DNA of 64,000 nucleotides from Hymenobacter edaphi (lineage in GTDB: Bacteria; Bacteroidota; Bacteroidia; Cytophagales; Hymenobacteraceae): NCBI RefSeq assembly GCF_003258365.1, contig NZ_QHKM01000001.1, positions 1,674,001 through 1,738,000 on the forward strand, in the 5' to 3' direction. A program made the position numbers and the translations under genes. Below, one piece after another: positions 1-64,000 of this stretch. The notes below the pieces were generated by a model. That model made no database searches. It had not been told where the DNA came from and saw only the letters and a list, made by a program, of their open reading frames with translations. Each line of letters starts with the position of its first letter. The stretch's first letter is position 1.

Positions 1-2
1 AC

Positions 3-380
3 CGCGCCGGCTTGAAAGGCTCCGGCTTCCAGGACAACGACGCGGCCTCGGCCCTGGCCTCGTTTATGGAAGTGGCCTACGTGGTCGTCAACAACATCCG
101 CGACACCAAGGCCATTACCCCCGCCGTCGACCGCGGCCTGCGCCAGCAGATGGCCGGACTGCTCGCCCGCAACGCCGTCGCCAAAAGCCCCGCCCAGCTG
201 GCCAGCCTCGGCGAGGACCTGAAGCTGCAAACCGTCATCCTGATGGCCGGCTGGCAGGAAAGCGTCCAGAACGGCAAGGCCGACGCCTTCCGCGGCACCA
301 TCGGCCAGAGCTTCCGCAGCCAGTTTGGCCTCGACCTGACCCAGGTACGCCTCACCGAACACGGCTTCGCGCCCAAATAG
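3..380 (+). CDS. C-terminal part of an unknown protein (5' end outside window)
   Basis: The reading frame is open from the window edge, so the true start lies upstream. About 126 residues are visible, ending in a TAG stop. The sequence is mostly helical, with no signal peptide in the visible part, no Cys and no recognisable catalytic motif. The order of helices and the segment around TVILMAGWQESVQNG faintly recall the C-terminal half of the DUF6683 family of small bacterial proteins, but this is an impression, not a match I can prove. It is followed by a 148-base GC-rich gap and then purU on the same strand. No function is proposed. Confidence 0.6.
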   Translation, partial: RAGLKGSGFQDNDAASALASFMEVAYVVVNNIRDTKAITPAVDRGLRQQMAGLLARNAVAKSPAQLASLGEDLKLQTVILMAGWQESVQNGKADAFRGTIGQSFRSQFGLDLTQVRLTEHGFAPK

Positions 381-528
381 GCGTCCGCGCCCCGCACCGG
401 CCGGGGCCGGTCAGCGGAGGCCGGGGACGCGGGCATGGGCGGCGCGGGGCGGGCCCGCGGCGGCGGGCCGTATCCGCCGGGGCGCCGCACGCGTACCTTG
501 CAGCTCACCTGTCTGATTTTCGCCTGCC

Positions 529-1383
529 GTGCCTCCAGCCGCTTTGCCCGCCCCCCACTACCTGCTCATCCGCTGCCCCGACGAGCCGGGCCTGATCTTC
601 CGCATCACCGGCGTGCTTTTCCGCCACGGCCTCAACATCGTGCGCAACGACGAGTTCGTGGAGCCCACCGGCCCCACCTTCTTCATGCGCACCGAGGTAG
701 CCGGCGACTTCCAGGCCGAGGCCCTGCTCAGCGAGCTGCGCGCCGCCCTGCCCCCGGCCGCCGAGGTGCAGCTGGGCGACCCGCGCCCCCGCAACATCGT
801 GGTGATGGCCACCAAGGAGCACCACTGCCTGAGCGAGCTGCTGGTGCGCCACGCCTTCGACGAGCTGGGCGCGCGCATCCTGGCCGTCATCAGCAACCAC
901 GCCCTGCTCGGGCCGCTCACCACCCAGTTCGGCGTGCCCTTCCACCACGTGAGCCACGAGGGCCTGAGCCGGGCGCAGCACGAGGCCGCCGTGCGCGCCG
1001 TGCTCGACCACTACCAGCCCGAGTACGTGGTGCTGGCCAAGTACATGCGCATCCTCTCCCCCGAGTTCGTGGCCCCCTACGCCGACCGGCTCATCAACAT
1101 TCACCACTCCTCGCTGCCCGCCTTCGTGGGGGCCAATCCCTACGGCCAGGCCTTCGAGCGGGGCGTGAAAATCATCGGGGCCACGGCTCACTTCGTCAAC
1201 AACGAGCTGGACCAGGGGCCCATCATTGCCCAGAGCATCATCCCCGTCGACCACACCCACAGCGCCGCCGACATGGCCCAGGCCGGCCGCGACGTGGAGA
1301 AAATCGTGTTGGCCCGCTCCCTGCGGCTGGTGTTCAGCGGGCGCGTGTTCGTGCACCACAACAAGACCATCATCTTCGAGTAA
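529..1383 (+). CDS. purU: Formyltetrahydrofolate deformylase
   Basis: This enzyme hydrolyses 10-formyl-tetrahydrofolate to formate and tetrahydrofolate, balancing one-carbon units and supplying formate for purine synthesis. The 284 residues match the family length. An N-terminal ACT domain (about 8-85, starting LIRCPDEPGLIFRI) is followed by a formyltransferase fold (about 88-284). The catalytic set is visible: the ISNH segment (Asn), INIHHSSLPAF (His) and NNELDQGPII (Asp). The start is a GTG, chosen because the ACT strand begins a few residues later and no in-frame ATG precedes FFMRT. The gene stands alone; a small secreted protein gene follows after about 90 bases. Confidence 0.93.
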   Translation: MPPAALPAPHYLLIRCPDEPGLIFRITGVLFRHGLNIVRNDEFVEPTGPTFFMRTEVAGDFQAEALLSELRAALPPAAEVQLGDPRPRNIVVMATKEHHCLSELLVRHAFDELGARILAVISNHALLGPLTTQFGVPFHHVSHEGLSRAQHEAAVRAVLDHYQPEYVVLAKYMRILSPEFVAPYADRLINIHHSSLPAFVGANPYGQAFERGVKIIGATAHFVNNELDQGPIIAQSIIPVDHTHSAADMAQAGRDVEKIVLARSLRLVFSGRVFVHHNKTIIFE

Positions 1384-1473
1384 GGCCCGGCGCTTGGTGA
1401 ATACGCAGGAGATAGGGTAGCTTTGGAGCCGGCTATGCCGCTATGTTTTCCGCTTCATTTTCATTCCTACCCC

Positions 1474-1986
1474 ATGCGTTATGTTTTCGCTGGCCTGCTC
1501 GTGCTACTCGGGCACGCGGTCCAGGCTCAGATCGGGCTGCTGCAAACCGGGGGCCGGGCCGCCGTCTCGGCCCACTCGCTGGCTAAGCGCCCCACCAAGG
1601 CCGGTGCCAAGGCCAAGGAGGCCGCTGCCCCGCCCGTGAAGTACGTGACGCCCTTTACCTACCGCGGGCAAACGGTGTCGCACCAACGCACGGCCGCCGA
1701 CCAGCTCAAGGGCAAAGGCAGCACCGAAATTCTGGCCCTGGAAGCCCTGCTGGAAGAAACCTATACCGCCATGCGGGCCGACTCGGCGCAGTCGTTTTGC
1801 CCGCCCGCCCGCTTCGACGCCATTGCCGCGGCGGCCCGCACGGCGGCGGGCGCCCGGCCTTCGTGGGACTATTATGCCTACCAGAACGAACTCGCGTTCT
1901 ACCAGCAGGAGGAAGCCCGCCGCCAGCGCCTGCTGAACCCACCGCCCCCGCCGGCGCGCCGCCCGCCCGTGAAGCGTCGCGGGTAG
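1474..1986 (+). CDS. Small secreted protein of unknown function
   Basis: A 170-residue protein beginning MRYVFAGLLVLLGHAVQAQ, a clear Sec signal peptide ending at a typical Bacteroidota QAQ cleavage site. This is why this ATG was preferred to a TTG 51 bases upstream. The mature part is Lys/Ala-rich at first, has a central helical region around STEILALEALLEETY, and ends in a basic Pro/Arg tail (PPPPARRPPVKRRG). I recognise no domain. It is probably periplasmic or surface exposed. The next gene is a secreted amylase on the same strand, but the roughly 96-base gap carries its own AT-rich promoter-like stretch, so cotranscription is doubtful. Confidence 0.65.
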   Translation: MRYVFAGLLVLLGHAVQAQIGLLQTGGRAAVSAHSLAKRPTKAGAKAKEAAAPPVKYVTPFTYRGQTVSHQRTAADQLKGKGSTEILALEALLEETYTAMRADSAQSFCPPARFDAIAAAARTAAGARPSWDYYAYQNELAFYQQEEARRQRLLNPPPPPARRPPVKRRG

Positions 1987-2082
1987 TCCTGCCCGACAGG
2001 TTTTTTCGGGGTAATTGCGTTTGTCTTCCGGTGGCTGATAGTTGCGTCGTATCTTTATGATTCTATCCGCAACGACCCACCC

Positions 2083-4641
2083 ATGAAACACCTGTACCTG
2101 GCGGCCTGGCTGCTCCTTGGCAGCCTTGGGGCGCACGCCGTGCCCCTCACCTTCCGCGTCGACATGAGCCAGCAGACGGTGGCCAGCACCGGCGTGCACG
2201 TGGCGGGCAACTTCCAGGCCGCCGCCGGCTTCGGGGGCGACTGGAACCCGGCCACCACCCTGCTCACCGATCCGGACAATGACCGCATCTACGAGGTGAC
2301 GGTGGACGTGCCGGCAGGCCAGTACCTCTACAAGTTCGTGAACGGCAACGCCTGGGGCGGGGCCGAGCTGCCCCCCGCCAGCTGCGGCGTGGCCGACGGC
2401 GGCGGCAACGTGAACCGCCAAGCCACGCTGGGCAGCACCGCCCTGCGCCTGCCGGCCGTGCCCTTCGGCGGCTGCCCTACGCTGGTCACGTTTCAGGTGA
2501 ACATGCGCGGGCTGACGGTGCCGCGGGCCGGGGTGCACGTGATGGGCAACTTCCAGACCCTGGCCGGCTACGCCACCAACTGGGACCCCACGGCCATTGC
2601 CCTCACCGACAACAACGGCGACGACATCTACGAGGCGCAGGTGGCCCTGCCCGCGCCCGGCCGCTTTCTGTACCGCTTCGTGAACGGCACCGCGGCCACG
2701 GCCGCCGAAACCGTGCCCGCTACCTGCGGCGTGGATGACGGCCGCAGCACCGGCACCCTGGCCCGGGTGCTCAACGCCACCGGCGCCGTCAATACCGCGC
2801 CGGCGGTGTGCTTCAATACCTGCCAGAACTGCGGCCCCTCGCTCGACACCTACGCCACGCACTGGTGGAACGACGCGGTGTTCTACGAGGTGTTCGTGCG
2901 CAGCTTCTACGACTCGAACGGGGACGGCAAGGGCGACTTCGCCGGCCTCACCCAGAAGCTGGACTACCTCAACGACGGCAACCCCAACACGACCGCCGAC
3001 CTGGGCGTGACGGCCCTGTGGCTGATGCCGATGATGGAGTCGCCGAGCTACCACGGCTACGACGTGACCGACTACAAGGCCACCGAGGCGGACTACGGCA
3101 CCATGGCTGAGTTCGAGGCCTTTATGGCCGCCGCCCACCAGCGCGGCATCAAGGTCATCATCGACCTGGTGCTCAACCACTCCTCCGACCAGCACCCGTG
3201 GTTTCAGCAGGCGGCCGGCTCGGCCACCAGCCCCTACCGCGACTGGTACCGCTGGTCGGCCACCAACCCCGGCGGCCTGGGCTGGTACCCGCGCGGGGGC
3301 AGCTACTACTACGGCTACTTCTGGAGCGGCATGCCCGACCTGAACTGGCGCAACCCGCAGCTGAAAGCGGCCATGTGGGACGCCTCGCGCTTCTGGCTGC
3401 GCAAGGGCGTCGACGGCTACCGCCTCGACGCGGTGAAGTACCTGGTGGAAAACGGCACCACCATCGAAAACACGCCCGAAACCTTTAGCGTGCTGGAGGA
3501 ATTCCACGATTCGGTGCGCGCCGTGAATCCGCAGGCCTTCACCATCGGCGAGGCGTGGTCGAGCACCCCGCAGGTAGTGCCCTACGTGGTCAACCAGCGC
3601 CTCGACGCCTGCTTTGAGTTTGACCTCTCGGCCGCCATCGTGAGCAGCCTGAACGCGGGCAGCGCCACCGCCCTGCGCACCCAGCTGGCCGCGGTGGACG
3701 CGGCTTACCCCCGCCTGCAGTACGGCACCTTCCTCAGCAACCACGACCAGAACCGCATCTTCGGCACCCTGGGCAATGACCTGGCCCGCATGAAGCAGGC
3801 CGCAGCCCTGTACCTGACCATGCCCGGCGTGCCCTTCCTTTACTACGGCGAGGAAGTGGGCCTGCTCGGCGCGGGCCTCGACGAGGACAAACGCAAGCCC
3901 ATGCAGTGGACGGCCGGCACCAACGCGGGCTTCACCAGCGGCACGCCCTGGCGCGCCCTCAACTCGAACTACCCCCAGTTCAACGTAGCCACCGCGCAGG
4001 CCGACCCGGCTTCGCTGCTCAACCACTACAAGAAGCTTATCGGGCTGCGCACCGGGCAGGCGGCCCTGCGCAAGGGCTACTACCTGCCCGTGACCACGCC
4101 CGCGCCCGGCACCCTGCTCAGCTACGCCCGCGTCTTCGGGCAGGAGGCCGTGGTGATGGTGAGCAACCTGGGCGGCACGGCCGCCACCGGTACCACCCTC
4201 GCGCTGCCCCTCTCCACGCTGCGCGCCGGCACCTACCAGGTGACGGAGCTGTACTCGGGCCAGGCGGCCGGCACCGTGACGCTGGACGCGCAGGGCGGCG
4301 TCGGCGGCTGGGCCGTGAACCTGCCCGCGCTGGGCGCCAACCAGACCTGGCTGCTGCGCCTGACTTCGACGACCACCGCCGCCAAGACGGCCCAGGCCGG
4401 CCTGAACCTGCAGCTCTACCCCAACCCCGCCGCCCGGCAGGTGCGCCTGGCGCTGCAGGGCGCCCCCGCCGGCCCCGCGCAGGTGCAGGTGTACGACGGG
4501 CAGGGCCGCCGCCTGCGCACCGTCGACTTCCAGGGCCTGCAGCACACGCTCGACACGAGCACCTGGGCCGAGGGCGTGTACTTCCTGCGCGTGCAGGCCG
4601 GCCGGGCCGTGGGCGTGCAGCGCCTGGTCGTGACGCACTAA
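2083..4641 (+). CDS. Secreted GH13 alpha-amylase with two N-terminal beta modules and a T9SS sorting domain
   Basis: An 852-residue extracellular alpha-glucan hydrolase. A signal peptide (1-19) precedes two related beta-sandwich modules (about 20-125 and 130-245). Both contain the pattern F(R/Q)V(D/N)M...GVHV(A/M)GNFQ...W(N/D)P and resemble starch-binding or early-set domains. The GH13 barrel follows (about 262-640). All four GH13 signature regions are present: DLVLNH, GYRLDA with nucleophile Asp449, TIGEAW with acid/base Glu490, and FLSNHD with transition-state Asp555. A C-terminal beta domain and a type A T9SS sorting domain ([11 protein letters not shown] ... GVYFLRVQ ... QRLVVTH) complete it. 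It should be exported, then secreted by T9SS, and degrade starch or related glucans outside the cell. No susCD-type genes adjoin it. Confidence 0.93.
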
Positions 4642-4662
4642 AGCGCCACCCGTTCAAGTACG

Positions 4663-4706
4663 CGGGCCGGGGCGGTGGAAACAATTGTTTCCGCTGCCCC
4701 GGCCCG
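4663..4706. terminator. Long near-perfect hairpin after the amylase gene
   Basis: Two 20-base arms (4663-4682 and 4687-4706) pair at 18 of 20 positions around an AATT loop. There is no T-run on either side. The site lies 21 bases after the amylase stop and probably acts as a transcription terminator or mRNA 3' stabiliser. Confidence 0.6.
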
Positions 4707-4749
4707 ATTCGTTGTAGCCCCCGGCGGCGCGGGTAGGCCCCAACACCAA

Positions 4750-4780
4750 ACGACCCCGCAGCCAGCTGCCGCGGGGTCGT
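4750..4780. terminator. Second hairpin in the amylase-DinB gap
   Basis: A perfect 10-bp stem (ACGACCCCGC / GCGGGGTCGT) with an 11-base loop. It is followed by CAGAAGAAAG rather than a T-run. The 344-base gap between the amylase and the DinB gene otherwise holds nothing I can identify. Confidence 0.45.
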
Positions 4781-4985
4781 CAGAAGAAAGGCCCGTCGTC
4801 ACAGCCGGTCCCACACCTGAAACCGACCGAGTTGCCGCAAAATGACGACCGGCCCCGGATTCTTAAACGCAGCCCGCGGGCCGGGCGTGGTGCTATTAGT
4901 ACCGATTTCGCGGCGCGACAAACGCGGATTTTGTCCCTGCGTAGTTATGCACCGCGCCGCCTTCAGCCGGCCGCCCCTTTGCACC

Positions 4986-5468
4986 ATGGACAAACACACC
5001 CGGGACTCCCTCGTCGGCTCCCTGACGGCCTTGCTGGAGCAGGGCCACGCCCACGCCACCTTCGAAGCCGCCACGGCCGACGTGCCGGCGGCGCTGCTCA
5101 ACCAGCGCCCCGACGGGCTCCCCTACTCGCTCTGGCAGCTGGCCGAGCACGTGCGCATCGCGCAGTGGGACATTCTGGAGTTCAGCCGCGACGCCGGGCA
5201 CCAGTCGCCGGAGTGGCCCGCGGGCTACTGGCCCGCCGAGGATGACCACGCCGACGCCGCGCGCTGGCAGGCCACGCTGCGGCAGATTCAGCACGACCGG
5301 GCGCAGTTTCTGGCCCTGCTCCGCGACCCGGCCCGGGACCTGCTGCAGCCCTTCGAGCACGGCACCGGCCAGACGCTGCTGCGCGAGGCCCTGCTCATCG
5401 CCGACCACAACGCCTACCACACCGGCCAGATCATCCTGGTGCGCCGCCTGCTCGACAACTGGGACTGA
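4986..5468 (+). CDS. DinB-family metal-binding protein
   Basis: A 160-residue four-helix-bundle protein of the DinB/YfiT-like superfamily. The putative metal ligands are His in QLAEHVRIAQWD and the pair in IADHNAYHTGQI, the usual H...HxxxH pattern. Many family members are thiol-dependent transferases or have no known role, so substrate and function are unknown. The start is the ATG before DKHTRDSL; upstream in-frame sequence is not protein-like. It is probably monocistronic. Two other DinB-like genes occur in this window (near 42 kb and 45.5 kb). Confidence 0.82.
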   Translation: MDKHTRDSLVGSLTALLEQGHAHATFEAATADVPAALLNQRPDGLPYSLWQLAEHVRIAQWDILEFSRDAGHQSPEWPAGYWPAEDDHADAARWQATLRQIQHDRAQFLALLRDPARDLLQPFEHGTGQTLLREALLIADHNAYHTGQIILVRRLLDNWD

Positions 5469-5611
5469 CGCCCCCCCGCCCGGCGCGGCGGCAGCAGCGC
5501 ATGCCCGGCCCCCGGCCGCGGACCCTTGGCGCCCGGCAGCCTGGGCGCCGCGGCCGGTTGGCGCCGAGGCCACCCGCGGCGGCCCAGCTCCCAACGCGCC
5601 GCGGGCGCTGG

Positions 5612-6184
5612 CTAACCCGCCGGGGCCTCGGCGGCGGGCGCGTAGGTGAAGACGTGGGCGGGCGGCAGGTTCAGCAGCACGCGGACGTGGCCCTCGGGGC
5701 GAAAAAACCGCTCGAACAGGCGGCAGTTGCGCAGCGAGTACTGAAACAAGATCAGGCGGCCGGCGGGCAGCAGCAGCTGGCGGGTATGGGCCAGAATGCG
5801 CCAGCCCAGGCGCCGCGGCAGGGAAGCAAACGGCAGCCCGCACACCACGTAATCGGCGCCGGCCAGGCCGAGGGGGCGCAGGTACTCGGCGGTTTTGTCG
5901 GCCGAGCCGTGAATGATGTGCACGTCGGCGTGGGCGGCGTAGCGCTGCCGCAGCAGCTGGCAGAAGCGCCGGTTCACCTCGATGAGCACGATGCGGGTGC
6001 CGGGGCGCCGGTGCTGCAGCAGCGCATCGGTGAAGACGCCGGTGCCCGGGCCGTACTCCACGATGCAGCGGGCCCGCGCGAAGTCGATGGGCGCCAGCAC
6101 CTGGGCCGTCAGCTCGGGGGAGCTGGGCACGAGCGAGCCGACGACGGCGGGGTTGCGCAGAAATTCGCCGAGAAACGTGGCCAT
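5612..6184 (-). CDS. Class I SAM-dependent methyltransferase (phospholipid N-methyltransferase-like)
   Basis: A 190-residue Rossmann-fold methyltransferase. The SAM-binding motif I is CIVEYGPGTGVFTDALL, preceded by a family-typical start FLRNPAVVGSLVPSSPELT. An acidic residue after strand 2 (VLIEVN) and the motif IV-like GADYVVCGLPFASLP follow. This arrangement resembles the short PmtA-type phosphatidylethanolamine N-methyltransferases and rRNA-adenine-dimethylase-like proteins. Substrate is therefore inferred only as a membrane lipid or small molecule. It converges with the DinB gene and is transcribed divergently from the giant fibronectin protein. Confidence 0.8.
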   Translation of the reverse strand: MATFLGEFLRNPAVVGSLVPSSPELTAQVLAPIDFARARCIVEYGPGTGVFTDALLQHRRPGTRIVLIEVNRRFCQLLRQRYAAHADVHIIHGSADKTAEYLRPLGLAGADYVVCGLPFASLPRRLGWRILAHTRQLLLPAGRLILFQYSLRNCRLFERFFRPEGHVRVLLNLPPAHVFTYAPAAEAPAG

Positions 6185-6291
6185 ACGACGTAGCGGCGCC
6201 CCATGGGGGGGCGCTGCTGCCTTGTACGGCGGCGGGCCGACGGGGGCTGCCGGCGCCGGGCGGGGCGGCGGGCCGGCCAGGTATCTGAGTA

Positions 6292-6322
6292 CTTGAATAC
6301 GACAATTAAATCTTTACATTGT
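6292..6322 (+). promoter_or_regulatory. Bacteroidota-type promoter for the giant adhesin gene
   Basis: CTTG, a 19-base spacer and TACATTGT approximate the Bacteroidota sigma consensus TTTG-N19-TAnnTTTG. The site sits in the only AT-rich patch of an otherwise GC-rich gap. It would give a 5' untranslated region of roughly 75 bases. Confidence 0.5.
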
Positions 6323-6403
6323 CGACAGAGCGCCAACGCCTTGGCTCCGGCCCCCGGTCCGGCCGCTTCGCCGATTCCCTTCCATCCATTTTTTCTCTCT
6401 CCT

Positions 6404-9400
6404 ATGCCCCCAGCATTACCCTTTTCCCAGCGGCTTACCCAGCGGCTGCTCACCCTCTGCAGGCGCTTCGGGCCGCCGGTAGCCTGGCTGCCCGCTGCAC
6501 TGCTCGGCTCGCTGCTGAGCTTCGCGGCGCAGGCCCAGGCGCCGGTCAACGACGACCCCTGCGGCGCCGTGCAGCTCAGCCTCAACGGCAACCTGTGCGT
6601 GACCCCGACCGTGGGCACCAACGCGGGCGCCACCACCACCACCGTCAACGGGACGGTGGCCAACACCTGCGGCGCCTTCAACAACACGGCGCCCAAGGAC
6701 GTGTGGTACAAGTTTACCACCGCTACCACGGGCGCGGCCAGCGCCGGCGCCACCATCACCGTGACGGGCAACCCCGCCGGCCTGATCCGCCTGTTCTCGG
6801 CCAGCTCGTGCTCGGGCACCTTCACCCAGGTGACGTGCTCGGCCTCGAACGCCGCCAACACGGCCGCGCCGCGCCTGGTAACCGGGGCGCTGCAGCCCGG
6901 CACCACCTACTACCTGCAGGTGGCCGGCTTCACTTCCACCGACACCCAGGGCCAGTTCACCATCTGCGTAACCGACCCGCCCACCTGCGGCGCGCCGGCC
7001 GTGCTGGGCGTGACCTTCCCGACGGGCACCTCGGCCTCGGTTTCGTTTACGCCCGGGCCCGGCAACACCACCTTTACGGCCGTGCTGCAGGGCGGCACCG
7101 GCGGGCAGCAAACCGTCAACAACGCCACTTCGCCGGTGGTGTTTGCGGGCCTGACGCCGGGCACCACCTACTTCGTATCGATCCGGACGGACTGCGGCGG
7201 CACCACGCTGCAGTCGCCGTTTTTCAGCTTTACGGTGCCGCTGCTCAACGATGACCCCTGCGGCGCCCTCAGCCTGACCATGGGCTCGACCTGCGTGGCC
7301 ACCACGGGCACCACGTTCGGGGCCGGCACCACCACGCCCAATGGCTACACCAACCCCAGCTGCGCCGCCGACGCCAGCCCGCTGGACGTGTGGTACCAGT
7401 TTACGACCCCGGCCACCGGCGGGGCCAGCACCAGCGCCACCATCACCGTAACCGGCCCCACGGCCGGGCAGGTGCGCCTGTTTTCGGCCGCCTCGTGCAA
7501 CGGTCCGTTTACGCAGCTGGCTTGCTCGCAGTCTGCCACCGGCCCCGCGGCCCCGCTGAGCTACACCTCGCTCACGCCCAGCACCACTTACTACGTGCTG
7601 GTGGCCGGCTACGGCGACACCAGCCCGCGCGGCAACTTCACCATCTGCGTGACCGGGGCGCCCGCCTGCCCCGACCCCACCAACCTCGCCATTGCCGGCG
7701 TCAACGCCACCACGGCCAGCCTCTCGTTTACGCCCAGCAGCAACGCCACCAGCTACACCGTGACCTACACGCCCACGGGCGGGGGCACCACAACCACCGT
7801 GACGCCCGCCCCGACCACCTCCCCGGTGGCGCTGACAGGCCTGACGGCCGGCACCACCTACACGGTGACGCTGCAGAGCGTGTGCCCGGCCGGCGTGGGC
7901 TCGGTGCTCACGCGCACCTACACGGCCAGCGGCGGCGCCCCGGCCAACGATGAGTGCCTGGGCGCCACGCCCATCACCAGCATCGGCATCGGCACCTGCG
8001 GGGCCGCGGTGCCCGGCACCATCACGGCCGCCTCGTCGTCGACGGGGGCACCGGCCCCGGGCTGCGCCGGCTTCCAGGCCACCACGCTGGACGTGTGGTT
8101 CAGCCTGGTGGTGCCCGCCAACGGGGCCCTGCAGGTGGAAACCGGCCCCGGCGCCACCAACAGCATGAACGACACCGGCATGGCCCTCTACTCGGGGAGC
8201 TGCGGCAGCCTCACGCTGATTGAATGCGACGACGACGACTCGCCCACCGGCAGCTTTTCGCTGATCCGGCGCACCAACCTCACGCCGGGCAGCACCGTGT
8301 ACGTGCGGGTGTGGAAGTTCGGCGCCACGGCCGGCACCGACTTCACCGTGTGCGCCCAGACCGAGGCGCCCTGCGGCACGGTGAGCAACCTGAGCGTGAA
8401 CAACATCACCGCCACCTCGGCCGCGCTGACGTTTACGCCCCCCACGGGCGCCACCAGCTACACCGTCACCTACACCCCCGCGGGCGGCTCGCTGGCCATT
8501 CTCACGCCCAGCCCCACGGCCTCCCCGGCCCTGCTCACCGGCCTGACGGCCAGCACCACCTACACCGTCACCATTCAGGCCACCTGCGCGGGCGGCTCGG
8601 GCCTGCCGCTGGCGCTGACCTTCACCACCGCCCCGCCGGCCCCGGCCAACGACAACTGCGCGGCCCCGACGGCGCTGACGGTGGGCACCACCTGCGCGCC
8701 CGTCACGGCCACCACGCTGGGCGCCACGGCCTCAGCCGCCCCCATCGGGGCCCCGAGCTGCACCAGCGGCACCGTCAACGACGTGTGGTTTAGCCTGACC
8801 GTGCCCGCCAACGGCATCGTGCAGGTGACGACCGGCGCGGTGAGCGGCAGCCCCGTAACCGACACCGGCCTGCAGCTGTACGCGGGCAGCTGCGCGGCGC
8901 TGACCTCGCTGGGCTGCAACGACAACTTCGGCGCCGGCAACTTCTCGCAGGTGCGCGCCACGGGCCTCACGCCCGGCAGCACCGTGTACGCCCGCGTGTG
9001 GCAGGTGGGCAGCACCAACGGCGGCTCGTTCACCGTGTGCGCCGCCACCGACCCGGCCTGCCCGGCCGTGACCAACCTGGCCGTGGGCAGCATCACCACG
9101 ACCTCGGCCTCGGCAACCTTTACGCCCCCCGCCGCGGGTACCAGCTACACCGTCACGTACACGCCGCAGGGCGGCACGGCCACGACGGTCACGCCCGCCC
9201 CCACGGCCTCCCCGGTGGCCCTGACGGGCCTGCTGCCCGGCACCAGCTACACGGTGTCGGTGGTGAGCAACTGCCAGCCCGGCGAAACCTCGACGGCGGC
9301 CACGACCACGTTCACCACGACCAGCTGCGTGGCCCCGACCAACCTGAGCGCCAGCGCCATCACCACGACGTCGGCCACGGTGAGCTTCGGCGTGGGCAAC

Positions 9401-11209
9401 GGCGCGACCTACACCGTGACCTACACCCCGCAGGGCGGCGCCCCGACGACGGTGACGCCCGCCCCCACGGGCAGCCCGGTGAGCCTGACGGGCCTCACGC
9501 CGGGTACCCAGTACACCGTGTCGGTGGTGAGCAACTGCGGCGCCGGCCAGAGCGCGGCCGCCACTACGCGCTTCACCACGCTGACGCCCTGCAACCCGGT
9601 GACGGGCCTGACGGCCGGCAGCATCACCATCACGTCGGCCAGCCTGACGTTTGTGGGCACGGGTGCCAGCTACACCGTGACCTACACCCCGCAAGGCGGC
9701 ACGGCTACCACCGTCGCGCCCGCCCCCACGGCCTCGCCGGTAGCCCTGACGGGCCTCACGCCGAACACCCAGTACACGGTGGCGGTGACCAGCCAGTGCG
9801 CCAACGGGCTCAGCTCGACGGCTGCCACCACGACCTTCACCACGCTGGCGCCGTGCAACGCGGTGACGGCCCTGACGGCCACGAGCATCACCACGACCTC
9901 GGCCTCGGTGACCTTTACGGCCCCCGCCGCGGGCACCAGCTACACCGTCACGTACACGCCGCAGGGCGGCACGGCCACGACGGTGACGCCTGCCCCGACG
10001 GCCTCCCCGGTAGCCCTGACGGGCCTCACGCCGAACACCCAGTACACGGTGGCGGTCATCAGCAACTGCGGTGGCGGGCAGACTTCCGCGGCGGCTACCA
10101 CCACGTTTACCACTTCGGCCCTGCCGACCTGCGCCGCCGTAACGGGCCTGACGGCCACGGGCATTTCGACTACTACTGCGTCGCTGACCTTCAGCGGCAC
10201 GGGCGCCAGCTACACCGTGACCTACACCCCGCAGGGCGGCGCCCCGACGACGGTGACGCCGGCTCCCGGCAGCTCGCCGGTGGCCCTGACGGGCCTGACC
10301 CCGAACACGTCCTACACCGTGTCGGTGGTCAGCAACTGTAGCAACGGCGTTAGCTCGGCCGCCGCAACGACCACGTTCACCACCCTGGCCACGGCCGCCT
10401 GTCCGCCCGTTACGGGGCTGACGGTGAGCAGCACGACCTCCGGGGCTACGGTGAGCTTCGTGCCGGGCGCGGGCAATACCACCTACACCGTTTCGGTTAC
10501 GCCCGCCGCCGGCGGCACGCCCCTCACCATTCAGGCTACGGCTTCCCCGGTTACGTTCACGGGCCTGCTGCCGGGCACGGCCTACTCGGCGTGCGTAACG
10601 CCCAGCTGCGGCACGACGGCCGGGGCGCAGGTGTGCGCCACGTTCACGACGGCCACTCCCACCAGCTGCCCGGCCCCGACCGGCGTAGCGGTGAGCGGCA
10701 TCACGTCGACGGCGGCCAGCGTGACCTTCACGGCCGCGGGTAGCCCCCTGAACTACTCCGTCAGCTACACGCCCGCGGGTGGCACGGCCCAAACGCTGCT
10801 GGTAACCGGCTCGCCGGCCGCGCTGACGGGCCTCGCGCCGAACACCCAGTACACGGTGTCGGTGGTCAGCAACTGCGGCAGCAACGGCAGCTCGGCGCCC
10901 TCGACGGCCGTCACGTTCACGACGCTGGTAACGGCGACGCAGCACGCGGCCCTGGCCCGGCAGGTGCAGCTGTACCCCAACCCGGCCCAGCGCAGCTTCT
11001 GGCTGGAAGTGCCGGCCCAGCTCACGCGCAAAGCCGTGACGGTAACGCTGCTCAATAGCATCGGCCAGCAGGTGCAGCAGCGCCTGCTGCCGGCCGCCGC
11101 CGCGGGCAGCAAGGTGGCCTTCGACGTGACGCAGCTGCCGCGCGGGGTGTACTCCCTGCGCCTGACCACCGAAGCGGGCGTGCTCGTCAAGCGCCTGGTG
11201 GTCGACTAA
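6404..11209 (+). CDS. Giant secreted fibronectin type III repeat protein with T9SS sorting domain
   Basis: A roughly 1600-residue cell-surface or extracellular protein. The N-terminus has a signal peptide (cleavage near SFAAQAQAP). The first half alternates Cys-containing beta-sandwich modules, each opening with ND(D/E/N)(P/E/N)C and containing DVW(Y/F)(K/Q/S)(F/L) and FT(I/V)C, with fibronectin III modules. The second half is a run of seven fibronectin III modules sharing YTVTYTPQGG and SPVALTGLTPNTQYTV. The protein ends in a type A T9SS domain (VQLYPNPAQRSF ... GVYSLRL ... VKRLVVD). It is Thr/Ala/Gly-rich and poor in Lys. It is probably an adhesin or matrix component; no enzymatic domain is visible. 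The ATG before PPALPFSQR was chosen because the signal peptide begins there. Confidence 0.88.
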   Translation: MPPALPFSQRLTQRLLTLCRRFGPPVAWLPAALLGSLLSFAAQAQAPVNDDPCGAVQLSLNGNLCVTPTVGTNAGATTTTVNGTVANTCGAFNNTAPKDVWYKFTTATTGAASAGATITVTGNPAGLIRLFSASSCSGTFTQVTCSASNAANTAAPRLVTGALQPGTTYYLQVAGFTSTDTQGQFTICVTDPPTCGAPAVLGVTFPTGTSASVSFTPGPGNTTFTAVLQGGTGGQQTVNNATSPVVFAGLTPGTTYFVSIRTDCGGTTLQSPFFSFTVPLLNDDPCGALSLTMGSTCVATTGTTFGAGTTTPNGYTNPSCAADASPLDVWYQFTTPATGGASTSATITVTGPTAGQVRLFSAASCNGPFTQLACSQSATGPAAPLSYTSLTPSTTYYVLVAGYGDTSPRGNFTICVTGAPACPDPTNLAIAGVNATTASLSFTPSSNATSYTVTYTPTGGGTTTTVTPAPTTSPVALTGLTAGTTYTVTLQSVCPAGVGSVLTRTYTASGGAPANDECLGATPITSIGIGTCGAAVPGTITAASSSTGAPAPGCAGFQATTLDVWFSLVVPANGALQVETGPGATNSMNDTGMALYSGSCGSLTLIECDDDDSPTGSFSLIRRTNLTPGSTVYVRVWKFGATAGTDFTVCAQTEAPCGTVSNLSVNNITATSAALTFTPPTGATSYTVTYTPAGGSLAILTPSPTASPALLTGLTASTTYTVTIQATCAGGSGLPLALTFTTAPPAPANDNCAAPTALTVGTTCAPVTATTLGATASAAPIGAPSCTSGTVNDVWFSLTVPANGIVQVTTGAVSGSPVTDTGLQLYAGSCAALTSLGCNDNFGAGNFSQVRATGLTPGSTVYARVWQVGSTNGGSFTVCAATDPACPAVTNLAVGSITTTSASATFTPPAAGTSYTVTYTPQGGTATTVTPAPTASPVALTGLLPGTSYTVSVVSNCQPGETSTAATTTFTTTSCVAPTNLSASAITTTSATVSFGVGNGATYTVTYTPQGGAPTTVTPAPTGSPVSLTGLTPGTQYTVSVVSNCGAGQSAAATTRFTTLTPCNPVTGLTAGSITITSASLTFVGTGASYTVTYTPQGGTATTVAPAPTASPVALTGLTPNTQYTVAVTSQCANGLSSTAATTTFTTLAPCNAVTALTATSITTTSASVTFTAPAAGTSYTVTYTPQGGTATTVTPAPTASPVALTGLTPNTQYTVAVISNCGGGQTSAAATTTFTTSALPTCAAVTGLTATGISTTTASLTFSGTGASYTVTYTPQGGAPTTVTPAPGSSPVALTGLTPNTSYTVSVVSNCSNGVSSAAATTTFTTLATAACPPVTGLTVSSTTSGATVSFVPGAGNTTYTVSVTPAAGGTPLTIQATASPVTFTGLLPGTAYSACVTPSCGTTAGAQVCATFTTATPTSCPAPTGVAVSGITSTAASVTFTAAGSPLNYSVSYTPAGGTAQTLLVTGSPAALTGLAPNTQYTVSVVSNCGSNGSSAPSTAVTFTTLVTATQHAALARQVQLYPNPAQRSFWLEVPAQLTRKAVTVTLLNSIGQQVQQRLLPAAAAGSKVAFDVTQLPRGVYSLRLTTEAGVLVKRLVVD
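9059..10927 (+). repeat. Seven tandem fibronectin III coding repeats
   Basis: Module starts, marked by a Cys codon, fall near 9059, 9326, 9590, 9854, 10130, 10400 and 10667, so the period is 264-276 bases. The central modules are nearly identical even at synonymous positions, for example CTACACCGTGACCTACACC recurs. This suggests recent duplication or gene conversion. Confidence 0.85.
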
Positions 11210-11256
11210 GCGGGAACGGAGCCGGCCGCCGGCTCCGCCTCCCCTGGCCAGTAAGT

Positions 11257-11294
11257 AAAAAGGCCCCGGAGCACGCGCTCCGGGGCCTTTTTTT
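11257..11294. terminator. Bidirectional intrinsic terminator
   Basis: A perfect GC-rich stem (AAGGCCCCGGAGC / GCTCCGGGGCCTT) with a four-base loop is flanked by A's on the left and seven T's on the right. It can therefore terminate both the adhesin gene and the converging permease gene. Confidence 0.9.
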
Positions 11295-11346
11295 GAGGCT
11301 TGATATCAGCTACCGGGCTTCCGTTGAAAGCTGTTTCTGATCTAGC

Positions 11347-12843
11347 CTATCCCGCCACGGCCACCGGCACCGGCGCGGGGCGCGGGCGCATCAGGGCCAC
11401 GTAGAGGCCGCCGGAGAGGAAGAAGCCTACGAACCAGGCGTAGTGGTACACGTCGGCCAGCCAGGGCCACACGGCGCCGGCGGGCAGCGCGCCCACGGCC
11501 TGCAGAAAGCCCGGCACGTTGGGCAGAATGCCGATGATGAGCGCCAGCATGGCCGGCCCGTTGATGCCGTTACGGTAGGCGTAGCGGCCGTCGTAGCGGT
11601 AGAGGTCGGGCACGTCGAGGTGGCGGCGGCGCAGCAGGTAGTAGTCGGCAATCAGGATGCCGCCGATGGGCCCGAGCAGGGCCGAGTAGCCCACCAGCCA
11701 GGTGAAGATGTAGCCCGAGGGGTCGGCAATGAGCTTCCAGGGAAAGATGAGCAGGCCGATGACGCCGGTGATGTAGCCGCCGGTGGTGAAGCTGATGCGC
11801 TGCGGGCTGAGGTTGGCAAAGTCGTTGGCCGGGCTCACGATGTTGGCGGCAATGTTGGTGGCCAGGGTGCTCAGGGCCACGGCCAGCATGGCCACCGACA
11901 CCAGCAGCTTGCTCTCGAACCTGCCGGCCAGCACCACCGGGTCCCAGATGGTTTGCCCGTAGACAACGAAGGTGGCCGACGTGACCACCACCCCCACGAA
12001 GGAAAACAGCGTCATGGAGGTGGGCAACCCCAGCGCCTGGCCCAGCACCTGCGCCCGCTGCGAAGTGGCGTAGCGGGTGAAGTCGGGAATGTTCAGGGAC
12101 AAGGTAGCCCAGAAGCCGACCATGCCCGTCAGGGCCGGGAAGAAGAAGGCCCAGAACTCGGCCGAAGTGGCGAATTTGCTGGGGCGGGCCAGAATCGGGC
12201 CCAGCCCGTGCCCGGCCGAAATGGCCCACCACAGCAGCGCCGCAGCCGCCACCGGCAGGAAAAATGCCTTGAACACCAGCAGCTTCTTGATGCTGTCGAC
12301 GCCGAGGTAGACCACGTACATATTCAGCGCCCAGAACACCAGAAACACCAGCGCCGGCCCGGTGGCCAGCCCCCACGAGGCCGGAAACACCGCCGGTAGC
12401 TTGCCCAGCCCGGGCCACCAGAGCACGGCCATCTGGTAGAGGGCAAAGCCGCCGATCCACGTCTGAATGCCGAACCAGCCGCAGGCAATGACGGCGCGCA
12501 GCAGGGCCGGCACGTTGGCCCCGCGCACCCCGAACGCGGCCCGGGCAAACACCGGAAACGGGATACCGTATTTGGCCCCGGCGTGGCCGTTGAGCAGCAT
12601 GGGCACCAGTACCACCGTGTTGCCCAGGAAGATGGTGAGCAGCGCCTGCCACCAGTTCATGCCCCCCTCAATCAGCGAGGAAGCCAGCATGTACGTCGGA
12701 ATGCACAAACTCATGCTGATCCAGAGCGCGGCGTAGTTGGCGGTGGTCCAGGTGCGGGCCGCGGCGGGCACCGGCGCGAGGTCCTCGCTGAGCAGGCCGC
12801 GGCTCAGCGGCTCGGTGGCGGCGGGGTGTGGCGTGGGGGTCAT
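11347..12843 (-). CDS. NCS1-family nucleobase:cation symporter
   Basis: A 498-residue inner-membrane permease with about 12 hydrophobic segments, the normal number and length for NCS1 transporters (uracil, cytosine, allantoin or hydantoin uptake). Family hallmarks are visible: the N-terminal NYAALWISMSLCIPTYML helix, the segment GIPFPVFARAAFGVRGAN, the Trp-rich GWFGIQTWIGGFALY, SLNIPDFTRYA and the late PIGGILIADYYLLRRR. The last two resemble allantoin/uracil-type members (PucI/FurE-like). No purine or pyrimidine catabolic genes adjoin it, so the substrate cannot be fixed. It converges on the adhesin gene across a shared terminator. Confidence 0.9.
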   Translation of the reverse strand: MTPTPHPAATEPLSRGLLSEDLAPVPAAARTWTTANYAALWISMSLCIPTYMLASSLIEGGMNWWQALLTIFLGNTVVLVPMLLNGHAGAKYGIPFPVFARAAFGVRGANVPALLRAVIACGWFGIQTWIGGFALYQMAVLWWPGLGKLPAVFPASWGLATGPALVFLVFWALNMYVVYLGVDSIKKLLVFKAFFLPVAAAALLWWAISAGHGLGPILARPSKFATSAEFWAFFFPALTGMVGFWATLSLNIPDFTRYATSQRAQVLGQALGLPTSMTLFSFVGVVVTSATFVVYGQTIWDPVVLAGRFESKLLVSVAMLAVALSTLATNIAANIVSPANDFANLSPQRISFTTGGYITGVIGLLIFPWKLIADPSGYIFTWLVGYSALLGPIGGILIADYYLLRRRHLDVPDLYRYDGRYAYRNGINGPAMLALIIGILPNVPGFLQAVGALPAGAVWPWLADVYHYAWFVGFFLSGGLYVALMRPRPAPVPVAVAG

Positions 12844-13093
12844 GGGGGTTGGCGGAGTACGTTCGGGGTTAAGTATAGCAGTTTAGCGAAGTATTTCGAC
12901 GCCAGCTGCTTTCGGGCGGGAGCGGTGGCCCCGGTGCCCGGCGGCCCACCAGCCACCTCAGCCGCCGCGCCGCCCAATCCGGCGGTACTTACTTTTAAAA
13001 TAGCATTGGACAAATACAAAAAATAATTATATTATCATCCTAACCCTCCCGCCGCGGCCCGGATATTGTCCCCCTTCCCCAACGGTCCTAGCC

Positions 13094-13954
13094 ATGCAAC
13101 ACCTACTGGTTCCCACTGATTTTTCCCCCGAAGCGCACCACGCCTTCGAGGTGGCCCTGCAGCTGGCCCGCCGCACCGGCGGCCGCCTCACGCTGCTGCA
13201 CGTGGTGGATACGCCCGGCGCCGCGGGCGTGGTAGCTACCGGCTCGGCCAGCGGCGGCTCGGGCCTCGACGGCGTGTTTATGGTGCAGCTGCTGCAGAAC
13301 ACCAAGCGCCGCATGCACGCGCTGATGGCCGAAGCCGCCCGCAGCCACCCCGATGTAGCGGTGCAGGACATCGTGGCCACCGGCGACGTGGACGCGGCGG
13401 TGCTCGACACCATCCGCGCGCAGCACATCGACCTGGTGGTGGTGGGGGCCCACGAGCACAAGCCCGGCTCGCACCTGCTGTTTGCGCCCGATTCGCACGC
13501 CGAGCGGCTGGTGCGCCTGGCGCCCTGCCCGGTGCTGACGGTGAAGCACCCGGCCCCGGAGTTCGAAGTGCACCACATCGTCTTCGCCTCCGACTTTCAG
13601 CCCGAAGCCGACCTGGCCGCCGCCAGCCTGCGCCAGGTGTGCGCCGCCTTTCCCGAAGCCACCCTGCACCTGCTCGACGTGGTGACCAGCGCCAGCGACT
13701 ACGCCGCGGCCGTTTCCCGCATCCACGCCTTTGCCCGGCGCCACCAGCTGGCGGCCTACGAGCCCGACGTGTTCGACGCGCCCGAGGTCAGCGCGGGCAT
13801 TCCGCGCTACGCGGCCCAGGCCCACGCCGATCTGGTGGTGATGCTCACCCACGGCCGCACCGGCCTGCGCCACTGGCTGCAGGGCAGCATTGCCGAAAGC
13901 GTGGCCGTGCAGGCAGCCGCGCCGGTGCTCACGTTTCACGCCCCGGTGGCGTAG
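13094..13954 (+). CDS. Tandem universal stress protein (UspA family)
   Basis: A 286-residue cytoplasmic protein with two Usp domains. The first (about 1-155) begins MQHLLVPTDFSPEAHHAF and has the helix-strand order of Usp, with DLVVVGAHEH near the nucleotide pocket. The second (about 160-285) begins HHIVFASDFQPEAD and ends with DLVVMLTHGRTGLRHWLQGS. That last segment fits the ATP-binding motif G-2x-G-9x-G(S/T), so the second domain probably binds ATP. The usual role is stress survival. The preceding 250-base gap contains an AT-rich patch (about 12990-13040) that probably holds the promoter. Confidence 0.9.
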   Translation: MQHLLVPTDFSPEAHHAFEVALQLARRTGGRLTLLHVVDTPGAAGVVATGSASGGSGLDGVFMVQLLQNTKRRMHALMAEAARSHPDVAVQDIVATGDVDAAVLDTIRAQHIDLVVVGAHEHKPGSHLLFAPDSHAERLVRLAPCPVLTVKHPAPEFEVHHIVFASDFQPEADLAAASLRQVCAAFPEATLHLLDVVTSASDYAAAVSRIHAFARRHQLAAYEPDVFDAPEVSAGIPRYAAQAHADLVVMLTHGRTGLRHWLQGSIAESVAVQAAAPVLTFHAPVA

Positions 13955-14149
13955 CGCCGGCAGCCGCCCCGGACGGGTGGCTACGACCCGCCCCGCCGCT
14001 ACCGTTGTGCTGGCCAGGCCCTTGCCGCCGCCGGCCGGGCTCGCGGCAGTTCCGTATTCGCCGCCGCCAAATCCCAATTTGTACGGGCCCTTGTGACCGG
14101 CATTTTGGTCATCTTTGATTGCAACTTCCTCCTTTCCCCTGCCTGCTCT

Positions 14150-14446
14150 ATGCACCCGGCCCATTCCTGGCGCATTCTGCGCGTGTACGCCGAAACCAGC
14201 GGCGCCGCGGTGGCCCTGATTCTGGTGACGCACACCCGCACCGGCACCGACGTGTACGAAGTGGAGCTGCCCTACCTGCTGTGGGAGGCGCTGGGCCCGC
14301 GGGCGGCGGCCGGCTTCGTCACCCGCCTCTACCGCAGCCACTGCCCCGAATCGGTGCGGCACCTGGGGCTGTGCGCGGTGCGGCGGCGCATTGCCGCGGG
14401 CCTGGCCGCGCATCACCAGCAGCGGGCTCCTGGCCCGGGTTCTTAG
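14150..14446 (+). CDS. Small unknown protein, paralogue of the next gene
   Basis: A 98-residue soluble protein. I do not recognise a named family. It is clearly related to the next gene: both carry a strand-rich first third, then (P)xLLW(E/A), AA(G/A)F(V/I)T(R/E)xY and a late helix ending IA. The start was placed at the ATG before HPAHSWRI because the alignment with the paralogue begins there. It is the first of three small same-strand genes with 48- and 117-base gaps. No signal peptide, Cys pair or membrane segment is evident. Confidence 0.65.
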   Translation: MHPAHSWRILRVYAETSGAAVALILVTHTRTGTDVYEVELPYLLWEALGPRAAAGFVTRLYRSHCPESVRHLGLCAVRRRIAAGLAAHHQQRAPGPGS

Positions 14447-14494
14447 CCGCCCGGTGCCCCTGCATCTTTCCCTGCTCCCCGCCGTCGTTTCCCC

Positions 14495-14788
14495 ATGAGC
14501 GTCCCCATCTCCTACACCATTCAGGCCAGCGCGGCTCCGCTCTCGGCCATGGTGCGCGTGCGTATCCGCTGCCGCACCGACACCGGCTCGCACCGCTGGA
14601 ACCTGGAAATGCCCCGGCTGCTCTGGGCGTCGATGGGCACCGAGCAGGCCGCCGCCTTCATCACCGAGCAGTACTTCGATGCCTACCCTGATACCCGGGC
14701 GCTGGTAGGCTCCACGCACATTTCCTGGGCCATTGCCACCTCCCTGCTCGATACGGAGCAGTACTTCGCCCCCGAGGACGACGCCTGA
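14495..14788 (+). CDS. Small unknown protein, paralogue of the previous gene
   Basis: A 97-residue protein beginning MSVPISYTIQASAAPLSA and ending in an acidic tail (YFAPEDDA). It aligns over its length with the preceding gene: LLWASMGTEQAAAFITEQY here against LLWEALGPRAAAGFVTRLY there. The upstream copy is basic at its end and this copy acidic, so divergence after duplication is likely. Its function is unknown. Its position between the paralogue and a third small gene on the same strand suggests a small operon. Confidence 0.68.
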   Translation: MSVPISYTIQASAAPLSAMVRVRIRCRTDTGSHRWNLEMPRLLWASMGTEQAAAFITEQYFDAYPDTRALVGSTHISWAIATSLLDTEQYFAPEDDA

Positions 14789-14905
14789 GCCGCCGCAAAT
14801 CGGGAATTACCGGCCTGAAAATCCGTAAAAAGCCGGGGCCGCGGTCGTTTCAGCACCGTCATCCGCCTGCTGCATGGGCCTGGCCCCACCTTCACCAGCA
14901 CCGTT

Positions 14906-15214
14906 ATGCCTACGTCTACCCTGAGTTCCTCGCTGCAGCTGCACATAGTGCCGGCCGGTCGCCGCCTTGATTTTGCTCAGGTGCCGGGCCACTACGCGTA
15001 CATCTACCGCCGCAGCCGTTCCGCGCCCTGGGAGTGCATTGCCCACAACGCCCGCAGCCCGTTTATCGACCGCTGCCCGCTGCCCCCGGGGGCCCTGACG
15101 GAGTACGTGCTGGTGTACCACGACGCGGCGGGGCGCGTCACGGCCGCCACCGGCATCCTGCAGGCCATGCCCGCGCAGCTGCCGCCGGCCGCCAGCCTGC
15201 TGGAGGTGCGCTGA
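14906..15214 (+). CDS. Small unknown beta-rich protein
   Basis: A 102-residue protein rich in short beta strands, with a fibronectin-like pattern (YAYIYRRSRSAPWECI, then LTEYVLVYHDAAGRV). It has no signal peptide and two Cys. It is not an obvious paralogue of the two upstream small proteins. A short GC hairpin (15214-15232) overlaps its stop and may end the small gene run. Function unknown. Confidence 0.6.
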   Translation: MPTSTLSSSLQLHIVPAGRRLDFAQVPGHYAYIYRRSRSAPWECIAHNARSPFIDRCPLPPGALTEYVLVYHDAAGRVTAATGILQAMPAQLPPAASLLEVR

Positions 15215-15251
15215 GCCCGGGCGGCCCGGGCTTACTCCGGGCCTGAAGCCG

Positions 15252-15259
15252 TACTTTTG
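15252..15259 (+). promoter_or_regulatory. TAnnTTTG promoter element upstream of the SulP leader
   Basis: TACTTTTG is an exact match to the Bacteroidota -7 element. No good TTTG lies 19 bases upstream, so the call rests on one half only. A transcript starting near 15265 would carry a leader of about 125 bases before the transporter. Confidence 0.35.
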
Positions 15260-15267
15260 CGGCGTCC

Positions 15268-15312
15268 ATGCCTGGTTTCTCCGCCTGTACCTTTCAGCTT
15301 ACGCCACCCTGA
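15268..15312 (+). other. Possible 14-codon leader ORF
   Basis: An ATG opens a short frame coding for MPGFSACTFQLTPP and stops 22 bases before a terminator-like hairpin that precedes the SulP gene. It contains a single Cys. Short chance ORFs are common, so this is a weak candidate for a regulatory leader peptide. Confidence 0.25.
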
Positions 15313-15333
15313 GAACGGGCCGGTTTGCCTTGC

Positions 15334-15372
15334 GCCGCCGCTTCGGAGCCGAAGCGTGCGGCTTTTCTTTTG
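15334..15372 (+). terminator. Terminator-like hairpin just before the SulP start
   Basis: Stem GCCGC-CGCTTC / GAAGCG-(T)-GCGGC with a six-base loop, followed by TTTTCTTTTG. It has the shape of an intrinsic terminator and ends less than 20 bases before the transporter ATG, so it may be an attenuator. Confidence 0.5.
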
Positions 15373-15389
15373 CCTTTCTCAGCTTCCGC

Positions 15390-16928
15390 ATGCTCTCCGT
15401 TCGGGCCTACCTGGCGCAGTACCAACTCAACGTTAAAAACGAAATTCTGGCCGGCCTGACCACCGCCCTGGCCCTGGTGCCCGAAGTGGTGGCCTTTGCC
15501 CTGCTGGCCCACATCAGCCCGCTGGTGGGCATCGGCTCGGCCTTTATTATTTGCCTGGTCACCAGTATCGTTGGCGGCCGGCCGGGCATGATATCGGGCG
15601 CGGCCGGCTCGGTGGCGGTGGTCATCGTGAGCCTGGTGGTGCAGCACGGCCCGGAATACCTGTTTGCGGCCGTGGTGCTGATGGGGCTGATTCAGGTGGC
15701 CATCGGGGTGCTGCGCTTCGGCAAGTTTATCCGGCTGGTGCCGCAGCCGGTGGTATTCGGTTTCGTCAACGGCCTGGCCCTGATCATCTTCATGGCCCAG
15801 CTGGAGCAGTTCAAGGTGCGCGATGCGCTGACGGGCCAGGAGCATTGGCTCACGGGTCCGCCGCTGCTGCTGATGCTGGGGCTGGTGGGGCTGACCATGC
15901 TCATCGTGTACCTGCTCCCGCGCCTGACCAAGGCCGTGCCGGCGTCGCTGGCGGCCATTATCGTTACCTCGGCGCTGGTGCTGCTGGGCGGGCTCGACAC
16001 CAAATCGGTGGGCGACATTGCCTCCATCCGGGGCGGCTTGCCGCAACTGCACCTGCCGCAGGTGCCCCTTAGCTGGGCCACGCTGGCGCTGGTGGCGCCC
16101 TACGCCCTGATCATGGCGCTGGTGGGCCTCACCGAAAGCCTGCTGACGCTGACGGTGGTCGATGAAATGACCGACACCCGCGGGCGCGGCAACCAGGACT
16201 GCGTGGCCCAGGGCCTGGCCAACGTGGCTTCGGGCCTGACCGGCGGCATGGGCGGCTGCGCCATGATCGGGCAGACGATGGTGAACCTGGAATCCCGGGG
16301 GCGCGGCCGGCTCTCGGGCGTGGTGGCGGCGGTGGCCCTGGCCCTGTTCGTGGCGGTGGGCGCGGGCCTGATCGAGCGGCTGCCGCTGGCGGCGCTGGTG
16401 GGCGTGATGTTCACGGTGGTCATCAGCACCTTCGAGTGGGCCAGCCTGCGCATTCTGCGGCGCATGCCCCGCACCGACGTGCTGGTGATGCTGCTGGTAA
16501 CGGTGGTAACGGCCGTGTCGCAGAACCTGGCGCTGGCCGTGCTGCTGGGCGTGGTTATTTCGGCCCTGGCCTTTGCCTGGGAAAACGCCAAGCGCATTCG
16601 GGCCCGCAAGTACGTGGACGCGGCCGGCGTGAAGCACTACGAGCTGTTCGGCCCGCTGTTCTTCGGCTCGGTGCAGGCCTTCGCGGAGAAGTTTGAGCCC
16701 GCCGCCGACCCGCAGCAGGTCGTCATCGATTTCCGCGACAGCCGCGTGGCCGATATGTCGGGCCTCGACGCGCTGCACAAGCTCACGGAACGCTACCAGC
16801 GCCTGGGCAAAACCCTGCACCTGCGCCACCTCAGCCCCGACTGCCGCCAGCTGCTGCGCAACGCCGGTGCCCTCGTTGAGGTCAATATCCTGGAAGACCC
16901 GGAATACCGCGTGGCCACGGACGCATAG
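15390..16928 (+). CDS. SulP-family inorganic anion transporter with STAS domain
   Basis: A 512-residue inner-membrane protein of the SulP (SLC26) family, which moves sulfate, bicarbonate or similar anions. The N-terminal 410 residues form the membrane part. Visible family segments are EILAGLTTALALVPEVVAFA, GGRPGMISGAAGSVAVV and the conserved central QGLANVASGLTGGMGGCAMIG with NLESRGRGRLSG. The C-terminal part (about 420-510) is a STAS domain with VVIDFRDSRVADMSGLDAL. The ATG before LSVRAYLAQY was chosen because upstream in-frame codons overlap the hairpin leader. No cys genes or carbonic anhydrase adjoin it, so the anion is not known. Confidence 0.92.
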   Translation: MLSVRAYLAQYQLNVKNEILAGLTTALALVPEVVAFALLAHISPLVGIGSAFIICLVTSIVGGRPGMISGAAGSVAVVIVSLVVQHGPEYLFAAVVLMGLIQVAIGVLRFGKFIRLVPQPVVFGFVNGLALIIFMAQLEQFKVRDALTGQEHWLTGPPLLLMLGLVGLTMLIVYLLPRLTKAVPASLAAIIVTSALVLLGGLDTKSVGDIASIRGGLPQLHLPQVPLSWATLALVAPYALIMALVGLTESLLTLTVVDEMTDTRGRGNQDCVAQGLANVASGLTGGMGGCAMIGQTMVNLESRGRGRLSGVVAAVALALFVAVGAGLIERLPLAALVGVMFTVVISTFEWASLRILRRMPRTDVLVMLLVTVVTAVSQNLALAVLLGVVISALAFAWENAKRIRARKYVDAAGVKHYELFGPLFFGSVQAFAEKFEPAADPQQVVIDFRDSRVADMSGLDALHKLTERYQRLGKTLHLRHLSPDCRQLLRNAGALVEVNILEDPEYRVATDA

Positions 16929-16930
16929 GA

Positions 16931-17173
16931 GCCTCCCCCGGCCCCCGCTCCCATGGAGAGGGGAAACCTGACGTCAGCAACGGGGCAGAACTGCCCCGCT
17001 GGCTCGCCGCTGACGGCTTGGATAAACAGCAAGTGAGTACGCTCCCTATTTGGACTCACACGGAGGCGGAAACACAAAGCGGCAGCAATGAGCCTGCGCT
17101 CATTGCTGCCGCTGTCGTTGCTGGCGGCTGGCTCCCCCTCGCCCTTTGGAGAGGGGGCCGGGGGGTGAGGCCC
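16931..17173. repeat. Nested palindromic intergenic repeat
   Basis: The whole gap between SulP and the DUF3037 gene is one nested inverted repeat. The outer arms (about 16931-16969 and 17132-17173) share GCCTC...CCCGGCCCCC...CTCC...GAG. The core is a perfect 16-bp hairpin (17078-17093 with 17098-17113, loop CTGC). It is non-coding and may also end the two converging transcripts. Confidence 0.7.
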
Positions 17174-17175
17174 AA

Positions 17176-17562
17176 TTACTCCACCAGCTGCGCGTGCAGG
17201 CGGTTCAGCGTCTCGGCCGCGTCGTGGCAGAGGCCGGGGTGTACGGCGGAGGTCTGCACGATGGTGCTGCGGGTGGCGGTGAGCCAGCGAAACCGCTCGG
17301 CCAGGCCCAATTGTCCGATGGGGCCACCTTCGCGGCGGCCGCGGCAGATGCGGTCGAAGGCGTGCAGACGGGCCGTCAGCTCGCCCAGGTCCAGGGCCGC
17401 GCCGGCGAAGGCGCGCAGGCGGGCTTCGGGCAGGTGGTAGCGGCACTGCAGAAAGCCCTGGTCGCGGCAGTAGAGTACCACGCCCACGTTGAGGAATTCC
17501 TCCCGCTCCACGCGCGGCACCACGCGCAGCACGGCGTACTCAAACAAGTGCTTGTCGGGCAT
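17176..17562 (-). CDS. DUF3037 protein
   Basis: A 128-residue cytoplasmic protein of the DUF3037 family: FEYAVLRVVPRVEREEFLNV and GVVLYCRDQGFLQ are the conserved N-terminal strands. Its biochemical role is unknown. Its start codon overlaps the end of the upstream HipA-like kinase gene by 23 bases, so the two are almost certainly translated from one mRNA. In many bacteria these families occur side by side, which suggests a functional pair. Confidence 0.85.
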   Translation of the reverse strand: MPDKHLFEYAVLRVVPRVEREEFLNVGVVLYCRDQGFLQCRYHLPEARLRAFAGAALDLGELTARLHAFDRICRGRREGGPIGQLGLAERFRWLTATRSTIVQTSAVHPGLCHDAAETLNRLHAQLVE

Positions 17563-18328
17563 GGTCGGCTTCGGCGGTGAAGGTATCGGAAGCGGCCACG
17601 CGGGCCGTGAGAAACTGCACGTAGGCGGCGCGCTGCTCGGCCGGGCTCTGGTCGGGCTCCAGCAGCCAGGCCTCGGGCACCAGGGCCACGATGCCCTCGA
17701 TAACGGCCGGCGTGAGCCGCGGGCGCAGCTCGGCATCGACCTGCGGCAGCTCGGTGGCGCGGGGCAGCAGCACGTGGTCCTTGATCTGCGGAAACGGCCG
17801 CGCCTTGCCGGCCCAGCCCGGGCCGGTGTGGTGGGCGTACAGCGCCGCGCCGTGGTCGATCAGCCACAGCTCCTTGTGCCACATCAGCATGTTGGTGTTG
17901 CGGGCGGTGCGGTCCACGTTCAGCGTCAGCGCGTCGAGCCACACGACCCGGGAGGCCAGGCGGGCATCGACGGCGGTGACCAGCGGGTCGAAGGTGATGG
18001 CGCCCGAGAGGTAGTGCAGGGCCAGGTTCAGGCCTTCGCTGGCGCGCAACAGGTCCTGGATTTCCTCGTCGGGCTCGGTGCGGCCGAAGGCTTCGTGGAG
18101 GTTCACGAACACCAGCTCGGGCACGCGCAGGCCCAGCACGCGGGCCAGCTCGCCCACAATCAGCTCGGCAATCAGCGCCTTGGGCCCCTGGCCGGCGCCG
18201 CGGAACTTGAGCACGTACAGAAAGCCGTCGTCGGCTTCGACCAGGGCGGGCAGCGAGCCGCCTTCGCGCAGCGGCGTCACGTAGCGCGTCACGTCGACGG
18301 TGCGCAACGCGGGAGTATCAGCGGGCAT
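17540..18328 (-). CDS. HipA-like kinase
   Basis: A 262-residue protein with a HipA-type protein-kinase fold. The ATP-binding strand is FLYVLKFRGAGQGPKALIAE (Lys in VLKF). The catalytic segment is LDALTLNVDRTARNTNML (Asp and Asn), followed by the DFG-equivalent LWLIDHG. HipA of E. coli phosphorylates GltX; here the substrate is unknown. It is shorter than HipA and has no HipB-type DNA-binding partner nearby. Instead it overlaps a DUF3037 gene downstream. The ATG before PADTPALRT is preferred; another in-frame ATG lies 27 bases upstream. UvrA2 lies 106 bases upstream on the same strand. Confidence 0.85.
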   Translation of the reverse strand: MPADTPALRTVDVTRYVTPLREGGSLPALVEADDGFLYVLKFRGAGQGPKALIAELIVGELARVLGLRVPELVFVNLHEAFGRTEPDEEIQDLLRASEGLNLALHYLSGAITFDPLVTAVDARLASRVVWLDALTLNVDRTARNTNMLMWHKELWLIDHGAALYAHHTGPGWAGKARPFPQIKDHVLLPRATELPQVDAELRPRLTPAVIEGIVALVPEAWLLEPDQSPAEQRAAYVQFLTARVAASDTFTAEADHARQALV

Positions 18329-18433
18329 GGGGTGCAGGTGGAGTTCGAAGGGCAAAGAACGGGGTTTTACGGCGTGGGACCGGTTTCGGCCCGCAGAGGG
18401 CGCGAAGAGTTTTGCAGAGGACGCGGAGCTGTG

Positions 18434-20977
18434 CTAGCCGCGCCGAAACCGCGCCAGGTAGGGCGCCGTGCGGCTTTCCTTCGATTTCGCCACCGCGGCC
18501 GGCGGGCCCTCGGCCACCACCCGGCCGCCTTCGTCGCCGGCGCCGGGCCCCATGTCGAGCAGCCAGTCGGAGGCGGCGGCCACGCGCATGTCGTGCTCCA
18601 CCAGCACCACCGTATTGCCCGCGTCGACGAGGCGGTTGAGCTGGATGAGCAGGCGCTCCACGTCGGCGGGGTGCAGGCCGGTGGTGGGCTCGTCGAGCAC
18701 GTAGAGCGTGTCGCCGCGCTGGGCCTTCTGCAGCTCAGTGGCCAGCTTGATGCGCTGGGCTTCGCCGCCCGACAGCTCGGTGGCGGGCTGGCCGAGGCGC
18801 AGGTAGCCCAGCCCCACTTCGCGCAGCACCCCGAGGGCGCGCTGCACGCTGGGCTCCTCATCGAAGAACGCGTAGGCGTCGTCCACGGTCAGGCCCAGCA
18901 CTTCGGCAATGTTTCGGTCGCGGTACTGGATTTCCAGGGTTTTGGCGTTGTAGCGGGCGCCGTGGCACACCGGGCAGGGCGCGTACACCGAGGGCAGAAA
19001 CAGCAGCTCCACCATCACAAACCCCTCGCCCTGGCAGTTTTCGCAGCGCCCCTTGGCCACGTTGAAGCTGAAGCGGCCCGCGTCGTAGCGGCGCTGCCGG
19101 GCCTGGGGCGTGGCCGCGAACAGCTTGCGCACGTGGTCGAAGAGGCCGGTGTAGGTGGCCATGTTGGAGCGCGGCGTGCGCCCGATGGGCTTCTGATCCA
19201 CCCGCACCAAGCGGCGAATCGTCTGCAGGCCGTCGGTAATTCGACCTTCCAGGGAAGGCGCGGCGGCCGACTGTAGCAGGTCTTCCTCGGCCGCTTCCGC
19301 GGCGCCTTCGTCGTCCCCTTTCACGCCTAGGGCTTGCGCCACAAGTTCAACCAAAACCTGGCTGACCAACGAGGACTTGCCCGAGCCCGACACGCCCGTT
19401 ACCGTCGTCATCACGCCCAGCGGAAACCGCACGCTGAGCCCGTCGAGGTTGTTGCGGCGCACGCCTTCGAGCCGCAGCCAGCCGGCCGGCTGGCGCGGCG
19501 GGCGGCTGCCCGGGGCTTCTTCCCGCAACAGGTAGCGGCGCGTCTGGGAGGCGTCGACTTCGGCCAGGCCGGTTACCGGGCCGCTGTAGAGAATCTGGCC
19601 GCCTTGCTCGCCGGCGGCGGGGCCCACGTCGACCAGCCAGTCGGCCTGGCGCACCACGTCGAGGTTGTGCTCCACCACGAAGAGCGTGTTGCCGGCCGCT
19701 TTCAGGCTGTGCAGGGCCGTGAGCAGGGCTTCCGTGTCGGAGGGGTGCAGGCCGGCCGAGGGCTCATCGAGCACGTAAACCACGCCGAACAGGTTGGAAT
19801 AGAGCTGGGTGGCCAGGCGCAGGCGCTGCAGCTCGCCCGGCGAGAGGGTGGGCGTGCTGCGCTCCAGCTGCAGGTAGCCCAGGCCCAGGTCGAGGAGCAC
19901 GCGCAGGCGGGCCGTCAGGTCGCCGGCAATGCGGCGGGCCACTTCGGCCTGCTCGGGGTGCTCGGCGTCGTGCTTTTTGCGGCCTTTCGCCGTGCCTTCG
20001 GCGTAGGGCCGCAGCAGCTCGGCCACGCGCTTGAGCGGCTGCCGGGCCATGTCGGCAATGTCGAGGCCGGCGAAGGTGACGCTCAGTGACTCCGGGCGCA
20101 GGCGCTTGCCGTGGCAGGTGGGGCACTCGGTGCTGAGCATGTACTGCAGGGCGCGCTTTTTCATCAGCGGGCTCTGGGTGGTGGCGAAGGTGTGGAGCAC
20201 GTGGCGCCGCACCCCGGTAAAGGTGCCCATGTAGTTGGGCGGCTCTTTGCGCTGGAGGGCGCGCCGGGTTTCGGCGGGCGTGTAGCCGGGGTACACCGGC
20301 ACCACCGGCTGCTCGTCGGTGAACAGAATCCAGTCGCGCTGCTGCTGCGGCAGGTCTTTCCACGGCACGTCCACGTCGTAGCCCAGGGTCACCAGAATGT
20401 CGCGCTGATTCTGCCCGCCCCAGGCCTGGGGCCAGGCGGCAATGGCCCGCTCCCGAATGGTGAGCGTGGGGTCGGGCACCATCGACTGCTCGGTGACTTC
20501 GTAAATGCGCCCGAGGCCGTGGCACTGCGGGCAGGCGCCTTCGGGGGTGTTCGAGGAAAACGCCTCGGCGTAGATGATGCCCTGCCCGGCGGGGTAGTCG
20601 CCGGCGCGGGAGTAGAGCATGCGCAGCAGGTTCGACAGCGTCGTCACCGAGCCCACCGACGAGCGGGTGGTGGGCGTGCCGCGCTGCTGCTGCAGGGCCA
20701 CCGCTGGCGGCAGCCCGTCGATGCTATCCACCGCGGGCACCGACATCTGGTGAAACAGCCGCCGCGCGTAGGGCGACACCGATTCCAGGTAGCGGCGCTG
20801 GGCCTCGGCGTAGAGCGTGCCGAACGCCAGCGAGGACTTGCCCGAGCCCGACACGCCGGTAAACACCACCAGCGCGTCGCGCGGAATGTCCACGTCGACG
20901 TTCTTGAGGTTGTGCTCCCGGGCGCCGCGCACCTGCACGAAGCCTTGGGTGGAGGAAGTAGAGGACACAGCAGTCAT
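18434..20977 (-). CDS. Short UvrA paralogue (UvrA2-type ABC ATPase)
   Basis: An 847-residue twin ABC ATPase. Walker A motifs are [16 protein letters not shown] (N-terminal half) and [15 protein letters not shown] (C-terminal half). ABC signatures are [12 protein letters not shown] and [12 protein letters not shown], and Walker B regions end [13 protein letters not shown] and [13 protein letters not shown]. Zinc-binding Cys pairs occur as CPQCHG, CPTCHG, CENCQG and CPVCHG. It is about 100 residues shorter than housekeeping UvrA and lacks the room for the UvrB-binding domain, as in UvrA2 proteins such as DrrC linked to drug resistance. It probably binds damaged or intercalated DNA without starting classical excision. 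The ATG before TAVSSTSS was chosen because the conserved region begins soon after. Confidence 0.9.
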
Positions 20978-21132
20978 TGTCGTGCGGAATAGGGCGCCGG
21001 CTGGCGCGGGTGGTACTACCTGCGCAAGCATACGCAGCGCAACCCAAAGCAATCGGCGCCTTCTGCCCGCTGCGGCCACTATTGCCAGACGCTAAGCCGG
21101 TTAAATGCAGGAGCCGGGGCCGGTTAGGCGGC

Positions 21133-21160
21133 TTTGGATACCGCTAATCCGTTACTTTTA
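21133..21160 (+). promoter_or_regulatory. Promoter candidate for the type B T9SS protein
   Basis: TTTG, a 16-base spacer and TACTTTTA match the Bacteroidota consensus except for a short spacer and the last base. It lies 28 bases before the ATG. Confidence 0.4.
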
Positions 21161-21188
21161 ATCATCCGATGCCTGAATAGCTAGCCCG

Positions 21189-23435
21189 ATGATTCCTCTC
21201 GCACGCGTACTGATTTGCGGGTTGTGGCTGCTGGCCGCCCCCGCGTGGGCGCAGACGTTCACCAAAAAATGGGACCGAACCTACGGCGGCCCCTCGGGCG
21301 ACGACGTCAGTGTGATGCTGCGCACCGCCGACGGGGGCTTCCTGCTGGCCGGCAGCAGCCTTTCCTGGAGCGGGTTCGACCGCACCGAGCCTTCCCGCGG
21401 CCAGTTCGACTACTGGCTGGTCAAGACCGATTCGCTCGGGGTGAAACAATGGGACAAGGCGCTGGGTGGCGTTACCGATGATGACCTCACCGCGCTGGCC
21501 GCGACGCCGGACGGCGGCTTCCTCGTCGGCGGCCACACCGATACGCGCTACGCCCCCTTCGGCGACATCAGCGAGGCGTCCCGGGGCGAAGATGATTTCT
21601 GGGTGGTGAAGCTCAATGCCCGCGGCGACAAAGTGTGGGACCACCGCTACGGCGGCCGCCACGACGACTACTTAACCGATATCCTGCCCACCCCGGACGG
21701 CGGCTTTCTGCTTACGGGCCTCAGCAATTCCCCCAGCAGCGGCGAGAAAACCACCGCCTCGTTCGACAACGTCGTGCCCGGCCGGGGCGACTATTGGGTC
21801 GTGAAAATCGATGCCAGCGGCCGACGGCTCTGGGACCGGTCGTACGGCGGCCCGCAGGAGGATGCGAGCGTGCGGCTGCTGGCCACGCCCGACGGCGGCT
21901 ACCTGCTCGGCGGCACGTCCAGCTCGCCGGCCTCGGGCACTAAAACCGCGCCCTTGCGCGGCCAGCGCGACTATTGGTTGATCAAATTCGACGCCGGCTT
22001 CGCGCAGCAGTGGCAGGCCACCTACGGCGCGCCCGGCGCCGACAGCGGGCTGGCCAACCTGAGCCTGGGCGCGGATGGCAGCGCGCTGCTGGTCGGCCGC
22101 TCCAACGGCAACCGGGGCGGGAACAAAAGCGAGGACAGCCGCGGGGGCCTGGATTACTGGCTGGTCAACATCAACCCGGCCACCGGGGCCGTCAACTGGG
22201 ACCGGACCGTGGGCAGCCCGTCCGACGATTACGCCACGGCGGCCCTCGGGCTGCCCGGCGGCGGCTGGCTGGTGAGCGGCAGCAACCGCGGCGCCGGCCG
22301 CGAAAGCACCGCCCCCCGCCGCGGCGCCTCCGATATGTGGCTGGTGCGGCTGCGGGCCGATGGGCAGCTGCAGGACAACTACTGCGTGGGCGGCAGCGGC
22401 GACGAGCTGGCGGGCCGCACCGGGACGCTGGCGGCCGTGGGCGCCGGCGAGTACGTGCTGGCGGCCCGCTCTTATTCGGAAGTGAGCGGCGACAAAAGCG
22501 AGCCGACGCGCGGCAACTCGTTTGACATGTGGCTGATCCGCCTGGGCCTGCCCCAGATCAGCGGCGACGCCCTGCTGTGCCACGGCGCAACCACCGTGCT
22601 GCGCGGACCGGCCGGGGCCACCACTTACCGGTGGAGCACCGGCGCCACCACGGCCAGCATCAGCGTCACGCAGCCCGGCCTCTACACGCTCACCTGCACC
22701 TTTCCCGGGGGAGCCGTGGTCACGTTTCAGCATACGGTGCAGCCCTTCATTACGCCCCCCATCCGCATCCGGGGCGATTCGCTGCTGTGCGCCGATGGCG
22801 TGGTGCAGCTGGACGCCACCACGCCCAACGCCACCGGCTACCGCTGGAGCACCGGTGCTACCACGCCCGCCATTGCCGTCAGCCAGCCCGGCCAGTATTC
22901 GGTGCAGGTCTATTTCGGCAGCACCTGCCGGGCCGCGGCGGCCCAGCGCGTGCGGCTCCTGCCCCGCGGGCCGGCGTTCGGGTTTGGCCCCGATACCACC
23001 CTGTGCGAGGGCGGCAGCCTGCTGCTGCGCGGCCCGGCGGCCGGGGCCCTGCCGCCGGGCACCACCTACCGCTGGTCCGACGGCTCCACGCAGGCCACCT
23101 TACCGGTCAGTGAGCCGGGGCTCTACACGCTGCAGCTGACGGCTCCTGATTGGTGCCAGCAACTCAGTCGGCGCGTCGATTTCCGCGCCTGCATCGTCAT
23201 TCCGAACATCATCACGCCTAACGGGGACGACCTCAACGATAGGTTTGTGGTGCGCGGGCTGCCCGCTGGCCCGTGGGAGCTGCAAGTCTTTACGCGCTGG
23301 GGCCAGCAGGTGTACCACACGAATGATTACACCGGCCAGTGGGGCTCCGGCGCCGCAGCCGGCGTATATTTTTACCGCCTGCGCCACAGCACGTCCGGCG
23401 CGCTTTACAAAGGCTGGGTGGAAGTGGTCAGATAA
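21189..23435 (+). CDS. Large secreted repeat protein with type B (gliding-associated) T9SS domain
   Basis: A 748-residue exported protein with a signal peptide (cleavage near APAWAQT). Residues about 25-445 are six to seven repeats of the form W(D/Q)xxYGG...DD...TPDGGFLL(A/V/T)G...RG...DYW(L/V)VK, a beta-propeller-like pattern common in Bacteroidota. Then come Ig/PKD-like modules containing YRWSTGATT(A/P)(S/A)I(S/A)V(T/S)QPG. The C-terminal type B sorting domain is VIPNIITPNGDDLNDRF ... GVYFYRLRHS. It is probably surface bound or released. The same YRWSTGATT module occurs in the protein encoded near 30-32 kb. Binding partner unknown. Confidence 0.88.
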   Translation: MIPLARVLICGLWLLAAPAWAQTFTKKWDRTYGGPSGDDVSVMLRTADGGFLLAGSSLSWSGFDRTEPSRGQFDYWLVKTDSLGVKQWDKALGGVTDDDLTALAATPDGGFLVGGHTDTRYAPFGDISEASRGEDDFWVVKLNARGDKVWDHRYGGRHDDYLTDILPTPDGGFLLTGLSNSPSSGEKTTASFDNVVPGRGDYWVVKIDASGRRLWDRSYGGPQEDASVRLLATPDGGYLLGGTSSSPASGTKTAPLRGQRDYWLIKFDAGFAQQWQATYGAPGADSGLANLSLGADGSALLVGRSNGNRGGNKSEDSRGGLDYWLVNINPATGAVNWDRTVGSPSDDYATAALGLPGGGWLVSGSNRGAGRESTAPRRGASDMWLVRLRADGQLQDNYCVGGSGDELAGRTGTLAAVGAGEYVLAARSYSEVSGDKSEPTRGNSFDMWLIRLGLPQISGDALLCHGATTVLRGPAGATTYRWSTGATTASISVTQPGLYTLTCTFPGGAVVTFQHTVQPFITPPIRIRGDSLLCADGVVQLDATTPNATGYRWSTGATTPAIAVSQPGQYSVQVYFGSTCRAAAAQRVRLLPRGPAFGFGPDTTLCEGGSLLLRGPAAGALPPGTTYRWSDGSTQATLPVSEPGLYTLQLTAPDWCQQLSRRVDFRACIVIPNIITPNGDDLNDRFVVRGLPAGPWELQVFTRWGQQVYHTNDYTGQWGSGAAAGVYFYRLRHSTSGALYKGWVEVVR

Positions 23436-23482
23436 AGCCGCCAGACCGGTCACCATGCGGCGCCGGGTGCCGGTCCCGGCTT

Positions 23483-23944
23483 CTACGGGTGCGGCGGTGC
23501 GTCCTGCTCTTGCCGCAAGCTCACCGAGTTGATGCAGTAGCGCAGCCCGGCCGGGGCGGGGCCGTCGGGAAAGACGTGGCCGAGGTGGCCCGCGCACACG
23601 TTGCAGCGCACCTCCACCCGCTGCATGTTATGGCTGTCGTCGAAGTGGTAGCTGAGGGCGTTTCTGGCCGCGGGCTGGGTGAAGCTCGGCCACCCCGAAA
23701 TGGCGTGGTACTTCGTGGCCGCATCGAACAAGAGGCTGCCGCAGCCGGCGCACACGTAGCGGCCGGGCTCGTAGGTGCGGCAAAAGGCGTTGCGGTAGGG
23801 CGGCTCGGTGCCGTGCTGGCGTAGCACGGCCAGCTGGGCGGGCGTGAGCTGCGCGGCCCATTCCGCTTCGGTCAGCACCAGGCGCCGGGGCGGCTCGGGG
23901 TTGCTGTATCTGGCGTATTTGAGGACGTCGGCCCAGCGCAGCAT
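23483..23944 (-). CDS. msrB: Peptide-methionine (R)-S-oxide reductase
   Basis: A 153-residue enzyme that reduces methionine-R-sulfoxide in proteins, using thioredoxin. The zinc site is formed by CAGC (GRYVCAGCGSLLF) and CNVC (VRCNVCAGHLGHVF). The substrate-binding HAISGWPSFTQP and the catalytic Cys in GLRYCINS are present. Length and motif order are those of stand-alone cytoplasmic MsrB. The ATG before LRWADVLKY is the first one that gives a normal N-terminus. It converges on the type B T9SS gene with 47 bases between stops. No MsrA gene is nearby. Confidence 0.95.
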   Translation of the reverse strand: MLRWADVLKYARYSNPEPPRRLVLTEAEWAAQLTPAQLAVLRQHGTEPPYRNAFCRTYEPGRYVCAGCGSLLFDAATKYHAISGWPSFTQPAARNALSYHFDDSHNMQRVEVRCNVCAGHLGHVFPDGPAPAGLRYCINSVSLRQEQDAPPHP

Positions 23945-24020
23945 AGCGAAATACAGTGGTTTCGACCCGGCTCTACAAACCAAACCCAGGCGAGTGGACA
24001 GCAAGCAAACCAACCGTCGT

Positions 24021-24091
24021 GCTGAGCAAAGCCGAAGCATCGCTCCCACGTTGCTTAATCGTGCGGTAAAGATGCTTCGGCTTTGCTCAGC
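24021..24091. repeat. Inverted repeat, GCTGAG...GAAGCATC family
   Basis: Perfect 21-base arms (24021-24041 and 24071-24091) around a 29-base loop, in the gap upstream of msrB and downstream of the LRR kinase. Related arms occur at 33.8 kb and 40.5 kb in this window, so this is a dispersed palindromic element. Confidence 0.75.
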
Positions 24092-24118
24092 CTGGCGTTC
24101 CTGACTACTTTTTACAGC

Positions 24119-25465
24119 CTAATCCGGGGAAGCAGCCGGCGCGGCAGCGGCCAGCGCCCGTTCGATAGCGGCAAACGTGGGGCGGGCGGCCACCTCGGGC
24201 TGCGCGCACTGGCGCTGCAGCGCCCACAGCGGCTCCAGCGCCGCCTGTTCCGCGGCCGAAGCCGGGTCGCAGCGTTCCAGCAGCTCTTCCAGCAGGCAGC
24301 CGAAGGCCCGCACCTCCAGCGCCTGCAATCCCTGGGCGGTAGCCACGTCGGTGGGCTCGAAAAAGCTGGCCGCGCCGAAGTCGCCGAGCAGGGCGTGGCC
24401 GCCGGGCTCCACCAGGATGTTGTGGCCGTACAGGTCGCCGTGGGTGATGCCCTGCGCGTGCAGGTGCGCGGCGGCCCCGGCAATGCCCGCGGCGATGCGC
24501 AAGGCGGCGGGCAGGGTGAAGCGCGTATCGGCATCATACACGTCGCGGGAGCAGGTGGCGAAGCTGGGCGGCCCGGCCAGGTTGCCGTAGCGCGGGCTGA
24601 TGAGCGTCAGCACCAGCCCCTCGGTGCCGGCCGGGTGCCCGGTTATCTGCCCTTCCACCCCGATCAGGCTGGCCTGGCGACCGGCGCTGATGTAGGCGTC
24701 CATTTCGCTGCGGGGCAGCCCGTCGCTGGTAATGGCGCCCTTGAACAGCTTCACGGCCACGGCCCGCGGCGCCTCGCCGGCCGGCTGCCACCGGGCCCGC
24801 GAAATAACGCCCGAGGCGCCCTCCCCCAGCTTTTGCTCCAGCGTCAGCTCAAGCCAGGGAATCTGGCGGGTGGGGTGGCGGGCCAGCACGGCGGCTTCGC
24901 TGCGGTCGGCAAAGGGGTTGCCGGCGTAGCCCAGCCAGCTCAGGCGCGGCATGCGCAGCAGCCAGGCCGGCAGGTGGTCGAGGTGGTTGGCGGCCAGGCG
25001 CAGCAGCTCCAGGTGGTGGCACTGGGCCAGCTCGGCGGGCAGCGCGCGCAGCTCGTTGCCGGCCAGCATCAGCTTCTGCAGCCGCGTGCAGCGGCCGATT
25101 TCGGGCGGCAGGGCCTGCAGCCGGTTGTTGGACAAAATCAGCCAGCGCAGCTGGGGCGGCAGCGCGGCGGCCGGCAGGGTGCGAATCTGGTTGGTCTTGA
25201 ACCCCACCATGCTCAGCGCGGGGCACTGGCCGACCGCGGCGGGCACTTCCTCGAACAGGTTGTCGGAGCAGAACAGAATGCGCAGCCGGTGCAGCCGGTG
25301 CAGATCGGCGGGCAGCGTGCGCAGGCGGTTGCCGGAGAGGTTGAGAATTTCCAGCGTGTCGGCGAGGTCAAATATTTCGCGCGGAAATTCCGTGAGGCCG
25401 GCGGCGAGGTCGAGGCGGGTGGCGCCGGCCAACTGCCCGGCGCGAAGCTGTTCGAGGGTATGCAT
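24119..25465 (-). CDS. Leucine-rich repeat protein kinase (eukaryotic-like)
   Basis: A 448-residue cytoplasmic protein without signal or membrane segments. Residues about 15-200 hold seven to eight leucine-rich repeats (LEILNLSGNRLRTLPADL, LRWLILSNNRLQALPPEI). Residues about 208-440 form a Ser/Thr-type kinase. It has a Gly-rich loop LGEGASGVISRARW, the ATP-anchoring Lys in VAVKLF, the catalytic loop THGDLYGHNIL (Asp and Asn present, HxD intact) and the Mg-binding GDFGAASFF. The LRR region probably chooses the substrate or partner. It stands alone between a palindromic repeat and a 500-base gene-free stretch, with no phosphatase gene adjacent. Confidence 0.9.
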   Translation of the reverse strand: MHTLEQLRAGQLAGATRLDLAAGLTEFPREIFDLADTLEILNLSGNRLRTLPADLHRLHRLRILFCSDNLFEEVPAAVGQCPALSMVGFKTNQIRTLPAAALPPQLRWLILSNNRLQALPPEIGRCTRLQKLMLAGNELRALPAELAQCHHLELLRLAANHLDHLPAWLLRMPRLSWLGYAGNPFADRSEAAVLARHPTRQIPWLELTLEQKLGEGASGVISRARWQPAGEAPRAVAVKLFKGAITSDGLPRSEMDAYISAGRQASLIGVEGQITGHPAGTEGLVLTLISPRYGNLAGPPSFATCSRDVYDADTRFTLPAALRIAAGIAGAAAHLHAQGITHGDLYGHNILVEPGGHALLGDFGAASFFEPTDVATAQGLQALEVRAFGCLLEELLERCDPASAAEQAALEPLWALQRQCAQPEVAARPTFAAIERALAAAAPAASPD

Positions 25466-25977
25466 CGGGGCAAAGGTCGGCAGCGGCGGCCGGAACCGCC
25501 CCGAAGCCGGTACCGCCCGGGCCCCGACGCCGGCTCGCAGGGGAGCCTCGCGACGCGCAGGCGCCCCGGGCGCGGGCGAAGCAGGGGCCGCAATCGACCA
25601 ATCGGCGCTTTTCCCCGACCACGAGCCGCCCAGAGCAGACTAGCTCGGCACCAACCACCAGAATACCATTTCACCATCGTAACCCAACCAGGCGCCGCGC
25701 TCCGGCTAAAGGCGCAACAGGGCCTACGTCATTTGGCTGACGACGGCCCCGCCTGAGGCAGAAGCCAGGATGAAAACCGTTTTACTTCACCCAAAAACGC
25801 ACCCTCTCAATATAAAATCACTCCTACGCCTCCCCTTTTCCGCCTGTACGGTCCGTCAACAGCAGCTCTGGTATTCGTCGGCACAATCGTGCTGGTGGTC
25901 GATTCGAGCCTGCGCTACAAAAAGGATAAATACAACTTTGACTCAACGAATCAGCCATCCGTAACGCAACTACCCTT
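25466..25977. other. Gene-free stretch before the dioxygenase
   Basis: No convincing gene. The left half is GC-rich without clear structure. The right half (about 25765-25970) is distinctly more AT-rich and probably carries promoters: for the dioxygenase on the plus strand, and possibly for the LRR kinase nearer its start. No exact TTTG-N19-TAnnTTTG match was found. Confidence 0.4.
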
Positions 25978-26706
25978 ATGGAACGCAAGCACTTTCTGAA
26001 GAGCCTTCTGGTCGGCGCCGTGTCGGCCCCCGCCCTGTTGTCGGCCTGCGGCAAGGACGAGGTGACGCCGGACACTTCGGGCGCCACCACCACGGGCGGC
26101 ACCACCGGCACCACGGGCTCGGGCAGCTGCGCGGCGGCGCCCACCGAAACTGAAGGCCCCTTCCCCACCAAGCAGCCGGCCTCCTACGTGCGCTCCGACA
26201 TCCGCGACGGCAAAGCCGGGCACCTGCTGACGGCCAACATCACCATCACCAATACCAACAACGGCTGCGCGGCCCTGGCCGGGGCGCTGGTCGACATCTG
26301 GCACTGCGACGCCGAGGGCAACTACTCGGAGTACGGCGGCACCGGGATGCAGTCGACCAACTACCAGTCGGTGCACTTCCTGCGCGGCCGGCAGACCACC
26401 GGCGCCAACGGGCTGGTCACGTTCACCAGCATCTTCCCGGGCTGGTACTCGGGCCGCGCCACCCACATCCACGTGCACGTGTACTCGGCCAGCGGGCAGT
26501 CGTTGAAAGTCACCCAGATTGCCTTCCCCGAGGGCACGGGCTCGGCCGTGGCGGCCGTCAACGGCTACGCCAAGGGCCTGACGGGCTACACCGCCAACGC
26601 CCAGGACAACGTGTTCAGCGACGGGGTGAGCCTGGAGCTGGCCTCGGTAACGGGCAACACCACCAGCGGCTTCCAACTGTCCATCTCGCTGGGCGTACCG
26701 GCGTAA
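25978..26706 (+). CDS. Lipoprotein intradiol ring-cleavage dioxygenase-like protein
   Basis: A 242-residue exported protein. The N-terminus has twin Ser/Leu hydrophobics and a lipobox (LLSACGKD), predicting a lipid-anchored protein. The Thr/Gly-rich linker is followed by TEGPFPT and a beta-sandwich like protocatechuate/hydroxyquinol dioxygenase. The Fe(III) ligand pattern is visible: Tyr near DIWHCDAEGNYSEY, then Tyr in FPGWYSGR and His in THIHVHV. Secreted relatives in Bacteroidota are annotated as intradiol dioxygenases without proven substrate. The reaction would be ortho-cleavage of a catechol. No aromatic catabolic genes are nearby, so a different catecholic substrate outside the cytoplasm is likely. 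Confidence 0.85.
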   Translation: MERKHFLKSLLVGAVSAPALLSACGKDEVTPDTSGATTTGGTTGTTGSGSCAAAPTETEGPFPTKQPASYVRSDIRDGKAGHLLTANITITNTNNGCAALAGALVDIWHCDAEGNYSEYGGTGMQSTNYQSVHFLRGRQTTGANGLVTFTSIFPGWYSGRATHIHVHVYSASGQSLKVTQIAFPEGTGSAVAAVNGYAKGLTGYTANAQDNVFSDGVSLELASVTGNTTSGFQLSISLGVPA

Positions 26707-26715
26707 CGATGAACT

Positions 26716-26800
26716 GGTGAGGTGGTGAAATAGTGAGTGGCGTGCTGCTTGCGCCACGGGCGCGGTTTCGTCCTCCCGAACATCAACTCACCACCTCACC
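26716..26800. repeat. Inverted repeat in the dioxygenase downstream gap
   Basis: Arms GGTGAGGTGGTGA (26716-26728) and TCACCACCTCACC (26788-26800) are perfectly complementary, with about 59 bases between them. The right arm ends ten bases before the next ATG, so the structure could both end the upstream transcript and affect the next gene. Confidence 0.55.
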
Positions 26801-26810
26801 ACCTCACCCC

Positions 26811-27347
26811 ATGGCCCGCACCATCACGCTCTGCTACCGCAAAATCATCGACGCCGGCGCCACCCACGCCTGGGACAAGCTGGTGTGGGAGGATACCTAC
26901 CAGGAGTTTCGGCTGCAGGCCCAGACGGTGGACCCGGCGCGGCAGTACCGCACCTTCGGGCAGCTGCTGCAGCACGCGGCCGGGGCCGAGCGGCTGCACT
27001 TTCTGGTCAGCGCGGCCGTGCGGGGCTATTTGCAGCAGCTCGGCGGGCTGGTGCCCGACATCGTCGACAACCTGGGCCGGCGCTTTCTGCCGTTCAGCCA
27101 GTTTCAGTTCGAACTCATCAACTCCGACCTGCAGGACCGCAGCCGCCACCAGGTGGCCGTCAACTTCTACTCCGAGGCGCTGCGCTGGCACGACACCATC
27201 GGCACCTACCTGCTGGTGTCGGTGGCCGCGGCCCGGCCCGCGGCGCCCGGCGCGGGGCTGCCCACGCACCTGCTGGCGCTGCAGCCGTTTTTATCGATTC
27301 ACTCCCTCCAGCTGCCCGCCCCGCCCGATGAAGCAGACGCCCGGTAA
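26811..27347 (+). CDS. Unknown cytoplasmic protein, first gene of a pair with a pirin-like gene
   Basis: A 178-residue soluble protein beginning MARTITLCYRKIIDAGATH. It has no signal peptide and no motif I can assign to a family. Its 3' end overlaps the next gene by 20 bases, so the two are translationally coupled and probably work together. It contains a helical middle (QLLQHAAGAERLHFLVSAAV) and several Trp/Tyr positions. The ATG is the first after the hairpin-rich gap. Confidence 0.65.
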   Translation: MARTITLCYRKIIDAGATHAWDKLVWEDTYQEFRLQAQTVDPARQYRTFGQLLQHAAGAERLHFLVSAAVRGYLQQLGGLVPDIVDNLGRRFLPFSQFQFELINSDLQDRSRHQVAVNFYSEALRWHDTIGTYLLVSVAAARPAAPGAGLPTHLLALQPFLSIHSLQLPAPPDEADAR

Positions 27348-28026
27348 CATCTTTCTGGCCGAGCAGCGCGGGCTGACGGAAACCGCGCAGTTTCGCCGCT
27401 ACAGCACCCTGAGCTTCGGCTCCTACGCCGACGCGCACAAGGGCCCCGTGGGCCGCCTGCGGGCCCTGAACGAGGAGCTGCTGGCGGGCGGGCAGCAGGT
27501 CAGCTTCCGGGCCGATGCCGCGGCGCTGCTGCTGGTGCTGCCCATCACCGGCGACGTGCAAGTGTGCGGCCCGCAGCACGCCCCGGCTACCGTCGACGTG
27601 GGCGAAGCGCTGCTGCTGCCGCTGGCCGCCGGCGCCGAGGTTGGCTTTCAGAACCCTTACGCGGCCGACGTCATCAACTTTCTGCACCTCTGGCTCGACG
27701 CGGCCCCGGTCGCCGCCCCGTTGCTGGCGCCGCAGCGCTTCGCCTTCGCGCCCGAGGCGCTGGACAACCAGCTGGCGCCCATCGTGCCGGCTGCCAGCGG
27801 CATGGGCTTCGCGCTGCACCTGGGCCGTTTTGGCGGGCGCCACGAGGCGGTTTGCCGCCTGGCCGAGGGCGCCCGGCTGGTTGCCTTCGTGCTGGCCGGG
27901 GCCTTCGAGCTGGCAGGCCGCCTGCTGCACGAAAAAGACGCTCTGGCCCTCTGGGACACCGATGAAGCGGAGCTGGAAGCCCTCAGCCCCGCCGCCCTGA
28001 TGCTGGTGCTGGAGCTGGCACCATAG
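27328..28026 (+). CDS. Pirin-like cupin protein
   Basis: A 232-residue protein resembling the bacterial pirin/quercetin-dioxygenase family, in particular its C-terminal cupin. It opens with TPGNIFLAEQRGLTETAQFRRYSTLSFG, as family members do around the first cupin, and has a double-stranded beta-helix pattern (VDVGEALLLPLAAGAEVGF; VNLHLW-type region INFLHLWLD). The usual pirin metal-binding His/Glu set of the N-terminal cupin is not evident, so it may lack catalysis. It overlaps the preceding unknown gene by 20 bases, indicating one operon. Confidence 0.6.
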   Translation: MKQTPGNIFLAEQRGLTETAQFRRYSTLSFGSYADAHKGPVGRLRALNEELLAGGQQVSFRADAAALLLVLPITGDVQVCGPQHAPATVDVGEALLLPLAAGAEVGFQNPYAADVINFLHLWLDAAPVAAPLLAPQRFAFAPEALDNQLAPIVPAASGMGFALHLGRFGGRHEAVCRLAEGARLVAFVLAGAFELAGRLLHEKDALALWDTDEAELEALSPAALMLVLELAP

Positions 28027-28045
28027 CCGGCCTGGGGCCGGCGGG

Positions 28046-29029
28046 CTAGTTGCCGGCCCGCCGGTAGCGGCCAGCCCCGAGGCGGTAAGTGCCCGCGGGC
28101 AGATCGGCCCCCGCGGCGCCGGCCAGGGAATAAGCCACCGTGTCGGACCGGTCGTCCGCGGCGGTGGCATGCGGCCGGTAGCGGCCGAGCACGACGGTGC
28201 GGCCTTGGTCGCGCACGGCGTAGTCGCGGCTGGCTTCGAGGTAGCGGCTGGGCACCTCGCGGCCCTCGTCGTCGGTGTAGCCGTGGTATTCCTCCGTGCG
28301 GCTGGTGAGGGCACTGAAGAGCCATTGGTCGCGCCGCAGGTCGTAGATCTGCAGCCACGTAACGGCCGAGCCGCTGGAGCCCCGGCCCGCCCCCATGTGG
28401 CCGTAGGTGTTTTCGAGCACCAGCAACTCCGCATCGGCAGAGCGGTAAAGCTGGTGGCGGATGCCCCCAAACCCGCTGTGCCGGCCCAGCACCCGGGCCC
28501 GGTACCGGGGGCCGCGAAACTCCAGCAGTACAATCGGGCCGAAGTACGGGCTGCCGGCCAGAAACAGCTGGCGGCCGGCCGCGTTGGGCAGCGGCACCGG
28601 GCGCGGGTACGATCCTTCGGCGGCGCCCGTGGGTATGAACTCTTCCAAGGCGCAGAATTCGGTGAGCCAGGGCGTCCACTCGTTGCAGCACTCTTCTTCG
28701 TCGAGGCGGTCGGCCGGCACGTAGCGCATCAGTTCGCACCGCTCGCGGGCCTGCGGGCCGGGCGGCCGGGCCGCGTCGGCAATGCGCTGATCAACGCTAT
28801 CGGTAAAGGCCAGCTGGTTTTCGGCCCGGCGCAGGCTGTCGTAAGCCGCGTAGTCGACGCGGGCCATAACCGCCGGCGGGCCGTACGGGATGGGAACGGA
28901 ATCGGGCTTGGCCGGCGCAGCTATTGGCGGGGTAGCAGCGGGCGCAGCCGGTGGCCGCTGCACGGCCTCGCCGCAGCCGAGCAGGCAGCCAAGCAGCAGC
29001 GGGTAGCAGGAGTTGGGAAGGCGCGGCAT
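28046..29029 (-). CDS. Putative lipoprotein of unknown function
   Basis: A 327-residue protein with an N-terminal signal ending in a lipobox (LLLGCLLGCGEA), followed by a Pro/Ala-rich linker to about residue 55. The globular part is rich in strands, and its Cys residues include a CC pair in LDEEECCNEW. I recognise no domain; the region YGHMGAGRGSSGSAVTWLQIYDL may be part of a beta-propeller or lipocalin-like fold. The ATG before PRLPNSCYP gives the best signal peptide. It converges with the pirin-like gene and is divergent from the next large T9SS gene. Confidence 0.65.
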   Translation of the reverse strand: MPRLPNSCYPLLLGCLLGCGEAVQRPPAAPAATPPIAAPAKPDSVPIPYGPPAVMARVDYAAYDSLRRAENQLAFTDSVDQRIADAARPPGPQARERCELMRYVPADRLDEEECCNEWTPWLTEFCALEEFIPTGAAEGSYPRPVPLPNAAGRQLFLAGSPYFGPIVLLEFRGPRYRARVLGRHSGFGGIRHQLYRSADAELLVLENTYGHMGAGRGSSGSAVTWLQIYDLRRDQWLFSALTSRTEEYHGYTDDEGREVPSRYLEASRDYAVRDQGRTVVLGRYRPHATAADDRSDTVAYSLAGAAGADLPAGTYRLGAGRYRRAGN

Positions 29030-29203
29030 GAAGCAGATAGGCCCAAAGCTAGCATTCATTGCCGGGCAGGCATACCAGCAAAGGGTCCGCGGACGTTGGA
29101 AAGGCGTTTACCGCCCGTCGCTGCCCACAGCGGCGCCCTTACCCGGCGTGCCGGCCTCTTGCCCGGCGGCGCTGTCTCAGCTCGTCACCAACCCCCGATT
29201 CCT

Positions 29204-31969
29204 TTGCCTTATCGGTTACTCCGGCAGCTTTGCGTGAGCTGCGTTCTGTTGGGCGGCCTGCTCTGCGCGGGCCTGGCCCGGGCCCAGGGGCCTTCGTTTG
29301 ACTGGGCCGTCACGGTGTCGGCGCCGGTGCCCAGCAGCAATTTCCTCGGCAGCTCGCACATCAATGATATGGCCACCGATTCGGCCGGCAACACCTACGT
29401 AACCGGGGGCTTTCGAAACGATGTGCGTTTCGGCACTGCCACGTACAACGCTTCTAACCTGGGCGACGACATCTTCGTGGCCAAGTTCGACGCCCGCGGC
29501 ACCCTGCGCTGGATGCGGCAGGCCGGCGGCCCCGACAACGGCGACGCGGGCTTGGGGCTGGGCCTCGATGCCCGCGGCAACGTGTACGTGACGGGCTATT
29601 TCGTCAGTACCACGGCTTCGTTTGGCGGCATCACGCTCGCCAGCCCCATCACCCGATCCAACCAAGTGACGGGGTACGCCGCCTTCGTGGCCAAGCTCGA
29701 CAGCAGCGGCAACTGGCTGTGGGCCAAATGCCCCGGTGGCAGCGGCCCGCACTTAAGCGCCGATATTGCCGTCGACCGAGCGGGCAACGCCTACATCACC
29801 GGCCAGTTCTGGCAGGCGGCCACCTTCGGCAGCACCACCCTTGCCAACGTGGTGCCGGTCTCCCGGCCCGTAACCCCCGACGCCTACGTGGCCCGCATCG
29901 ATGCCCAGGGCAACTGGACCTGGGCGGTGGCCGGCGGCGGCCAGCAGGAGGACGGCGGTGTGGCCCTTGCCCTAGATGCCCAGGGCAATGTGTATCAGGC
30001 CGGCTTTAGCCTGGGTGCCAACAGCCGTTTTGGGCCGCTGACCTTTGCGACGGGCTGCACGTTCGTGAGCAAGCTGGACGCGCAGGGCAACTACCGCTGG
30101 GCAGTGCCCAGCAGCAACATTGCCCCGGGCCAAGTGCTCCAGCTCAAGTCGGCGTTGGTGGTCGATGCCCGCGGCAACTGCCGTTTCACCGGCAACTTCA
30201 GCGGCACGTTCAGCTTCGGCGCCATCACACTCACCCGGCCCCCTACGACGCGCACGGCCTACGTGGCCCAGCTGGATGCCAACGGCGGCTACCGCTGGGT
30301 CCGGCCGTCATCTGGGTTTGACGGCAATGATTGGCTCCCAGCCGCCCTCACGCTGGACGCAGACGGCAATAGCTACGTCTGCGGTAATTTTTACGGCAAC
30401 GTGCAGCTTGGCTCTACCGCGCTGGCCAGCGCAGGCTACAACGACGGCTTCGTGGGGCAGCTGGACGCCGCCGGCAACTGGCGCTGGGCCATGGCGGTGC
30501 ACGGCACCTACCGGGACGAGACGAGCTGCATTGCCCTGCCGCCGGGGGGCACCACCCCCAGCGTGGCGGGCAACTACGACTCGCCCCTGCTGAATTTTGG
30601 CCAGGGCCTCACCCTGCCCGGCCACAACGGCACCTCCACGTACCTGACCCGGGCCCTGCCGCCGCCCGCGCTGCAGCTCGCGGGCGACTCGCTGCTCTGC
30701 CAGGGCGGGCAGGTGCACCTCACGGCCCGCGCCACCGGCGCCGTGACGGGCTACCGCTGGAGCACCGGCGCCACCACCGCCAGCATCACCGTGACGACGC
30801 CCGGCACCTACTCCGTCACGGCCACGTTTCGCGGCGGCTACACCCTGACGGAGCGCCTGCGGGTGCGCAGCATCAGCCCGAGCGTGCAGATTACGGGCGC
30901 CGCCCCGCTCTGCCCCGGCACGGCCCGGACCCTGACGGCCGTGGCCCCCGGCGCCGGCAGCTACCTGTGGAGCACGGGCGCCACCACGCCCGCCATCAGC
31001 GTGACCCAGGCCGGAGCCTATTCCGTGACGGCCCGCTACGGCAGCGGCTGCGCGGCCACGGCCACTACCACCCTGGCGGCCAACGCGGTGAGCATCGGCG
31101 GGCGCCAGCAGCTGTGCCCGGGGCAGAGCACCCCGCTCACCGCTACAGCCACCGGCAGCCCCGTGACCAGCTACCTGTGGAATACCGGCGCCACCACCGC
31201 CACGCTGCTTGTGGGCACCACCGGCACCTACTCGGTCACGGCTACCTTCGCCGACGGCTGCCGCCGGACGGCCACTCACACCGTGAGTCCGCCGGTGGCC
31301 AGCGTCGCGTCGGTCAGTGGCGACACGCTGCTCTGCCCCGGCGCCGCGTTGCAGCTCACGGCCCAACACCCCGACGCGCTCGGCTACCTGTGGAGCACCG
31401 GCGCCACCACGCCCGCCATCAGCGTTTCCCGGCCCGGACTGTACGCGGTGCGCCTCACCTACGCCGGCGGCTGCACCAGCCGCGACTCGCTGCTGGTGCA
31501 GCCCGCGCCCCTGGTGCCCGCCTTCACCCTCGGCCCCGATACCACGCTGTGCCTGGAGCAGCCGCTGCGGCTGCGCGCCCCCGCCCTGCGCGGCCCGGGC
31601 CTGCGCTACCACTGGTCCGACGGCACGACCGGACCCACGCTCACCGTCGCCGAGCCCGGCACCTACGCGCTGACCGTCACGGGGTTCTGCGATACGCGCA
31701 CCGTCACGCGGCACGTGCGCTACCAGAGCTGCCTGTTTCTGCCGAACGTCATCACGCCCGACGGCGACGGGCAGAACGACCGGTTTGTCATCAACGGGCT
31801 GACGCGCGGCCCCTGGCAGCTGGAACTCTATAACCGCTGGGGCCGCCAGGTGTACCGCACCGCCGATTACCGCCACGACTGGGGCGCGGATGCCCCGCCC
31901 GGCGTGTATTACTACCTGCTCCGGCAGGGCGCCACCAGCTACAAAGGGCGCCTGGAAGTCGTGCGCTAG
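29204..31969 (+). CDS. Large secreted SBBP-propeller protein with type B T9SS domain
   Basis: A protein of about 920 residues. The first half repeats the SBBP pattern (D(A/S)xGN(A/V)Y(V/I)TG.F....FG...L) about eight times, as in SBBP beta-propellers. The second half has five Ig/PKD-like modules containing YxW(S/N)TGATT(A/P)xI and GxYSVTA. The end is a type B sorting domain (LPNVITPDGDGQNDRF ... GVYYYLLRQG). No ATG gives a good start. A TTG preceding PYRLLRQLCVSC was chosen because it yields a basic n-region and a signal peptide ending ARAQG; a GTG 30 bases later is the alternative. It is a relative of the protein encoded near 21-23 kb and is probably cell-surface exposed. Confidence 0.82.
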   Translation: MPYRLLRQLCVSCVLLGGLLCAGLARAQGPSFDWAVTVSAPVPSSNFLGSSHINDMATDSAGNTYVTGGFRNDVRFGTATYNASNLGDDIFVAKFDARGTLRWMRQAGGPDNGDAGLGLGLDARGNVYVTGYFVSTTASFGGITLASPITRSNQVTGYAAFVAKLDSSGNWLWAKCPGGSGPHLSADIAVDRAGNAYITGQFWQAATFGSTTLANVVPVSRPVTPDAYVARIDAQGNWTWAVAGGGQQEDGGVALALDAQGNVYQAGFSLGANSRFGPLTFATGCTFVSKLDAQGNYRWAVPSSNIAPGQVLQLKSALVVDARGNCRFTGNFSGTFSFGAITLTRPPTTRTAYVAQLDANGGYRWVRPSSGFDGNDWLPAALTLDADGNSYVCGNFYGNVQLGSTALASAGYNDGFVGQLDAAGNWRWAMAVHGTYRDETSCIALPPGGTTPSVAGNYDSPLLNFGQGLTLPGHNGTSTYLTRALPPPALQLAGDSLLCQGGQVHLTARATGAVTGYRWSTGATTASITVTTPGTYSVTATFRGGYTLTERLRVRSISPSVQITGAAPLCPGTARTLTAVAPGAGSYLWSTGATTPAISVTQAGAYSVTARYGSGCAATATTTLAANAVSIGGRQQLCPGQSTPLTATATGSPVTSYLWNTGATTATLLVGTTGTYSVTATFADGCRRTATHTVSPPVASVASVSGDTLLCPGAALQLTAQHPDALGYLWSTGATTPAISVSRPGLYAVRLTYAGGCTSRDSLLVQPAPLVPAFTLGPDTTLCLEQPLRLRAPALRGPGLRYHWSDGTTGPTLTVAEPGTYALTVTGFCDTRTVTRHVRYQSCLFLPNVITPDGDGQNDRFVINGLTRGPWQLELYNRWGRQVYRTADYRHDWGADAPPGVYYYLLRQGATSYKGRLEVVR

Positions 31970-31985
31970 TGGCAGCCGGCCCACG

Positions 31986-32041
31986 GACGGCAACGGCCCG
32001 CTCGCACGCTACTGCAGCGCGACGAGCGGGCCGTTGCCGTC
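31986..32041. terminator. Perfect 19-bp hairpin between converging genes
   Basis: Arms 31986-32004 and 32023-32041 (GACGGCAACGGCCCGCTCG and its complement) pair perfectly around an 18-base loop. It sits just after the T9SS gene and before the end of SelO, so it probably stops both. It has no T-run. Confidence 0.65.
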
Positions 32042-32089
32042 GGGGGTGCCTGGTACGCCGGCTTGCCCCGGATGGGGCCGGTTTTGCGG

Positions 32090-33694
32090 CTAGGAGCTGC
32101 ACGAAAGCGTGGCGCTGCCGGGCTTTTCGCGGGCCCATTCGGGGCGCTTGGCGGCCAGCTCCTCGTGTTCGGGCTGCTCGTCGAAGGGGCGTTTGAGCAC
32201 CTCGAACAGGCGGTTGAGCGGGGCCAGGTCGCCGGCTTCGGCGGCTTCGATGGCCTGGGCGGCGAGGTAGTTGCGCAGCACGTACTTGGGATTGGCGGCC
32301 AGCATGCCGGCGCCGATGCCGGCTGCATCGGCCGGCTCCTGGCGCAGGCGCAGCAGGTAGCGGCCCAGCCACTCGCGCAGCTGCCGCAGGCCCTCGGCCG
32401 CGGATTCGGGGTAAGCCGCAGCGGTTAGCAGGGCCTCCAGGGCTTCATCCGCTTCGGCGGGGCGGGTGAGCAGGGCCGGCACGCGGTGGGCGAGGCGGCG
32501 GAAAAACACCGTCATGTCGACTTCGGCGGCGGCCAGGGCTTCGAGCAGGCTGTCGAGCAGCGGGGCGTCGTCGACCGAGGCCTGGCGGGTGAGGCCGAGC
32601 TTGCGGCGCAGCTGGGCGTTGCGGGTGGCGGTGAACACGCGCACGTACTCGTCGAGGGCCGGGCGCAGGGCCTGCACATCGGCCACCAAGGGGCTCAGGG
32701 CCTGGGCCAGCATCATCAGGTTCCAGAGGGCCACGCGCGGCTGCTGCCCGAAGGCGTAGCGGTGGGTGCCGAAGTCGGTGGTGTTGGGCGTCCAGTCGGG
32801 CTGGTAGGGCTCCAGCCAGCCGTAGGGGCCGTAGTCGATGGTCAGGCCCAGAATGCTCATGTTGTCGGTGTTCATCACCCCGTGCACGAAGCCCACCGTC
32901 ATCCAGTGCGCCACCATCACGGCCGTGCGCCGGCACACGTCCCCGAAAAAGCGCACGTACACGTCGGCCGAGGGCGGGCCCAGCTCGGGAAAGAAGCGGC
33001 CGATGACGTAGTCCGTCAGCTCGCGCAGCTGCTCGGTTTCGCCGTGGGCAGCCAGGATCTGGAAGTTGCCGAAGCGCACGAACGAGGGCGCCACGCGGGC
33101 CACCACGGCGCCGGGCTCGGGCCGGGGGTTGCCGTCGTAAAACATGTCGCGCACCACCGGCTCGCCGGTGCCCACCAGGCTCAGCGCCCGGGTGGTGGGC
33201 ACGCCGAGGTGGTGCATGGCCTCGGAGCAGAGGAATTCGCGCAGGGAGGAGCGCAGCACGGCCCGCCCGTCGGCGCGGCGCGAGTAGGGCGTGGGGCCGG
33301 CGCCCTTCAGTTGGATTTCCCAGGCGCGGCCGTCGGGGGCCGGCAGCTCGCCCAGCCCCATGGCGCGCCCGTCGCCGAGCTGCCCGGCCCAGTTGCCGAA
33401 CTGGTGCCCGCCGTAGCGCGCCGCGAAGGGCCGCATGGAAGGCAGCACCCGGTTGCCGGCCAGCACCTCCACGGCCGGGCCGCGGGTGGGCGGGCGGCTC
33501 AAGCCCAGTTCGGCGGCCAGCTCCTCGGACCAGGCCAGCAGGTGCGGGTCGCGCACGGCGGTGGGCGTTACGGGCGAGTAGTGGTAGCCGGGCACCTGCC
33601 GGGGCTGCAGCTCGCGCGAGGGGTCGGCGCGCAGCGCGTCGGCAAAGGAGTTCTGAAACGGGGCCTGATCGAGGGAAACGGGGGAAGCGGACAT
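32090..33694 (-). CDS. selO: Protein adenylyltransferase SelO (YdiU family)
   Basis: A 534-residue pseudokinase-fold enzyme that transfers AMP from ATP to proteins, linked to redox homeostasis. Family segments are clear: FAARYGGHQFGNWAGQLGDG, the LKGAGPTPYSRRADGRAVL nucleotide region, SSLREFLCSEAMHHLGVPTT, VGFVHGVMNTDNMSILG (with the metal-binding Asn/Asp) and TIDYGPYGWLE. The protein ends in SCSS, so a Cys occupies the place of the selenocysteine found in vertebrate SelO. The ATG before SASPVSLDQ matches the family start. It is single, between two hairpin or palindrome elements. Confidence 0.95.
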   Translation of the reverse strand: MSASPVSLDQAPFQNSFADALRADPSRELQPRQVPGYHYSPVTPTAVRDPHLLAWSEELAAELGLSRPPTRGPAVEVLAGNRVLPSMRPFAARYGGHQFGNWAGQLGDGRAMGLGELPAPDGRAWEIQLKGAGPTPYSRRADGRAVLRSSLREFLCSEAMHHLGVPTTRALSLVGTGEPVVRDMFYDGNPRPEPGAVVARVAPSFVRFGNFQILAAHGETEQLRELTDYVIGRFFPELGPPSADVYVRFFGDVCRRTAVMVAHWMTVGFVHGVMNTDNMSILGLTIDYGPYGWLEPYQPDWTPNTTDFGTHRYAFGQQPRVALWNLMMLAQALSPLVADVQALRPALDEYVRVFTATRNAQLRRKLGLTRQASVDDAPLLDSLLEALAAAEVDMTVFFRRLAHRVPALLTRPAEADEALEALLTAAAYPESAAEGLRQLREWLGRYLLRLRQEPADAAGIGAGMLAANPKYVLRNYLAAQAIEAAEAGDLAPLNRLFEVLKRPFDEQPEHEELAAKRPEWAREKPGSATLSCSS

Positions 33695-34008
33695 GCGGAT
33701 GCGTACGGAAAGCGCGGCAAGTACGCCAACACCGCCCGTCCGCCAGATGTTTCCGCGGACCGAAGTCTGAAGCCTGACCGGAAACTCCCAAACGTTCTGC
33801 TGAGCTCCGCGAAGCATCTATTCCGCTTCGTCCGATACCATGCAACGAAGCGGAATAGATGCTTCGACAGGCTCAGCAGGACGCCTTGCCTGATTTTCGG
33901 CGCCTTCCAAAACAGCTTCATAATCTTCAACTGTTCAACTGCCGGCGGCAAACTTTCCGCGCCGGGGCGGGTTGCCGTGGCGTTGAATCCTACAAGCTAG
34001 CTGCTGCC
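33695..34008. other. Gap between selO and the AraC gene
   Basis: Contains the palindromic repeat at 33793-33883 and divergent promoters that cannot be placed exactly. No coding signal was recognised. Confidence 0.4.
33793..33883. repeat. Palindromic element, GCTGAG...GAAGCATC family
   Basis: Arms of 39 bases (33793-33831 and 33845-33883), about 34 of 39 paired, around a 13-base loop. Each arm starts CGTYCTGCTGAG and contains GAAGCATCTATTCCGCTTCG. Its core is shared with the element at 24.0 kb and the half element at 40.5 kb. Confidence 0.75.
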
Positions 34009-34953
34009 ATGACCACCACCGCGCTGACGGCCCTCTACCAGGAACTGGCCCCCTGCATCGGCACCGACCTGAGCGCGCTGCTGCCCCAGCAGCTGCAGCG
34101 CGAAGTCGGTCACTTCAACGTGTTCGACCTGGCCGGCTTCTGGGAATCGACCCAGCTGCAGGCGGGCGTGCCCTACCCCTGCCGCTCCTTCTACAAGATC
34201 AGCCTGCTGCGCAGCCGTAGCCGCAGCGAATATCAGGGCCAGACCATCGACATCGAGGCCGACGCGCTGGTGTTTTCGACGCCCAAAGTGCCGTTTCAGT
34301 GGTGGCCCGCCGAGCCCCAGCAGGGCCATTTCTGCCTGTTCACGGCCGAGTTTCTGCTGCCGGTGCTCGGCGGCCTTGCCCCGGACGAGCTGCCGCTGTT
34401 TCAGCACCGCGACTACCCCGTGTTTCAGCTCACGCCGGCCGAGGCGGCGCGGGCCACGGCCATTTTTGCGCGGATGCACGAGGAGCTGGCTTCCGACTAC
34501 GCCCACAAATACGCTTTGCTGCGGGCCTACGTGCTGGAGCTGCTGCACCTGGGCCAGAAGCGGCAGCCCGCCCCCGCGCTGCCCCCCGCCCCTTCGGCGG
34601 CGGCCCGGCTCTCGGCGCGCTTCGTGGAGCTGCTGGAGCGGCAGTTTCCGCTCACCACGCCCCAGCAGCGGGTGCGGCTGCGCACCGCCAAGGACTTCGC
34701 CGACCAGCTGGCCGTGCACGTCAACCACCTCAACAAGGTGCTCAAGGACAGCACCGGCCGCACCACCACCGACCTCATCGGCGGCCGGCTGGCGCAGGAG
34801 GCCAAGGCCCTGCTGCGCCACACCGACTGGACGCTCTGGGAAATTGCCGACGGCCTGGGCTTCGTCGACGTGGCGCACTTCTCGCACTTCTTCCGCCGCT
34901 ACGCCGCCCTGAGTCCCGGCGCTTTTCGGACGCAGGAAGCAGTGCCGGCTTGA
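34009..34953 (+). CDS. AraC-family transcription regulator
   Basis: A 314-residue DNA-binding regulator. The N-terminal part (about 35-160) looks like a cupin-type ligand or effector domain. The C-terminal 100 residues carry the two helix-turn-helix motifs of AraC proteins: FADQLAVHVNHLNKVLKDSTG and LLRHTDWTLWEIADGLGFVD followed by FSHFFRRYAALSPGAFR. It lies 95 bases before a short-chain dehydrogenase on the same strand, a common pair in which the regulator controls the reductase. The effector is unknown. The ATG before TTTALTALY was chosen; upstream in-frame residues come from the palindromic element. Confidence 0.92.
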   Translation: MTTTALTALYQELAPCIGTDLSALLPQQLQREVGHFNVFDLAGFWESTQLQAGVPYPCRSFYKISLLRSRSRSEYQGQTIDIEADALVFSTPKVPFQWWPAEPQQGHFCLFTAEFLLPVLGGLAPDELPLFQHRDYPVFQLTPAEAARATAIFARMHEELASDYAHKYALLRAYVLELLHLGQKRQPAPALPPAPSAAARLSARFVELLERQFPLTTPQQRVRLRTAKDFADQLAVHVNHLNKVLKDSTGRTTTDLIGGRLAQEAKALLRHTDWTLWEIADGLGFVDVAHFSHFFRRYAALSPGAFRTQEAVPA

Positions 34954-35048
34954 TTTCTACAACAAGCTGATTGGCCGGTACAACGCCGGCGCCCGCGGGC
35001 CCGGGGACCTTTGTCGTGTTCAATTTCAACGCGACAAACCGACTCTCT

Positions 35049-35804
35049 ATGAGCACTTCCCCGAAAATAGCCCTCGTTACCGGCGGCAGCCGCGGCCTGG
35101 GCAAAGACATGGCCCTGAAACTGGCCCGGCAGGGCCTCGACGTCATCCTGACCTACCGCAGCCAGCAGGCCGAAGCCGCCGCCGTGGTGGCCGAAATCGA
35201 GGCCCTGGGCCGCCGCGCCGTGGCCCTGCCCCTCAATGCGGCCGACCTGAGCACCTTCGATGCCTTCTTCGCCCAGGTGCGCACGGCGCTGGGCAGCACC
35301 TTCGGTACCGACCGGTTCGACTTTCTCATCAACAACGCCGGCACCAGCCTCAGCGCCCCGATTGCCGAACTGACCGAGGCGCAGTTCGACGACATGCTCA
35401 ACATTCACTTCAAGGGCGTGTATTTCCTCACGCAGAAGGCCCTGCCCCTGCTGCGCGACGGGGGCCGCATCGTCAACGTGTCCTCGGCTACCACGCGCAG
35501 CTCCTTCGCGGGGGCCTCGGCCTACGCCAGCATGAAGGGGGCCGTGGAGGTGTTCACGCGCTACCTGGCCCTGGAGCTGGGTCCGCGGGGCATTGCGGCC
35601 AACGTGGTGGCGCCCGGGGCGGTATTCGGCGGCGGCGCCATGACGGATACGCCCGAAATCCGCGCCTGGGTGGCCCAGATGACGGCCCTGGGCCGCACCG
35701 CCGAGCCCGACGACATCGGCGGCATCGTAGCTTTCCTTTGCTCCGACGCCGCCCGCTGGCTGAACGGTCAGCGCCTCGAAGCAACGGGCGGCATGGTACT
35801 GTAG
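35049..35804 (+). CDS. Short-chain dehydrogenase/reductase
   Basis: A 251-residue NAD(P)-dependent oxidoreductase. The coenzyme motif TGGSRGLG, the NNAG motif (FLINNAGTS), the catalytic Ser in IVNVSSATT and the YxxxK pair (SAYASMKGA) are all in place. The ending PDDIGGIVAFLCSDAARWLNG and a GG near the C-terminus are classical. Arg within the early strand (TYRSQQ) hints at NADPH use. It is probably controlled by the upstream AraC gene. The substrate is unknown. Confidence 0.95.
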   Translation: MSTSPKIALVTGGSRGLGKDMALKLARQGLDVILTYRSQQAEAAAVVAEIEALGRRAVALPLNAADLSTFDAFFAQVRTALGSTFGTDRFDFLINNAGTSLSAPIAELTEAQFDDMLNIHFKGVYFLTQKALPLLRDGGRIVNVSSATTRSSFAGASAYASMKGAVEVFTRYLALELGPRGIAANVVAPGAVFGGGAMTDTPEIRAWVAQMTALGRTAEPDDIGGIVAFLCSDAARWLNGQRLEATGGMVL

Positions 35805-35827
35805 AACGGGCACAACCGGCTTGGTAG

Positions 35828-35874
35828 CAACGCGCCCGCCGTTACTGGCTTCTTCAGTAACGGCGGGCGCGTTG
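35828..35874. terminator. Perfect 20-bp hairpin after the SDR gene
   Basis: CAACGCGCCCGCCGTTACTG and its exact complement are separated by a seven-base loop, 23 bases after the stop codon. It is a terminator or RNA stabiliser without a T-run. The remaining gap to the cupin gene (to 36062) holds nothing I recognise. Confidence 0.65.
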
Positions 35875-36062
35875 CGGTTACAGCAAGCCTTGCGCCGGCG
35901 GCTGATTTCGCCCTGGTTAAGCCAGAGCTACGCAAGCGTCGGCCCTGGTTTTCGGGCAAGGGCGACGATAAGCCTGCCCGGTGCAGCCAAAACGTGGCGC
36001 CGCCGGGCTTGAGGGGCCGAAGCACGCCGGCGGGTTTTTGGTACAGCCTTCGTAGCCCGGCG

Positions 36063-36452
36063 CTAGGCCTTGCCGTGCACCGTGGGCAGCCCGAGGCGCT
36101 CCACGGTGTTGCCCTCGAAGTCGAACTCGATGAGCACGGCCGGGCCCTCGCCCACCACCCAGCCGTCGTGGCCGGGCTCGATGGCCACGGCCTGCGGGGC
36201 CACAAACTCCTCCACGAAGCCGTCGGCGTAGCGGATGCTGATGCTGCCCTGCGCCAGGAAGCCCACGTGCGCGTGCATGCACAGGGCCGTGCCCACCACC
36301 GGCTGCATGTGCGCCGACCAGCGGAAGCCCACCGGGTAAATGATGCGCTTGACGCGGGCCGTGCCGGCGGCTACCACGTCGACCTGCACGCCGCCGACTT
36401 CGCGGTGCTGGGTGTTTTTCATCGGGGCCAGAAGCTGATTGGGTTGATCCAT
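36063..36452 (-). CDS. Small cupin-domain protein
   Basis: A 129-residue protein of single-cupin type. The beta-barrel signature is CMHAHVGFLAQGSISIRYADG with two His that could bind a metal, and the second motif region is PGHDGWVVGEGPAVLIEFD. Similar stand-alone cupins are mostly uncharacterised. A second in-frame ATG ten codons downstream could also start it. It converges on the SDR gene across a strong hairpin. Confidence 0.8.
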   Translation of the reverse strand: MDQPNQLLAPMKNTQHREVGGVQVDVVAAGTARVKRIIYPVGFRWSAHMQPVVGTALCMHAHVGFLAQGSISIRYADGFVEEFVAPQAVAIEPGHDGWVVGEGPAVLIEFDFEGNTVERLGLPTVHGKA

Positions 36453-36788
36453 GGGAAGTAGGGTATGGCGGGCGAAACGGCGGAACCGGCAGCGGCGCCG
36501 GCCCGGGGAAATATAGCCAGCACCGCGGGCAACGCGCTGCTATTTTTTCGGGCACCCCGGCCGGGGTGCCCGGTCCTGGCAAAGGACAGCCGGGGCGCCG
36601 ACACCCGCCGCCAGCGCCGCTGCAGCAACCCCGTTTCAACCTCCACCGCCCTGCCCTTCAACCCGGTAGCCTGACCCGCTCCAAGCGGGCTGAGGCTGGC
36701 CGGAACGGGCGGCCAGCCCAGCCAAAACGCAACCTTTGGCCGTGGCCGCCGGTAAAATCGGGGACAAACCAAAACCCTCATTCCCATC
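36453..36788. other. Divergent promoter gap with a perfect palindrome
   Basis: The gap of 336 bases between the cupin gene and the low-complexity gene codes for nothing recognisable. A perfect 24-base palindrome (CGGGCACCCCGG and its complement, 36549-36572) lies next to a run of six T. It may be an operator or a structured leader of the cupin transcript. Confidence 0.4.
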
Positions 36789-37643
36789 ATGGCCACTTAC
36801 AATCAGCACCCGGATGAGGACCGCGACTACCGCGGCCGCAATCAGAATTACAGCAACCAGAACCGTGACTGGAACAACCGCTTCGATGAAAACCGCCGCG
36901 GCCAGCAGCGCTGGCAGGACGAGGACAGCAACACCCGCGGCGTGAGCGGCAACGACGGCTACAGCAGCGGCTCGTCGTCCTCGTCGGCCTACGGCCGCGA
37001 CAACGACTGGCAGCGCGACCGGAGCGAGCTGAGCCGCCGCGGCATGAACCCCAACAGCCACAGCGAGCAAAGCTGGAACCGCCGCAGCCACGACGACAGC
37101 AGCCGCTACGGCAGCCCGGGCGGCACGGGCCGCAGCAGCGCCGACTACGGCGCGCGCAGCTACGACCAGCAAAACCAGTGGGGCCGCTCCGAGGCGGACC
37201 GCCGCTGGCAGGACCGCAGCGCCGATTACGGTTCCTCGACCCCGGGCTACGGCACGCGCAACCAGGGCTACGGCAGCAGCTACGGGCCGCAGGCCTACAC
37301 CAGCGGCTCCGACCCGAACGCCTACGGCCGCAGCGACCGGAACAGCAACTGGGCCTCGCAGCAGCCATTGGGCCGCTACGACCAGGACCGCGACAGCCGC
37401 AGCCACGCCTCGGACCGCTACGCCGGCGGCCGCTCGGCCGGCGGCTACAGCCAGGGCTACTACGACGCCGACGAAAACAGCCGCTACCAGCACGTGCGCG
37501 ACCACGACGACCGGCACGACCGCGACGAGCACCGCGGCTTCTTTGGGCGCATGGCCGACCGCGTGTCGGACTGGTTCGGCGACGACGAGGAGCGCGACAA
37601 CCGCCGCGACTGGCAGGACCGCGACGAGCGGCGGCGCTACTAG
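36789..37643 (+). CDS. Hydrophilic low-complexity protein with SWFGD-like C-terminus
   Basis: A 284-residue protein built almost entirely from Asp, Arg, Ser, Tyr, Gly, Gln and Asn, without hydrophobic core, signal or membrane segments. Most of it should be intrinsically disordered (YGSSYGPQAYTSGSDPNAYG type sequence). The only structured-looking part is the last 40 residues: RGFFGRMADRVSDWFGDDEE, which matches the short SWFGD-type motif seen at the end of hydrophilic Bacteroidota proteins. This composition resembles stress or desiccation proteins. The function is inferred only in that general sense. Confidence 0.8.
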   Translation: MATYNQHPDEDRDYRGRNQNYSNQNRDWNNRFDENRRGQQRWQDEDSNTRGVSGNDGYSSGSSSSSAYGRDNDWQRDRSELSRRGMNPNSHSEQSWNRRSHDDSSRYGSPGGTGRSSADYGARSYDQQNQWGRSEADRRWQDRSADYGSSTPGYGTRNQGYGSSYGPQAYTSGSDPNAYGRSDRNSNWASQQPLGRYDQDRDSRSHASDRYAGGRSAGGYSQGYYDADENSRYQHVRDHDDRHDRDEHRGFFGRMADRVSDWFGDDEERDNRRDWQDRDERRRY

Positions 37644-37665
37644 ACAGCGCGGCGCCACCACACCC

Positions 37666-37711
37666 CGGCCCGTCGGCCGGCCCGGAGTCCTCCGGGCCGG
37701 CCGACGGGCCG
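37666..37711. terminator. Perfect 21-bp hairpin
   Basis: Arms 37666-37686 and 37691-37711 are exact complements with a GTCC loop, 22 bases after the low-complexity gene stop. Followed by CACGGTTTT, so only a weak T-run. Probably a terminator. Confidence 0.7.
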
Positions 37712-37852
37712 CACGGTTTTCGGCCAAATCCGGGCTACCTTGGCTCGGCTTGCGGCTGGCACGCCCCGGCCTTGCCCGGTCGGCGCGGTCAGCATTTCCT
37801 CGTCGAGCCCGTCGCTGCCGACGGGCTTTCCTTTGCGTTTCCCCGCCCTCCC

Positions 37853-40510
37853 GTGACCGTTTCTGACGCTGCTTCCGGCTTTTCGCCGGCCGACTCCTGG
37901 GCTGCTTTTCCGCCGGAGGAGCTGCTGGCGGGCGTATTCGACGTGTCGCTGACCGGGCTGCTGCTGCTGCGGCCGCTGCCCGCCGCCGGGCCGCCGGAAG
38001 CCGTGGCCGACTTTGCCTACGCCTACGTCAACCCGGCGGCGCAGCGCATCCTGGGGCTGCCCGCCCAGCCCACCCGCACGCTGCTGGAAGTGTTTCCGGA
38101 CGCCGGGGCCGCCGGCGTGCTTGGCTTCTACCGCCAGGCCCTGGCCTCGCCCGCCCCGCTGCACCTCGATGTGCACTACCAGCGCCACGGCCTCGACAGC
38201 TACTACCGCCTGGCCGCCCGGCGCGTGGGGCCGGGCCTGCTGGTGAGCCTGACCGATACCGACGCGCAGCCGCGCACCGCCGCCGAGCAGGTGCTGCGCG
38301 ACAGCCGGGCCCGGGAGCAGCACGCCCACGCCGAGGCCGACATGCAGCGCAACCGCCTGCACCAGCTGCTGATGGAGGCGCCCGCCCTGATTGCCACTTA
38401 CCGCGGACCCGAGCACGTGTTTGAGTTCGTCAACGCCCAGCACCAGGCGCTGCTGGCCGGCCGCGCGCTGCTGGGCCGGCCGCTGCGCGAAGCCCTGCCC
38501 GAGCTGGTGCATCAGCCCATCTACGCCCTGCTGCGGGCGGCCTACCGCACCGGCGAGCTGCAGTCGGCCACGGAGCTGCCGGTGCTGCTCGGCCCCGACA
38601 ACGCGCCGGCGCTCAGCCAGAACCACTACAACGTGTTTTTCCAGCCTACCCGCGACGCGGCCGGGCAGGTCGACGGGGTGCTGGGCTTTGCCTACGAGGT
38701 GACGGCGCAGGTGCAGGCCCGGCGGCAGATCGAGGAAAAGGAGCAGGAGCTGCGGGCCCTGAACATGCTGCTGGGCGTGGCCAACGAGGAGCTGGCCAGC
38801 GTCAACGAAGGCCTGCGCCGCAACAACGCCACGCTGCAGCACACCCAGCAGGCCCTGCGCCAGCTCAACCAGGACCTGGAAGCCCGCGTGCAGCAGCGCA
38901 CCCACGAGGCCGACGCCGCCCGCGCCGAGGCCGAGCGGCAGCGGGCCCGCCTGGAGCGGTTCTTTATGCAGGCCCCGGCCGCCATCTGCGTGCTCGATGG
39001 CCCGGCGCTGGTGTACGAGCTGGTTAACCCCGGCTACCAGCGCCTGTTTCCGGGCCGCGAGCTGCTGGGCCGGCCCCTGGCCGAGGCCATGCCGGAATTT
39101 GCCCGGCAGCCTATCTGGCACATTCTGCAGCGCGTGTACCAATCGGGCGAACCGCACGAGGGCCGCGAAACGCTGGTGCAGGCCGCCCGCCAGGCCGGCG
39201 GGCCCGTCGAAGACCGGCACTTCACCTTCATCTACCAGCCGCGCCACGACGCGGCGGGCCTGATCGACGGGGTGCTGGTGTTTGCCTACGAAGTGACGGC
39301 GCTGGTGCAGGCCCGCCGCCGGGTGGAGCAGAGCGAAATGGAGTTCCGCCTGCTCTCCGACGCCATTCCGCACCTGGTATGGACGGCCACGCCCGCCGGC
39401 TCGGTAGATTACTGCAACGAGCAGTGGTGCGCCTACACCGGCGGCACCGTGGCCGATGCCCTGTACGACGGCTGGACCCGCTACTACCACCCCCACGACC
39501 TGCCGCAGCTGCAGCAGCACTGGGCCGGCAGCCTGCACGCCGGCCAGCCCTACCAGGTGGAAGCCCGCCTGCGCCGCCACGACGGCTCCTACCGCTGGTT
39601 TATGGTGCGCGCCCTGGCCCTGCGCGACGAGCACGGCCAGATTACCCGCTGGTTTGGCACCGGCACCGACGTGCACGAGCAGAAAGGCCTGGCCGAAGCC
39701 CTGCGGCTGGCCAGCCGCAAGCTGGCCACCACCAACCGCGAGCTGCGCGTGGCCAACGACGAAACCCAGGCCATCAACCAGGAGCTGGCCCTGACCAACC
39801 GCCAGCTCACGCGCATCAACCAGGACCTGGACAACTTCGTGTACACCGCCTCGCACGACCTGCGCCAGCCGGTGTACAACCTGGCGGGCGTGTTTCAGGA
39901 GCTGAAGCGCACGGCCACGTTCCACGACCCCGAGGCCCCGCAACTGATGCAGATGTTCGAGGCCGCGCTCGGGCAGATTCACAACACCATTCAGGGCCTC
40001 TCGGAGGTGGTGCAGGCAGAGCGCCGCAACGCTCAGGACGCGGTGGAGCCGGTGGCGCTGCTGCCCCTCACGCAGGACGTCATCCGCAGCATGCACGAGC
40101 AGGCCTCGGCCACCGGGGCGGCTTTCCGGCTGGATTTTGCGGCCGTGCCGGCCCTGCGCTTCGCCCGCCTCAACCTGCAGAGCATCCTTTACAACCTGCT
40201 CAGCAACGCGCTCAAGTACCGCCACCCCGACCGGGCGCCCGCCGTGCGCGTGGCCACCGAGCTGACGGCGGCGGGTGCCCCGGTGCTGCTGGTGCAGGAC
40301 AACGGCCTGGGCCTCGACGTGCCCCGCTTCGGCCCCGACCTGTTTCAGCTGTTCCGCCGCTTCCACGACCACGTGAGTGGCTCGGGCCTGGGGCTGTATT
40401 TGGTCAACCGCATCGTGCAGCAGGCCGGCGGCCGCATCGAAGTGGAGAGCGTGGTAGGCGCGGGCACCACGTTCCGAATTGTGCTGCCGGCGGCGGCCGT
40501 GGCGCAGTAG
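37853..40510 (+). CDS. Orphan multi-PAS sensor histidine kinase
   Basis: An 885-residue cytoplasmic kinase. Four PAS-type sensor modules occupy roughly 20-135, 165-295, 360-490 and 500-620; the last contains the classical WTATPAGSVDYCNEQWCAYTG. Coiled-coil linkers rich in Gln/Arg/Glu connect them. The phospho-acceptor is His668 in YTASHDLRQPVYNL. The ATPase domain has the N-box LYNLLSNALKY, DNGLGLD and the G2 box GSGLGLYLVNRIV. The unusual DLRQPVYNL version of the H-box is typical of a Bacteroidota kinase group. No membrane segment, receiver domain or response regulator is adjacent, so its partner is elsewhere. The start is a GTG, the best fit before the first PAS; no ATG serves. Confidence 0.88.
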   Translation: MTVSDAASGFSPADSWAAFPPEELLAGVFDVSLTGLLLLRPLPAAGPPEAVADFAYAYVNPAAQRILGLPAQPTRTLLEVFPDAGAAGVLGFYRQALASPAPLHLDVHYQRHGLDSYYRLAARRVGPGLLVSLTDTDAQPRTAAEQVLRDSRAREQHAHAEADMQRNRLHQLLMEAPALIATYRGPEHVFEFVNAQHQALLAGRALLGRPLREALPELVHQPIYALLRAAYRTGELQSATELPVLLGPDNAPALSQNHYNVFFQPTRDAAGQVDGVLGFAYEVTAQVQARRQIEEKEQELRALNMLLGVANEELASVNEGLRRNNATLQHTQQALRQLNQDLEARVQQRTHEADAARAEAERQRARLERFFMQAPAAICVLDGPALVYELVNPGYQRLFPGRELLGRPLAEAMPEFARQPIWHILQRVYQSGEPHEGRETLVQAARQAGGPVEDRHFTFIYQPRHDAAGLIDGVLVFAYEVTALVQARRRVEQSEMEFRLLSDAIPHLVWTATPAGSVDYCNEQWCAYTGGTVADALYDGWTRYYHPHDLPQLQQHWAGSLHAGQPYQVEARLRRHDGSYRWFMVRALALRDEHGQITRWFGTGTDVHEQKGLAEALRLASRKLATTNRELRVANDETQAINQELALTNRQLTRINQDLDNFVYTASHDLRQPVYNLAGVFQELKRTATFHDPEAPQLMQMFEAALGQIHNTIQGLSEVVQAERRNAQDAVEPVALLPLTQDVIRSMHEQASATGAAFRLDFAAVPALRFARLNLQSILYNLLSNALKYRHPDRAPAVRVATELTAAGAPVLLVQDNGLGLDVPRFGPDLFQLFRRFHDHVSGSGLGLYLVNRIVQQAGGRIEVESVVGAGTTFRIVLPAAAVAQ

Positions 40511-40541
40511 CTCAGGCTGTGTGGGCAGCGCGCAAACAAAA

Positions 40542-40566
40542 CGTCCTGCTGAGCGTGGTCGAAGCA
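40542..40566 (+). repeat. Half copy of the GCTGAG...GAAGC element
   Basis: CGTCCTGCTGAG...GTCGAAGCA matches one arm of the palindromic family at 33.8 kb, but no second arm follows. It is a solitary half, perhaps a decayed copy. Confidence 0.5.
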
Positions 40567-40617
40567 GCACGACCTCGAAAGCCCCAAAATACACTTTTCG
40601 CTTACCGTCCGCAGGCC

Positions 40618-40845
40618 CTAGCCGGCGGCGCCGGGCGGGGCCTCCGGCACGTACTCGAGCAGGTCGGCGGGCTGGCACTGCAATACCCGGCAAATGGCTT
40701 CGAGGGTGGAAAAGCGGATGGCCTTGGCTTTGCCGCTTTTCAGCACCGAGAGGTTGGCCAGCGTGATATCGACGGCGGCGGCCAGGGCGCTGAGCGACAT
40801 TTTGCGCCGGGCCAGCATCACGTCGAGGTTGACAACGATGGGCAT
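40618..40845 (-). CDS. Small XRE/Cro-type transcription regulator
   Basis: A 75-residue one-domain DNA-binding protein. The helix-turn-helix is MSLSALAAAVDITLANLSVL with recognition helix around TLANLSVLKSGKAKAIRF; the pattern is the short Cro/HTH_26 group. Its start is two bases after the stop of the DUF2975 membrane-protein gene, so the two are cotranscribed. This pairing is frequent in bacteria, and the membrane protein may control or depend on the regulator. Two inverted repeats before the operon are candidate binding sites. Confidence 0.9.
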   Translation of the reverse strand: MPIVVNLDVMLARRKMSLSALAAAVDITLANLSVLKSGKAKAIRFSTLEAICRVLQCQPADLLEYVPEAPPGAAG

Positions 40846-40847
40846 GA

Positions 40848-41540
40848 TCAGATGGTGAGTTCGGCTTCGCGGGCCATTTCGACGCCCCGCTGGTAGATGG
40901 TGGCAATGACCAGCAGCAGCAGCCCGAACTTCCAGCTGCCCCAGCCGCCCATGGCCGGATCGAGGATGATGTAGCGCGTCACCGTGCCGAGGCGCTCATC
41001 GCCGAGGGAAATCGCAGGCACCAGCGCCTGCAACGCCTTCAGGGCCAGAAATTCGTACGCGTCGATGCCCAGGGCCAACAAGCCCAGCCAGCGGATGCGC
41101 CGGGCGTTGGCATCGGTGAAGGGCGTATCGAGGCGCATGTCGCGCAGCATGTGGTAGAGCAGGCGGCCGGCCAGCATGGCAAAAAGCAGAATGCCCAAGG
41201 ACGAGCGGCCCAGCGAGGAATTCTTGACCCCGAGCAGGGCCAGCGCCACGCGTTTGGCCGCGCTGGGCTCGTGGTAGATCAGCCGGTGCTGGCTGCTTTT
41301 CTCGACGAGGTAGTGCGTGGGCCGGGCGGCTCCGGGGCTGGTTTCGGCGGTGCTGAGCTGCCCCTGGGCCCGCGAATTGGCTTGCAGCGTTACGAAAACC
41401 AAATCGTGGTGCGCCGGGCCCGCGTCCCACAGGCCGAACAGCAGGTTGAGGGCCAGGCCCAGCCCGGCGGCCACGTACTGCGCCAGCGCCAGCCAGCGCA
41501 ACCCGCGAAACAGCCAGGGTTCGGGTAAGAAAGCAGTCAT
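40848..41540 (-). CDS. DUF2975 membrane protein
   Basis: A 230-residue inner-membrane protein with four hydrophobic segments (WLALAQYVAAGLGLALNLLF, SLGILLFAMLAGRLLYHML, IRWLGLLALGIDAYEFLAL and FGLLLLVIATIY). The order and the segment DTPFTDANARRIRWLG are those of DUF2975. A soluble loop of about 90 residues lies between the first two segments. The function is unknown. It is cotranscribed with a downstream Cro-like regulator. The ATG before TAFLPEPW is preferred to an upstream one that falls inside the promoter repeats. Confidence 0.85.
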   Translation of the reverse strand: MTAFLPEPWLFRGLRWLALAQYVAAGLGLALNLLFGLWDAGPAHHDLVFVTLQANSRAQGQLSTAETSPGAARPTHYLVEKSSQHRLIYHEPSAAKRVALALLGVKNSSLGRSSLGILLFAMLAGRLLYHMLRDMRLDTPFTDANARRIRWLGLLALGIDAYEFLALKALQALVPAISLGDERLGTVTRYIILDPAMGGWGSWKFGLLLLVIATIYQRGVEMAREAELTI

Positions 41541-41550
41541 AGCAGGAAGG

Positions 41551-41603
41551 GGTTTACGAGGACGTAAACCAACGCAATATTTATTGTTTATCAATAAATA
41601 TTG
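41551..41603 (-). promoter_or_regulatory. Two inverted repeats in the DUF2975-XRE promoter
   Basis: GGTTTACG-AGGA-CGTAAACC (41551-41570) and CAATATTTATTG-TTTAT-CAATAAATATTG (41575-41603, 12-bp arms). Both are perfect and lie within 65 bases of the ATG, in the only AT-rich patch of the area. They are candidate operators for the operon's own XRE regulator. Confidence 0.55.
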
Positions 41604-41653
41604 TCCGCTTACCAGCAATAATTAACCGTAAAGCAATAACCCGCCGCCAGTGC

Positions 41654-42190
41654 CTACCCCAGCAGCGGCCACACCCGCTCGCGCCAGAGCTGCAGGTGGT
41701 GGGCCTCGTGGCCGGGCAGCATGTAGCCCAGGGCACGCACGCTCACCGGCATGCCGCTGGCCGTGCCCTGCCGCGCCCAGGCCTCGGGCCCGACGGACTC
41801 CAGCAGGGCCAGGGTGGCGGCGCGCTGGGCATCGTACTCGCGCAGGATATCGGCCAGCGGGCGGGCGTCGGCGCCGCTGTGGGCGGTGAAGGCGTCCTGG
41901 TCGAAGCCGGGCAGCGGCGACTGGTCGCCGCGGGCCAGGCTGAGGGCGCGGTAGGCAAACACCCGCTCCGTGTCGATGATGTGCACCAGGGTTTCCTTGA
42001 TGCTCCACTTGCCCGGGGCGTAGCGCAGCCGGGCCTGCTCGTCGCGGAGGCCGCCGAACAGGGCGTGCAGCTCGGCCTGCTGCTCGCTCAGGCGCTGCAC
42101 CGGGTCGTGGCCGGCCGGAATCTGCTGGATGTACCGGTCGTAGTAGGCGCCGTACTCGGCGGCGGCGGGGCGGGTGGTGCGGAAGTTCAT
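41654..42190 (-). CDS. DinB-family protein (YfiT-like)
   Basis: A 178-residue four-helix protein with the metal-ligand pattern of YfiT/DinB_2 proteins: His in SIKETLVHIIDTERV and the pair in PGHEAHHLQLWRER. Close relatives are putative metal-dependent hydrolases or thiol transferases, usually without a proven substrate. The conserved YAPGKWSIKE segment is typical of this branch. It is divergent from none and lies between the AT-rich operator region and a strong terminator. Confidence 0.87.
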   Translation of the reverse strand: MNFRTTRPAAAEYGAYYDRYIQQIPAGHDPVQRLSEQQAELHALFGGLRDEQARLRYAPGKWSIKETLVHIIDTERVFAYRALSLARGDQSPLPGFDQDAFTAHSGADARPLADILREYDAQRAATLALLESVGPEAWARQGTASGMPVSVRALGYMLPGHEAHHLQLWRERVWPLLG

Positions 42191-42217
42191 GGGGCGAAAC
42201 TACGCGCCCGCGCCGCG

Positions 42218-42261
42218 CCAATGCAAAAAGCCCCGGCCGGAGCCGGGGCTTTTTGCATTGG
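42218..42261. terminator. Perfect bidirectional terminator
   Basis: A 20-bp stem (CCAATGCAAAAAGCCCCGGC and its exact complement) with a four-base loop; the inner part is GC-rich and the outer part has A5/T5 runs. It lies just after the pectate lyase gene on the minus strand. Confidence 0.85.
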
Positions 42262-42275
42262 CGGGCGGGCCGGAA

Positions 42276-43379
42276 TTACAGCTTGCCCACGCCGGCTTTG
42301 GTCGTCACCGCGTCTTTGACTTCGGCGGCCGGGGTCAGCACGCCGGTGGTGGCGTAGGGTACCGCGAGGGTGCAGGCGGCGTTGGTGGGCTGCGAGCCGG
42401 TGCAGCTCAGGTACTGATTGCCGCTGGCCGACCAGTAGCCCAGGGCGCTGTTCTTGCTCGTCACCGGGTCGCGCACGTCCTCAAACACGTTGTTTTCCAC
42501 CAGCAGGCAGGCCCCCACGCGCGAGTTCACGCCCGAGCCGGTCACGTGCTTGAAGTAGTTGTTGAACACGTGGGCCGTGCCGCCGCGGTAGCTGGGCAGG
42601 CGCTCCTTGATGTTGGAGTAGTAGTTGTGGTGGAAGGTCATCTTCCGGTCGGCGTTGTCCGAGTCCGAGGAGCCGATCAGGTGGCACTTGTGGTGGTCGT
42701 GGAAGTAGCTCCACGACACGGTGATGTACTGGCTGCTGCCCTTCGCGTCGACCAGCCCGTCGTAGAGGTCCTGGTTGGTTTGCGTCACCGGGTCGAGGTT
42801 GTAAAACTCGCAATGGTCGATCCAGAGGTTCTGGCTGCCCTCGATGGTCACGCAGTCCCCGTCGTTGGCCACCACCTGCGGGCGGCCCTCGTCGTTGATG
42901 GCGGTGCGCGTGACGGTGGACATGGTGAACTTCAGGTTGCGCACGATGACGTTGCGCTTGTTGCTGATGGTCAGGCCCACGCCTTCCAGAAACGCCGTCG
43001 AGCCCACGCCCAGCAGGGTTTTGTTGGAATTCACGCTGACCGACGCGCCCTGGGTACCGCCCGTGATGGTGCCCTCAATCTTGATGACGTAGGGCGTGGC
43101 GCTGCTGGCGTACTGCTGCAGATCGGCCAGGGTGCGCACGGTGACGGTGCTGCCGCTCGCCCCGCCGGTGGTGCCGCCGTTCTGCGTCGAGAAGCCCGTC
43201 TGCGCGAAAATGGCGGGCTCGTTGGCGCCGGTGTCGGGCGTGGTCGGGTCCGGGTCGGTGGTTTTGGCTTTGCTGCCGCAGGCCGCGAGGCTGCCCAGCA
43301 GGGCCCCGCCCAGGAGCAGGGTGCGGGCGGTACGAAGAATAGCCGGGCCAGTAGCCGGACGGGAAAAGCAATGACGCAT
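42276..43379 (-). CDS. Pectate lyase, polysaccharide lyase family 1, lipoprotein
   Basis: A 367-residue exported lyase that cleaves polygalacturonate by beta-elimination. The N-terminus has a lipobox (LGSLAACGSK) and a Thr/Asp/Pro linker. The right-handed beta-helix carries the PL1 signature WIDHCEF, the Ca-binding Asp-rich segment LYDGLVDAKG and SYFHDHHKCHLIGSSDSD. The catalytic-Arg segment is FHHNYYSNIKERLPSYRGG. Length is normal. It is likely anchored in the outer membrane and acts on plant pectin. No transporter or other pectinolytic genes are nearby. The ATG before RHCFSRPA is preferred over one 17 codons upstream because it begins the signal peptide. Confidence 0.93.
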   Translation of the reverse strand: MRHCFSRPATGPAILRTARTLLLGGALLGSLAACGSKAKTTDPDPTTPDTGANEPAIFAQTGFSTQNGGTTGGASGSTVTVRTLADLQQYASSATPYVIKIEGTITGGTQGASVSVNSNKTLLGVGSTAFLEGVGLTISNKRNVIVRNLKFTMSTVTRTAINDEGRPQVVANDGDCVTIEGSQNLWIDHCEFYNLDPVTQTNQDLYDGLVDAKGSSQYITVSWSYFHDHHKCHLIGSSDSDNADRKMTFHHNYYSNIKERLPSYRGGTAHVFNNYFKHVTGSGVNSRVGACLLVENNVFEDVRDPVTSKNSALGYWSASGNQYLSCTGSQPTNAACTLAVPYATTGVLTPAAEVKDAVTTKAGVGKL

Positions 43380-43588
43380 GCGCGAAAACGTGAAATCAGG
43401 CCGAGAAAAAGGCGCGGCCCGGTGCCGCACCCCAGGCCCAACGGCCCGGCAGTGGTCGGAAGTTTCACCCGCCGCGCCAAATACCGCGGCCCGCGGCCGG
43501 GCTTTATTTATGCAAACGTTGTCGGGAACGTTGCCTGCGCGGTCTTGCCTGGTCCGCCTTATCTTTCCACCCTATCCTGCTGCTGCCC

Positions 43589-44317
43589 ATGAAAACCATA
43601 CCCCTGCTGATTGCTGCCGGCGTGGCCTTGGCCGCTCGTCCCGCTTCGGCACCTGCCCCGGCGGCCAGGCCGGCCGTGCTCGTGTTTCACAAAACCGCTG
43701 GCTACCAGCACGCTTCCATTCCAACGGGCATTCAGGCCATTCGGGAGCTGGGGCAGGAGCACCGGTTCACGGTGGAAGCCACCGCCGACGCGGGCTATTT
43801 CACGCCCGCCAAGCTGAAGCACTACCGGGCCGTCGTTTTCCTCAACACCACCCACGACGTGCTCGACGCGGCGCAGCAGGCGGCCTTCGAGCAGTACATC
43901 CGCGCCGGGCGCGGCTTCGTGGGCGTGCACGCGGCCACCGACACCGAGTACGACTGGCCCTGGTACAACGGGCTGGTGGGCGCTTACTTCGACAACCACC
44001 CCAAGGTGCAGCCGGCCACCGTCCGCATCACCGACGCCAGCCACCCGGCCACCGCCGGCCTGCCCGCCGCGTGGCCGCGCACCGACGAGTGGTACAACTT
44101 CCGCAACCTCGCCCCGGACCTGCACGTGCTGGCCACGGTGGACGAAACCAGCTACAGCGGCGGCACCCACGGCGCCCACCACCCCATTGCCTGGTACCAC
44201 GCCTACGACGGCGGCCGGGCCTTTTACACGGGCCTGGGGCATACGCCCGAAAGCTACGCCGAGCCGGCTTTCCGGCAGCACCTGTGGGGCGGCATCCAAT
44301 ACGCCATGGGCCGCTAG
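43589..44317 (+). CDS. Secreted ThuA-like domain protein
   Basis: A 242-residue protein with a signal peptide (cleavage near ARPASAPAP) and a complete ThuA-like glutamine-amidotransferase-type fold. Visible segments are VLVFHKTAGYQHASIPTG, YRAVVFLNTTHDVL, GRGFVGVHAATDTEYDW and HPIAWYHAYDGGRAFYTGLGH. ThuA proteins are linked to trehalose or sugar-derivative use; secreted Bacteroidota forms act in polysaccharide metabolism but are not well defined. It is single. The preceding gap has AACGTT-GTCGGG-AACGTT, a possible site. Confidence 0.9.
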   Translation: MKTIPLLIAAGVALAARPASAPAPAARPAVLVFHKTAGYQHASIPTGIQAIRELGQEHRFTVEATADAGYFTPAKLKHYRAVVFLNTTHDVLDAAQQAAFEQYIRAGRGFVGVHAATDTEYDWPWYNGLVGAYFDNHPKVQPATVRITDASHPATAGLPAAWPRTDEWYNFRNLAPDLHVLATVDETSYSGGTHGAHHPIAWYHAYDGGRAFYTGLGHTPESYAEPAFRQHLWGGIQYAMGR

Positions 44318-44389
44318 GCGTGCCCCCGATTCGCTCCCATTGAGCAGTTACCGCGCCCGGCAAGCGGCCGACTTACGCTACTTTCGGCC

Positions 44390-45361
44390 ATGAACCGCTT
44401 CGACCGCATCACGGCTATGCTCGTACAGCTGCAGGCCCGGCGCGTGGTGAAGGGCCCCGAGCTGGCCGCCCGCCACGGCGTGAGTTTGCGCACCATCTAC
44501 CGCGACCTGCGCACCCTGGAAGAAGCCGGCGTGCCCATCTGCGGGGAGGCCGGCGTGGGCTATTCGCTGGCCGAAGGCTACCGCCTGCCGCCGGTGATGT
44601 TTACCCGCGAGGAAGCCACGGCCCTGCTCACGGCCGAAAAGCTGGCCGCCCAGCTCACCGACGCCCACACGGCCCAGCTCAGCCAGTCGGCCATGGACAA
44701 GCTGCGCGCCGTGCTCCGCCGCCCCGACCGCGACTACGTGGAAACGCTCAGCGCCCGCATCCGCGTGTTTGGCGGCCCGCGCCGCCCGGCCGCGCCCGCA
44801 CCCGCCGCCGGCACCCAGCAGCCCCTGCTCGACGCCATTGCGCGCCAGCGCGTGGTGCGGCTCGACTACCGCGCCGGCCACCAGGGCACGCCCTCCCGCC
44901 GCGACGTGGAGCCCATCGGCGTGTACTTCGGGCAGCACTGGCACCTAGTGGCTTTCTGCCGCCTGCGCCAGGAGTTCCGCGATTTTCGCCTCGACCGCAT
45001 GGCCGCCCTGCAGGTGCTGGATGAGCCTTTCGAGCCGCGCCCCGACACTCTGCAGTCGTACTGGGCGGCGCAGGCCCGGCGGCGCCAGACGCTGGTGGCC
45101 GTAGTGCGCTTCGGGCCGCAGGTGCTCGGGCAGGTGCACGACCACAAGCACGCCTTCGGCTGGAAGCAGGAGCAGGCCCCCGATGCCGCCGGCTGGGTGG
45201 AAATGACCCTGGTGCCCGGCTGCCTGGAGCATTTCGGCCGCTGGCTGCTGCTCTTCGCCGGGCAGGTGCAGGTGGTGGCACCGGCCGAGCTGCAAACCGG
45301 GGTGCAGGCGCTGGCCCGGGCCGCCCACGATTTTTTTTGCGGCCCGGCCGAGCCCTGCTGA
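44390..45361 (+). CDS. WYL-domain transcription regulator (YafY type)
   Basis: A 323-residue regulator. The N-terminal winged helix (HTH_11, RFDRITAMLVQLQARRVVKG ... LRTIYRDLRTLEEAGVPI) is followed by a WYL domain (about 145-225, VVRLDYRAG ... PIGVYFGQHWHLVAFCR) and a WCX-type extension. Family members sense ligands or nucleic acid and control nearby genes. The next gene, on the same strand after 64 bases, is a DinB-family protein. WYL-DinB pairs are frequent and suggest it regulates that gene. A TACTTTCG -7-like element lies so close to the ATG that a nearly leaderless mRNA is possible. Confidence 0.92.
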   Translation: MNRFDRITAMLVQLQARRVVKGPELAARHGVSLRTIYRDLRTLEEAGVPICGEAGVGYSLAEGYRLPPVMFTREEATALLTAEKLAAQLTDAHTAQLSQSAMDKLRAVLRRPDRDYVETLSARIRVFGGPRRPAAPAPAAGTQQPLLDAIARQRVVRLDYRAGHQGTPSRRDVEPIGVYFGQHWHLVAFCRLRQEFRDFRLDRMAALQVLDEPFEPRPDTLQSYWAAQARRRQTLVAVVRFGPQVLGQVHDHKHAFGWKQEQAPDAAGWVEMTLVPGCLEHFGRWLLLFAGQVQVVAPAELQTGVQALARAAHDFFCGPAEPC

Positions 45362-45425
45362 CATAGGGCTGTCAGTGGGGGCCGCGAAGTTTGGGCTATC
45401 AATCACCCCAAACCCCAGTAAGCCC

Positions 45426-45950
45426 ATGGAAACCACCCTGGTAGCCGCCCCCGCCCAAGCCTTTCTCGCCGAGCTGCACGACGAAGTGCCGCAGACCCGC
45501 CGCGTGTTCGAGCGCGCCCCGGTGGCGCAGCTCGACTGGCAGCCCCACGCTAAGTCTATGACCCTGGGCCAGCTCCTGCGCCACACCGCCGACGTCCTCG
45601 GCTGGATCAAGGACACGCTCGACTCTACCGACCTGGACGTGTCGGTATTTGACAACGCGGCGACCACGCCCATCAGCAGCACCGCCGAGCTGCTGGCGTA
45701 CCTGGAGGAGCGCGCCGCCGCGGCCACCGCGGGCCTGCAGGCCGCCACGGCCGACGACCTGGAGCAGCTCTGGACCATGCGCAGCGGCGAGCAGGTGCTC
45801 GTCAGCCAGTCGCGCGCCTCGGTGGTGCGCCACCTCATCAGCCAGATGATTCACCACCGCGGGCAGCTTACCGTGTACCTGCGCCTGCTCGACGTGCCCG
45901 TGCCCGGCCCCTACGGCCCCAGCGCCGACGAGCAGAACTGGCAGGGCTAG
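45426..45950 (+). CDS. DinB-family protein linked to the WYL regulator
   Basis: A 174-residue four-helix protein. The putative metal site is His in LGQLLRHTADVLGW and the two His in LISQMIHHRGQLTVYL, the classical DinB arrangement. Length and ending (LDVPVPGPYGPSADE) fit the group of stress-type DinB proteins. The substrate is unknown. It is most likely controlled by the WYL regulator upstream. Confidence 0.9.
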   Translation: METTLVAAPAQAFLAELHDEVPQTRRVFERAPVAQLDWQPHAKSMTLGQLLRHTADVLGWIKDTLDSTDLDVSVFDNAATTPISSTAELLAYLEERAAAATAGLQAATADDLEQLWTMRSGEQVLVSQSRASVVRHLISQMIHHRGQLTVYLRLLDVPVPGPYGPSADEQNWQG

Positions 45951-45981
45951 AGGCTTAATGCCCTTGGACGGCCAAAAAGCC

Positions 45982-46097
45982 CGTCATTCCGAGCGCAGCG
46001 AAAAATCTCGTGTGTCTAGTCCGGTAGTATTCCTTTTGTGCAGGAAGTTGCTATCCAGCGTCAGCACGCGAGATTCTTCGCCTCGCTCGGAATGACG
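45982..46097. repeat. Palindromic element, CGTCATTCCGAGCGCAGCG family
   Basis: Arms of 33 bases (45982-46014 and 46065-46097) pair at most positions around a 50-base centre. The left arm begins CGTCATTCCGAGCGCAGCG and contains AATCTCG. It lies between converging genes. Confidence 0.75.
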
Positions 46098-46127
46098 TTC
46101 TGGTTTGCCGGCGGTGCTGGCCGCTTG

Positions 46128-47045
46128 CTACTGGTGCCAGTCTTCCGGCTCGATATGCACCAGCACGTCGTAGATGGCCGGCAGCTGGGCAATGACGGCG
46201 TCCTTCACGGCGTGGGCCACGGCGTGGCCTTCGCGCACGCTGATGTCCCCGTCGACGAGCACGTGCAGGTCGACGAAGTACTCGAAGCCCATCTTGCGCA
46301 CAATGCACTTTTCGGTGCCGAGCACGCCGGGCACGGTGCGCGCCACCCGGGCCACGTCCTCGGGCCAGGTGCCGGCGGGGGCTTCGTCCATGATTTCGCC
46401 CAGGGCCGGCCGGAAGATGTGGTAGGCGTTGAAGACAATGATGAGCGAGGCGCCGATGGCCGCCCAGTCGTCGGCGCTTTCGAAGCCCGGGCCGCCGATG
46501 ATGGCAATGCTGATGCCCACGAAAGCCGTGAGTGAGGTAATGGCGTCGCTGCGGTGGTGCCAGGCATCGGCCTTCACGGCCCCGCTGCCCACCTCCTCGC
46601 CCACCTGGTCGATGTGGCGAAACAGCCATTCCTTGACGATGACCACGCCGCCGAGCACCAGCAGGGTGAAGGGCGAGGGAATCTTGTGCGGCGTCAGGAT
46701 GTGCCCGATGCTCTGCCACACAATGATGCCCGCGGCCAGCACCAGCGCCCCGGCCACCAGCAGGGAAGCCAGGGGCTCGGCCTTGCCGTGGCCGTAGGGG
46801 TGGTTTTCGTCGGGCTCCCGGGCGGCGGCGCGCAGCCCCAGCCACACAAACAGCGAGGTGAAGATGTCGGAGGCCGACTCGATGGCGTCGGCAATGAGGG
46901 CGTAGCTGTGGCCCAGCACCCCGGCCGCGCCCTTCACCATGGCCAGCAGCAGATTGGCCCCCACGCCCACCAGGGTACTGCGCTGTCCGCGCTGCACGCG
47001 CTCGGCGGTGGGCCGTACGGAAGGACTCGGGCTGGGCTGTGGCAT
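46128..47045 (-). CDS. Cation diffusion facilitator (metal exporter)
   Basis: A 305-residue inner-membrane CDF protein that exports Zn, Fe or Mn in exchange for protons. Six membrane segments carry the family metal sites: YALIADAIESASDIFTSL in helix 2 and KADAWHHRSDAITSL in helix 5 (HxxxD pattern). The cytoplasmic-entry motif HPYGHGKAEPLASL and a C-terminal ferredoxin-like domain (about 215-305, VRKMGFEYFVDLHVLVDGD) are present. Metal choice cannot be read with certainty; the DxxxD/HxxxD set is compatible with Zn or Fe. Gene single. Confidence 0.93.
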   Translation of the reverse strand: MPQPSPSPSVRPTAERVQRGQRSTLVGVGANLLLAMVKGAAGVLGHSYALIADAIESASDIFTSLFVWLGLRAAAREPDENHPYGHGKAEPLASLLVAGALVLAAGIIVWQSIGHILTPHKIPSPFTLLVLGGVVIVKEWLFRHIDQVGEEVGSGAVKADAWHHRSDAITSLTAFVGISIAIIGGPGFESADDWAAIGASLIIVFNAYHIFRPALGEIMDEAPAGTWPEDVARVARTVPGVLGTEKCIVRKMGFEYFVDLHVLVDGDISVREGHAVAHAVKDAVIAQLPAIYDVLVHIEPEDWHQ

Positions 47046-47168
47046 GAAGGGGCGGAAATAATGCGGACGGCCGGGCGGTCAACCCACCCCGGCGCAGCCC
47101 GCAAAATTACGTGGGCAAACGGCAACGGCCGCTGATAGGTTCGGCGGGGCCCCGGGCCCGCCGGTTGG

Positions 47169-47993
47169 CTAGCCGGCCGGCGGGCCCAGCGCCCACTTGG
47201 TGCGGGTGTAAGCCACGCGGAAGCCCTGCGTCTCGGCGTTGCGCTGCGACTGGCTGCCGGGCACAGCGCCCATCATGGCCACGGTGCAGCCCTGCGCGGC
47301 GGCGTGGCGCAGGCGGGCATCGAGCAGGGCCAGCTGGGCGCCCCGGCGCCGGCCCGCGGGCACGGTGCTGGCCCCGGCCAGCAGGGCCGCGCCGTCATAA
47401 ATAAACAGGCCGCCGGCGGCAATGGCCGTGCCGTTCAGCTCGGCCAGAAACGGTGCTGCGCCCGCGCTATGGGCGCTGAGCTGCCCGAATTCGAGCATAA
47501 AGTCGGCCAGGCCGGGCATTTCGGTGCTCCAGCCGGCGGCGGCCGTCTGCGCCCACAGCAGCTCCTCGCCCGGCCCGATGCGGCGGGTGCTCAGCGCCGT
47601 CTCGGGCCGGGCCGCGGGCTGGTAATCGGCGGTCAGCGGACGGTACAGCACGCTGGTGTACTCGATGGGATGGTAGCCGCGCCCGGCCAGCAGGGGCAGC
47701 AGGGCGGCATCGGCCAGCGGGCTGATTTCGTGCTGGACCGGGGCGCCGCGCTCCTGAAAAAACGTCTCGATTGCGGCCAGCGCGGCCGCGTCGGCGGGCT
47801 CGAACAAACCCAGTCCGAAGGTTTGCGTCAGCGGCGACGCGGGGCCGTCGAACAGCACGTAGGCGCCAGCCACGGTGCGCCAGGCGGCCCCGCTGGCGGG
47901 CTGACGCCGGGCCCGCGCTTCCACGAAGGCGGCGTTGCTGCGGGCTTCGGTGCGTTCGAGGCGCTGGGCGAGGGCGTGGTCGGCGTAGAGCAT
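47169..47993 (-). CDS. GNAT-family acetyltransferase
   Basis: A 274-residue protein. The C-terminal 130 residues have a GNAT fold with LNGTAIAAGGLFIYDGAAL and the acetyl-CoA loop VPAGRRRGAQLALLDARL. The N-terminal half is a degenerate related domain (AYVLFDGPASPLTQTFGLGL), so it may be a tandem GNAT. The acceptor is unknown. Its start is divergent from the ECF sigma factor operon. Confidence 0.8.
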   Translation of the reverse strand: MLYADHALAQRLERTEARSNAAFVEARARRQPASGAAWRTVAGAYVLFDGPASPLTQTFGLGLFEPADAAALAAIETFFQERGAPVQHEISPLADAALLPLLAGRGYHPIEYTSVLYRPLTADYQPAARPETALSTRRIGPGEELLWAQTAAAGWSTEMPGLADFMLEFGQLSAHSAGAAPFLAELNGTAIAAGGLFIYDGAALLAGASTVPAGRRRGAQLALLDARLRHAAAQGCTVAMMGAVPGSQSQRNAETQGFRVAYTRTKWALGPPAG

Positions 47994-48197
47994 GGCGGGC
48001 AGTGGCTGGCGGCGTAAAATAACGGTAGCCGGGGGTTTTCTTCGCCGGTGCTGCTCCTGCTGCCCCGAGGCCGGCGCGCCCCCGCCGGCCAGGAAACCCC
48101 AGCGGCGGAGCTGCCGGGGCCGGCGCCCAAACTTTTTTGCCGGCGCGGCGGTGATACCTGCGCGTTCTGCCGATTAATCAGTACATCACCCGCCGCT

Positions 48198-48791
48198 ATG
48201 ACTACCGACCTGCTTCCGCCCCCGGCCCTCCCCGCCGACCGCGCCGCGGCCCTGCGCGCCGAGCTGCTGGCCGACCGCCCCGGCACGCTCACCCGCCTTT
48301 ACCGGCGCACGTTTCCGATGGTGGAGCGCCACGTGCGGCGCCACGGCGGCTCGGGCCAAGACGCGCAGGACGTGTTTCAGGACGCGCTCATCGTGCTCTA
48401 CGAAAAGGCCGTGGCCGGCACGCTCACCCTCACGGCCGCGCCGAGCACTTTCCTCGTGGCCATCAGCCGCAACCTGTGGCGGCGCGAGCGGCAACGCCGC
48501 CAGCAGCTGCCCTACACCGAGCTGAGCCCCGCCCAGGCCGAGGAGCTGCCCGACGCCGAAGCGCCGGCGGAAACCGCCTCGGTGCTCGATTACCTGGCCC
48601 GGCTCGGCGAGCGGTGCCAGAGCATTCTGCTCTCCTTCTACTACCATCGTCAGCCGCTGGAGCAGATTGCCACGGCCCACGATTACGGCAGCGTGCGCTC
48701 GGCCACGGTGCAGAAATTCAAGTGCCTGGAGCGCCTGCGCCAGGCCGTGCGCACCGCCCGGGCCGACACCGCCGACCTGCTAGCCCGCTAA
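48198..48791 (+). CDS. ECF-type sigma-70 factor
   Basis: A 197-residue RNA polymerase sigma factor with regions 2 and 4 only. Region 2 is about 30-95 (TRLYRRTFPMVERHVRRHGG, DAQDVFQDALIVLYEK, FLVAISRNLWRRERQRRQ), and region 4 about 128-180 (LARLGERCQSILLSFYYHRQ, then QIATAHDYGSVRSATVQKFK). A small gene starts four bases after its stop and probably codes for a partner. No membrane anti-sigma factor is adjacent. Targets are unknown. The ATG before TTDLLPPP gives a normal length. Confidence 0.9.
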   Translation: MTTDLLPPPALPADRAAALRAELLADRPGTLTRLYRRTFPMVERHVRRHGGSGQDAQDVFQDALIVLYEKAVAGTLTLTAAPSTFLVAISRNLWRRERQRRQQLPYTELSPAQAEELPDAEAPAETASVLDYLARLGERCQSILLSFYYHRQPLEQIATAHDYGSVRSATVQKFKCLERLRQAVRTARADTADLLAR

Positions 48792-48794
48792 GCC

Positions 48795-49085
48795 ATGCGC
48801 TCCGAACTCACCCGTCTGCAGCGCATCGAGCAGCATCTGCTCGGCCCCGCGCCCACCGCCGAAGCCGCCGCGGCCTGGCAGCTGGAGCGCCTGCTCGACC
48901 CCGCGCTGGCCGCCGATGCCGCCGCCCAGCAGCAGCTTTACCAGGGCCTGCAGCGGGCCGGCCGCCGACAGCTGCGCCAGGAGCTGCAGGCCATTCACCG
49001 CCAGCTCTACGGCCCCCCGCCCGGCGGCTGGCTGCGCGCCGCCGCGGGGGAGCTGCGCGCCCTGCTGCGGCGCTTCCGCCGCTGA
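48795..49085 (+). CDS. Small protein cotranscribed with the sigma factor
   Basis: A 96-residue, strongly helical, Arg/Gln/Leu/Ala-rich protein (LYQGLQRAGRRQLRQELQAI) without hydrophobic anchor in its visible middle. The gap from the sigma gene is only three bases, so translation is coupled. In Bacteroidota, small helical partners of this kind often sit next to ECF genes and may be anti-sigma-like. This is inferred from context, not from a recognised domain. Confidence 0.65.
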   Translation: MRSELTRLQRIEQHLLGPAPTAEAAAAWQLERLLDPALAADAAAQQQLYQGLQRAGRRQLRQELQAIHRQLYGPPPGGWLRAAAGELRALLRRFRR

Positions 49086-49269
49086 GGCGGGTCGGGCTTA
49101 GCGGCCTTGCTTCCGTGTTTTTTCACCCGTAGCGGCGGCCTCACGCCCGCCGCCGGGCCGCGCTTTGCCCATTTCTTTCTCTTCCGCTACGGCGGCTGAC
49201 CAATATTCAGCCGCCCACGGCGCCCTGGTGCCCCGCCGAAAAACGAAAAACCAACAACAAAAAACCACC

Positions 49270-49962
49270 ATGCACGCATCCACCGAATTTCGCCGCTTTG
49301 CCGTCGGCCACCAGGGCCTGAGCGGCTTGCGCGTCGACCAGTACCTGCACCACGCCGCCGGCCTCGCGCGGCCCTACCTCGAGAGCATGACGCGCTCCGT
49401 CATCGAGGAGCGGCCCACGCGCTTCGCCGAAATCGACGTGTTTTCGCGCCTGATTATGGACCGCATCGTGTTCCTGGGTCAGGCCGTCGACGACAACATT
49501 GCCAACATCATCATCGCGCAGTTTCTGTTCCTGGAATCCGTCGACGCGCAGAAGGACATCCTGCTCTACATCAACTCGCCCGGCGGCTCCGTCTACGCCG
49601 GCCTGGGCATGTTCGACACCATGCAGTACATCCGCCCCGACGTGGCCACCATCTGCACCGGGCTGGCGGCCAGCATGGGCGCCTTTCTGCTGTGCGGCGG
49701 GGCGCTGGGCAAACGCTCGGCCCTGCCCCACGCCCGCGTGATGATTCACCAGCCCTCGGGCGGCGTACAGGGCCCTTCGGCCGATATCGAAATAACCGCC
49801 CGTGAGGTGGTAAAGCTGCGCCAGGAGCTCTACAGCATCTACGCCGAGCGCACGGGCAAAACCGTCCAGCAAATCCACGACGACTCCGACCGGGACTACT
49901 GGCTGCGCGCCGACGAAGCCAAAGCCTACGGCCTCATCGACGAAGTGCTGGCCAGGGAGTGA
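49270..49962 (+). CDS. clpP: ATP-dependent Clp protease proteolytic subunit
   Basis: A 230-residue serine protease subunit. The catalytic triad is Ser135 ([10 protein letters not shown]), His160 (MIHQPSGG) and Asp209 ([20 protein letters not shown]). The opening [20 protein letters not shown] and [20 protein letters not shown] are diagnostic. It would form a 14-mer that degrades proteins fed by ClpX or ClpA/C. No tig or clpX gene adjoins it, so this may be a second clpP copy rather than the housekeeping operon gene. A longer upstream reading is possible but lacks family similarity. Confidence 0.95.
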
Positions 49963-50287
49963 GGCCGAGTTTAGGAGCTGCGTGGGAGGGTTGAGTTTAG
50001 GAGTTGTATGTGGCACGTCATCCGGAGCGCAGCTAACCGCAGGTCGGCGCAGCCAAGGACCTTCCCCGCACCCCGCACCACCGCTGCCGACGAAGCGCAA
50101 ACGCGTTATTGGTGACGTCAGTAACGCCGAAGCGCAGCCACCACGCCCGGACGACAGGGCGTTGGTGGCTGCGCTTTTCGGTTGGTGCAAGGTGCGAGGA
50201 AGGTCTTTCGGCTGCGCCGTACGCCAGACGAAGGCTGACCGTTCCTCTACAACCCCTAAACTCTTACCCTCTTAAACTCATAAACGC
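49963..50287. other. Repeat-filled gap between clpP and the HxlR gene
   Basis: No gene was recognised. The middle is occupied by the nested inverted repeat at 50046-50218. Its left flank contains CGTCATCCGGAGCGCAGC, close to the start of the palindromic family at 46.0 kb. Confidence 0.5.
50046..50218. repeat. Nested inverted repeat
   Basis: The outer arms (50046-50072 and 50191-50218) share GGCGCAGCC...GACCTTCC..CGCACC. The inner arms (50127-50147 and 50158-50181) share CCGAA..GCGCAGCCACCA. Both pairs tolerate a few mismatches. The element could fold into a long double hairpin. Confidence 0.65.
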
Positions 50288-50623
50288 CTAAACCTCCGTC
50301 GTCAGATGCTGGCGGTGGGTTTCGCCGAAGCGGCGCAGCTCCTGCAGCAGCGGCAGCACCGTGCGGCCGTGCGCGGTGAGGCCGTAGCGCGTGATGACGG
50401 GGCGCGAGGGCACCACTTCGCGGTGCACCAGGCCGTTCAGCTCCAGCGCGTGCAGGTGCTCGGCCAGGGCCTTGGGCGTGATGCAGTCGAGGTGGGCTTC
50501 CAGCTCGGAAAAGCGCAGCGGCTGCCCGCACAGGCAGTGAATGATGGGCATGCGCCAGCGGCCGCACACGACGGCCAGCGCGTCCCAGATCGGGCGCAGC
50601 TCCTGGGGATTGAGGGTCGACAT
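50288..50623 (-). CDS. HxlR-family transcription regulator
   Basis: A 111-residue winged-helix regulator. The HxlR pattern is clear: IWDALAVVCGRWRMPIIHCL, then LRFSELEAHLDCITPKALAE (recognition helix) and wing ... YGLTAHGRTVLPLLQELRRF. A Cys sits near the start of the HTH (VVCGRW) and more Cys follow (HCLCGQ, LDCIT), so redox sensing is conceivable. It is divergent from the thioredoxin-reductase-like gene with 133 bases between, and likely controls it. Confidence 0.92.
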   Translation of the reverse strand: MSTLNPQELRPIWDALAVVCGRWRMPIIHCLCGQPLRFSELEAHLDCITPKALAEHLHALELNGLVHREVVPSRPVITRYGLTAHGRTVLPLLQELRRFGETHRQHLTTEV

Positions 50624-50756
50624 CGGGCTATACAACGGGAAAGTAGCTCTCCAAAACACCAGCGCGCGGCGGGGCGGCCGGCAGTAGGTTTGTAAAGCCG
50701 GCTGCCAGCCGAAAAGTTTGCTTGCGGCCGACAATCCACCCTTTTCCCTCCGCTCC

Positions 50757-51665
50757 ATGTCCCCCGATTCATCCTACGACGTGCTCATCATCGGCGGCAG
50801 CTACGCCGGGCTGAGCGCGGCCCTGGTGCTGGGCCGCTCCCTGCGCCGCGTGCTGGTGCTCGACGCCGGCCGCCCCTGCAACCGCCAGACGCCCCACGCC
50901 CACGGCTTCCTCACCCGCGACGGCACGCCGCCCGCCGAGCTGGCGGCCCTGGCCCGGGCCCAGCTGGCGGCCTACCCCAGCGTGCAGCTGCGGGCCGCCA
51001 CCGCCGTCCGCGCCACGGCCGAAGCCGGCGGCTTCCGCGTCGACACGGCCGCGGGACCGGCCTACGCGGCGCGCAAGCTGCTGCTGGCCACCGGCCTGCA
51101 CGACGAGCTGCCGCCCGTGCCGGGCCTGGCCGAGTGCTGGGGAATTTCGGTGCTGCACTGCCCCTACTGCCACGGCTACGAGGTGCACGGCCAGCCGCTG
51201 GCCGTGCTCGGCAACGGCGACGCGGGCTTCGAGTTTGCCCGCCTCCTTCACCACTGGAGCCCCGATCTGCGCCTGCTCACCAACGGCCCCGGCACGCTCA
51301 GCGCCGAGCAGGCGGCCCACCTCGCGGCCCGCGGCGTGGCCGTCATCGAAGAGCCGCTGCAGGCCGTGGAGCACCAGGCCGGGCAGCTGCACCACCTGCG
51401 GCTGGCCGGCGGCGCCCGGCTGCCGCTCCGGGCCCTGTTTGCCCGGGTGCCGTTCCGCCAAGCCTCGGAGCTGGGCGCCCAGCTGGGCCTGGCGCTGACC
51501 CCGACCGGCCTGCTCGCCGCCGACGAGTTCGGGCGCACCGCGGTGCCGGGCCTGTACGTGGCCGGCGACAATTCCTCGCCGATGCGGCAGCTGGCCGCCG
51601 CCGTGGCCAACGGCAGCAAAGCCGCGGCGTTTATCAACCACGAGCTGATTGCGGCCGATTTTTAG
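50757..51665 (+). CDS. Thioredoxin reductase-like FAD-dependent oxidoreductase
   Basis: A 302-residue flavoenzyme. The FAD-binding motif is VLIIGGSYAGLSAALVLG, the NAD(P) region is LAVLGNGDAGFEFARL and the C-terminal FAD motif is VPGLYVAGDNSSP. A redox-active CPYC (LHCPYCHGYEV) lies at the place used by thioredoxin reductases (about residue 137-140). Such proteins in Bacteroidota are annotated as NAD(P)/FAD-dependent oxidoreductases with unknown partners. The start is the ATG before SPDSSYDV. It is controlled probably by the divergent HxlR gene. Confidence 0.92.
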   Translation: MSPDSSYDVLIIGGSYAGLSAALVLGRSLRRVLVLDAGRPCNRQTPHAHGFLTRDGTPPAELAALARAQLAAYPSVQLRAATAVRATAEAGGFRVDTAAGPAYAARKLLLATGLHDELPPVPGLAECWGISVLHCPYCHGYEVHGQPLAVLGNGDAGFEFARLLHHWSPDLRLLTNGPGTLSAEQAAHLAARGVAVIEEPLQAVEHQAGQLHHLRLAGGARLPLRALFARVPFRQASELGAQLGLALTPTGLLAADEFGRTAVPGLYVAGDNSSPMRQLAAAVANGSKAAAFINHELIAADF

Positions 51666-51698
51666 CCGCCCCGGTCCCTGCGCCGGTTTTTCGGCCGC

Positions 51699-51723
51699 GC
51701 CCGGCGGGTATATCCCGCCGGGC
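51699..51723. terminator. Hairpin after the oxidoreductase gene
   Basis: A perfect 10-bp stem GCCCGGCGGG / CCCGCCGGGC with a TATAT loop, followed by GTTGTTG. It is probably a terminator. Confidence 0.6.
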
Positions 51724-51787
51724 GTTGTTGCGTAAGTCAGGGCAGCCGGGCGCGTGTTGCTCCAGCCCCGGCCGAATACCCTGTCTT

Positions 51788-53068
51788 ATGTCGGATTCCT
51801 CCCTGCTTGTTATCGGCGCGGGCGTGGCGGGCCTGCTGGCCGCCCGCGACCTGGCCCGCGCCGGCCGGCGCGTCACCGTGCTCGAAGCCCGCGACCGGGT
51901 GGGCGGGCGCATCTACCCCATCAGCGGCGGCGGCTTCTCGGCCCCGGTGGAAGGCGGCGCCGAGTTCATCCACGGCGACGCGCCTCTGACCCGGGCCCTG
52001 CTGCGCGAAGCCGGCGGGACCTGGCACGACACGGCGGGCCGGAATTACCAGGTGCAGGGCGGACAGCTGCGCGAGGCCGAGGCGTTCATCACCGAAATGC
52101 CCCGCCTGCTGCAGGCCCTGCAGGCCGTGGCGCACGACCTGCCGCTGGCCGACTTTCTCCACCAGTACTTCGGCGGGGCCGGCAACGCCGAGCTGCGCCG
52201 GCAGGTCACGCAGTTTGCCGAGGGCTTCGACCTGGCCGACCTGCGCCGGGCCAGCACCCTCGCCCTGCGCGAGGAGTGGGCCGGCGGCGGGGCCGAGGAC
52301 TCGCCGCGGCCCGCCGGCGGCTACGCCCGGCTGCTGGCGCTGCTCACGCGGCAGTGCGCCGCCGCGGGCGTGACGGTGCGCTGCCACGCGCCCGTGCACA
52401 CGGTGCGCTGGCAGGACGGGCACGTGCGCTGCGAGGGGCCGGGCGGCGTTTTCGAGGCCCGGCAGGCGCTGATAACCGTGCCCCTGGGCGTGCTGCAGGC
52501 CCCGCCCGAGGCGCCGGGCGCGCTGCGCTTCGATCCGGAGCTGCCAGGGTTGCGCGCGGCCGTGGCGGCGCTGGGCATGGGCGCGGTGGTGAAAATCCTG
52601 TTGGAATTCGACGCCGCGTTCTGGGCCGCGCCCGACGCGCCCCGGCCCGCGCCCGACCTGGGCTTCCTCTTCGCCGAGGCCGCCATTCCGACGTGGTGGA
52701 GCCAGCAGCCCGACCCGCGCCCCCTGCTCACCGGCTGGCTGGGCGGCCCGGCGGCCAGCGCCGCCACCCCGCCCGATATGCTGCTCACGCAGGCGCTGGC
52801 GTCGCTGGCCGGCATCTTCGGGGTGCCGGAGGCCGAGGTGCGCCGCCGCCTGCGCGCCCACCGCGTGCTCGACTGGGGTGCCGACCCGTGGGCCCGCGGC
52901 GCCTACACCTACCCCACCGTGGGCGGCGCCGCGGCCCGGCAGGTGCTGGCCACGCCGGTGGCCGACACGTTGTTTTTCGCGGGCGAAGCCTTGTACGAAG
53001 GGGCGGCGGGCGGCACCGTGGAAGCCGCCCTGGCCAGTGCCGTGGCCGTGGTGCCGCAGCTGCAGTAG
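51788..53068 (+). CDS. Flavin-dependent amine oxidase family protein
   Basis: A 426-residue flavoenzyme of the monoamine oxidase/polyamine oxidase superfamily. It begins LLVIGAGVAGLLAARDLA with the continuing motif VTVLEARDRVGGRIYPI. The substrate-domain start GGAEFIHGD and the late FAD motif LFFAGEALYEGAAGGTVEAA are typical. It would oxidise an amine to an imine with O2. The substrate is unknown and no transporter is adjacent. No signal peptide is present, so it is cytoplasmic. Confidence 0.92.
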   Translation: MSDSSLLVIGAGVAGLLAARDLARAGRRVTVLEARDRVGGRIYPISGGGFSAPVEGGAEFIHGDAPLTRALLREAGGTWHDTAGRNYQVQGGQLREAEAFITEMPRLLQALQAVAHDLPLADFLHQYFGGAGNAELRRQVTQFAEGFDLADLRRASTLALREEWAGGGAEDSPRPAGGYARLLALLTRQCAAAGVTVRCHAPVHTVRWQDGHVRCEGPGGVFEARQALITVPLGVLQAPPEAPGALRFDPELPGLRAAVAALGMGAVVKILLEFDAAFWAAPDAPRPAPDLGFLFAEAAIPTWWSQQPDPRPLLTGWLGGPAASAATPPDMLLTQALASLAGIFGVPEAEVRRRLRAHRVLDWGADPWARGAYTYPTVGGAAARQVLATPVADTLFFAGEALYEGAAGGTVEAALASAVAVVPQLQ

Positions 53069-53179
53069 GGCGGCCAGCGTCGACAACCGGCCGCTTTACT
53101 CCCGCGTGACGGCGTGGTGCCGCATATGCAGCAGGGCGGCCCGCTGCCCGGCCGGCCGCGGGCGTTGGGAAAAGAAGTT

Positions 53180-53204
53180 TGTGAGACTCACATAATAATG
53201 TGAG
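53180..53204 (+). promoter_or_regulatory. Three alternating TGTGAG half-sites
   Basis: TGTGAG-A-CTCACA-TAATAA-TGTGAG. The three half-sites alternate in orientation, so two overlapping palindromes exist. They lie about 70-95 bases before the NIDO-domain gene in a rare AT-rich gap, which also has two CCAATATTT direct repeats. A regulator-binding site is likely. Confidence 0.5.
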
Positions 53205-53275
53205 AAAACTCCAATATTTGGATAAGGCCAATATTTTCGTGCCGACATCCAGTTTCTCACCCTTCTTCCCTAGCT

Positions 53276-56200
53276 ATGACCGCACCACTTCCCCGCTTAT
53301 CCTTTGCCCTTGTGCCGGCGGTCCTGCTGGCCTGGGCTGGCCAGCAGGCCCAGGCCCAAACCAGCCAGCCCCCGGTGCGCCCTGCCAATGCCTGGTCGCC
53401 GAGCTTCGACGACCCCACCTACGCCACGCGCAAGCAGCGCCGGGCGGCGGGCCGCCTGCAGGCCCAGCCCCAGCCGCCGCGCCCGGCGGCCAAAGCCGGC
53501 GGCGTGCCGGCGGCCATCACCCTGCCGGCCTGCTTCGAGCCGCTGGATACCACCGCGGCCGGCGGCTGGCAGCACTTCCCCCGCGTCGACGGCTTCGACG
53601 ACTCCTTCATCGGGCCGATTCCGCTGGGCTTCAGCTTTTCGCTCTACGGCAGCGTGTACAACGAGGTGTACGTCAACTCCAACGGCAACATCACCTTCGG
53701 CCAGGGCTTCACCTCGTTTACGGCCACGGGCTTTCCCACGGGCGTGCCCATGGTGGCCCCGTTCTGGGCCGACGTGGACGTGGAAATGAGCGACACCACG
53801 GCCCAGCACACCAGCGGCAACATCTTCTTCAAGAAGTTCCCGGATAAGTTCGTGGTGACCTGGAACCGGGTAGCCTACTTCGCCCGGCACTCCGACAAGA
53901 AAAACACCTTCCAGCTGGTCATCAAGGCCAACACGGCCCCGGGCTTCAGCGGCGACGACGTGTTCTTCTCCTACGGCGACATGCAGTGGACCACCGGCGA
54001 CGCGGACAGCGGCCAGGGCGGGTTCGGGTTCGGCTTCGGGGGGGTGCCCGCCACGGTGGGCGTCAACAAGGGCGACGGCACCAACTTCATCCAGGTGGGC
54101 CGCTTCAGCAAGGACGACGGCTCGCACCCCAACAACCAGGACGAGAGCGGGGTGCACTGGCTCGACAACCAGTGCTTCTCCTTCAAGGTAGGCTCGGTCT
54201 CGACCAACGCCCAGCCGACGGCCGCGGGTCTGCCGGCCGGCAACACCATTACCCTGAGCCTGGGCCAGACGCGCAACCTGGCCCTGCAGTTCCTGGGCCC
54301 CGAAACGGGCCAAACGGTGACGGTGGCCACCACCACCAACGGCCTCTGCAACACCAGCGTCGTCAACGATGGGCAGCCCAACCCGACGGTGAACCTGAGC
54401 ATCACCGGCGCGGCCTGCAACGTGGGCACGCACACCATCAGCCTGCTGGCCACCGACAACGGTACGCCCGTGGCCTCGCGGCAGTTTGACCTGACGGTGG
54501 TGGTGCTGGCCAGCAACCAGTGGACCGGCGCGGTGAGCACCGTGTACACCGACCCGGCCAACTGGAGCGCGGGCACCGTGCCCACGGCCGCCGACGACGT
54601 GGTCATTCCGAGCGGGGTGCCGCGCATGCCGGTGCTCAGCACCACGGCCGCGGTAAACAACCTCACCATTGCCAGCGGGGCCAACCTGACGGTGGCCGCG
54701 GGCGGCGTGTTTACGCTGGGCGGCAACCTGAGCAACAACGGCCTGCTGCTGGGCGCAGGCACCCTGCAAACCAACGGCGCGGCGTCCCAGACCTTCAGCG
54801 GCACGGGCAGCAGCAGCCTTTACCGCGCCACCATCGGCGCGGCGGGCGCGGTGCTCAACCAGCCCCTGGCCCTCGACCAGCTGCTCACGCTCAACGGCAG
54901 CCTGACCTCCAACGGCAACCTGACGCTGCTCTCCCGCCTCGACGGCTCGGAAACGGCCATGGTGGTGAACAACGGCGCGGCCGCGGTCAGCGGCAACGTG
55001 ACCGTGCAGCGCTTCATCGGCCCGACGACCAGCCCGCAGATGGGCTACCGCCACCTCGCGGCCCCGGTCACCAATACCACCCTGGCCGACATGGCCATCG
55101 GCGGGGGCGGCTTCAGCCCGGTGGTGAACCCGGCTTATAACTCGGCCTCCAACCCTGGCCTGGTGACGCCCTTCCCGAACGTGTTTGGCTACGACGAAAC
55201 GCGCGTAACCAGCGGCGCGGCCGTGGCAGACTTCGACCGGGGCTGGGTGTCGCCGGTGACCAATACCATGTTCCCGACCTTCGGCTTCACCGTGAACATG
55301 ATGGGCCGGCAGATCATGGACTTCGTGGGCACGCTGGGCAACGGCACTTACAACCGCGTCAACCTGACCCGCGGCGCGGGCAGCCAGGCCGGCTGGCACC
55401 TGCTGGGCAACCCCTACCCCGCCCCCCTGGACTTCACCCAGCTCACCCGCACGGGCCTCGACAACGCGGTGTACGTGTTCCGCTCGAGCGGGCAGTACGC
55501 GGGCTCCTACGCCAGCTACGTCAACGGCGTGCCGGCCAACGGCGGCTCGAACATCCTGCCGATGGGCCAGGCCTTCTTTGTGCGCACCACGGCGCCGGGT
55601 ACCCCGGGCACCATTGCCTTCAGCAACGCCGCCCGCCTGACCACTTACCAGAACCCGGCCCTGCAGCGCACCGCCGCCGAAACGCGCCCGCTGCTGCGCC
55701 TGACGCTGGCCAATGCCGCCGGCTCGGCGTCGGATGAAACGGCCGTGTACTTCGAGCAGGGCGCTACCGCCGGCTTCGACGCGCAGTACGACGCCTACCG
55801 CCTCGGCAACGGCAACGTGGTGCAACTCGGCGCCCTGGCCGGCGCCTCGGAGCTGTCGATCAGCGGCATGCCGGCGCTGGGCGCGGCCCCGGTGACGGTG
55901 CCCCTGCTGGTGCGCGTGGCCCGGACGGCTACCTACACCCTGCAGGCCGGGCAGCTCCTCAACCTGCCTCCGGGCTGGACGGCTACCCTGCGCGACGCGC
56001 TGACCGGCGCCGCCACCGACCTGCAGCAGCAGCCGAGCTACAGCTGCACCATTGCCGCTAACGAGGCCCCGGGCCGCTTCTCGGTGGAGTTTGCCCCCCG
56101 CGTGACCTCGGCCGGTCAGGCGCAGCTGGCCGCTACGGTGTCGGTGTACCCGAACCCGGCCCACGGCACGGTGTATCTGGGCCTGCCCGCCAGCTCGCAG

Positions 56201-56377
56201 CCGGTGACGGTGCGCGTGCTGAACGCGCTGGGCCAGCAGGTGCGCACGCAGCAGGTGCCGGCCACCGGCCGCGGCACGGCCGTGGCCCTGCCGCTGACGG
56301 GTCTGGCCAAGGGCGTGTACTCGGTGCGCGTGGCCCTGCCCGGTGGCACCGTCACCAAGCGCCTGGTTGTCGAATAA
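53276..56377 (+). CDS. Large secreted NIDO-domain protein with T9SS sorting domain
   Basis: A 1033-residue secreted protein. A signal peptide (cleavage near GQQAQAQTS) leads to a nidogen-type (NIDO) domain (about 110-305). It shows YNEVYVNSNGNITFG, PMVAPFWADVDVE, NTFQLVIKAN and the aromatic-rich HWLDNQCFSFKVG. The next part (about 310-410) is Ig-like, followed by a beta-helix-like repeat area and a long beta-rich region with WTGAVSTVYTDPANWSAGTV at its start. The C-terminus is a type A T9SS domain (VSVYPNPAHGTVY ... GVYSVRVALPG ... KRLVVE). It is probably an adhesion or matrix protein. Confidence 0.88.
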   Translation: MTAPLPRLSFALVPAVLLAWAGQQAQAQTSQPPVRPANAWSPSFDDPTYATRKQRRAAGRLQAQPQPPRPAAKAGGVPAAITLPACFEPLDTTAAGGWQHFPRVDGFDDSFIGPIPLGFSFSLYGSVYNEVYVNSNGNITFGQGFTSFTATGFPTGVPMVAPFWADVDVEMSDTTAQHTSGNIFFKKFPDKFVVTWNRVAYFARHSDKKNTFQLVIKANTAPGFSGDDVFFSYGDMQWTTGDADSGQGGFGFGFGGVPATVGVNKGDGTNFIQVGRFSKDDGSHPNNQDESGVHWLDNQCFSFKVGSVSTNAQPTAAGLPAGNTITLSLGQTRNLALQFLGPETGQTVTVATTTNGLCNTSVVNDGQPNPTVNLSITGAACNVGTHTISLLATDNGTPVASRQFDLTVVVLASNQWTGAVSTVYTDPANWSAGTVPTAADDVVIPSGVPRMPVLSTTAAVNNLTIASGANLTVAAGGVFTLGGNLSNNGLLLGAGTLQTNGAASQTFSGTGSSSLYRATIGAAGAVLNQPLALDQLLTLNGSLTSNGNLTLLSRLDGSETAMVVNNGAAAVSGNVTVQRFIGPTTSPQMGYRHLAAPVTNTTLADMAIGGGGFSPVVNPAYNSASNPGLVTPFPNVFGYDETRVTSGAAVADFDRGWVSPVTNTMFPTFGFTVNMMGRQIMDFVGTLGNGTYNRVNLTRGAGSQAGWHLLGNPYPAPLDFTQLTRTGLDNAVYVFRSSGQYAGSYASYVNGVPANGGSNILPMGQAFFVRTTAPGTPGTIAFSNAARLTTYQNPALQRTAAETRPLLRLTLANAAGSASDETAVYFEQGATAGFDAQYDAYRLGNGNVVQLGALAGASELSISGMPALGAAPVTVPLLVRVARTATYTLQAGQLLNLPPGWTATLRDALTGAATDLQQQPSYSCTIAANEAPGRFSVEFAPRVTSAGQAQLAATVSVYPNPAHGTVYLGLPASSQPVTVRVLNALGQQVRTQQVPATGRGTAVALPLTGLAKGVYSVRVALPGGTVTKRLVVE

Positions 56378-56449
56378 CGAATTCTTTTCCTTTCTAACTC
56401 TCACGCGGCGCCGCCTGCTCCTGGGGCACCGCCTCCTTCACCCGCTTTC

Positions 56450-56668
56450 ATGACTGCTTTGCTGAACACCCTGCGCGCCGCCCTGGCCGTTGCCGCCCTG
56501 CTGCTGGCCAGCCCGCTTACTTCCCTGCACGCCCAGACGCCCGGCTCGGGTGGCCCCGAGCCGGGCACCCCCGCCGAGCCCACGGCCGTCCCCATCGACG
56601 GCGGAGCCTCGCTGTTGCTGGCCGGCGGCGCTACTTACGCCCTCAACCGCCTGCGCAAGCGCCGCTAA
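56450..56668 (+). CDS. Small secreted protein with PID-CTERM-like tail
   Basis: A 72-residue protein made of three parts: an N-terminal signal peptide (cleaved near SLHAQT), a Pro/Gly/Glu linker and a tail. The tail reads PIDGGASLLLAGGATYALN, then a basic RLRKRR end. Pro-Ile-Asp-Gly-Gly, a hydrophobic helix and an Arg cluster are the tripartite features of the Bacteroidota PID-CTERM class, which resembles exosortase substrates. I infer that the tail is recognised by an exosortase-like enzyme; none is in this window. It follows the large T9SS gene after about 70 bases. The role is unknown. Confidence 0.7.
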   Translation: MTALLNTLRAALAVAALLLASPLTSLHAQTPGSGGPEPGTPAEPTAVPIDGGASLLLAGGATYALNRLRKRR

Positions 56669-56707
56669 GCGCCCGCGGCAGCCGCTGAGCGGCACCGCGA
56701 CTCAGTC

Positions 56708-56747
56708 CGAGCCCGCCGTGGTCCTGCCGCGGCGGGCTCGTGTTTTT
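56708..56747 (+). terminator. Intrinsic terminator after the PID-CTERM gene
   Basis: Stem CGAGCCCGCCG / CGGCGGGCTCG (11 bp, perfect), 11-base loop, then TGTTTTT. A classical rho-independent terminator. Confidence 0.85.
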
Positions 56748-56855
56748 GGGGTACCGGCCGGCGGGCGGGCTTTTTCTTTAGGCGAGTTTTTGCACAAGGG
56801 CGGCAAACCGCTGACCTTTGCTGCCTTGACCGTTCTCAACCTCCCACGTTTCGCC

Positions 56856-57869
56856 ATGTTTTCAATTCGTCGCCGCGCCGTGCTGGCTGCCGCCGCACTG
56901 GTCGCCGTTCCCTCGCTGCTGATGGCCTGGGGCAACTGGGGCCACCAGCGCGTGAACCGCGCCGCCGTGCTGGCCCTGCCCGCGCCCATGCGCACGTTCT
57001 TCTACAACCACATCGACTTTGTGGTGACCGAGTCCGTCATTCCCGATTCGCGCAAGTACGTGCTCAACGACCGGGCCGAGGGGCCGCGCCACTACGTGGA
57101 CCTGGAAAACTACGGCGACGACCTGAACGCCATTCCGCGCGCCGCCGCCGATGCCTACGCCAAATACGACGCGGCCCTGCTCGACAAGGAAGGCCGCCTG
57201 CCCTGGTACATCCAGGACATGCTGGTGAAGCTGACGGCGGCCATGAAAAAGCAGCACAAGGACGAAATCCTCTTCGTAGCCGCCGACCTGGGCCACTACC
57301 TCGGCGACGCCACCCAGCCCCTGCACACCTCCGCCAACCACGACGGGCAGAAAACCGGCCAGAAGGGCGTGCACGCCTTCTACGAGTCGCAGATGGTGGA
57401 GCAGTTCGGCCCCAGCTACAACTTCAAGCTGGCCGAGCCCAAGTTCATCCAGGACCCGACGGCCGAAGTCTGGCGCATCGTGCTGCAGGCCCACGCCGCC
57501 GCCGACACGCTGCTGGCCGTGGAAAAACAGCTGGCCGCCGCCACCCCCGCCGACCAGGTCATCGAGGCCAGCAACGGGCAGCCGCGCAAAAACATCTTCA
57601 ACAGCTCGTACCGCACCCAGGCCTACACGGCCGCCGTCCACCAGAAGCTGAACCGCATGGTGGAGCGCCAGCTGCGCACCGCCGCCCAGGCCACGGCCAA
57701 CTTCTGGTACACCGCCTGGGTGAATGCCGGCAAGCCCGACCTGACCAAGCTCGACACGAACTACACCACCAAGAGCAACGAGAAAAACCTGAAGGCCGAG
57801 CTGAAAATGCTCGAAAAGGGCAAGCTGGTGGATTTCTCCTCGTTCCGGGAGTTTCCGCAGGGCCAGTAG
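56856..57869 (+). CDS. Secreted S1/P1-type nuclease
   Basis: A 337-residue exported enzyme with three zinc ions, acting on single-stranded nucleic acids (or phospholipids in relatives). The signal peptide ends at SLLMAWGNWGHQ, placing Trp1 and His at the mature N-terminus as in S1/P1 nucleases, where the N-terminal Trp and His bind zinc. Further ligand segments are RHYVDLENYGDD, ADLGHYLGDATQPLH and SANHDGQKTGQKGVHAFYE. Helix-rich and of normal length. It probably supplies phosphate or nucleotides in the periplasm. Confidence 0.88.
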   Translation: MFSIRRRAVLAAAALVAVPSLLMAWGNWGHQRVNRAAVLALPAPMRTFFYNHIDFVVTESVIPDSRKYVLNDRAEGPRHYVDLENYGDDLNAIPRAAADAYAKYDAALLDKEGRLPWYIQDMLVKLTAAMKKQHKDEILFVAADLGHYLGDATQPLHTSANHDGQKTGQKGVHAFYESQMVEQFGPSYNFKLAEPKFIQDPTAEVWRIVLQAHAAADTLLAVEKQLAAATPADQVIEASNGQPRKNIFNSSYRTQAYTAAVHQKLNRMVERQLRTAAQATANFWYTAWVNAGKPDLTKLDTNYTTKSNEKNLKAELKMLEKGKLVDFSSFREFPQGQ

Positions 57870-57891
57870 CCTGTCGTCCTGCTAAGAATCA

Positions 57892-57927
57892 AAAAGCCCG
57901 GTCGCATTAGCTTGCGGCCGGGCTTTT
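57892..57927. terminator. Intrinsic terminator after the nuclease gene
   Basis: Stem AAAAGCCCGGTCGCA / TGCGGCCGGGCTTTT (one G-T pair) with a six-base loop. A-run left and T-run right make it active in both directions, also serving the converging HEAT gene. Confidence 0.85.
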
Positions 57928-58000
57928 GCGTGCATAGCCAGACTTGCTGTAGCACAGCGGAATTTCCGATGCTGCTGTGCAGCTTGATTGTACGACCAGA

Positions 58001-58645
58001 TTACCGCTCCATCAGCAGCTTTAATAGGAAACCGCCCCATTCTTGGTAATTTGGATTCGGGTGCCGGCTAAAATACTCAGCTACCGGCAACAAGCGGACG
58101 TAGATGGGCTCGAAGTCACCCCCCGGAAGGCTTCCCCAAGGCCGTAGTGGCGTCAGGTCCATCACCTCCCCCAGAGCCGTGAACCGCACGCCTTCGTCTT
58201 CATCATCGAGCCGGCGCAGCAGAGCCGGCAACGCTACTTCGGTGGCTACGTGCATCTGATGGTTGCGGGCCAGGGCACCAGTCGCCATTTTGCGCATTCT
58301 CACGTTCGGGTCCTCCGTAGCGGCCAGCAGCTGGGGCAGGGCTGTTTCGCCCGTGATGTTCAGGGCCCAGAGGGCGCGGTCGGTTACCGTTCCGTTGGCG
58401 TCGAGCAGCCGCTCCATCAGCAGGGGCACCAGCCGGGTTGCATCGGCGCGCAGCTGCTCCGGGTAGCGGCGCACCAAAGCCGTCAGCGCGAAGAAGCGGA
58501 TGTGCTCGTGCGCATCCGCAATGCGGTTGGTCAGCGGCTGAAAAAAAGCGGGGCGGGCTTCGTGCTCGGCCAGGTAGCGCACGGCCCGCAGCCGCTCTGC
58601 GTCGTCGGCGCTGCTCAGGCCGGCTTGAATTTCGTCATCCTGCAT
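58001..58645 (-). CDS. HEAT-repeat protein
   Basis: A 214-residue helical protein. At least four HEAT-type repeats are visible (ERLRAVRYLAEHEARPAFFQ, HEHIRFFALTALVRRYPEQL, VRMRKMATGALARNHQM and GVRFTALGEVMDLTPLRPWG). Such repeats build curved protein-binding surfaces. No enzymatic motif. Upstream TTG-initiated extension is possible, but the ATG before QDDEIQAGL is better. It lies downstream of asnA on the same strand but is separated from it by a terminator. Confidence 0.8.
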   Translation of the reverse strand: MQDDEIQAGLSSADDAERLRAVRYLAEHEARPAFFQPLTNRIADAHEHIRFFALTALVRRYPEQLRADATRLVPLLMERLLDANGTVTDRALWALNITGETALPQLLAATEDPNVRMRKMATGALARNHQMHVATEVALPALLRRLDDEDEGVRFTALGEVMDLTPLRPWGSLPGGDFEPIYVRLLPVAEYFSRHPNPNYQEWGGFLLKLLMER

Positions 58646-58692
58646 AGGGTATAATTCCCTTTGCAAGTACGCCCGTTCCGGCCGAAAAACGC

Positions 58693-58725
58693 ACGGGCCG
58701 GCTCCCGCTAAAGGAACCGGCCCGT
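58693..58725 (-). terminator. Intrinsic terminator after asnA
   Basis: On the minus strand ACGGGCCGG pairs with CCGGCCCGT (9 bp plus near matches) and is followed by GCGTTTTTCGG. It separates asnA from the HEAT-repeat gene. Confidence 0.75.
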
Positions 58726-58758
58726 TCTGGGGTCAAACCGTACTTGCCTCAGCCGCGC

Positions 58759-59790
58759 CTACAGCAGCTCCACGCCCGAGCCCGCCAGCTCCGCGCGCAC
58801 GGCTTCGGGCCAGATGCTCACCTGCACTTCGCCGATGTGGGTCTTGCGCAGCATAAACATCGTCACCCGCGACTGGCCGATGCCGCCGCCGATGCTTTCG
58901 GGCAGCCCGCCGTCGAGCAGCAGCTTGTGGAAGGCCAGCTCGGCGCGCGCGGGGCAGCCGCGCACTTCCAGCTGCCGGCGCAGGGCCGTCTTATCGACGC
59001 GGATGCCCATCGACGACACCTCAAAGGCCGCCTGCAGGCCGGGGTGCCAGAGCAGGATGTCGCCGTTGAGGCCGCGGCGGCCGGCGTCGGTTTCGGTGCT
59101 CCAGTCGTCGTAGTCGGGGGCGCGCCCGTCGTGGATTTCGCCGTGGCTCAGCTCGCCGCCGATGCCGATGATAAACACCGCGCCGTACGCGCGGGCGGCT
59201 TCGGTCTCGCGCTGCTTCACTGTCAGCCCGGGGTAGCGCAGCAGCAGCTCCTCGGCGTGGATGAAGGTAATCTGCTCGGGCAGAATGGGCTGGATGTCGC
59301 CGTACTCCTCGGCCACGCGCAGCTCGGTGGTGCGCAGCGCGTCGTAGATTCTGGTCACCGTTTCCCGCAGCAACGGGATGGTGCGCTGCTCGGGCAGGAT
59401 GTGCTTTTCCCAGTCCCACTGGTCCACGTAGATCGAGTGAATGGGCGAGTAGTCCTCGTCGGGGCGCAGGGCGCGCATGTCGGTGAGGATGCCGCGGCCG
59501 GCCGGGATGCCCAGTTGCCTCAGGCGCAGGCGCTTCCACTTGGCCAGGGAGTGCACCACTACGGCCTTTTGCTCGTCGAGGGCCTTGATGGGAAACGAGA
59601 CGGGGCGCTCAACGCCGTTCAAATCGTCGTTGATGCCGGTGCCGTCGAGCACGGCAATGGGCGAGGATACTTTGGTGAGCTGCAGCTGCCGGGCCAGCTC
59701 CTTGGCGAAGGTGTCCTTCACAAAGCTGATGGCTTCTTCGGTTTTGAGCAGCTCAGCGGGGCTCAGAACTTGGGTGGGGGCCGTTTCCAT
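58759..59790 (-). CDS. asnA: Aspartate--ammonia ligase (asparagine synthetase A)
   Basis: A 343-residue cytoplasmic enzyme that makes asparagine from aspartate, ammonia and ATP. It is of the class II aaRS-like AsnA family. The diagnostic C-terminal motif GGIGQSRVTMFMLRKTHIGEVQ is split here as GGIGQSRVTMFMLRKT then HIGEVQVS. Other segments are SIYVDQWDWEKHI, KQRETEAARAYGAVF and DILLWHPGLQAAFEVSSMGI. Length is normal for the family. Unlike most genes of the window it has a 300-base leader with a leader peptide, competing hairpins and a terminator, which point to control by Asn supply through transcription attenuation. Confidence 0.97.
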   Translation of the reverse strand: METAPTQVLSPAELLKTEEAISFVKDTFAKELARQLQLTKVSSPIAVLDGTGINDDLNGVERPVSFPIKALDEQKAVVVHSLAKWKRLRLRQLGIPAGRGILTDMRALRPDEDYSPIHSIYVDQWDWEKHILPEQRTIPLLRETVTRIYDALRTTELRVAEEYGDIQPILPEQITFIHAEELLLRYPGLTVKQRETEAARAYGAVFIIGIGGELSHGEIHDGRAPDYDDWSTETDAGRRGLNGDILLWHPGLQAAFEVSSMGIRVDKTALRRQLEVRGCPARAELAFHKLLLDGGLPESIGGGIGQSRVTMFMLRKTHIGEVQVSIWPEAVRAELAGSGVELL

Positions 59791-59840
59791 GATTAACGTG
59801 CGTTTTGGAAGTATGAGAAAGTGTTTCTGGGTTTAGGATT

Positions 59841-59857
59841 TTGCCAAGTATTGGCAA
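59841..59857 (-). promoter_or_regulatory. Palindromic site between attenuator and asnA
   Basis: TTGCCAA-GTA-TTGGCAA is a perfect 7-bp inverted repeat with a three-base centre, 51 bases before asnA. It could be an operator or a small RNA hairpin in the leader. Confidence 0.45.
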
Positions 59858-59869
59858 GGCTGCGCCCGG

Positions 59870-59894
59870 CCGAAAAAACTCGTTGTTTTTTCGG
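59870..59894 (-). other. AT-rich hairpin in the asnA leader
   Basis: A perfect 10-bp inverted repeat (CCGAAAAAAC / GTTTTTTCGG) with a five-base centre, just downstream of the attenuator terminator. The role is unknown; it may be a pause or processing structure. Confidence 0.4.
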
Positions 59895-59927
59895 TGCCAC
59901 GAACCTTGAAATGCGCGCGTAAGGGCG

Positions 59928-59956
59928 AAAAAAAAGCCTTCCGAGAAACGGAAGGC
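59928..59956 (-). terminator. asnA leader attenuator terminator
   Basis: Read on the minus strand, GCCTTCCG-TTTCT-CGGAAGGC is a perfect 8-bp hairpin followed by eight T. It ends 137 bases before the asnA start. Its sequence is complementary to a segment 45-60 bases upstream, inside the leader peptide gene (see the antiterminator entry), so its formation can be prevented. Confidence 0.9.
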
Positions 59957-59990
59957 CTACAAAATCAACAGTTGATTAGGAGTCTGCCAA

Positions 59991-60068
59991 TCAGACCAAT
60001 AGCCTTCCATCTCGGAACAGATTATTGTTCCGATTCTGATTATTGAGGCTGTTGGCGAACTGACGCAT
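59991..60068 (-). CDS. Asn-rich leader peptide of the asnA attenuator
   Basis: A 25-codon ORF with ATG start and TGA stop. The peptide begins MRQFANSLNNQNRNNNL and continues FRDGRLLV. It contains seven Asn (positions 6, 9, 10, 12, 14, 15 and 16), six of them within eight codons. The run of Asn codons lies over the first strand of a competing hairpin, and the stop codon lies beyond the antiterminator segment. This is the layout expected of a ribosome-stalling leader for an Asn biosynthetic gene. Too short to be noticed by usual gene finders. Confidence 0.85.
   Translation of the reverse strand: MRQFANSLNNQNRNNNLFRDGRLLV
60002..60033 (-). promoter_or_regulatory. Competing RNA structures of the asnA attenuator
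   Basis: On the minus strand TCGGAACA (60026-60033, over the Asn codons) pairs perfectly with TGTTCCGA (60012-60019), an early 1:2 hairpin. The same second strand continues as TTCCGAGA-T-GGAAGGCTA (60000-60017). It is complementary to TCTCGGAA and TAGGCCTTCC of the terminator hairpin, with one bulged G. Pairing 2:3 would exclude the terminator. The three structures are mutually exclusive, as in trp and his attenuators. Confidence 0.85.
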
Positions 60069-60095
60069 GAGGGTGCTTGGGGGGCGTTTCGAGGG

Positions 60096-60126
60096 CTAAA
60101 ATAGAAACCGATTCTTACGCCGCAAA
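60096..60126 (-). promoter_or_regulatory. asnA leader promoter
   Basis: On the minus strand TTTG, a 19-base spacer and TATTTTAG match the Bacteroidota consensus TTTG-N19-TAnnTTTG except in one or two bases of the -7 box. Transcription would begin near 60089, about 20 bases before the leader peptide ATG. Confidence 0.75.
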
Positions 60127-60348
60127 AAATTTGCACAAATAATTTTTCCGCGGCGGCCGGTTTCTCGCGTACGCGTGGGACCTATCGTTACGCAGCCGGG
60201 CCCGCCGGGGTTGGGGGTTGGGCCGCCGGGTTTGGCGCTTGGGCGCGGAGGCTGTTCCTTTGCAGCCGATTGCCCTCCGGCGGCAGCTTGGCGGTGCTCC
60301 CGCGCTCCGCCAAGACTTAGCCCGCCCCTTCTTTCCCCGTCGCCGCGC

Positions 60349-60735
60349 ATGCGCCAGGCCATTGCCATTCTGCTCCTCTGCTCGCTTTCGGTGCACTGCG
60401 CCGGGCGCCTGGGCATTGTGGCCAGCTGGTGGCTGCAGCGCGACTACGTGGCGCGGGTGCTGTGCATCAACCGCGACAAGCCCCGGCTGCGCTGCAACGG
60501 CAAGTGCCACCTGCGCAAGGAGCTGAAAGCCGCCGACGCCCGCGAGGCCAAGCAGCAACCGGGCAGCCACCGGCAGGCCTTCCAGGACATCGTGCTGGCC
60601 TGCCCGGCCCCGGCCGCGCTGCTGCCCGCCGCCCCGGCCTGGTTTGCCGAGGCCCCGCCCCGCTACGCCGCCCTGCGCGTGGCGGCCTACGCCTGGGCCC
60701 GCCCCGGGCCCGATTACCCGCCCGCGGAGGGCTGA
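60349..60735 (+). CDS. Small exported protein with CNGKCHL motif, upstream of a TonB receptor
   Basis: A 128-residue protein. A hydrophobic N-terminus (IAILLLCSLSVHC) acts as a signal or anchor. The mature part carries CINRDKPRLRCNGKCHLRKEL, a conserved Cys pattern seen in small Bacteroidota proteins encoded next to TonB-dependent receptors. Three Cys and His could bind Cu or Fe. It precedes the receptor gene by 107 bases on the same strand and is probably its cotranscribed partner. Biochemical role not established. Confidence 0.75.
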   Translation: MRQAIAILLLCSLSVHCAGRLGIVASWWLQRDYVARVLCINRDKPRLRCNGKCHLRKELKAADAREAKQQPGSHRQAFQDIVLACPAPAALLPAAPAWFAEAPPRYAALRVAAYAWARPGPDYPPAEG

Positions 60736-60842
60736 TTGCGTCCCGTTTCTTCCCGGAAATCGGCGGACCACCGCGGTCCGGCGCGGCGCCGTTCGTGGCG
60801 CCCGGCGCCGGCGTTGGCCTGCCCCAATCAGCCTATTCACCC

Positions 60843-63251
60843 GTGAAACCCATATTTCCCTTGCTGCTCGTGGCCCTTGGCGGGGGCCCGGCGGCCTGGG
60901 CGCAGCAGCCCGTCTGCGCCGGCCGCGTCTTCGATGCCGCCACCAAAGAACCGCTCATCGGCGCCACCGTGCGCACCCCGGACGGGGCCACCGGCGCCGT
61001 CACCGATGCCAGCGGACAGTTTTCCCTTCCTATCGCGTCCCCCGCGCTGGTGGTTTCGGCCGTGGGCTACCAGCCGCAGACGGTGACGGCCGGCAGTAGC
61101 GCCCCGCTGCGCGTGGCACTACTGCCGGCCGTGCAGGATTTGCAGCCGGTGGTGGTGACGGCCTCGCGCGAGGCCCAGCTGCGCACCGACGCGCCGGTGG
61201 CCATCAGCAAGCTCGCCTCGAGCGTGATTCAGGACACCAAGCCCACGTTGCTGGCCGAGCTGGTGAACAAGGTGCCGGGCGTGGTGATGCTCAACTACGG
61301 CAACGAGCAGCACGCCATGAGCATCCGCCAGCCCATGGGCACGGCGGCCTATTTTCTGTACCTGGAAGACGGCATTCCGCTGCGGCCCATGGGCGTGTTC
61401 AACCACAACGCGCTGCTGGAAACCAACCCACTGGCCATCAGCTCCATCGAGGTGGTGAAGGGGCCGGCTTCGTCGCTATACGGGCCCGAGGCCGTGGGCG
61501 GGGCCCTCAACGTGCTCACCAAGCGGCCCACCAGCGTGCCCACGGCCAGCGTGGGCGTGCAGGGCGACCAGTACGGCTACCGCCGCGTGCAGGCCGCCGG
61601 CGGGGGCATGATCAGCGCGAAGCTCGGGGCCTACGCGAGCGGCTACGTGGCCCGGCAGCGCAACAGCTGGCTGGCGTCGTCGGACTACGACAAGGCCGCG
61701 CTGAACGCCCGGGTGGAGTACGCCCCCGGCCCGCGGCTGCGGCTGACGGCGGCCGGCGCGGTGAACGACTACGACTCGCAGACCAGCAGCGCGGTGGACA
61801 GCGCGGCCTACTACCGCCGCGAGTATTCTTCGACCTCCGACTTCACCTACCGCCAGGCCTACGCCCTGCGGGCCCGCCTCACGGCTGAGCAGCAGTGGAC
61901 GCAACGGCAGTCGACCAGCCTGACGGGCTATTTCCGCGATAATGCGCTGGGCCAGAACCCGAGCTACGGCATCCGCTGGAACCCCACCGCTTCGGCCACC
62001 AACGACCCCACCAAAGCCCGCGGCGAGGTGAACGTGAGCCGCTTCCGCAGCTACGGCCTGCTGGCCCAGCACAGCGTGCGGTGGCAGTGGCTGGACTCGC
62101 GCCTGCTGGCCGGCACCAGCCTCGACTACTCCCCCACCCGCTACGAGGCGCACCAGCTCGACCTGGCGGCCCGGCTACGGCCCGGCGGCCGGTCGGTGGA
62201 GCAGTATGCCGTGGTGGCCGAGCGGCCCGACCTGCCCCTGGCCGACTACGCCACCGACCTCGTCAGCTCGGCCGTGTACGCCCAACTCGACGTGCACCCG
62301 CTGCGCCGCCTGCAGCTCACCCTGGGCGGGCGTTTCGACCGCCTGTCGTTCGACTACCGCAACCGCCTGGACCAGTCCCGGGGCACGAAGGCCTACCAGC
62401 AGGCCACGCCCAAAATCGGGCTGACCTACGACCTGGGCCGCGGCCGCGGCCTCTACGCCAACTACTCGCGGGGCTTCGCACCGCCCGGCCTGACGGCCAT
62501 CTTCCGCAAGCGCCCCGGCACCGGCGTGACGACGGGCGGGGTGAGCGTGCCGGCTGATTTTTACTACAACCTGACGCCGGCCCGCTTCCGCAACCGCGAG
62601 GTGGGCGGCTGGGCCGCGCTGCTGAGTGGCAAGGTGTACGTCGACGTGGCCCTCTACCAGCTCGACGGGCGCAACGAGCTGCTGAGCATCCGCCAGCCCG
62701 ACGGCTCGACCGACTACCAGAGCGCGGGCAAAACCCTGCACCGCGGCGTGGAGTACGGCCTAACCTGGAAGCCCACGGCGGAGCTGTTGTTCCGCGTGGG
62801 CGGCACCAACGCGGTGCACCGCTTCGAGCAGTTCGTGCTGAGCACCAATGCCAACGACGCGGTGCAGAACGTGAACGGCCGCGACATGCCCCAGGCCCCG
62901 CGCTGGGTGGCCAACGCCGAGCTGACGTACAAGCCTACGTGGCTGCCGGGCCTGCGCGCCGCCGTGGAGTACCAGCGCATCGGCCCCTGGTACCAAGATC
63001 AGGTGCAGCGCGTACGCTACGACGACCGGACGCTGTTCGGGGCCCGCGGCGTGAGTTTGCTCAACGCCCGCGCGGGCTACAGCTGGCGCGAAACGGCGGA
63101 GGTGTTCGTGAACGTGCTGAACGTGACCGACGAGCTGTACGCCAACGCCGCCACCCGCGGCAACGCTCGCCCCGACCGCACCACCTACACCCCCGGCGCC
63201 CCGCGCACGGTGTCCCTGGGCGTGCAATACAATTTTGTTGGTAAAAAATAG
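60843..63251 (+). CDS. TonB-dependent receptor, probably for a metal or metal chelate
   Basis: An 802-residue outer-membrane receptor. The signal peptide ends AAWAQQP. Residues about 25-105 form a carboxypeptidase-regulatory-like domain (GRVFDAATKEPLIGATVRTP, typical of Bacteroidota). A plug domain follows (about 115-230, VVVTASREAQLRTDAPVAIS ... SIEVVKGPASSLYGPEAVGG). The rest is a 22-strand barrel ending in YNFVGKK. The start is a GTG before KPIFPLLLV, since no ATG fits the signal peptide. No SusD partner follows, so the ligand is a chelate rather than a glycan. Neighbours with a Cys motif and a PepSY-type membrane protein point to Cu or Fe uptake. Confidence 0.92.
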   Translation: MKPIFPLLLVALGGGPAAWAQQPVCAGRVFDAATKEPLIGATVRTPDGATGAVTDASGQFSLPIASPALVVSAVGYQPQTVTAGSSAPLRVALLPAVQDLQPVVVTASREAQLRTDAPVAISKLASSVIQDTKPTLLAELVNKVPGVVMLNYGNEQHAMSIRQPMGTAAYFLYLEDGIPLRPMGVFNHNALLETNPLAISSIEVVKGPASSLYGPEAVGGALNVLTKRPTSVPTASVGVQGDQYGYRRVQAAGGGMISAKLGAYASGYVARQRNSWLASSDYDKAALNARVEYAPGPRLRLTAAGAVNDYDSQTSSAVDSAAYYRREYSSTSDFTYRQAYALRARLTAEQQWTQRQSTSLTGYFRDNALGQNPSYGIRWNPTASATNDPTKARGEVNVSRFRSYGLLAQHSVRWQWLDSRLLAGTSLDYSPTRYEAHQLDLAARLRPGGRSVEQYAVVAERPDLPLADYATDLVSSAVYAQLDVHPLRRLQLTLGGRFDRLSFDYRNRLDQSRGTKAYQQATPKIGLTYDLGRGRGLYANYSRGFAPPGLTAIFRKRPGTGVTTGGVSVPADFYYNLTPARFRNREVGGWAALLSGKVYVDVALYQLDGRNELLSIRQPDGSTDYQSAGKTLHRGVEYGLTWKPTAELLFRVGGTNAVHRFEQFVLSTNANDAVQNVNGRDMPQAPRWVANAELTYKPTWLPGLRAAVEYQRIGPWYQDQVQRVRYDDRTLFGARGVSLLNARAGYSWRETAEVFVNVLNVTDELYANAATRGNARPDRTTYTPGAPRTVSLGVQYNFVGKK

Positions 63252-63255
63252 CGTG

Positions 63256-63362
63256 TAGCGCGGCGGGCTCCAGCCCGCGTCCGCCCGAACGATTGTCGTG
63301 GGACGACCGTCGTTTGGACGATAGAACCACTATCTGAGGGACGCGGGCTGACGCCCGCGCTA
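63256..63362. repeat. Nested palindromic element in the TonB operon
   Basis: Outer arms TAGCGCGG...CAGCCCGCGTCC (63256-63282) and GGACGCGGGCTG...CCGCGCTA (63339-63362). A second, shorter pair lies inside (CGAACGATTGTCGT with ACGACCGTCGTTTGG). It fills the gap between the receptor and the next gene. Confidence 0.7.
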
Positions 63363-63376
63363 CGCCGTTCATCCCT

Positions 63377-64000
63377 ATGCAAATCCTCGAACAACCCGCG
63401 CCGGCCCGTGGCGGCATCCGCCGGGCCGTGCAGCGCCATATGTACCGCTGGCACCGCATCATCGGCCTCATCACCGTGCTGCCCGTTATCTGCTGGACGC
63501 TCAGCGGGCTGCTGCACCCGCTGATGAGCAACTGGCTGCGGCCCAGCATTGCCCGCGAAGCCCTGCCGCCGCTGCCCGCCCCGCGCCCGGCCCGGCCGCT
63601 AACGCAGGTGCTGCGGCAACACCACCTGCCGCAGCTGCGCAACGTGCGCCTGGTGCGCTGGCAGGGGCAGCCGGCCTACCAGCTGCTCATCGACGGGCCC
63701 ACGGCCCGGCCGCGCTACTTCAGCGCCAGCACCGGGGCCGCCCTGCCCGCCGATGCCGACCGCCGGTACGCCGAGCAGCTGGCCCGCTACTTCGCCCAGG
63801 ATTCCACGGCCGGCATCCGCGAGGCCACGCGCCTGACCCGCTTCGACGCCGAGTATAAGTTTGTGAACCGCCTGCTGCCGGTGTGGCGCATCACCTTCGG
63901 GCGGCCCGACGGGCTGACGGTGTACGTGGAAACCATGCCTGCCCGGCTGGCCACGTTCAACAACACGACCCGCGCCGCCTTCATCCGCTCGTTCGACGCG
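63377..64000 (+). CDS. PepSY-associated membrane protein, 3' end outside window
   Basis: The reading frame is open from the ATG to the window edge (208 codons, no stop), so the gene is incomplete. A first membrane helix follows a basic start (RHMYRWHRIIGLITVLPVIC, then WTLSGLLHPLMSNWL). This H-R-I-I-G pattern and the periplasmic PepSY-like domain (about 85-200) are those of PepSY-associated TM proteins, often called iron-regulated or ferric-reductase-like membrane proteins. Placed after a TonB receptor it probably helps reduce or import a metal at the inner membrane. Confidence 0.88.
   Translation, partial: MQILEQPAPARGGIRRAVQRHMYRWHRIIGLITVLPVICWTLSGLLHPLMSNWLRPSIAREALPPLPAPRPARPLTQVLRQHHLPQLRNVRLVRWQGQPAYQLLIDGPTARPRYFSASTGAALPADADRRYAEQLARYFAQDSTAGIREATRLTRFDAEYKFVNRLLPVWRITFGRPDGLTVYVETMPARLATFNNTTRAAFIRSFDA

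Follow-up and report, generated by a model that had tools for sequence, protein, structure and literature searches.

The window, by which we mean the whole stretch of 64,000 nucleotides analysed from Hymenobacter edaphi, carries on its minus strand an asnA gene preceded by a short Asn-rich open reading frame and an intrinsic terminator. In the order of transcription, the features of the locus are:

60096..60126, minus strand: promoter-like site, TTTG-N19-TATTTTAG, 9/10 consensus positions
59991..60068, minus strand: leader peptide ORF MRQFANSLNNQNRNNNLFRDGRLLV, 25 codons, kept in relatives
60021..60044, minus strand: Asn cluster, six Asn in codons 9-16 (each of 42 aligned leaders has 6 to 11 Asn)
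60012..60033, minus strand: 1:2 hairpin, TCGGAACA/TGTTCCGA, -10.3 kcal/mol, three Asn codons at the loop
60000..60017, minus strand: segment 2, the 5' side of the antiterminator, TTCCGAGA-T-GGAAGGCTA (GGAAGGCT is kept in the alignment, in differing frames)
59949..59959, minus strand: segment 3, the 5' arm of the terminator and the 3' side of the antiterminator, from pairing and folding
59928..59958, minus strand: intrinsic terminator, 8 exact pairs and eight T, -15.3 kcal/mol
58759..59790, minus strand: asnA, aspartate--ammonia ligase, 343 aa (TIGR00669, 402.3 bits against a cut-off of 292.8; PF03590, 324 bits)

The promoter-like site consists of TTTG at 60126-60123, a 19 nt spacer and TATTTTAG at 60103-60096, scored here against TTTG-N-TAnnTTTG, which we take to be the promoter consensus. 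The leader has seven Asn in total. In the 1:2 hairpin, 60033-60026 pairs with 60019-60012, a register that varies among relatives. Segment 2 is complementary to the terminator region in two blocks, GGAAGGCTA (60008-60000) to TAGGCCTTCC (59959-59950) and TTCCGAGA (60017-60010) to TCTCGGAA (59946-59939). The terminator arms GCCTTCCG/CGGAAGGC pair 59956-59949 with 59943-59936, the eight T follow at 59935-59928, and the stem comes to 10 pairs once the flanking A-T and G-T pairs are counted. The ATG of asnA, at 59790, is 137 nt 3' of the T tract. All of these parts had been claimed in a first-pass annotation of the locus, and all were recovered here: the promoter (as a promoter-like site), the 25-codon leader with six Asn within codons 9-16, the hairpin over the Asn codons, the complementarity of segment 2 to the terminator, the perfect 8-bp stem with eight U, the distance to asnA and, through the two profile matches, the identity of asnA itself.

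The window AsnA shares 93% identity with the Hymenobacter jeollabukensis protein. The same genome encodes an asparaginyl-tRNA synthetase (TIGR00457, 640 bits) and an asnB-type gene (TIGR01536, 476.7 bits), which implies direct charging of Asn and makes AsnA one of two or more potential sources of it.

A second hairpin lies between the terminator and asnA, at 59841-59894 on the minus strand, formed by CCGAAAAAAC/GTTTTTTCGG and then TTGCCAA/TTGGCAA, and it is conserved. In other Hymenobacter clades the same site, after an A-rich run, is occupied by a hairpin whose sequence differs (CTCCC/GGGAG, CTGCC/GGCGG).

Predicted switching of the leader

Ribosome stalling at scarce amino-acid codons frees segment 2 and suppresses the terminator in the trp, his and leu leaders. 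The asnA leader is very probably a classical attenuator of this ribosome-mediated kind, acting on transcription, sensing charged tRNA-Asn and controlling asnA. The gene downstream makes the amino acid whose codons fill the leader, and the putative 2:3 and 3:4 pairings are mutually exclusive, both of which support the reading proposed in the first-pass annotation; further support comes from predicted folding with the ribosome in position, from conservation before asnA in relatives, and from the lack of an Asn leader before asnB-type genes and asnS, as described below.

Folding was modelled with the ribosome footprint masked, using an assumed value of 13 nt from the A-site codon. A ribosome on the stop codon gives the window terminator a predicted probability of 0.95, and with no ribosome the probability is 0.94; for stalls at Asn codons 9, 10, 12, 14 and 15 it falls to 0.06, 0.00, 0.00, 0.00 and 0.08. 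With the ribosome at Asn 6 or Asn 16 it stays at 0.94 or 0.95, respectively, in the full-length model. Before segment 4 has been made, the antiterminator is at 0.88 for every Asn stall and at 0.00 for the stop codon, and without a ribosome it is at 0.71, a value that drops to 0.01 when four bases of segment 4 have emerged. According to the model, then, a ribosome at the leader stop codon would cover segment 2 and the terminator would form, and one stalled at Asn codon 9, 10, 12, 14 or 15 would let segment 2 pair with segment 3, with loss of the terminator. In the cell, low levels of Asn-tRNA would stall the ribosome and RNA polymerase would read through into asnA, whose product would make Asn from Asp and ammonia; with plentiful Asn, transcription would end near 59928. 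Asn shortage thus most likely turns asnA on.

The same behaviour is predicted for relatives. Over 71 distinct attenuators the median 2:3 probability is 0.82 at Asn stalls and 0.05 at the stop codon, and 70 of the 71 switch, with 2:3 formed at Asn stalls (a mean probability of at least 0.5 being the criterion) and not at the stop codon, the sole exception being L190. The 2:3 duplex is better than 95% of shuffles in 62/71. At full-length equilibrium the terminator is lost under the best Asn stall in 31/71 attenuators and still wins in 40/71, for which the model therefore requires kinetic commitment. In free RNA, before segment 4, 2:3 is favoured with a median probability of 0.79 over the 71, and this makes the 1:2 hairpin an unconvincing guard outside the clade of the window; the modelled case for its protective role in most relatives is weak. 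Across other lineages segments 2, 3 and 4 vary together, as judged by eye, for example GAGAGGCT/AGCCTCTC/GAGAGGCT in L042.

Conservation, specificity and alternative readings

Among short ORFs of 8-80 aa on the two strands of the 64,000 bases, the window leader alone has at least three Asn in eight codons, and its folding has a z of -3.56 against shuffles. The 158 asnA loci collected gave 141 upstream regions after identical upstream ends were merged, and a pair of Asn ORF and terminator was found in 65 of these, 4 of the 65 being exact duplicates of others. The pair was found in 0/141 of the same regions on the reverse strand, and in only 1/1,410 dinucleotide shuffles. Nor was an Asn leader present before 28 usable asnB-type loci (from a set of 30, L149 and L164 being uncounted as they are cut by contig ends) or before one asnS locus. 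We also considered a T-box or other known RNA family. The window has no Rfam match, the best score being Phe_leader at 21.2 bits against a gathering threshold of 55; the T-box covariance model gave no match at the gathering score and did not appear among the weak matches; and an Rfam scan of 14 relative loci yielded a TPP riboswitch and a tRNA, both elsewhere, and nothing more.

The first-pass annotation had pointed to close relatives as the place to look for the Asn-rich ORF and the terminator, and both precede asnA in 33/33 named Hymenobacter/Solirubrum loci, 27 of the terminators being found by a strict finder and six by a second finder (one of them via an identical copy, L005). For alignment, 42 of 43 leaders were used, one identical copy being dropped. 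All 42 share the ATG of the Asn frame and have an Asn run of 6 to 11 Asn (244 AAT and 83 AAC codons). Of the 83 gaps located before or within the Asn run, 79 span 3 or 6 nt, and of the 12 that lie between the run and segment 2, 11 span 1 or 2 nt. GGAAGGCT is little changed across the 42, yet nine leaders translate it in frame 0 (GRLL) and 33 in frame 1 (WKAI, REAI), and the stop codons lie 14 to 47 nt downstream of its start. As judged from this alignment, segment 2 is conserved as RNA and the Asn run is conserved as peptide.

As for covarying stems, the terminator exceeds its controls and the antiterminator does not. In the former 96.4% of cells are paired and covariation is 0.090 versus 0.067 in shuffles (0/500 as high), whereas the latter, with 99.1% paired, is near-invariant within Hymenobacter and its covariation is no higher than in slid versions.

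A covariance model, R1, was built from 39 of the 42 aligned Hymenobacter leaders (L030, L038 and L110 were left out, for a reason that is unrecorded). Run on 150 genomes of the family under stricter filters, such that weak copies could be missed, R1 gave one match each in 39 genomes and none in 111. The matches comprise 37/37 asnA-bearing genomes of the genera g1 and g5, together with two genomes without asnA; in nine asnA-bearing genomes of g3 and g4 R1 had no match.

These two genomes, G043 and G067, carry orphan attenuators at the site where relatives carry asnA:

L212, 1316-1465: orphan Asn attenuator, genome without asnA
L213, 1320-1470: orphan Asn attenuator, genome without asnA

Both orphans retain a promoter-like sequence, a leader ORF (MRLFCNNIPSNNSTNNLVRARKAIAPSE, MRLFSNNISMNNSANNLAWAWKAVAPLEK), GGAAGGCT and a terminator. 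They are flanked by a PDDEXK-type gene upstream and a convergent flavin amine oxidase gene downstream, and the same flanks surround asnA in relatives; the flavin amine oxidase gene was seen downstream of asnA in 16 of the loci fetched, copies among them. Between G043 and G067 the six Asn codons have 0/18 nt changed and the rest of the ORF 11/66 (one-sided p = 0.058), so preservation of the Asn codons is suggestive only. The orphans could be recent relics.

It is fair to ask whether the terminator might instead end a separate short transcript, for a small RNA or small protein, with asnA transcribed from a separate promoter within the 137 nt that follow. The orphans speak for this arrangement, as they keep leader and terminator in two genomes without asnA, as does the observation that leaderless asnA genes (Sphingobacterium, Litoribacter) begin shortly after a terminator that apparently ends the upstream gene. 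However, it leaves unexplained the Asn codons and the exclusive 2:3 pairing, and the promoter scores go the other way: between the terminator and asnA a promoter-like score of 9/10 is reached in 5/47 Hymenobacter loci (3.2% in shuffles), whereas upstream of the leader 16/47 score at least 9 (2.1% of shuffles). The strict promoter pattern was found in 9/47 of these loci and not in the window. We regard a separate transcript as improbable.

That the leader peptide or short leader RNA acts in trans, whether alongside attenuation or in its place, appears more improbable again. A trp leader peptide that acts in trans has been described for Sinorhizobium, in the portion of that report available (PMC7298713), and the six Asn codons unaltered in both orphans would fit such a role. 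Against it, the C-terminal half of the peptide shifts frame between clades, which leaves the Asn run as the sole part of the peptide held in common, and the orphans may be mere relics. Sensing of Ile in another frame can be dismissed as extremely improbable: a GTG frame does exist (60136-59957, five Ile in eight codons), but its start is upstream of the predicted promoter, Ile codons necessarily arise wherever AAT runs are read one base off, all 42 aligned leaders have the ATG of the Asn frame, and asnA makes Asn. Attenuation by Asn remains the preferred reading for the window.

Leaders outside Hymenobacter and tandem loci

Among the nearest 80 named asnA loci, 48 have a leader, namely the 33 Hymenobacter/Solirubrum loci and 15 others, for which the sources are mostly metagenome-assembled genomes of Bacteroidales, Chitinophagales and related groups. 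When 395 genomes of the class were sampled evenly, asnA was present in 23 and a leader preceded it in five of them (three of Hymenobacter type), which makes the switch a minority trait of asnA at large. In the AsnA tree of 112 rows (of a quick type without a mixture model, one fetched locus being dropped as short), all leader-bearing loci fall in one clade, with support 99. The clade contains 89 rows, 40 with a single leader, 13 tandem (L060, L080 and L187 being entered as tandem by hand) and 36 with none; the 23 rows outside it have no leader. Several deep rows of the tree are tandem, which fits a tandem ancestor and is no proof of one.

Ten loci are tandem, each unit being an Asn ORF followed by a terminator (L042, L043, L044, L048, L051, L053, L064, L067, L083 and L186), and L060 and L080 are two more probable cases, in which the second ORF is present and its terminator was missed by the finder. 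R1 recognises the first attenuator in L053 (3e-11), L042 (9e-11), L048 (2e-9), L043 (1e-8) and L044 (2e-8), and the first attenuator of these loci is therefore homologous to that of Hymenobacter.

In all 12 of these tandem and probable tandem loci the Asn run of the second leader is followed by Pro, with Pro-Pro in 8 and Pro directly before the stop codon in 8. Two single leaders, L057 and L077, were placed in this second type on the basis of their Pro ending. Over 14 leaders of the second type the Pro codons are CCA 8, CCT 8, CCC 7 and CCG 2. The Ser-Pro-Pro codons were tried as segment 1 of a local hairpin and rejected (mean z 0.08, 14 loci); the varied third positions of the Pro codons, together with this lack of local pairing, point to conservation of the peptide and not of the RNA. 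Segment 2 begins -1 to +7 nt from the stop codon in 9/12 measured cases, and the 2:3 duplex passes the 5% shuffle test in only 7/12, with clear failures in L186 and L064. The pattern Asn4-x-Pro-Pro-stop has 0 matches in 395 genomes drawn from the phylum, and the second leader type is thus rare in even sampling.

A C-terminal Pro slows translation termination. The Pro end of the second leader is perhaps a built-in pause that would keep the ribosome over segment 2, a role that the 7/12 outcome of the shuffle test for the 2:3 duplex speaks against. Taking these observations jointly, we tentatively suggest, as a possibility that we do not rate as high as an even chance, that two serial Asn attenuators of different design govern one AsnA clade in part of the Bacteroidota and give a steep two-stage Asn switch, that Hymenobacter keeps the first alone, and that in some genomes that lost asnA the leader survives as an orphan RNA serving a function of its own. 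In such a scheme segment 2 of the first unit would lie inside the leader ORF, covered by the translating ribosome, and that of the second would start at or just after the stop codon, where the Pro or Pro-Pro end would slow termination and the ribosome would hold segment 2 until the terminator had formed.

Two other leaders, L139 and L190, come from a distant family of the phylum and are long and Asn-rich with alternating Asn; L139 passed the pairing test and L190 failed it, L190 being counted as a leader on its ORF and terminator despite this. At about 1341-1447 of L137 there is a short ORF with interspersed Asn (MSNIYNSLLNYPCNLAGS), followed by a terminator that lies 23 nt upstream of asnA. 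This may be a weaker Asn leader; since the ORF has 3 Asn in 8 codons, L137 was counted as having none.

Relation to known systems and biological meaning

Ribosome-mediated attenuators are known from Proteobacteria, for trp, his, leu, phe, thr and ilv. The proposed asnA attenuator shares with them an ORF rich in the product amino acid, segments 1-4, an exclusive antiterminator and terminator, and a biosynthetic gene downstream. It differs in its specificity for Asn and asnA, in having no Rfam match and in having two serial units in some relatives. A further difference is the lack of a Shine-Dalgarno word: a Shine-Dalgarno-like word precedes the leader ATG in only 1/47 leaders, and the window leader is without one. 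In enterobacteria asnA is controlled by AsnC, which likewise provides Asn-responsive control of the same enzyme, but as a protein repressor/activator on DNA and not by RNA attenuation.

T-boxes of asparagine genes in Firmicutes also sense tRNA charging and control premature termination, as the proposed leader would, and asnS T-boxes occur in a few Firmicutes and in 0 of 7 Bacteroidetes/Chlorobi genomes, so far as the accessible part of that survey goes (PMC2494555). T-boxes bind tRNA directly, without translation, whereas the asnA leader would depend on the ribosome and has no T-box match.

Leader-peptide attenuation has already been proposed within the phylum. For Flavobacterium psychrophilum it was put forward for amino-acid operons, with elements upstream of pheA and hisG, and the main text of that paper has no mention of asparagine or asnA (PMC9723704); phylum and proposed mechanism are common to both cases. 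For Bacteroides thetaiotaomicron, sORFs resembling attenuation leaders are mentioned, in the sections available (PMC7366714). Naville and Gautheret (2010) state, in the part of their article at hand, that before their Firmicutes case leader-peptide systems were unshown outside Proteobacteria and Actinobacteria (PMC2965389). A caution comes from Streptomyces coelicolor, where, according to the accessible text, the candidate leader peptides of ilvB and leuA failed mutational tests as classical attenuators (PMC1262725), and these failures weigh against the attenuator reading. An Asn leader peptide before asnA was not found in the literature searched, which covered few subscription journals; the first-pass remark that no such leader is described in the phylum agrees with this, attenuation by leader peptides as such having been reported in flavobacteria. 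The mechanism would thus be the classical one, and what appears new, as far as the literature was searched, is its specificity for Asn and asnA. The tandem, Pro-ended variant found elsewhere is the more novel part, ahead of the asnA attenuator itself.

Shine-Dalgarno words are little used in this phylum, and to our knowledge there are hardly any measurements in it of how transcription and translation are coupled. The proposed switch could work only if the ribosome loads quickly without a Shine-Dalgarno word and keeps pace with RNA polymerase. We note that one clade, Hymenobacter, bears the attenuator regularly, so the question is directly testable in laboratory species that are non-pathogenic. 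The tandem loci, with their conserved Pro ends, offer a test case for slow termination at Pro-stop as a working part of an attenuator, and the attenuator of the window would add Asn to the amino acids that are sensed by leader peptides.
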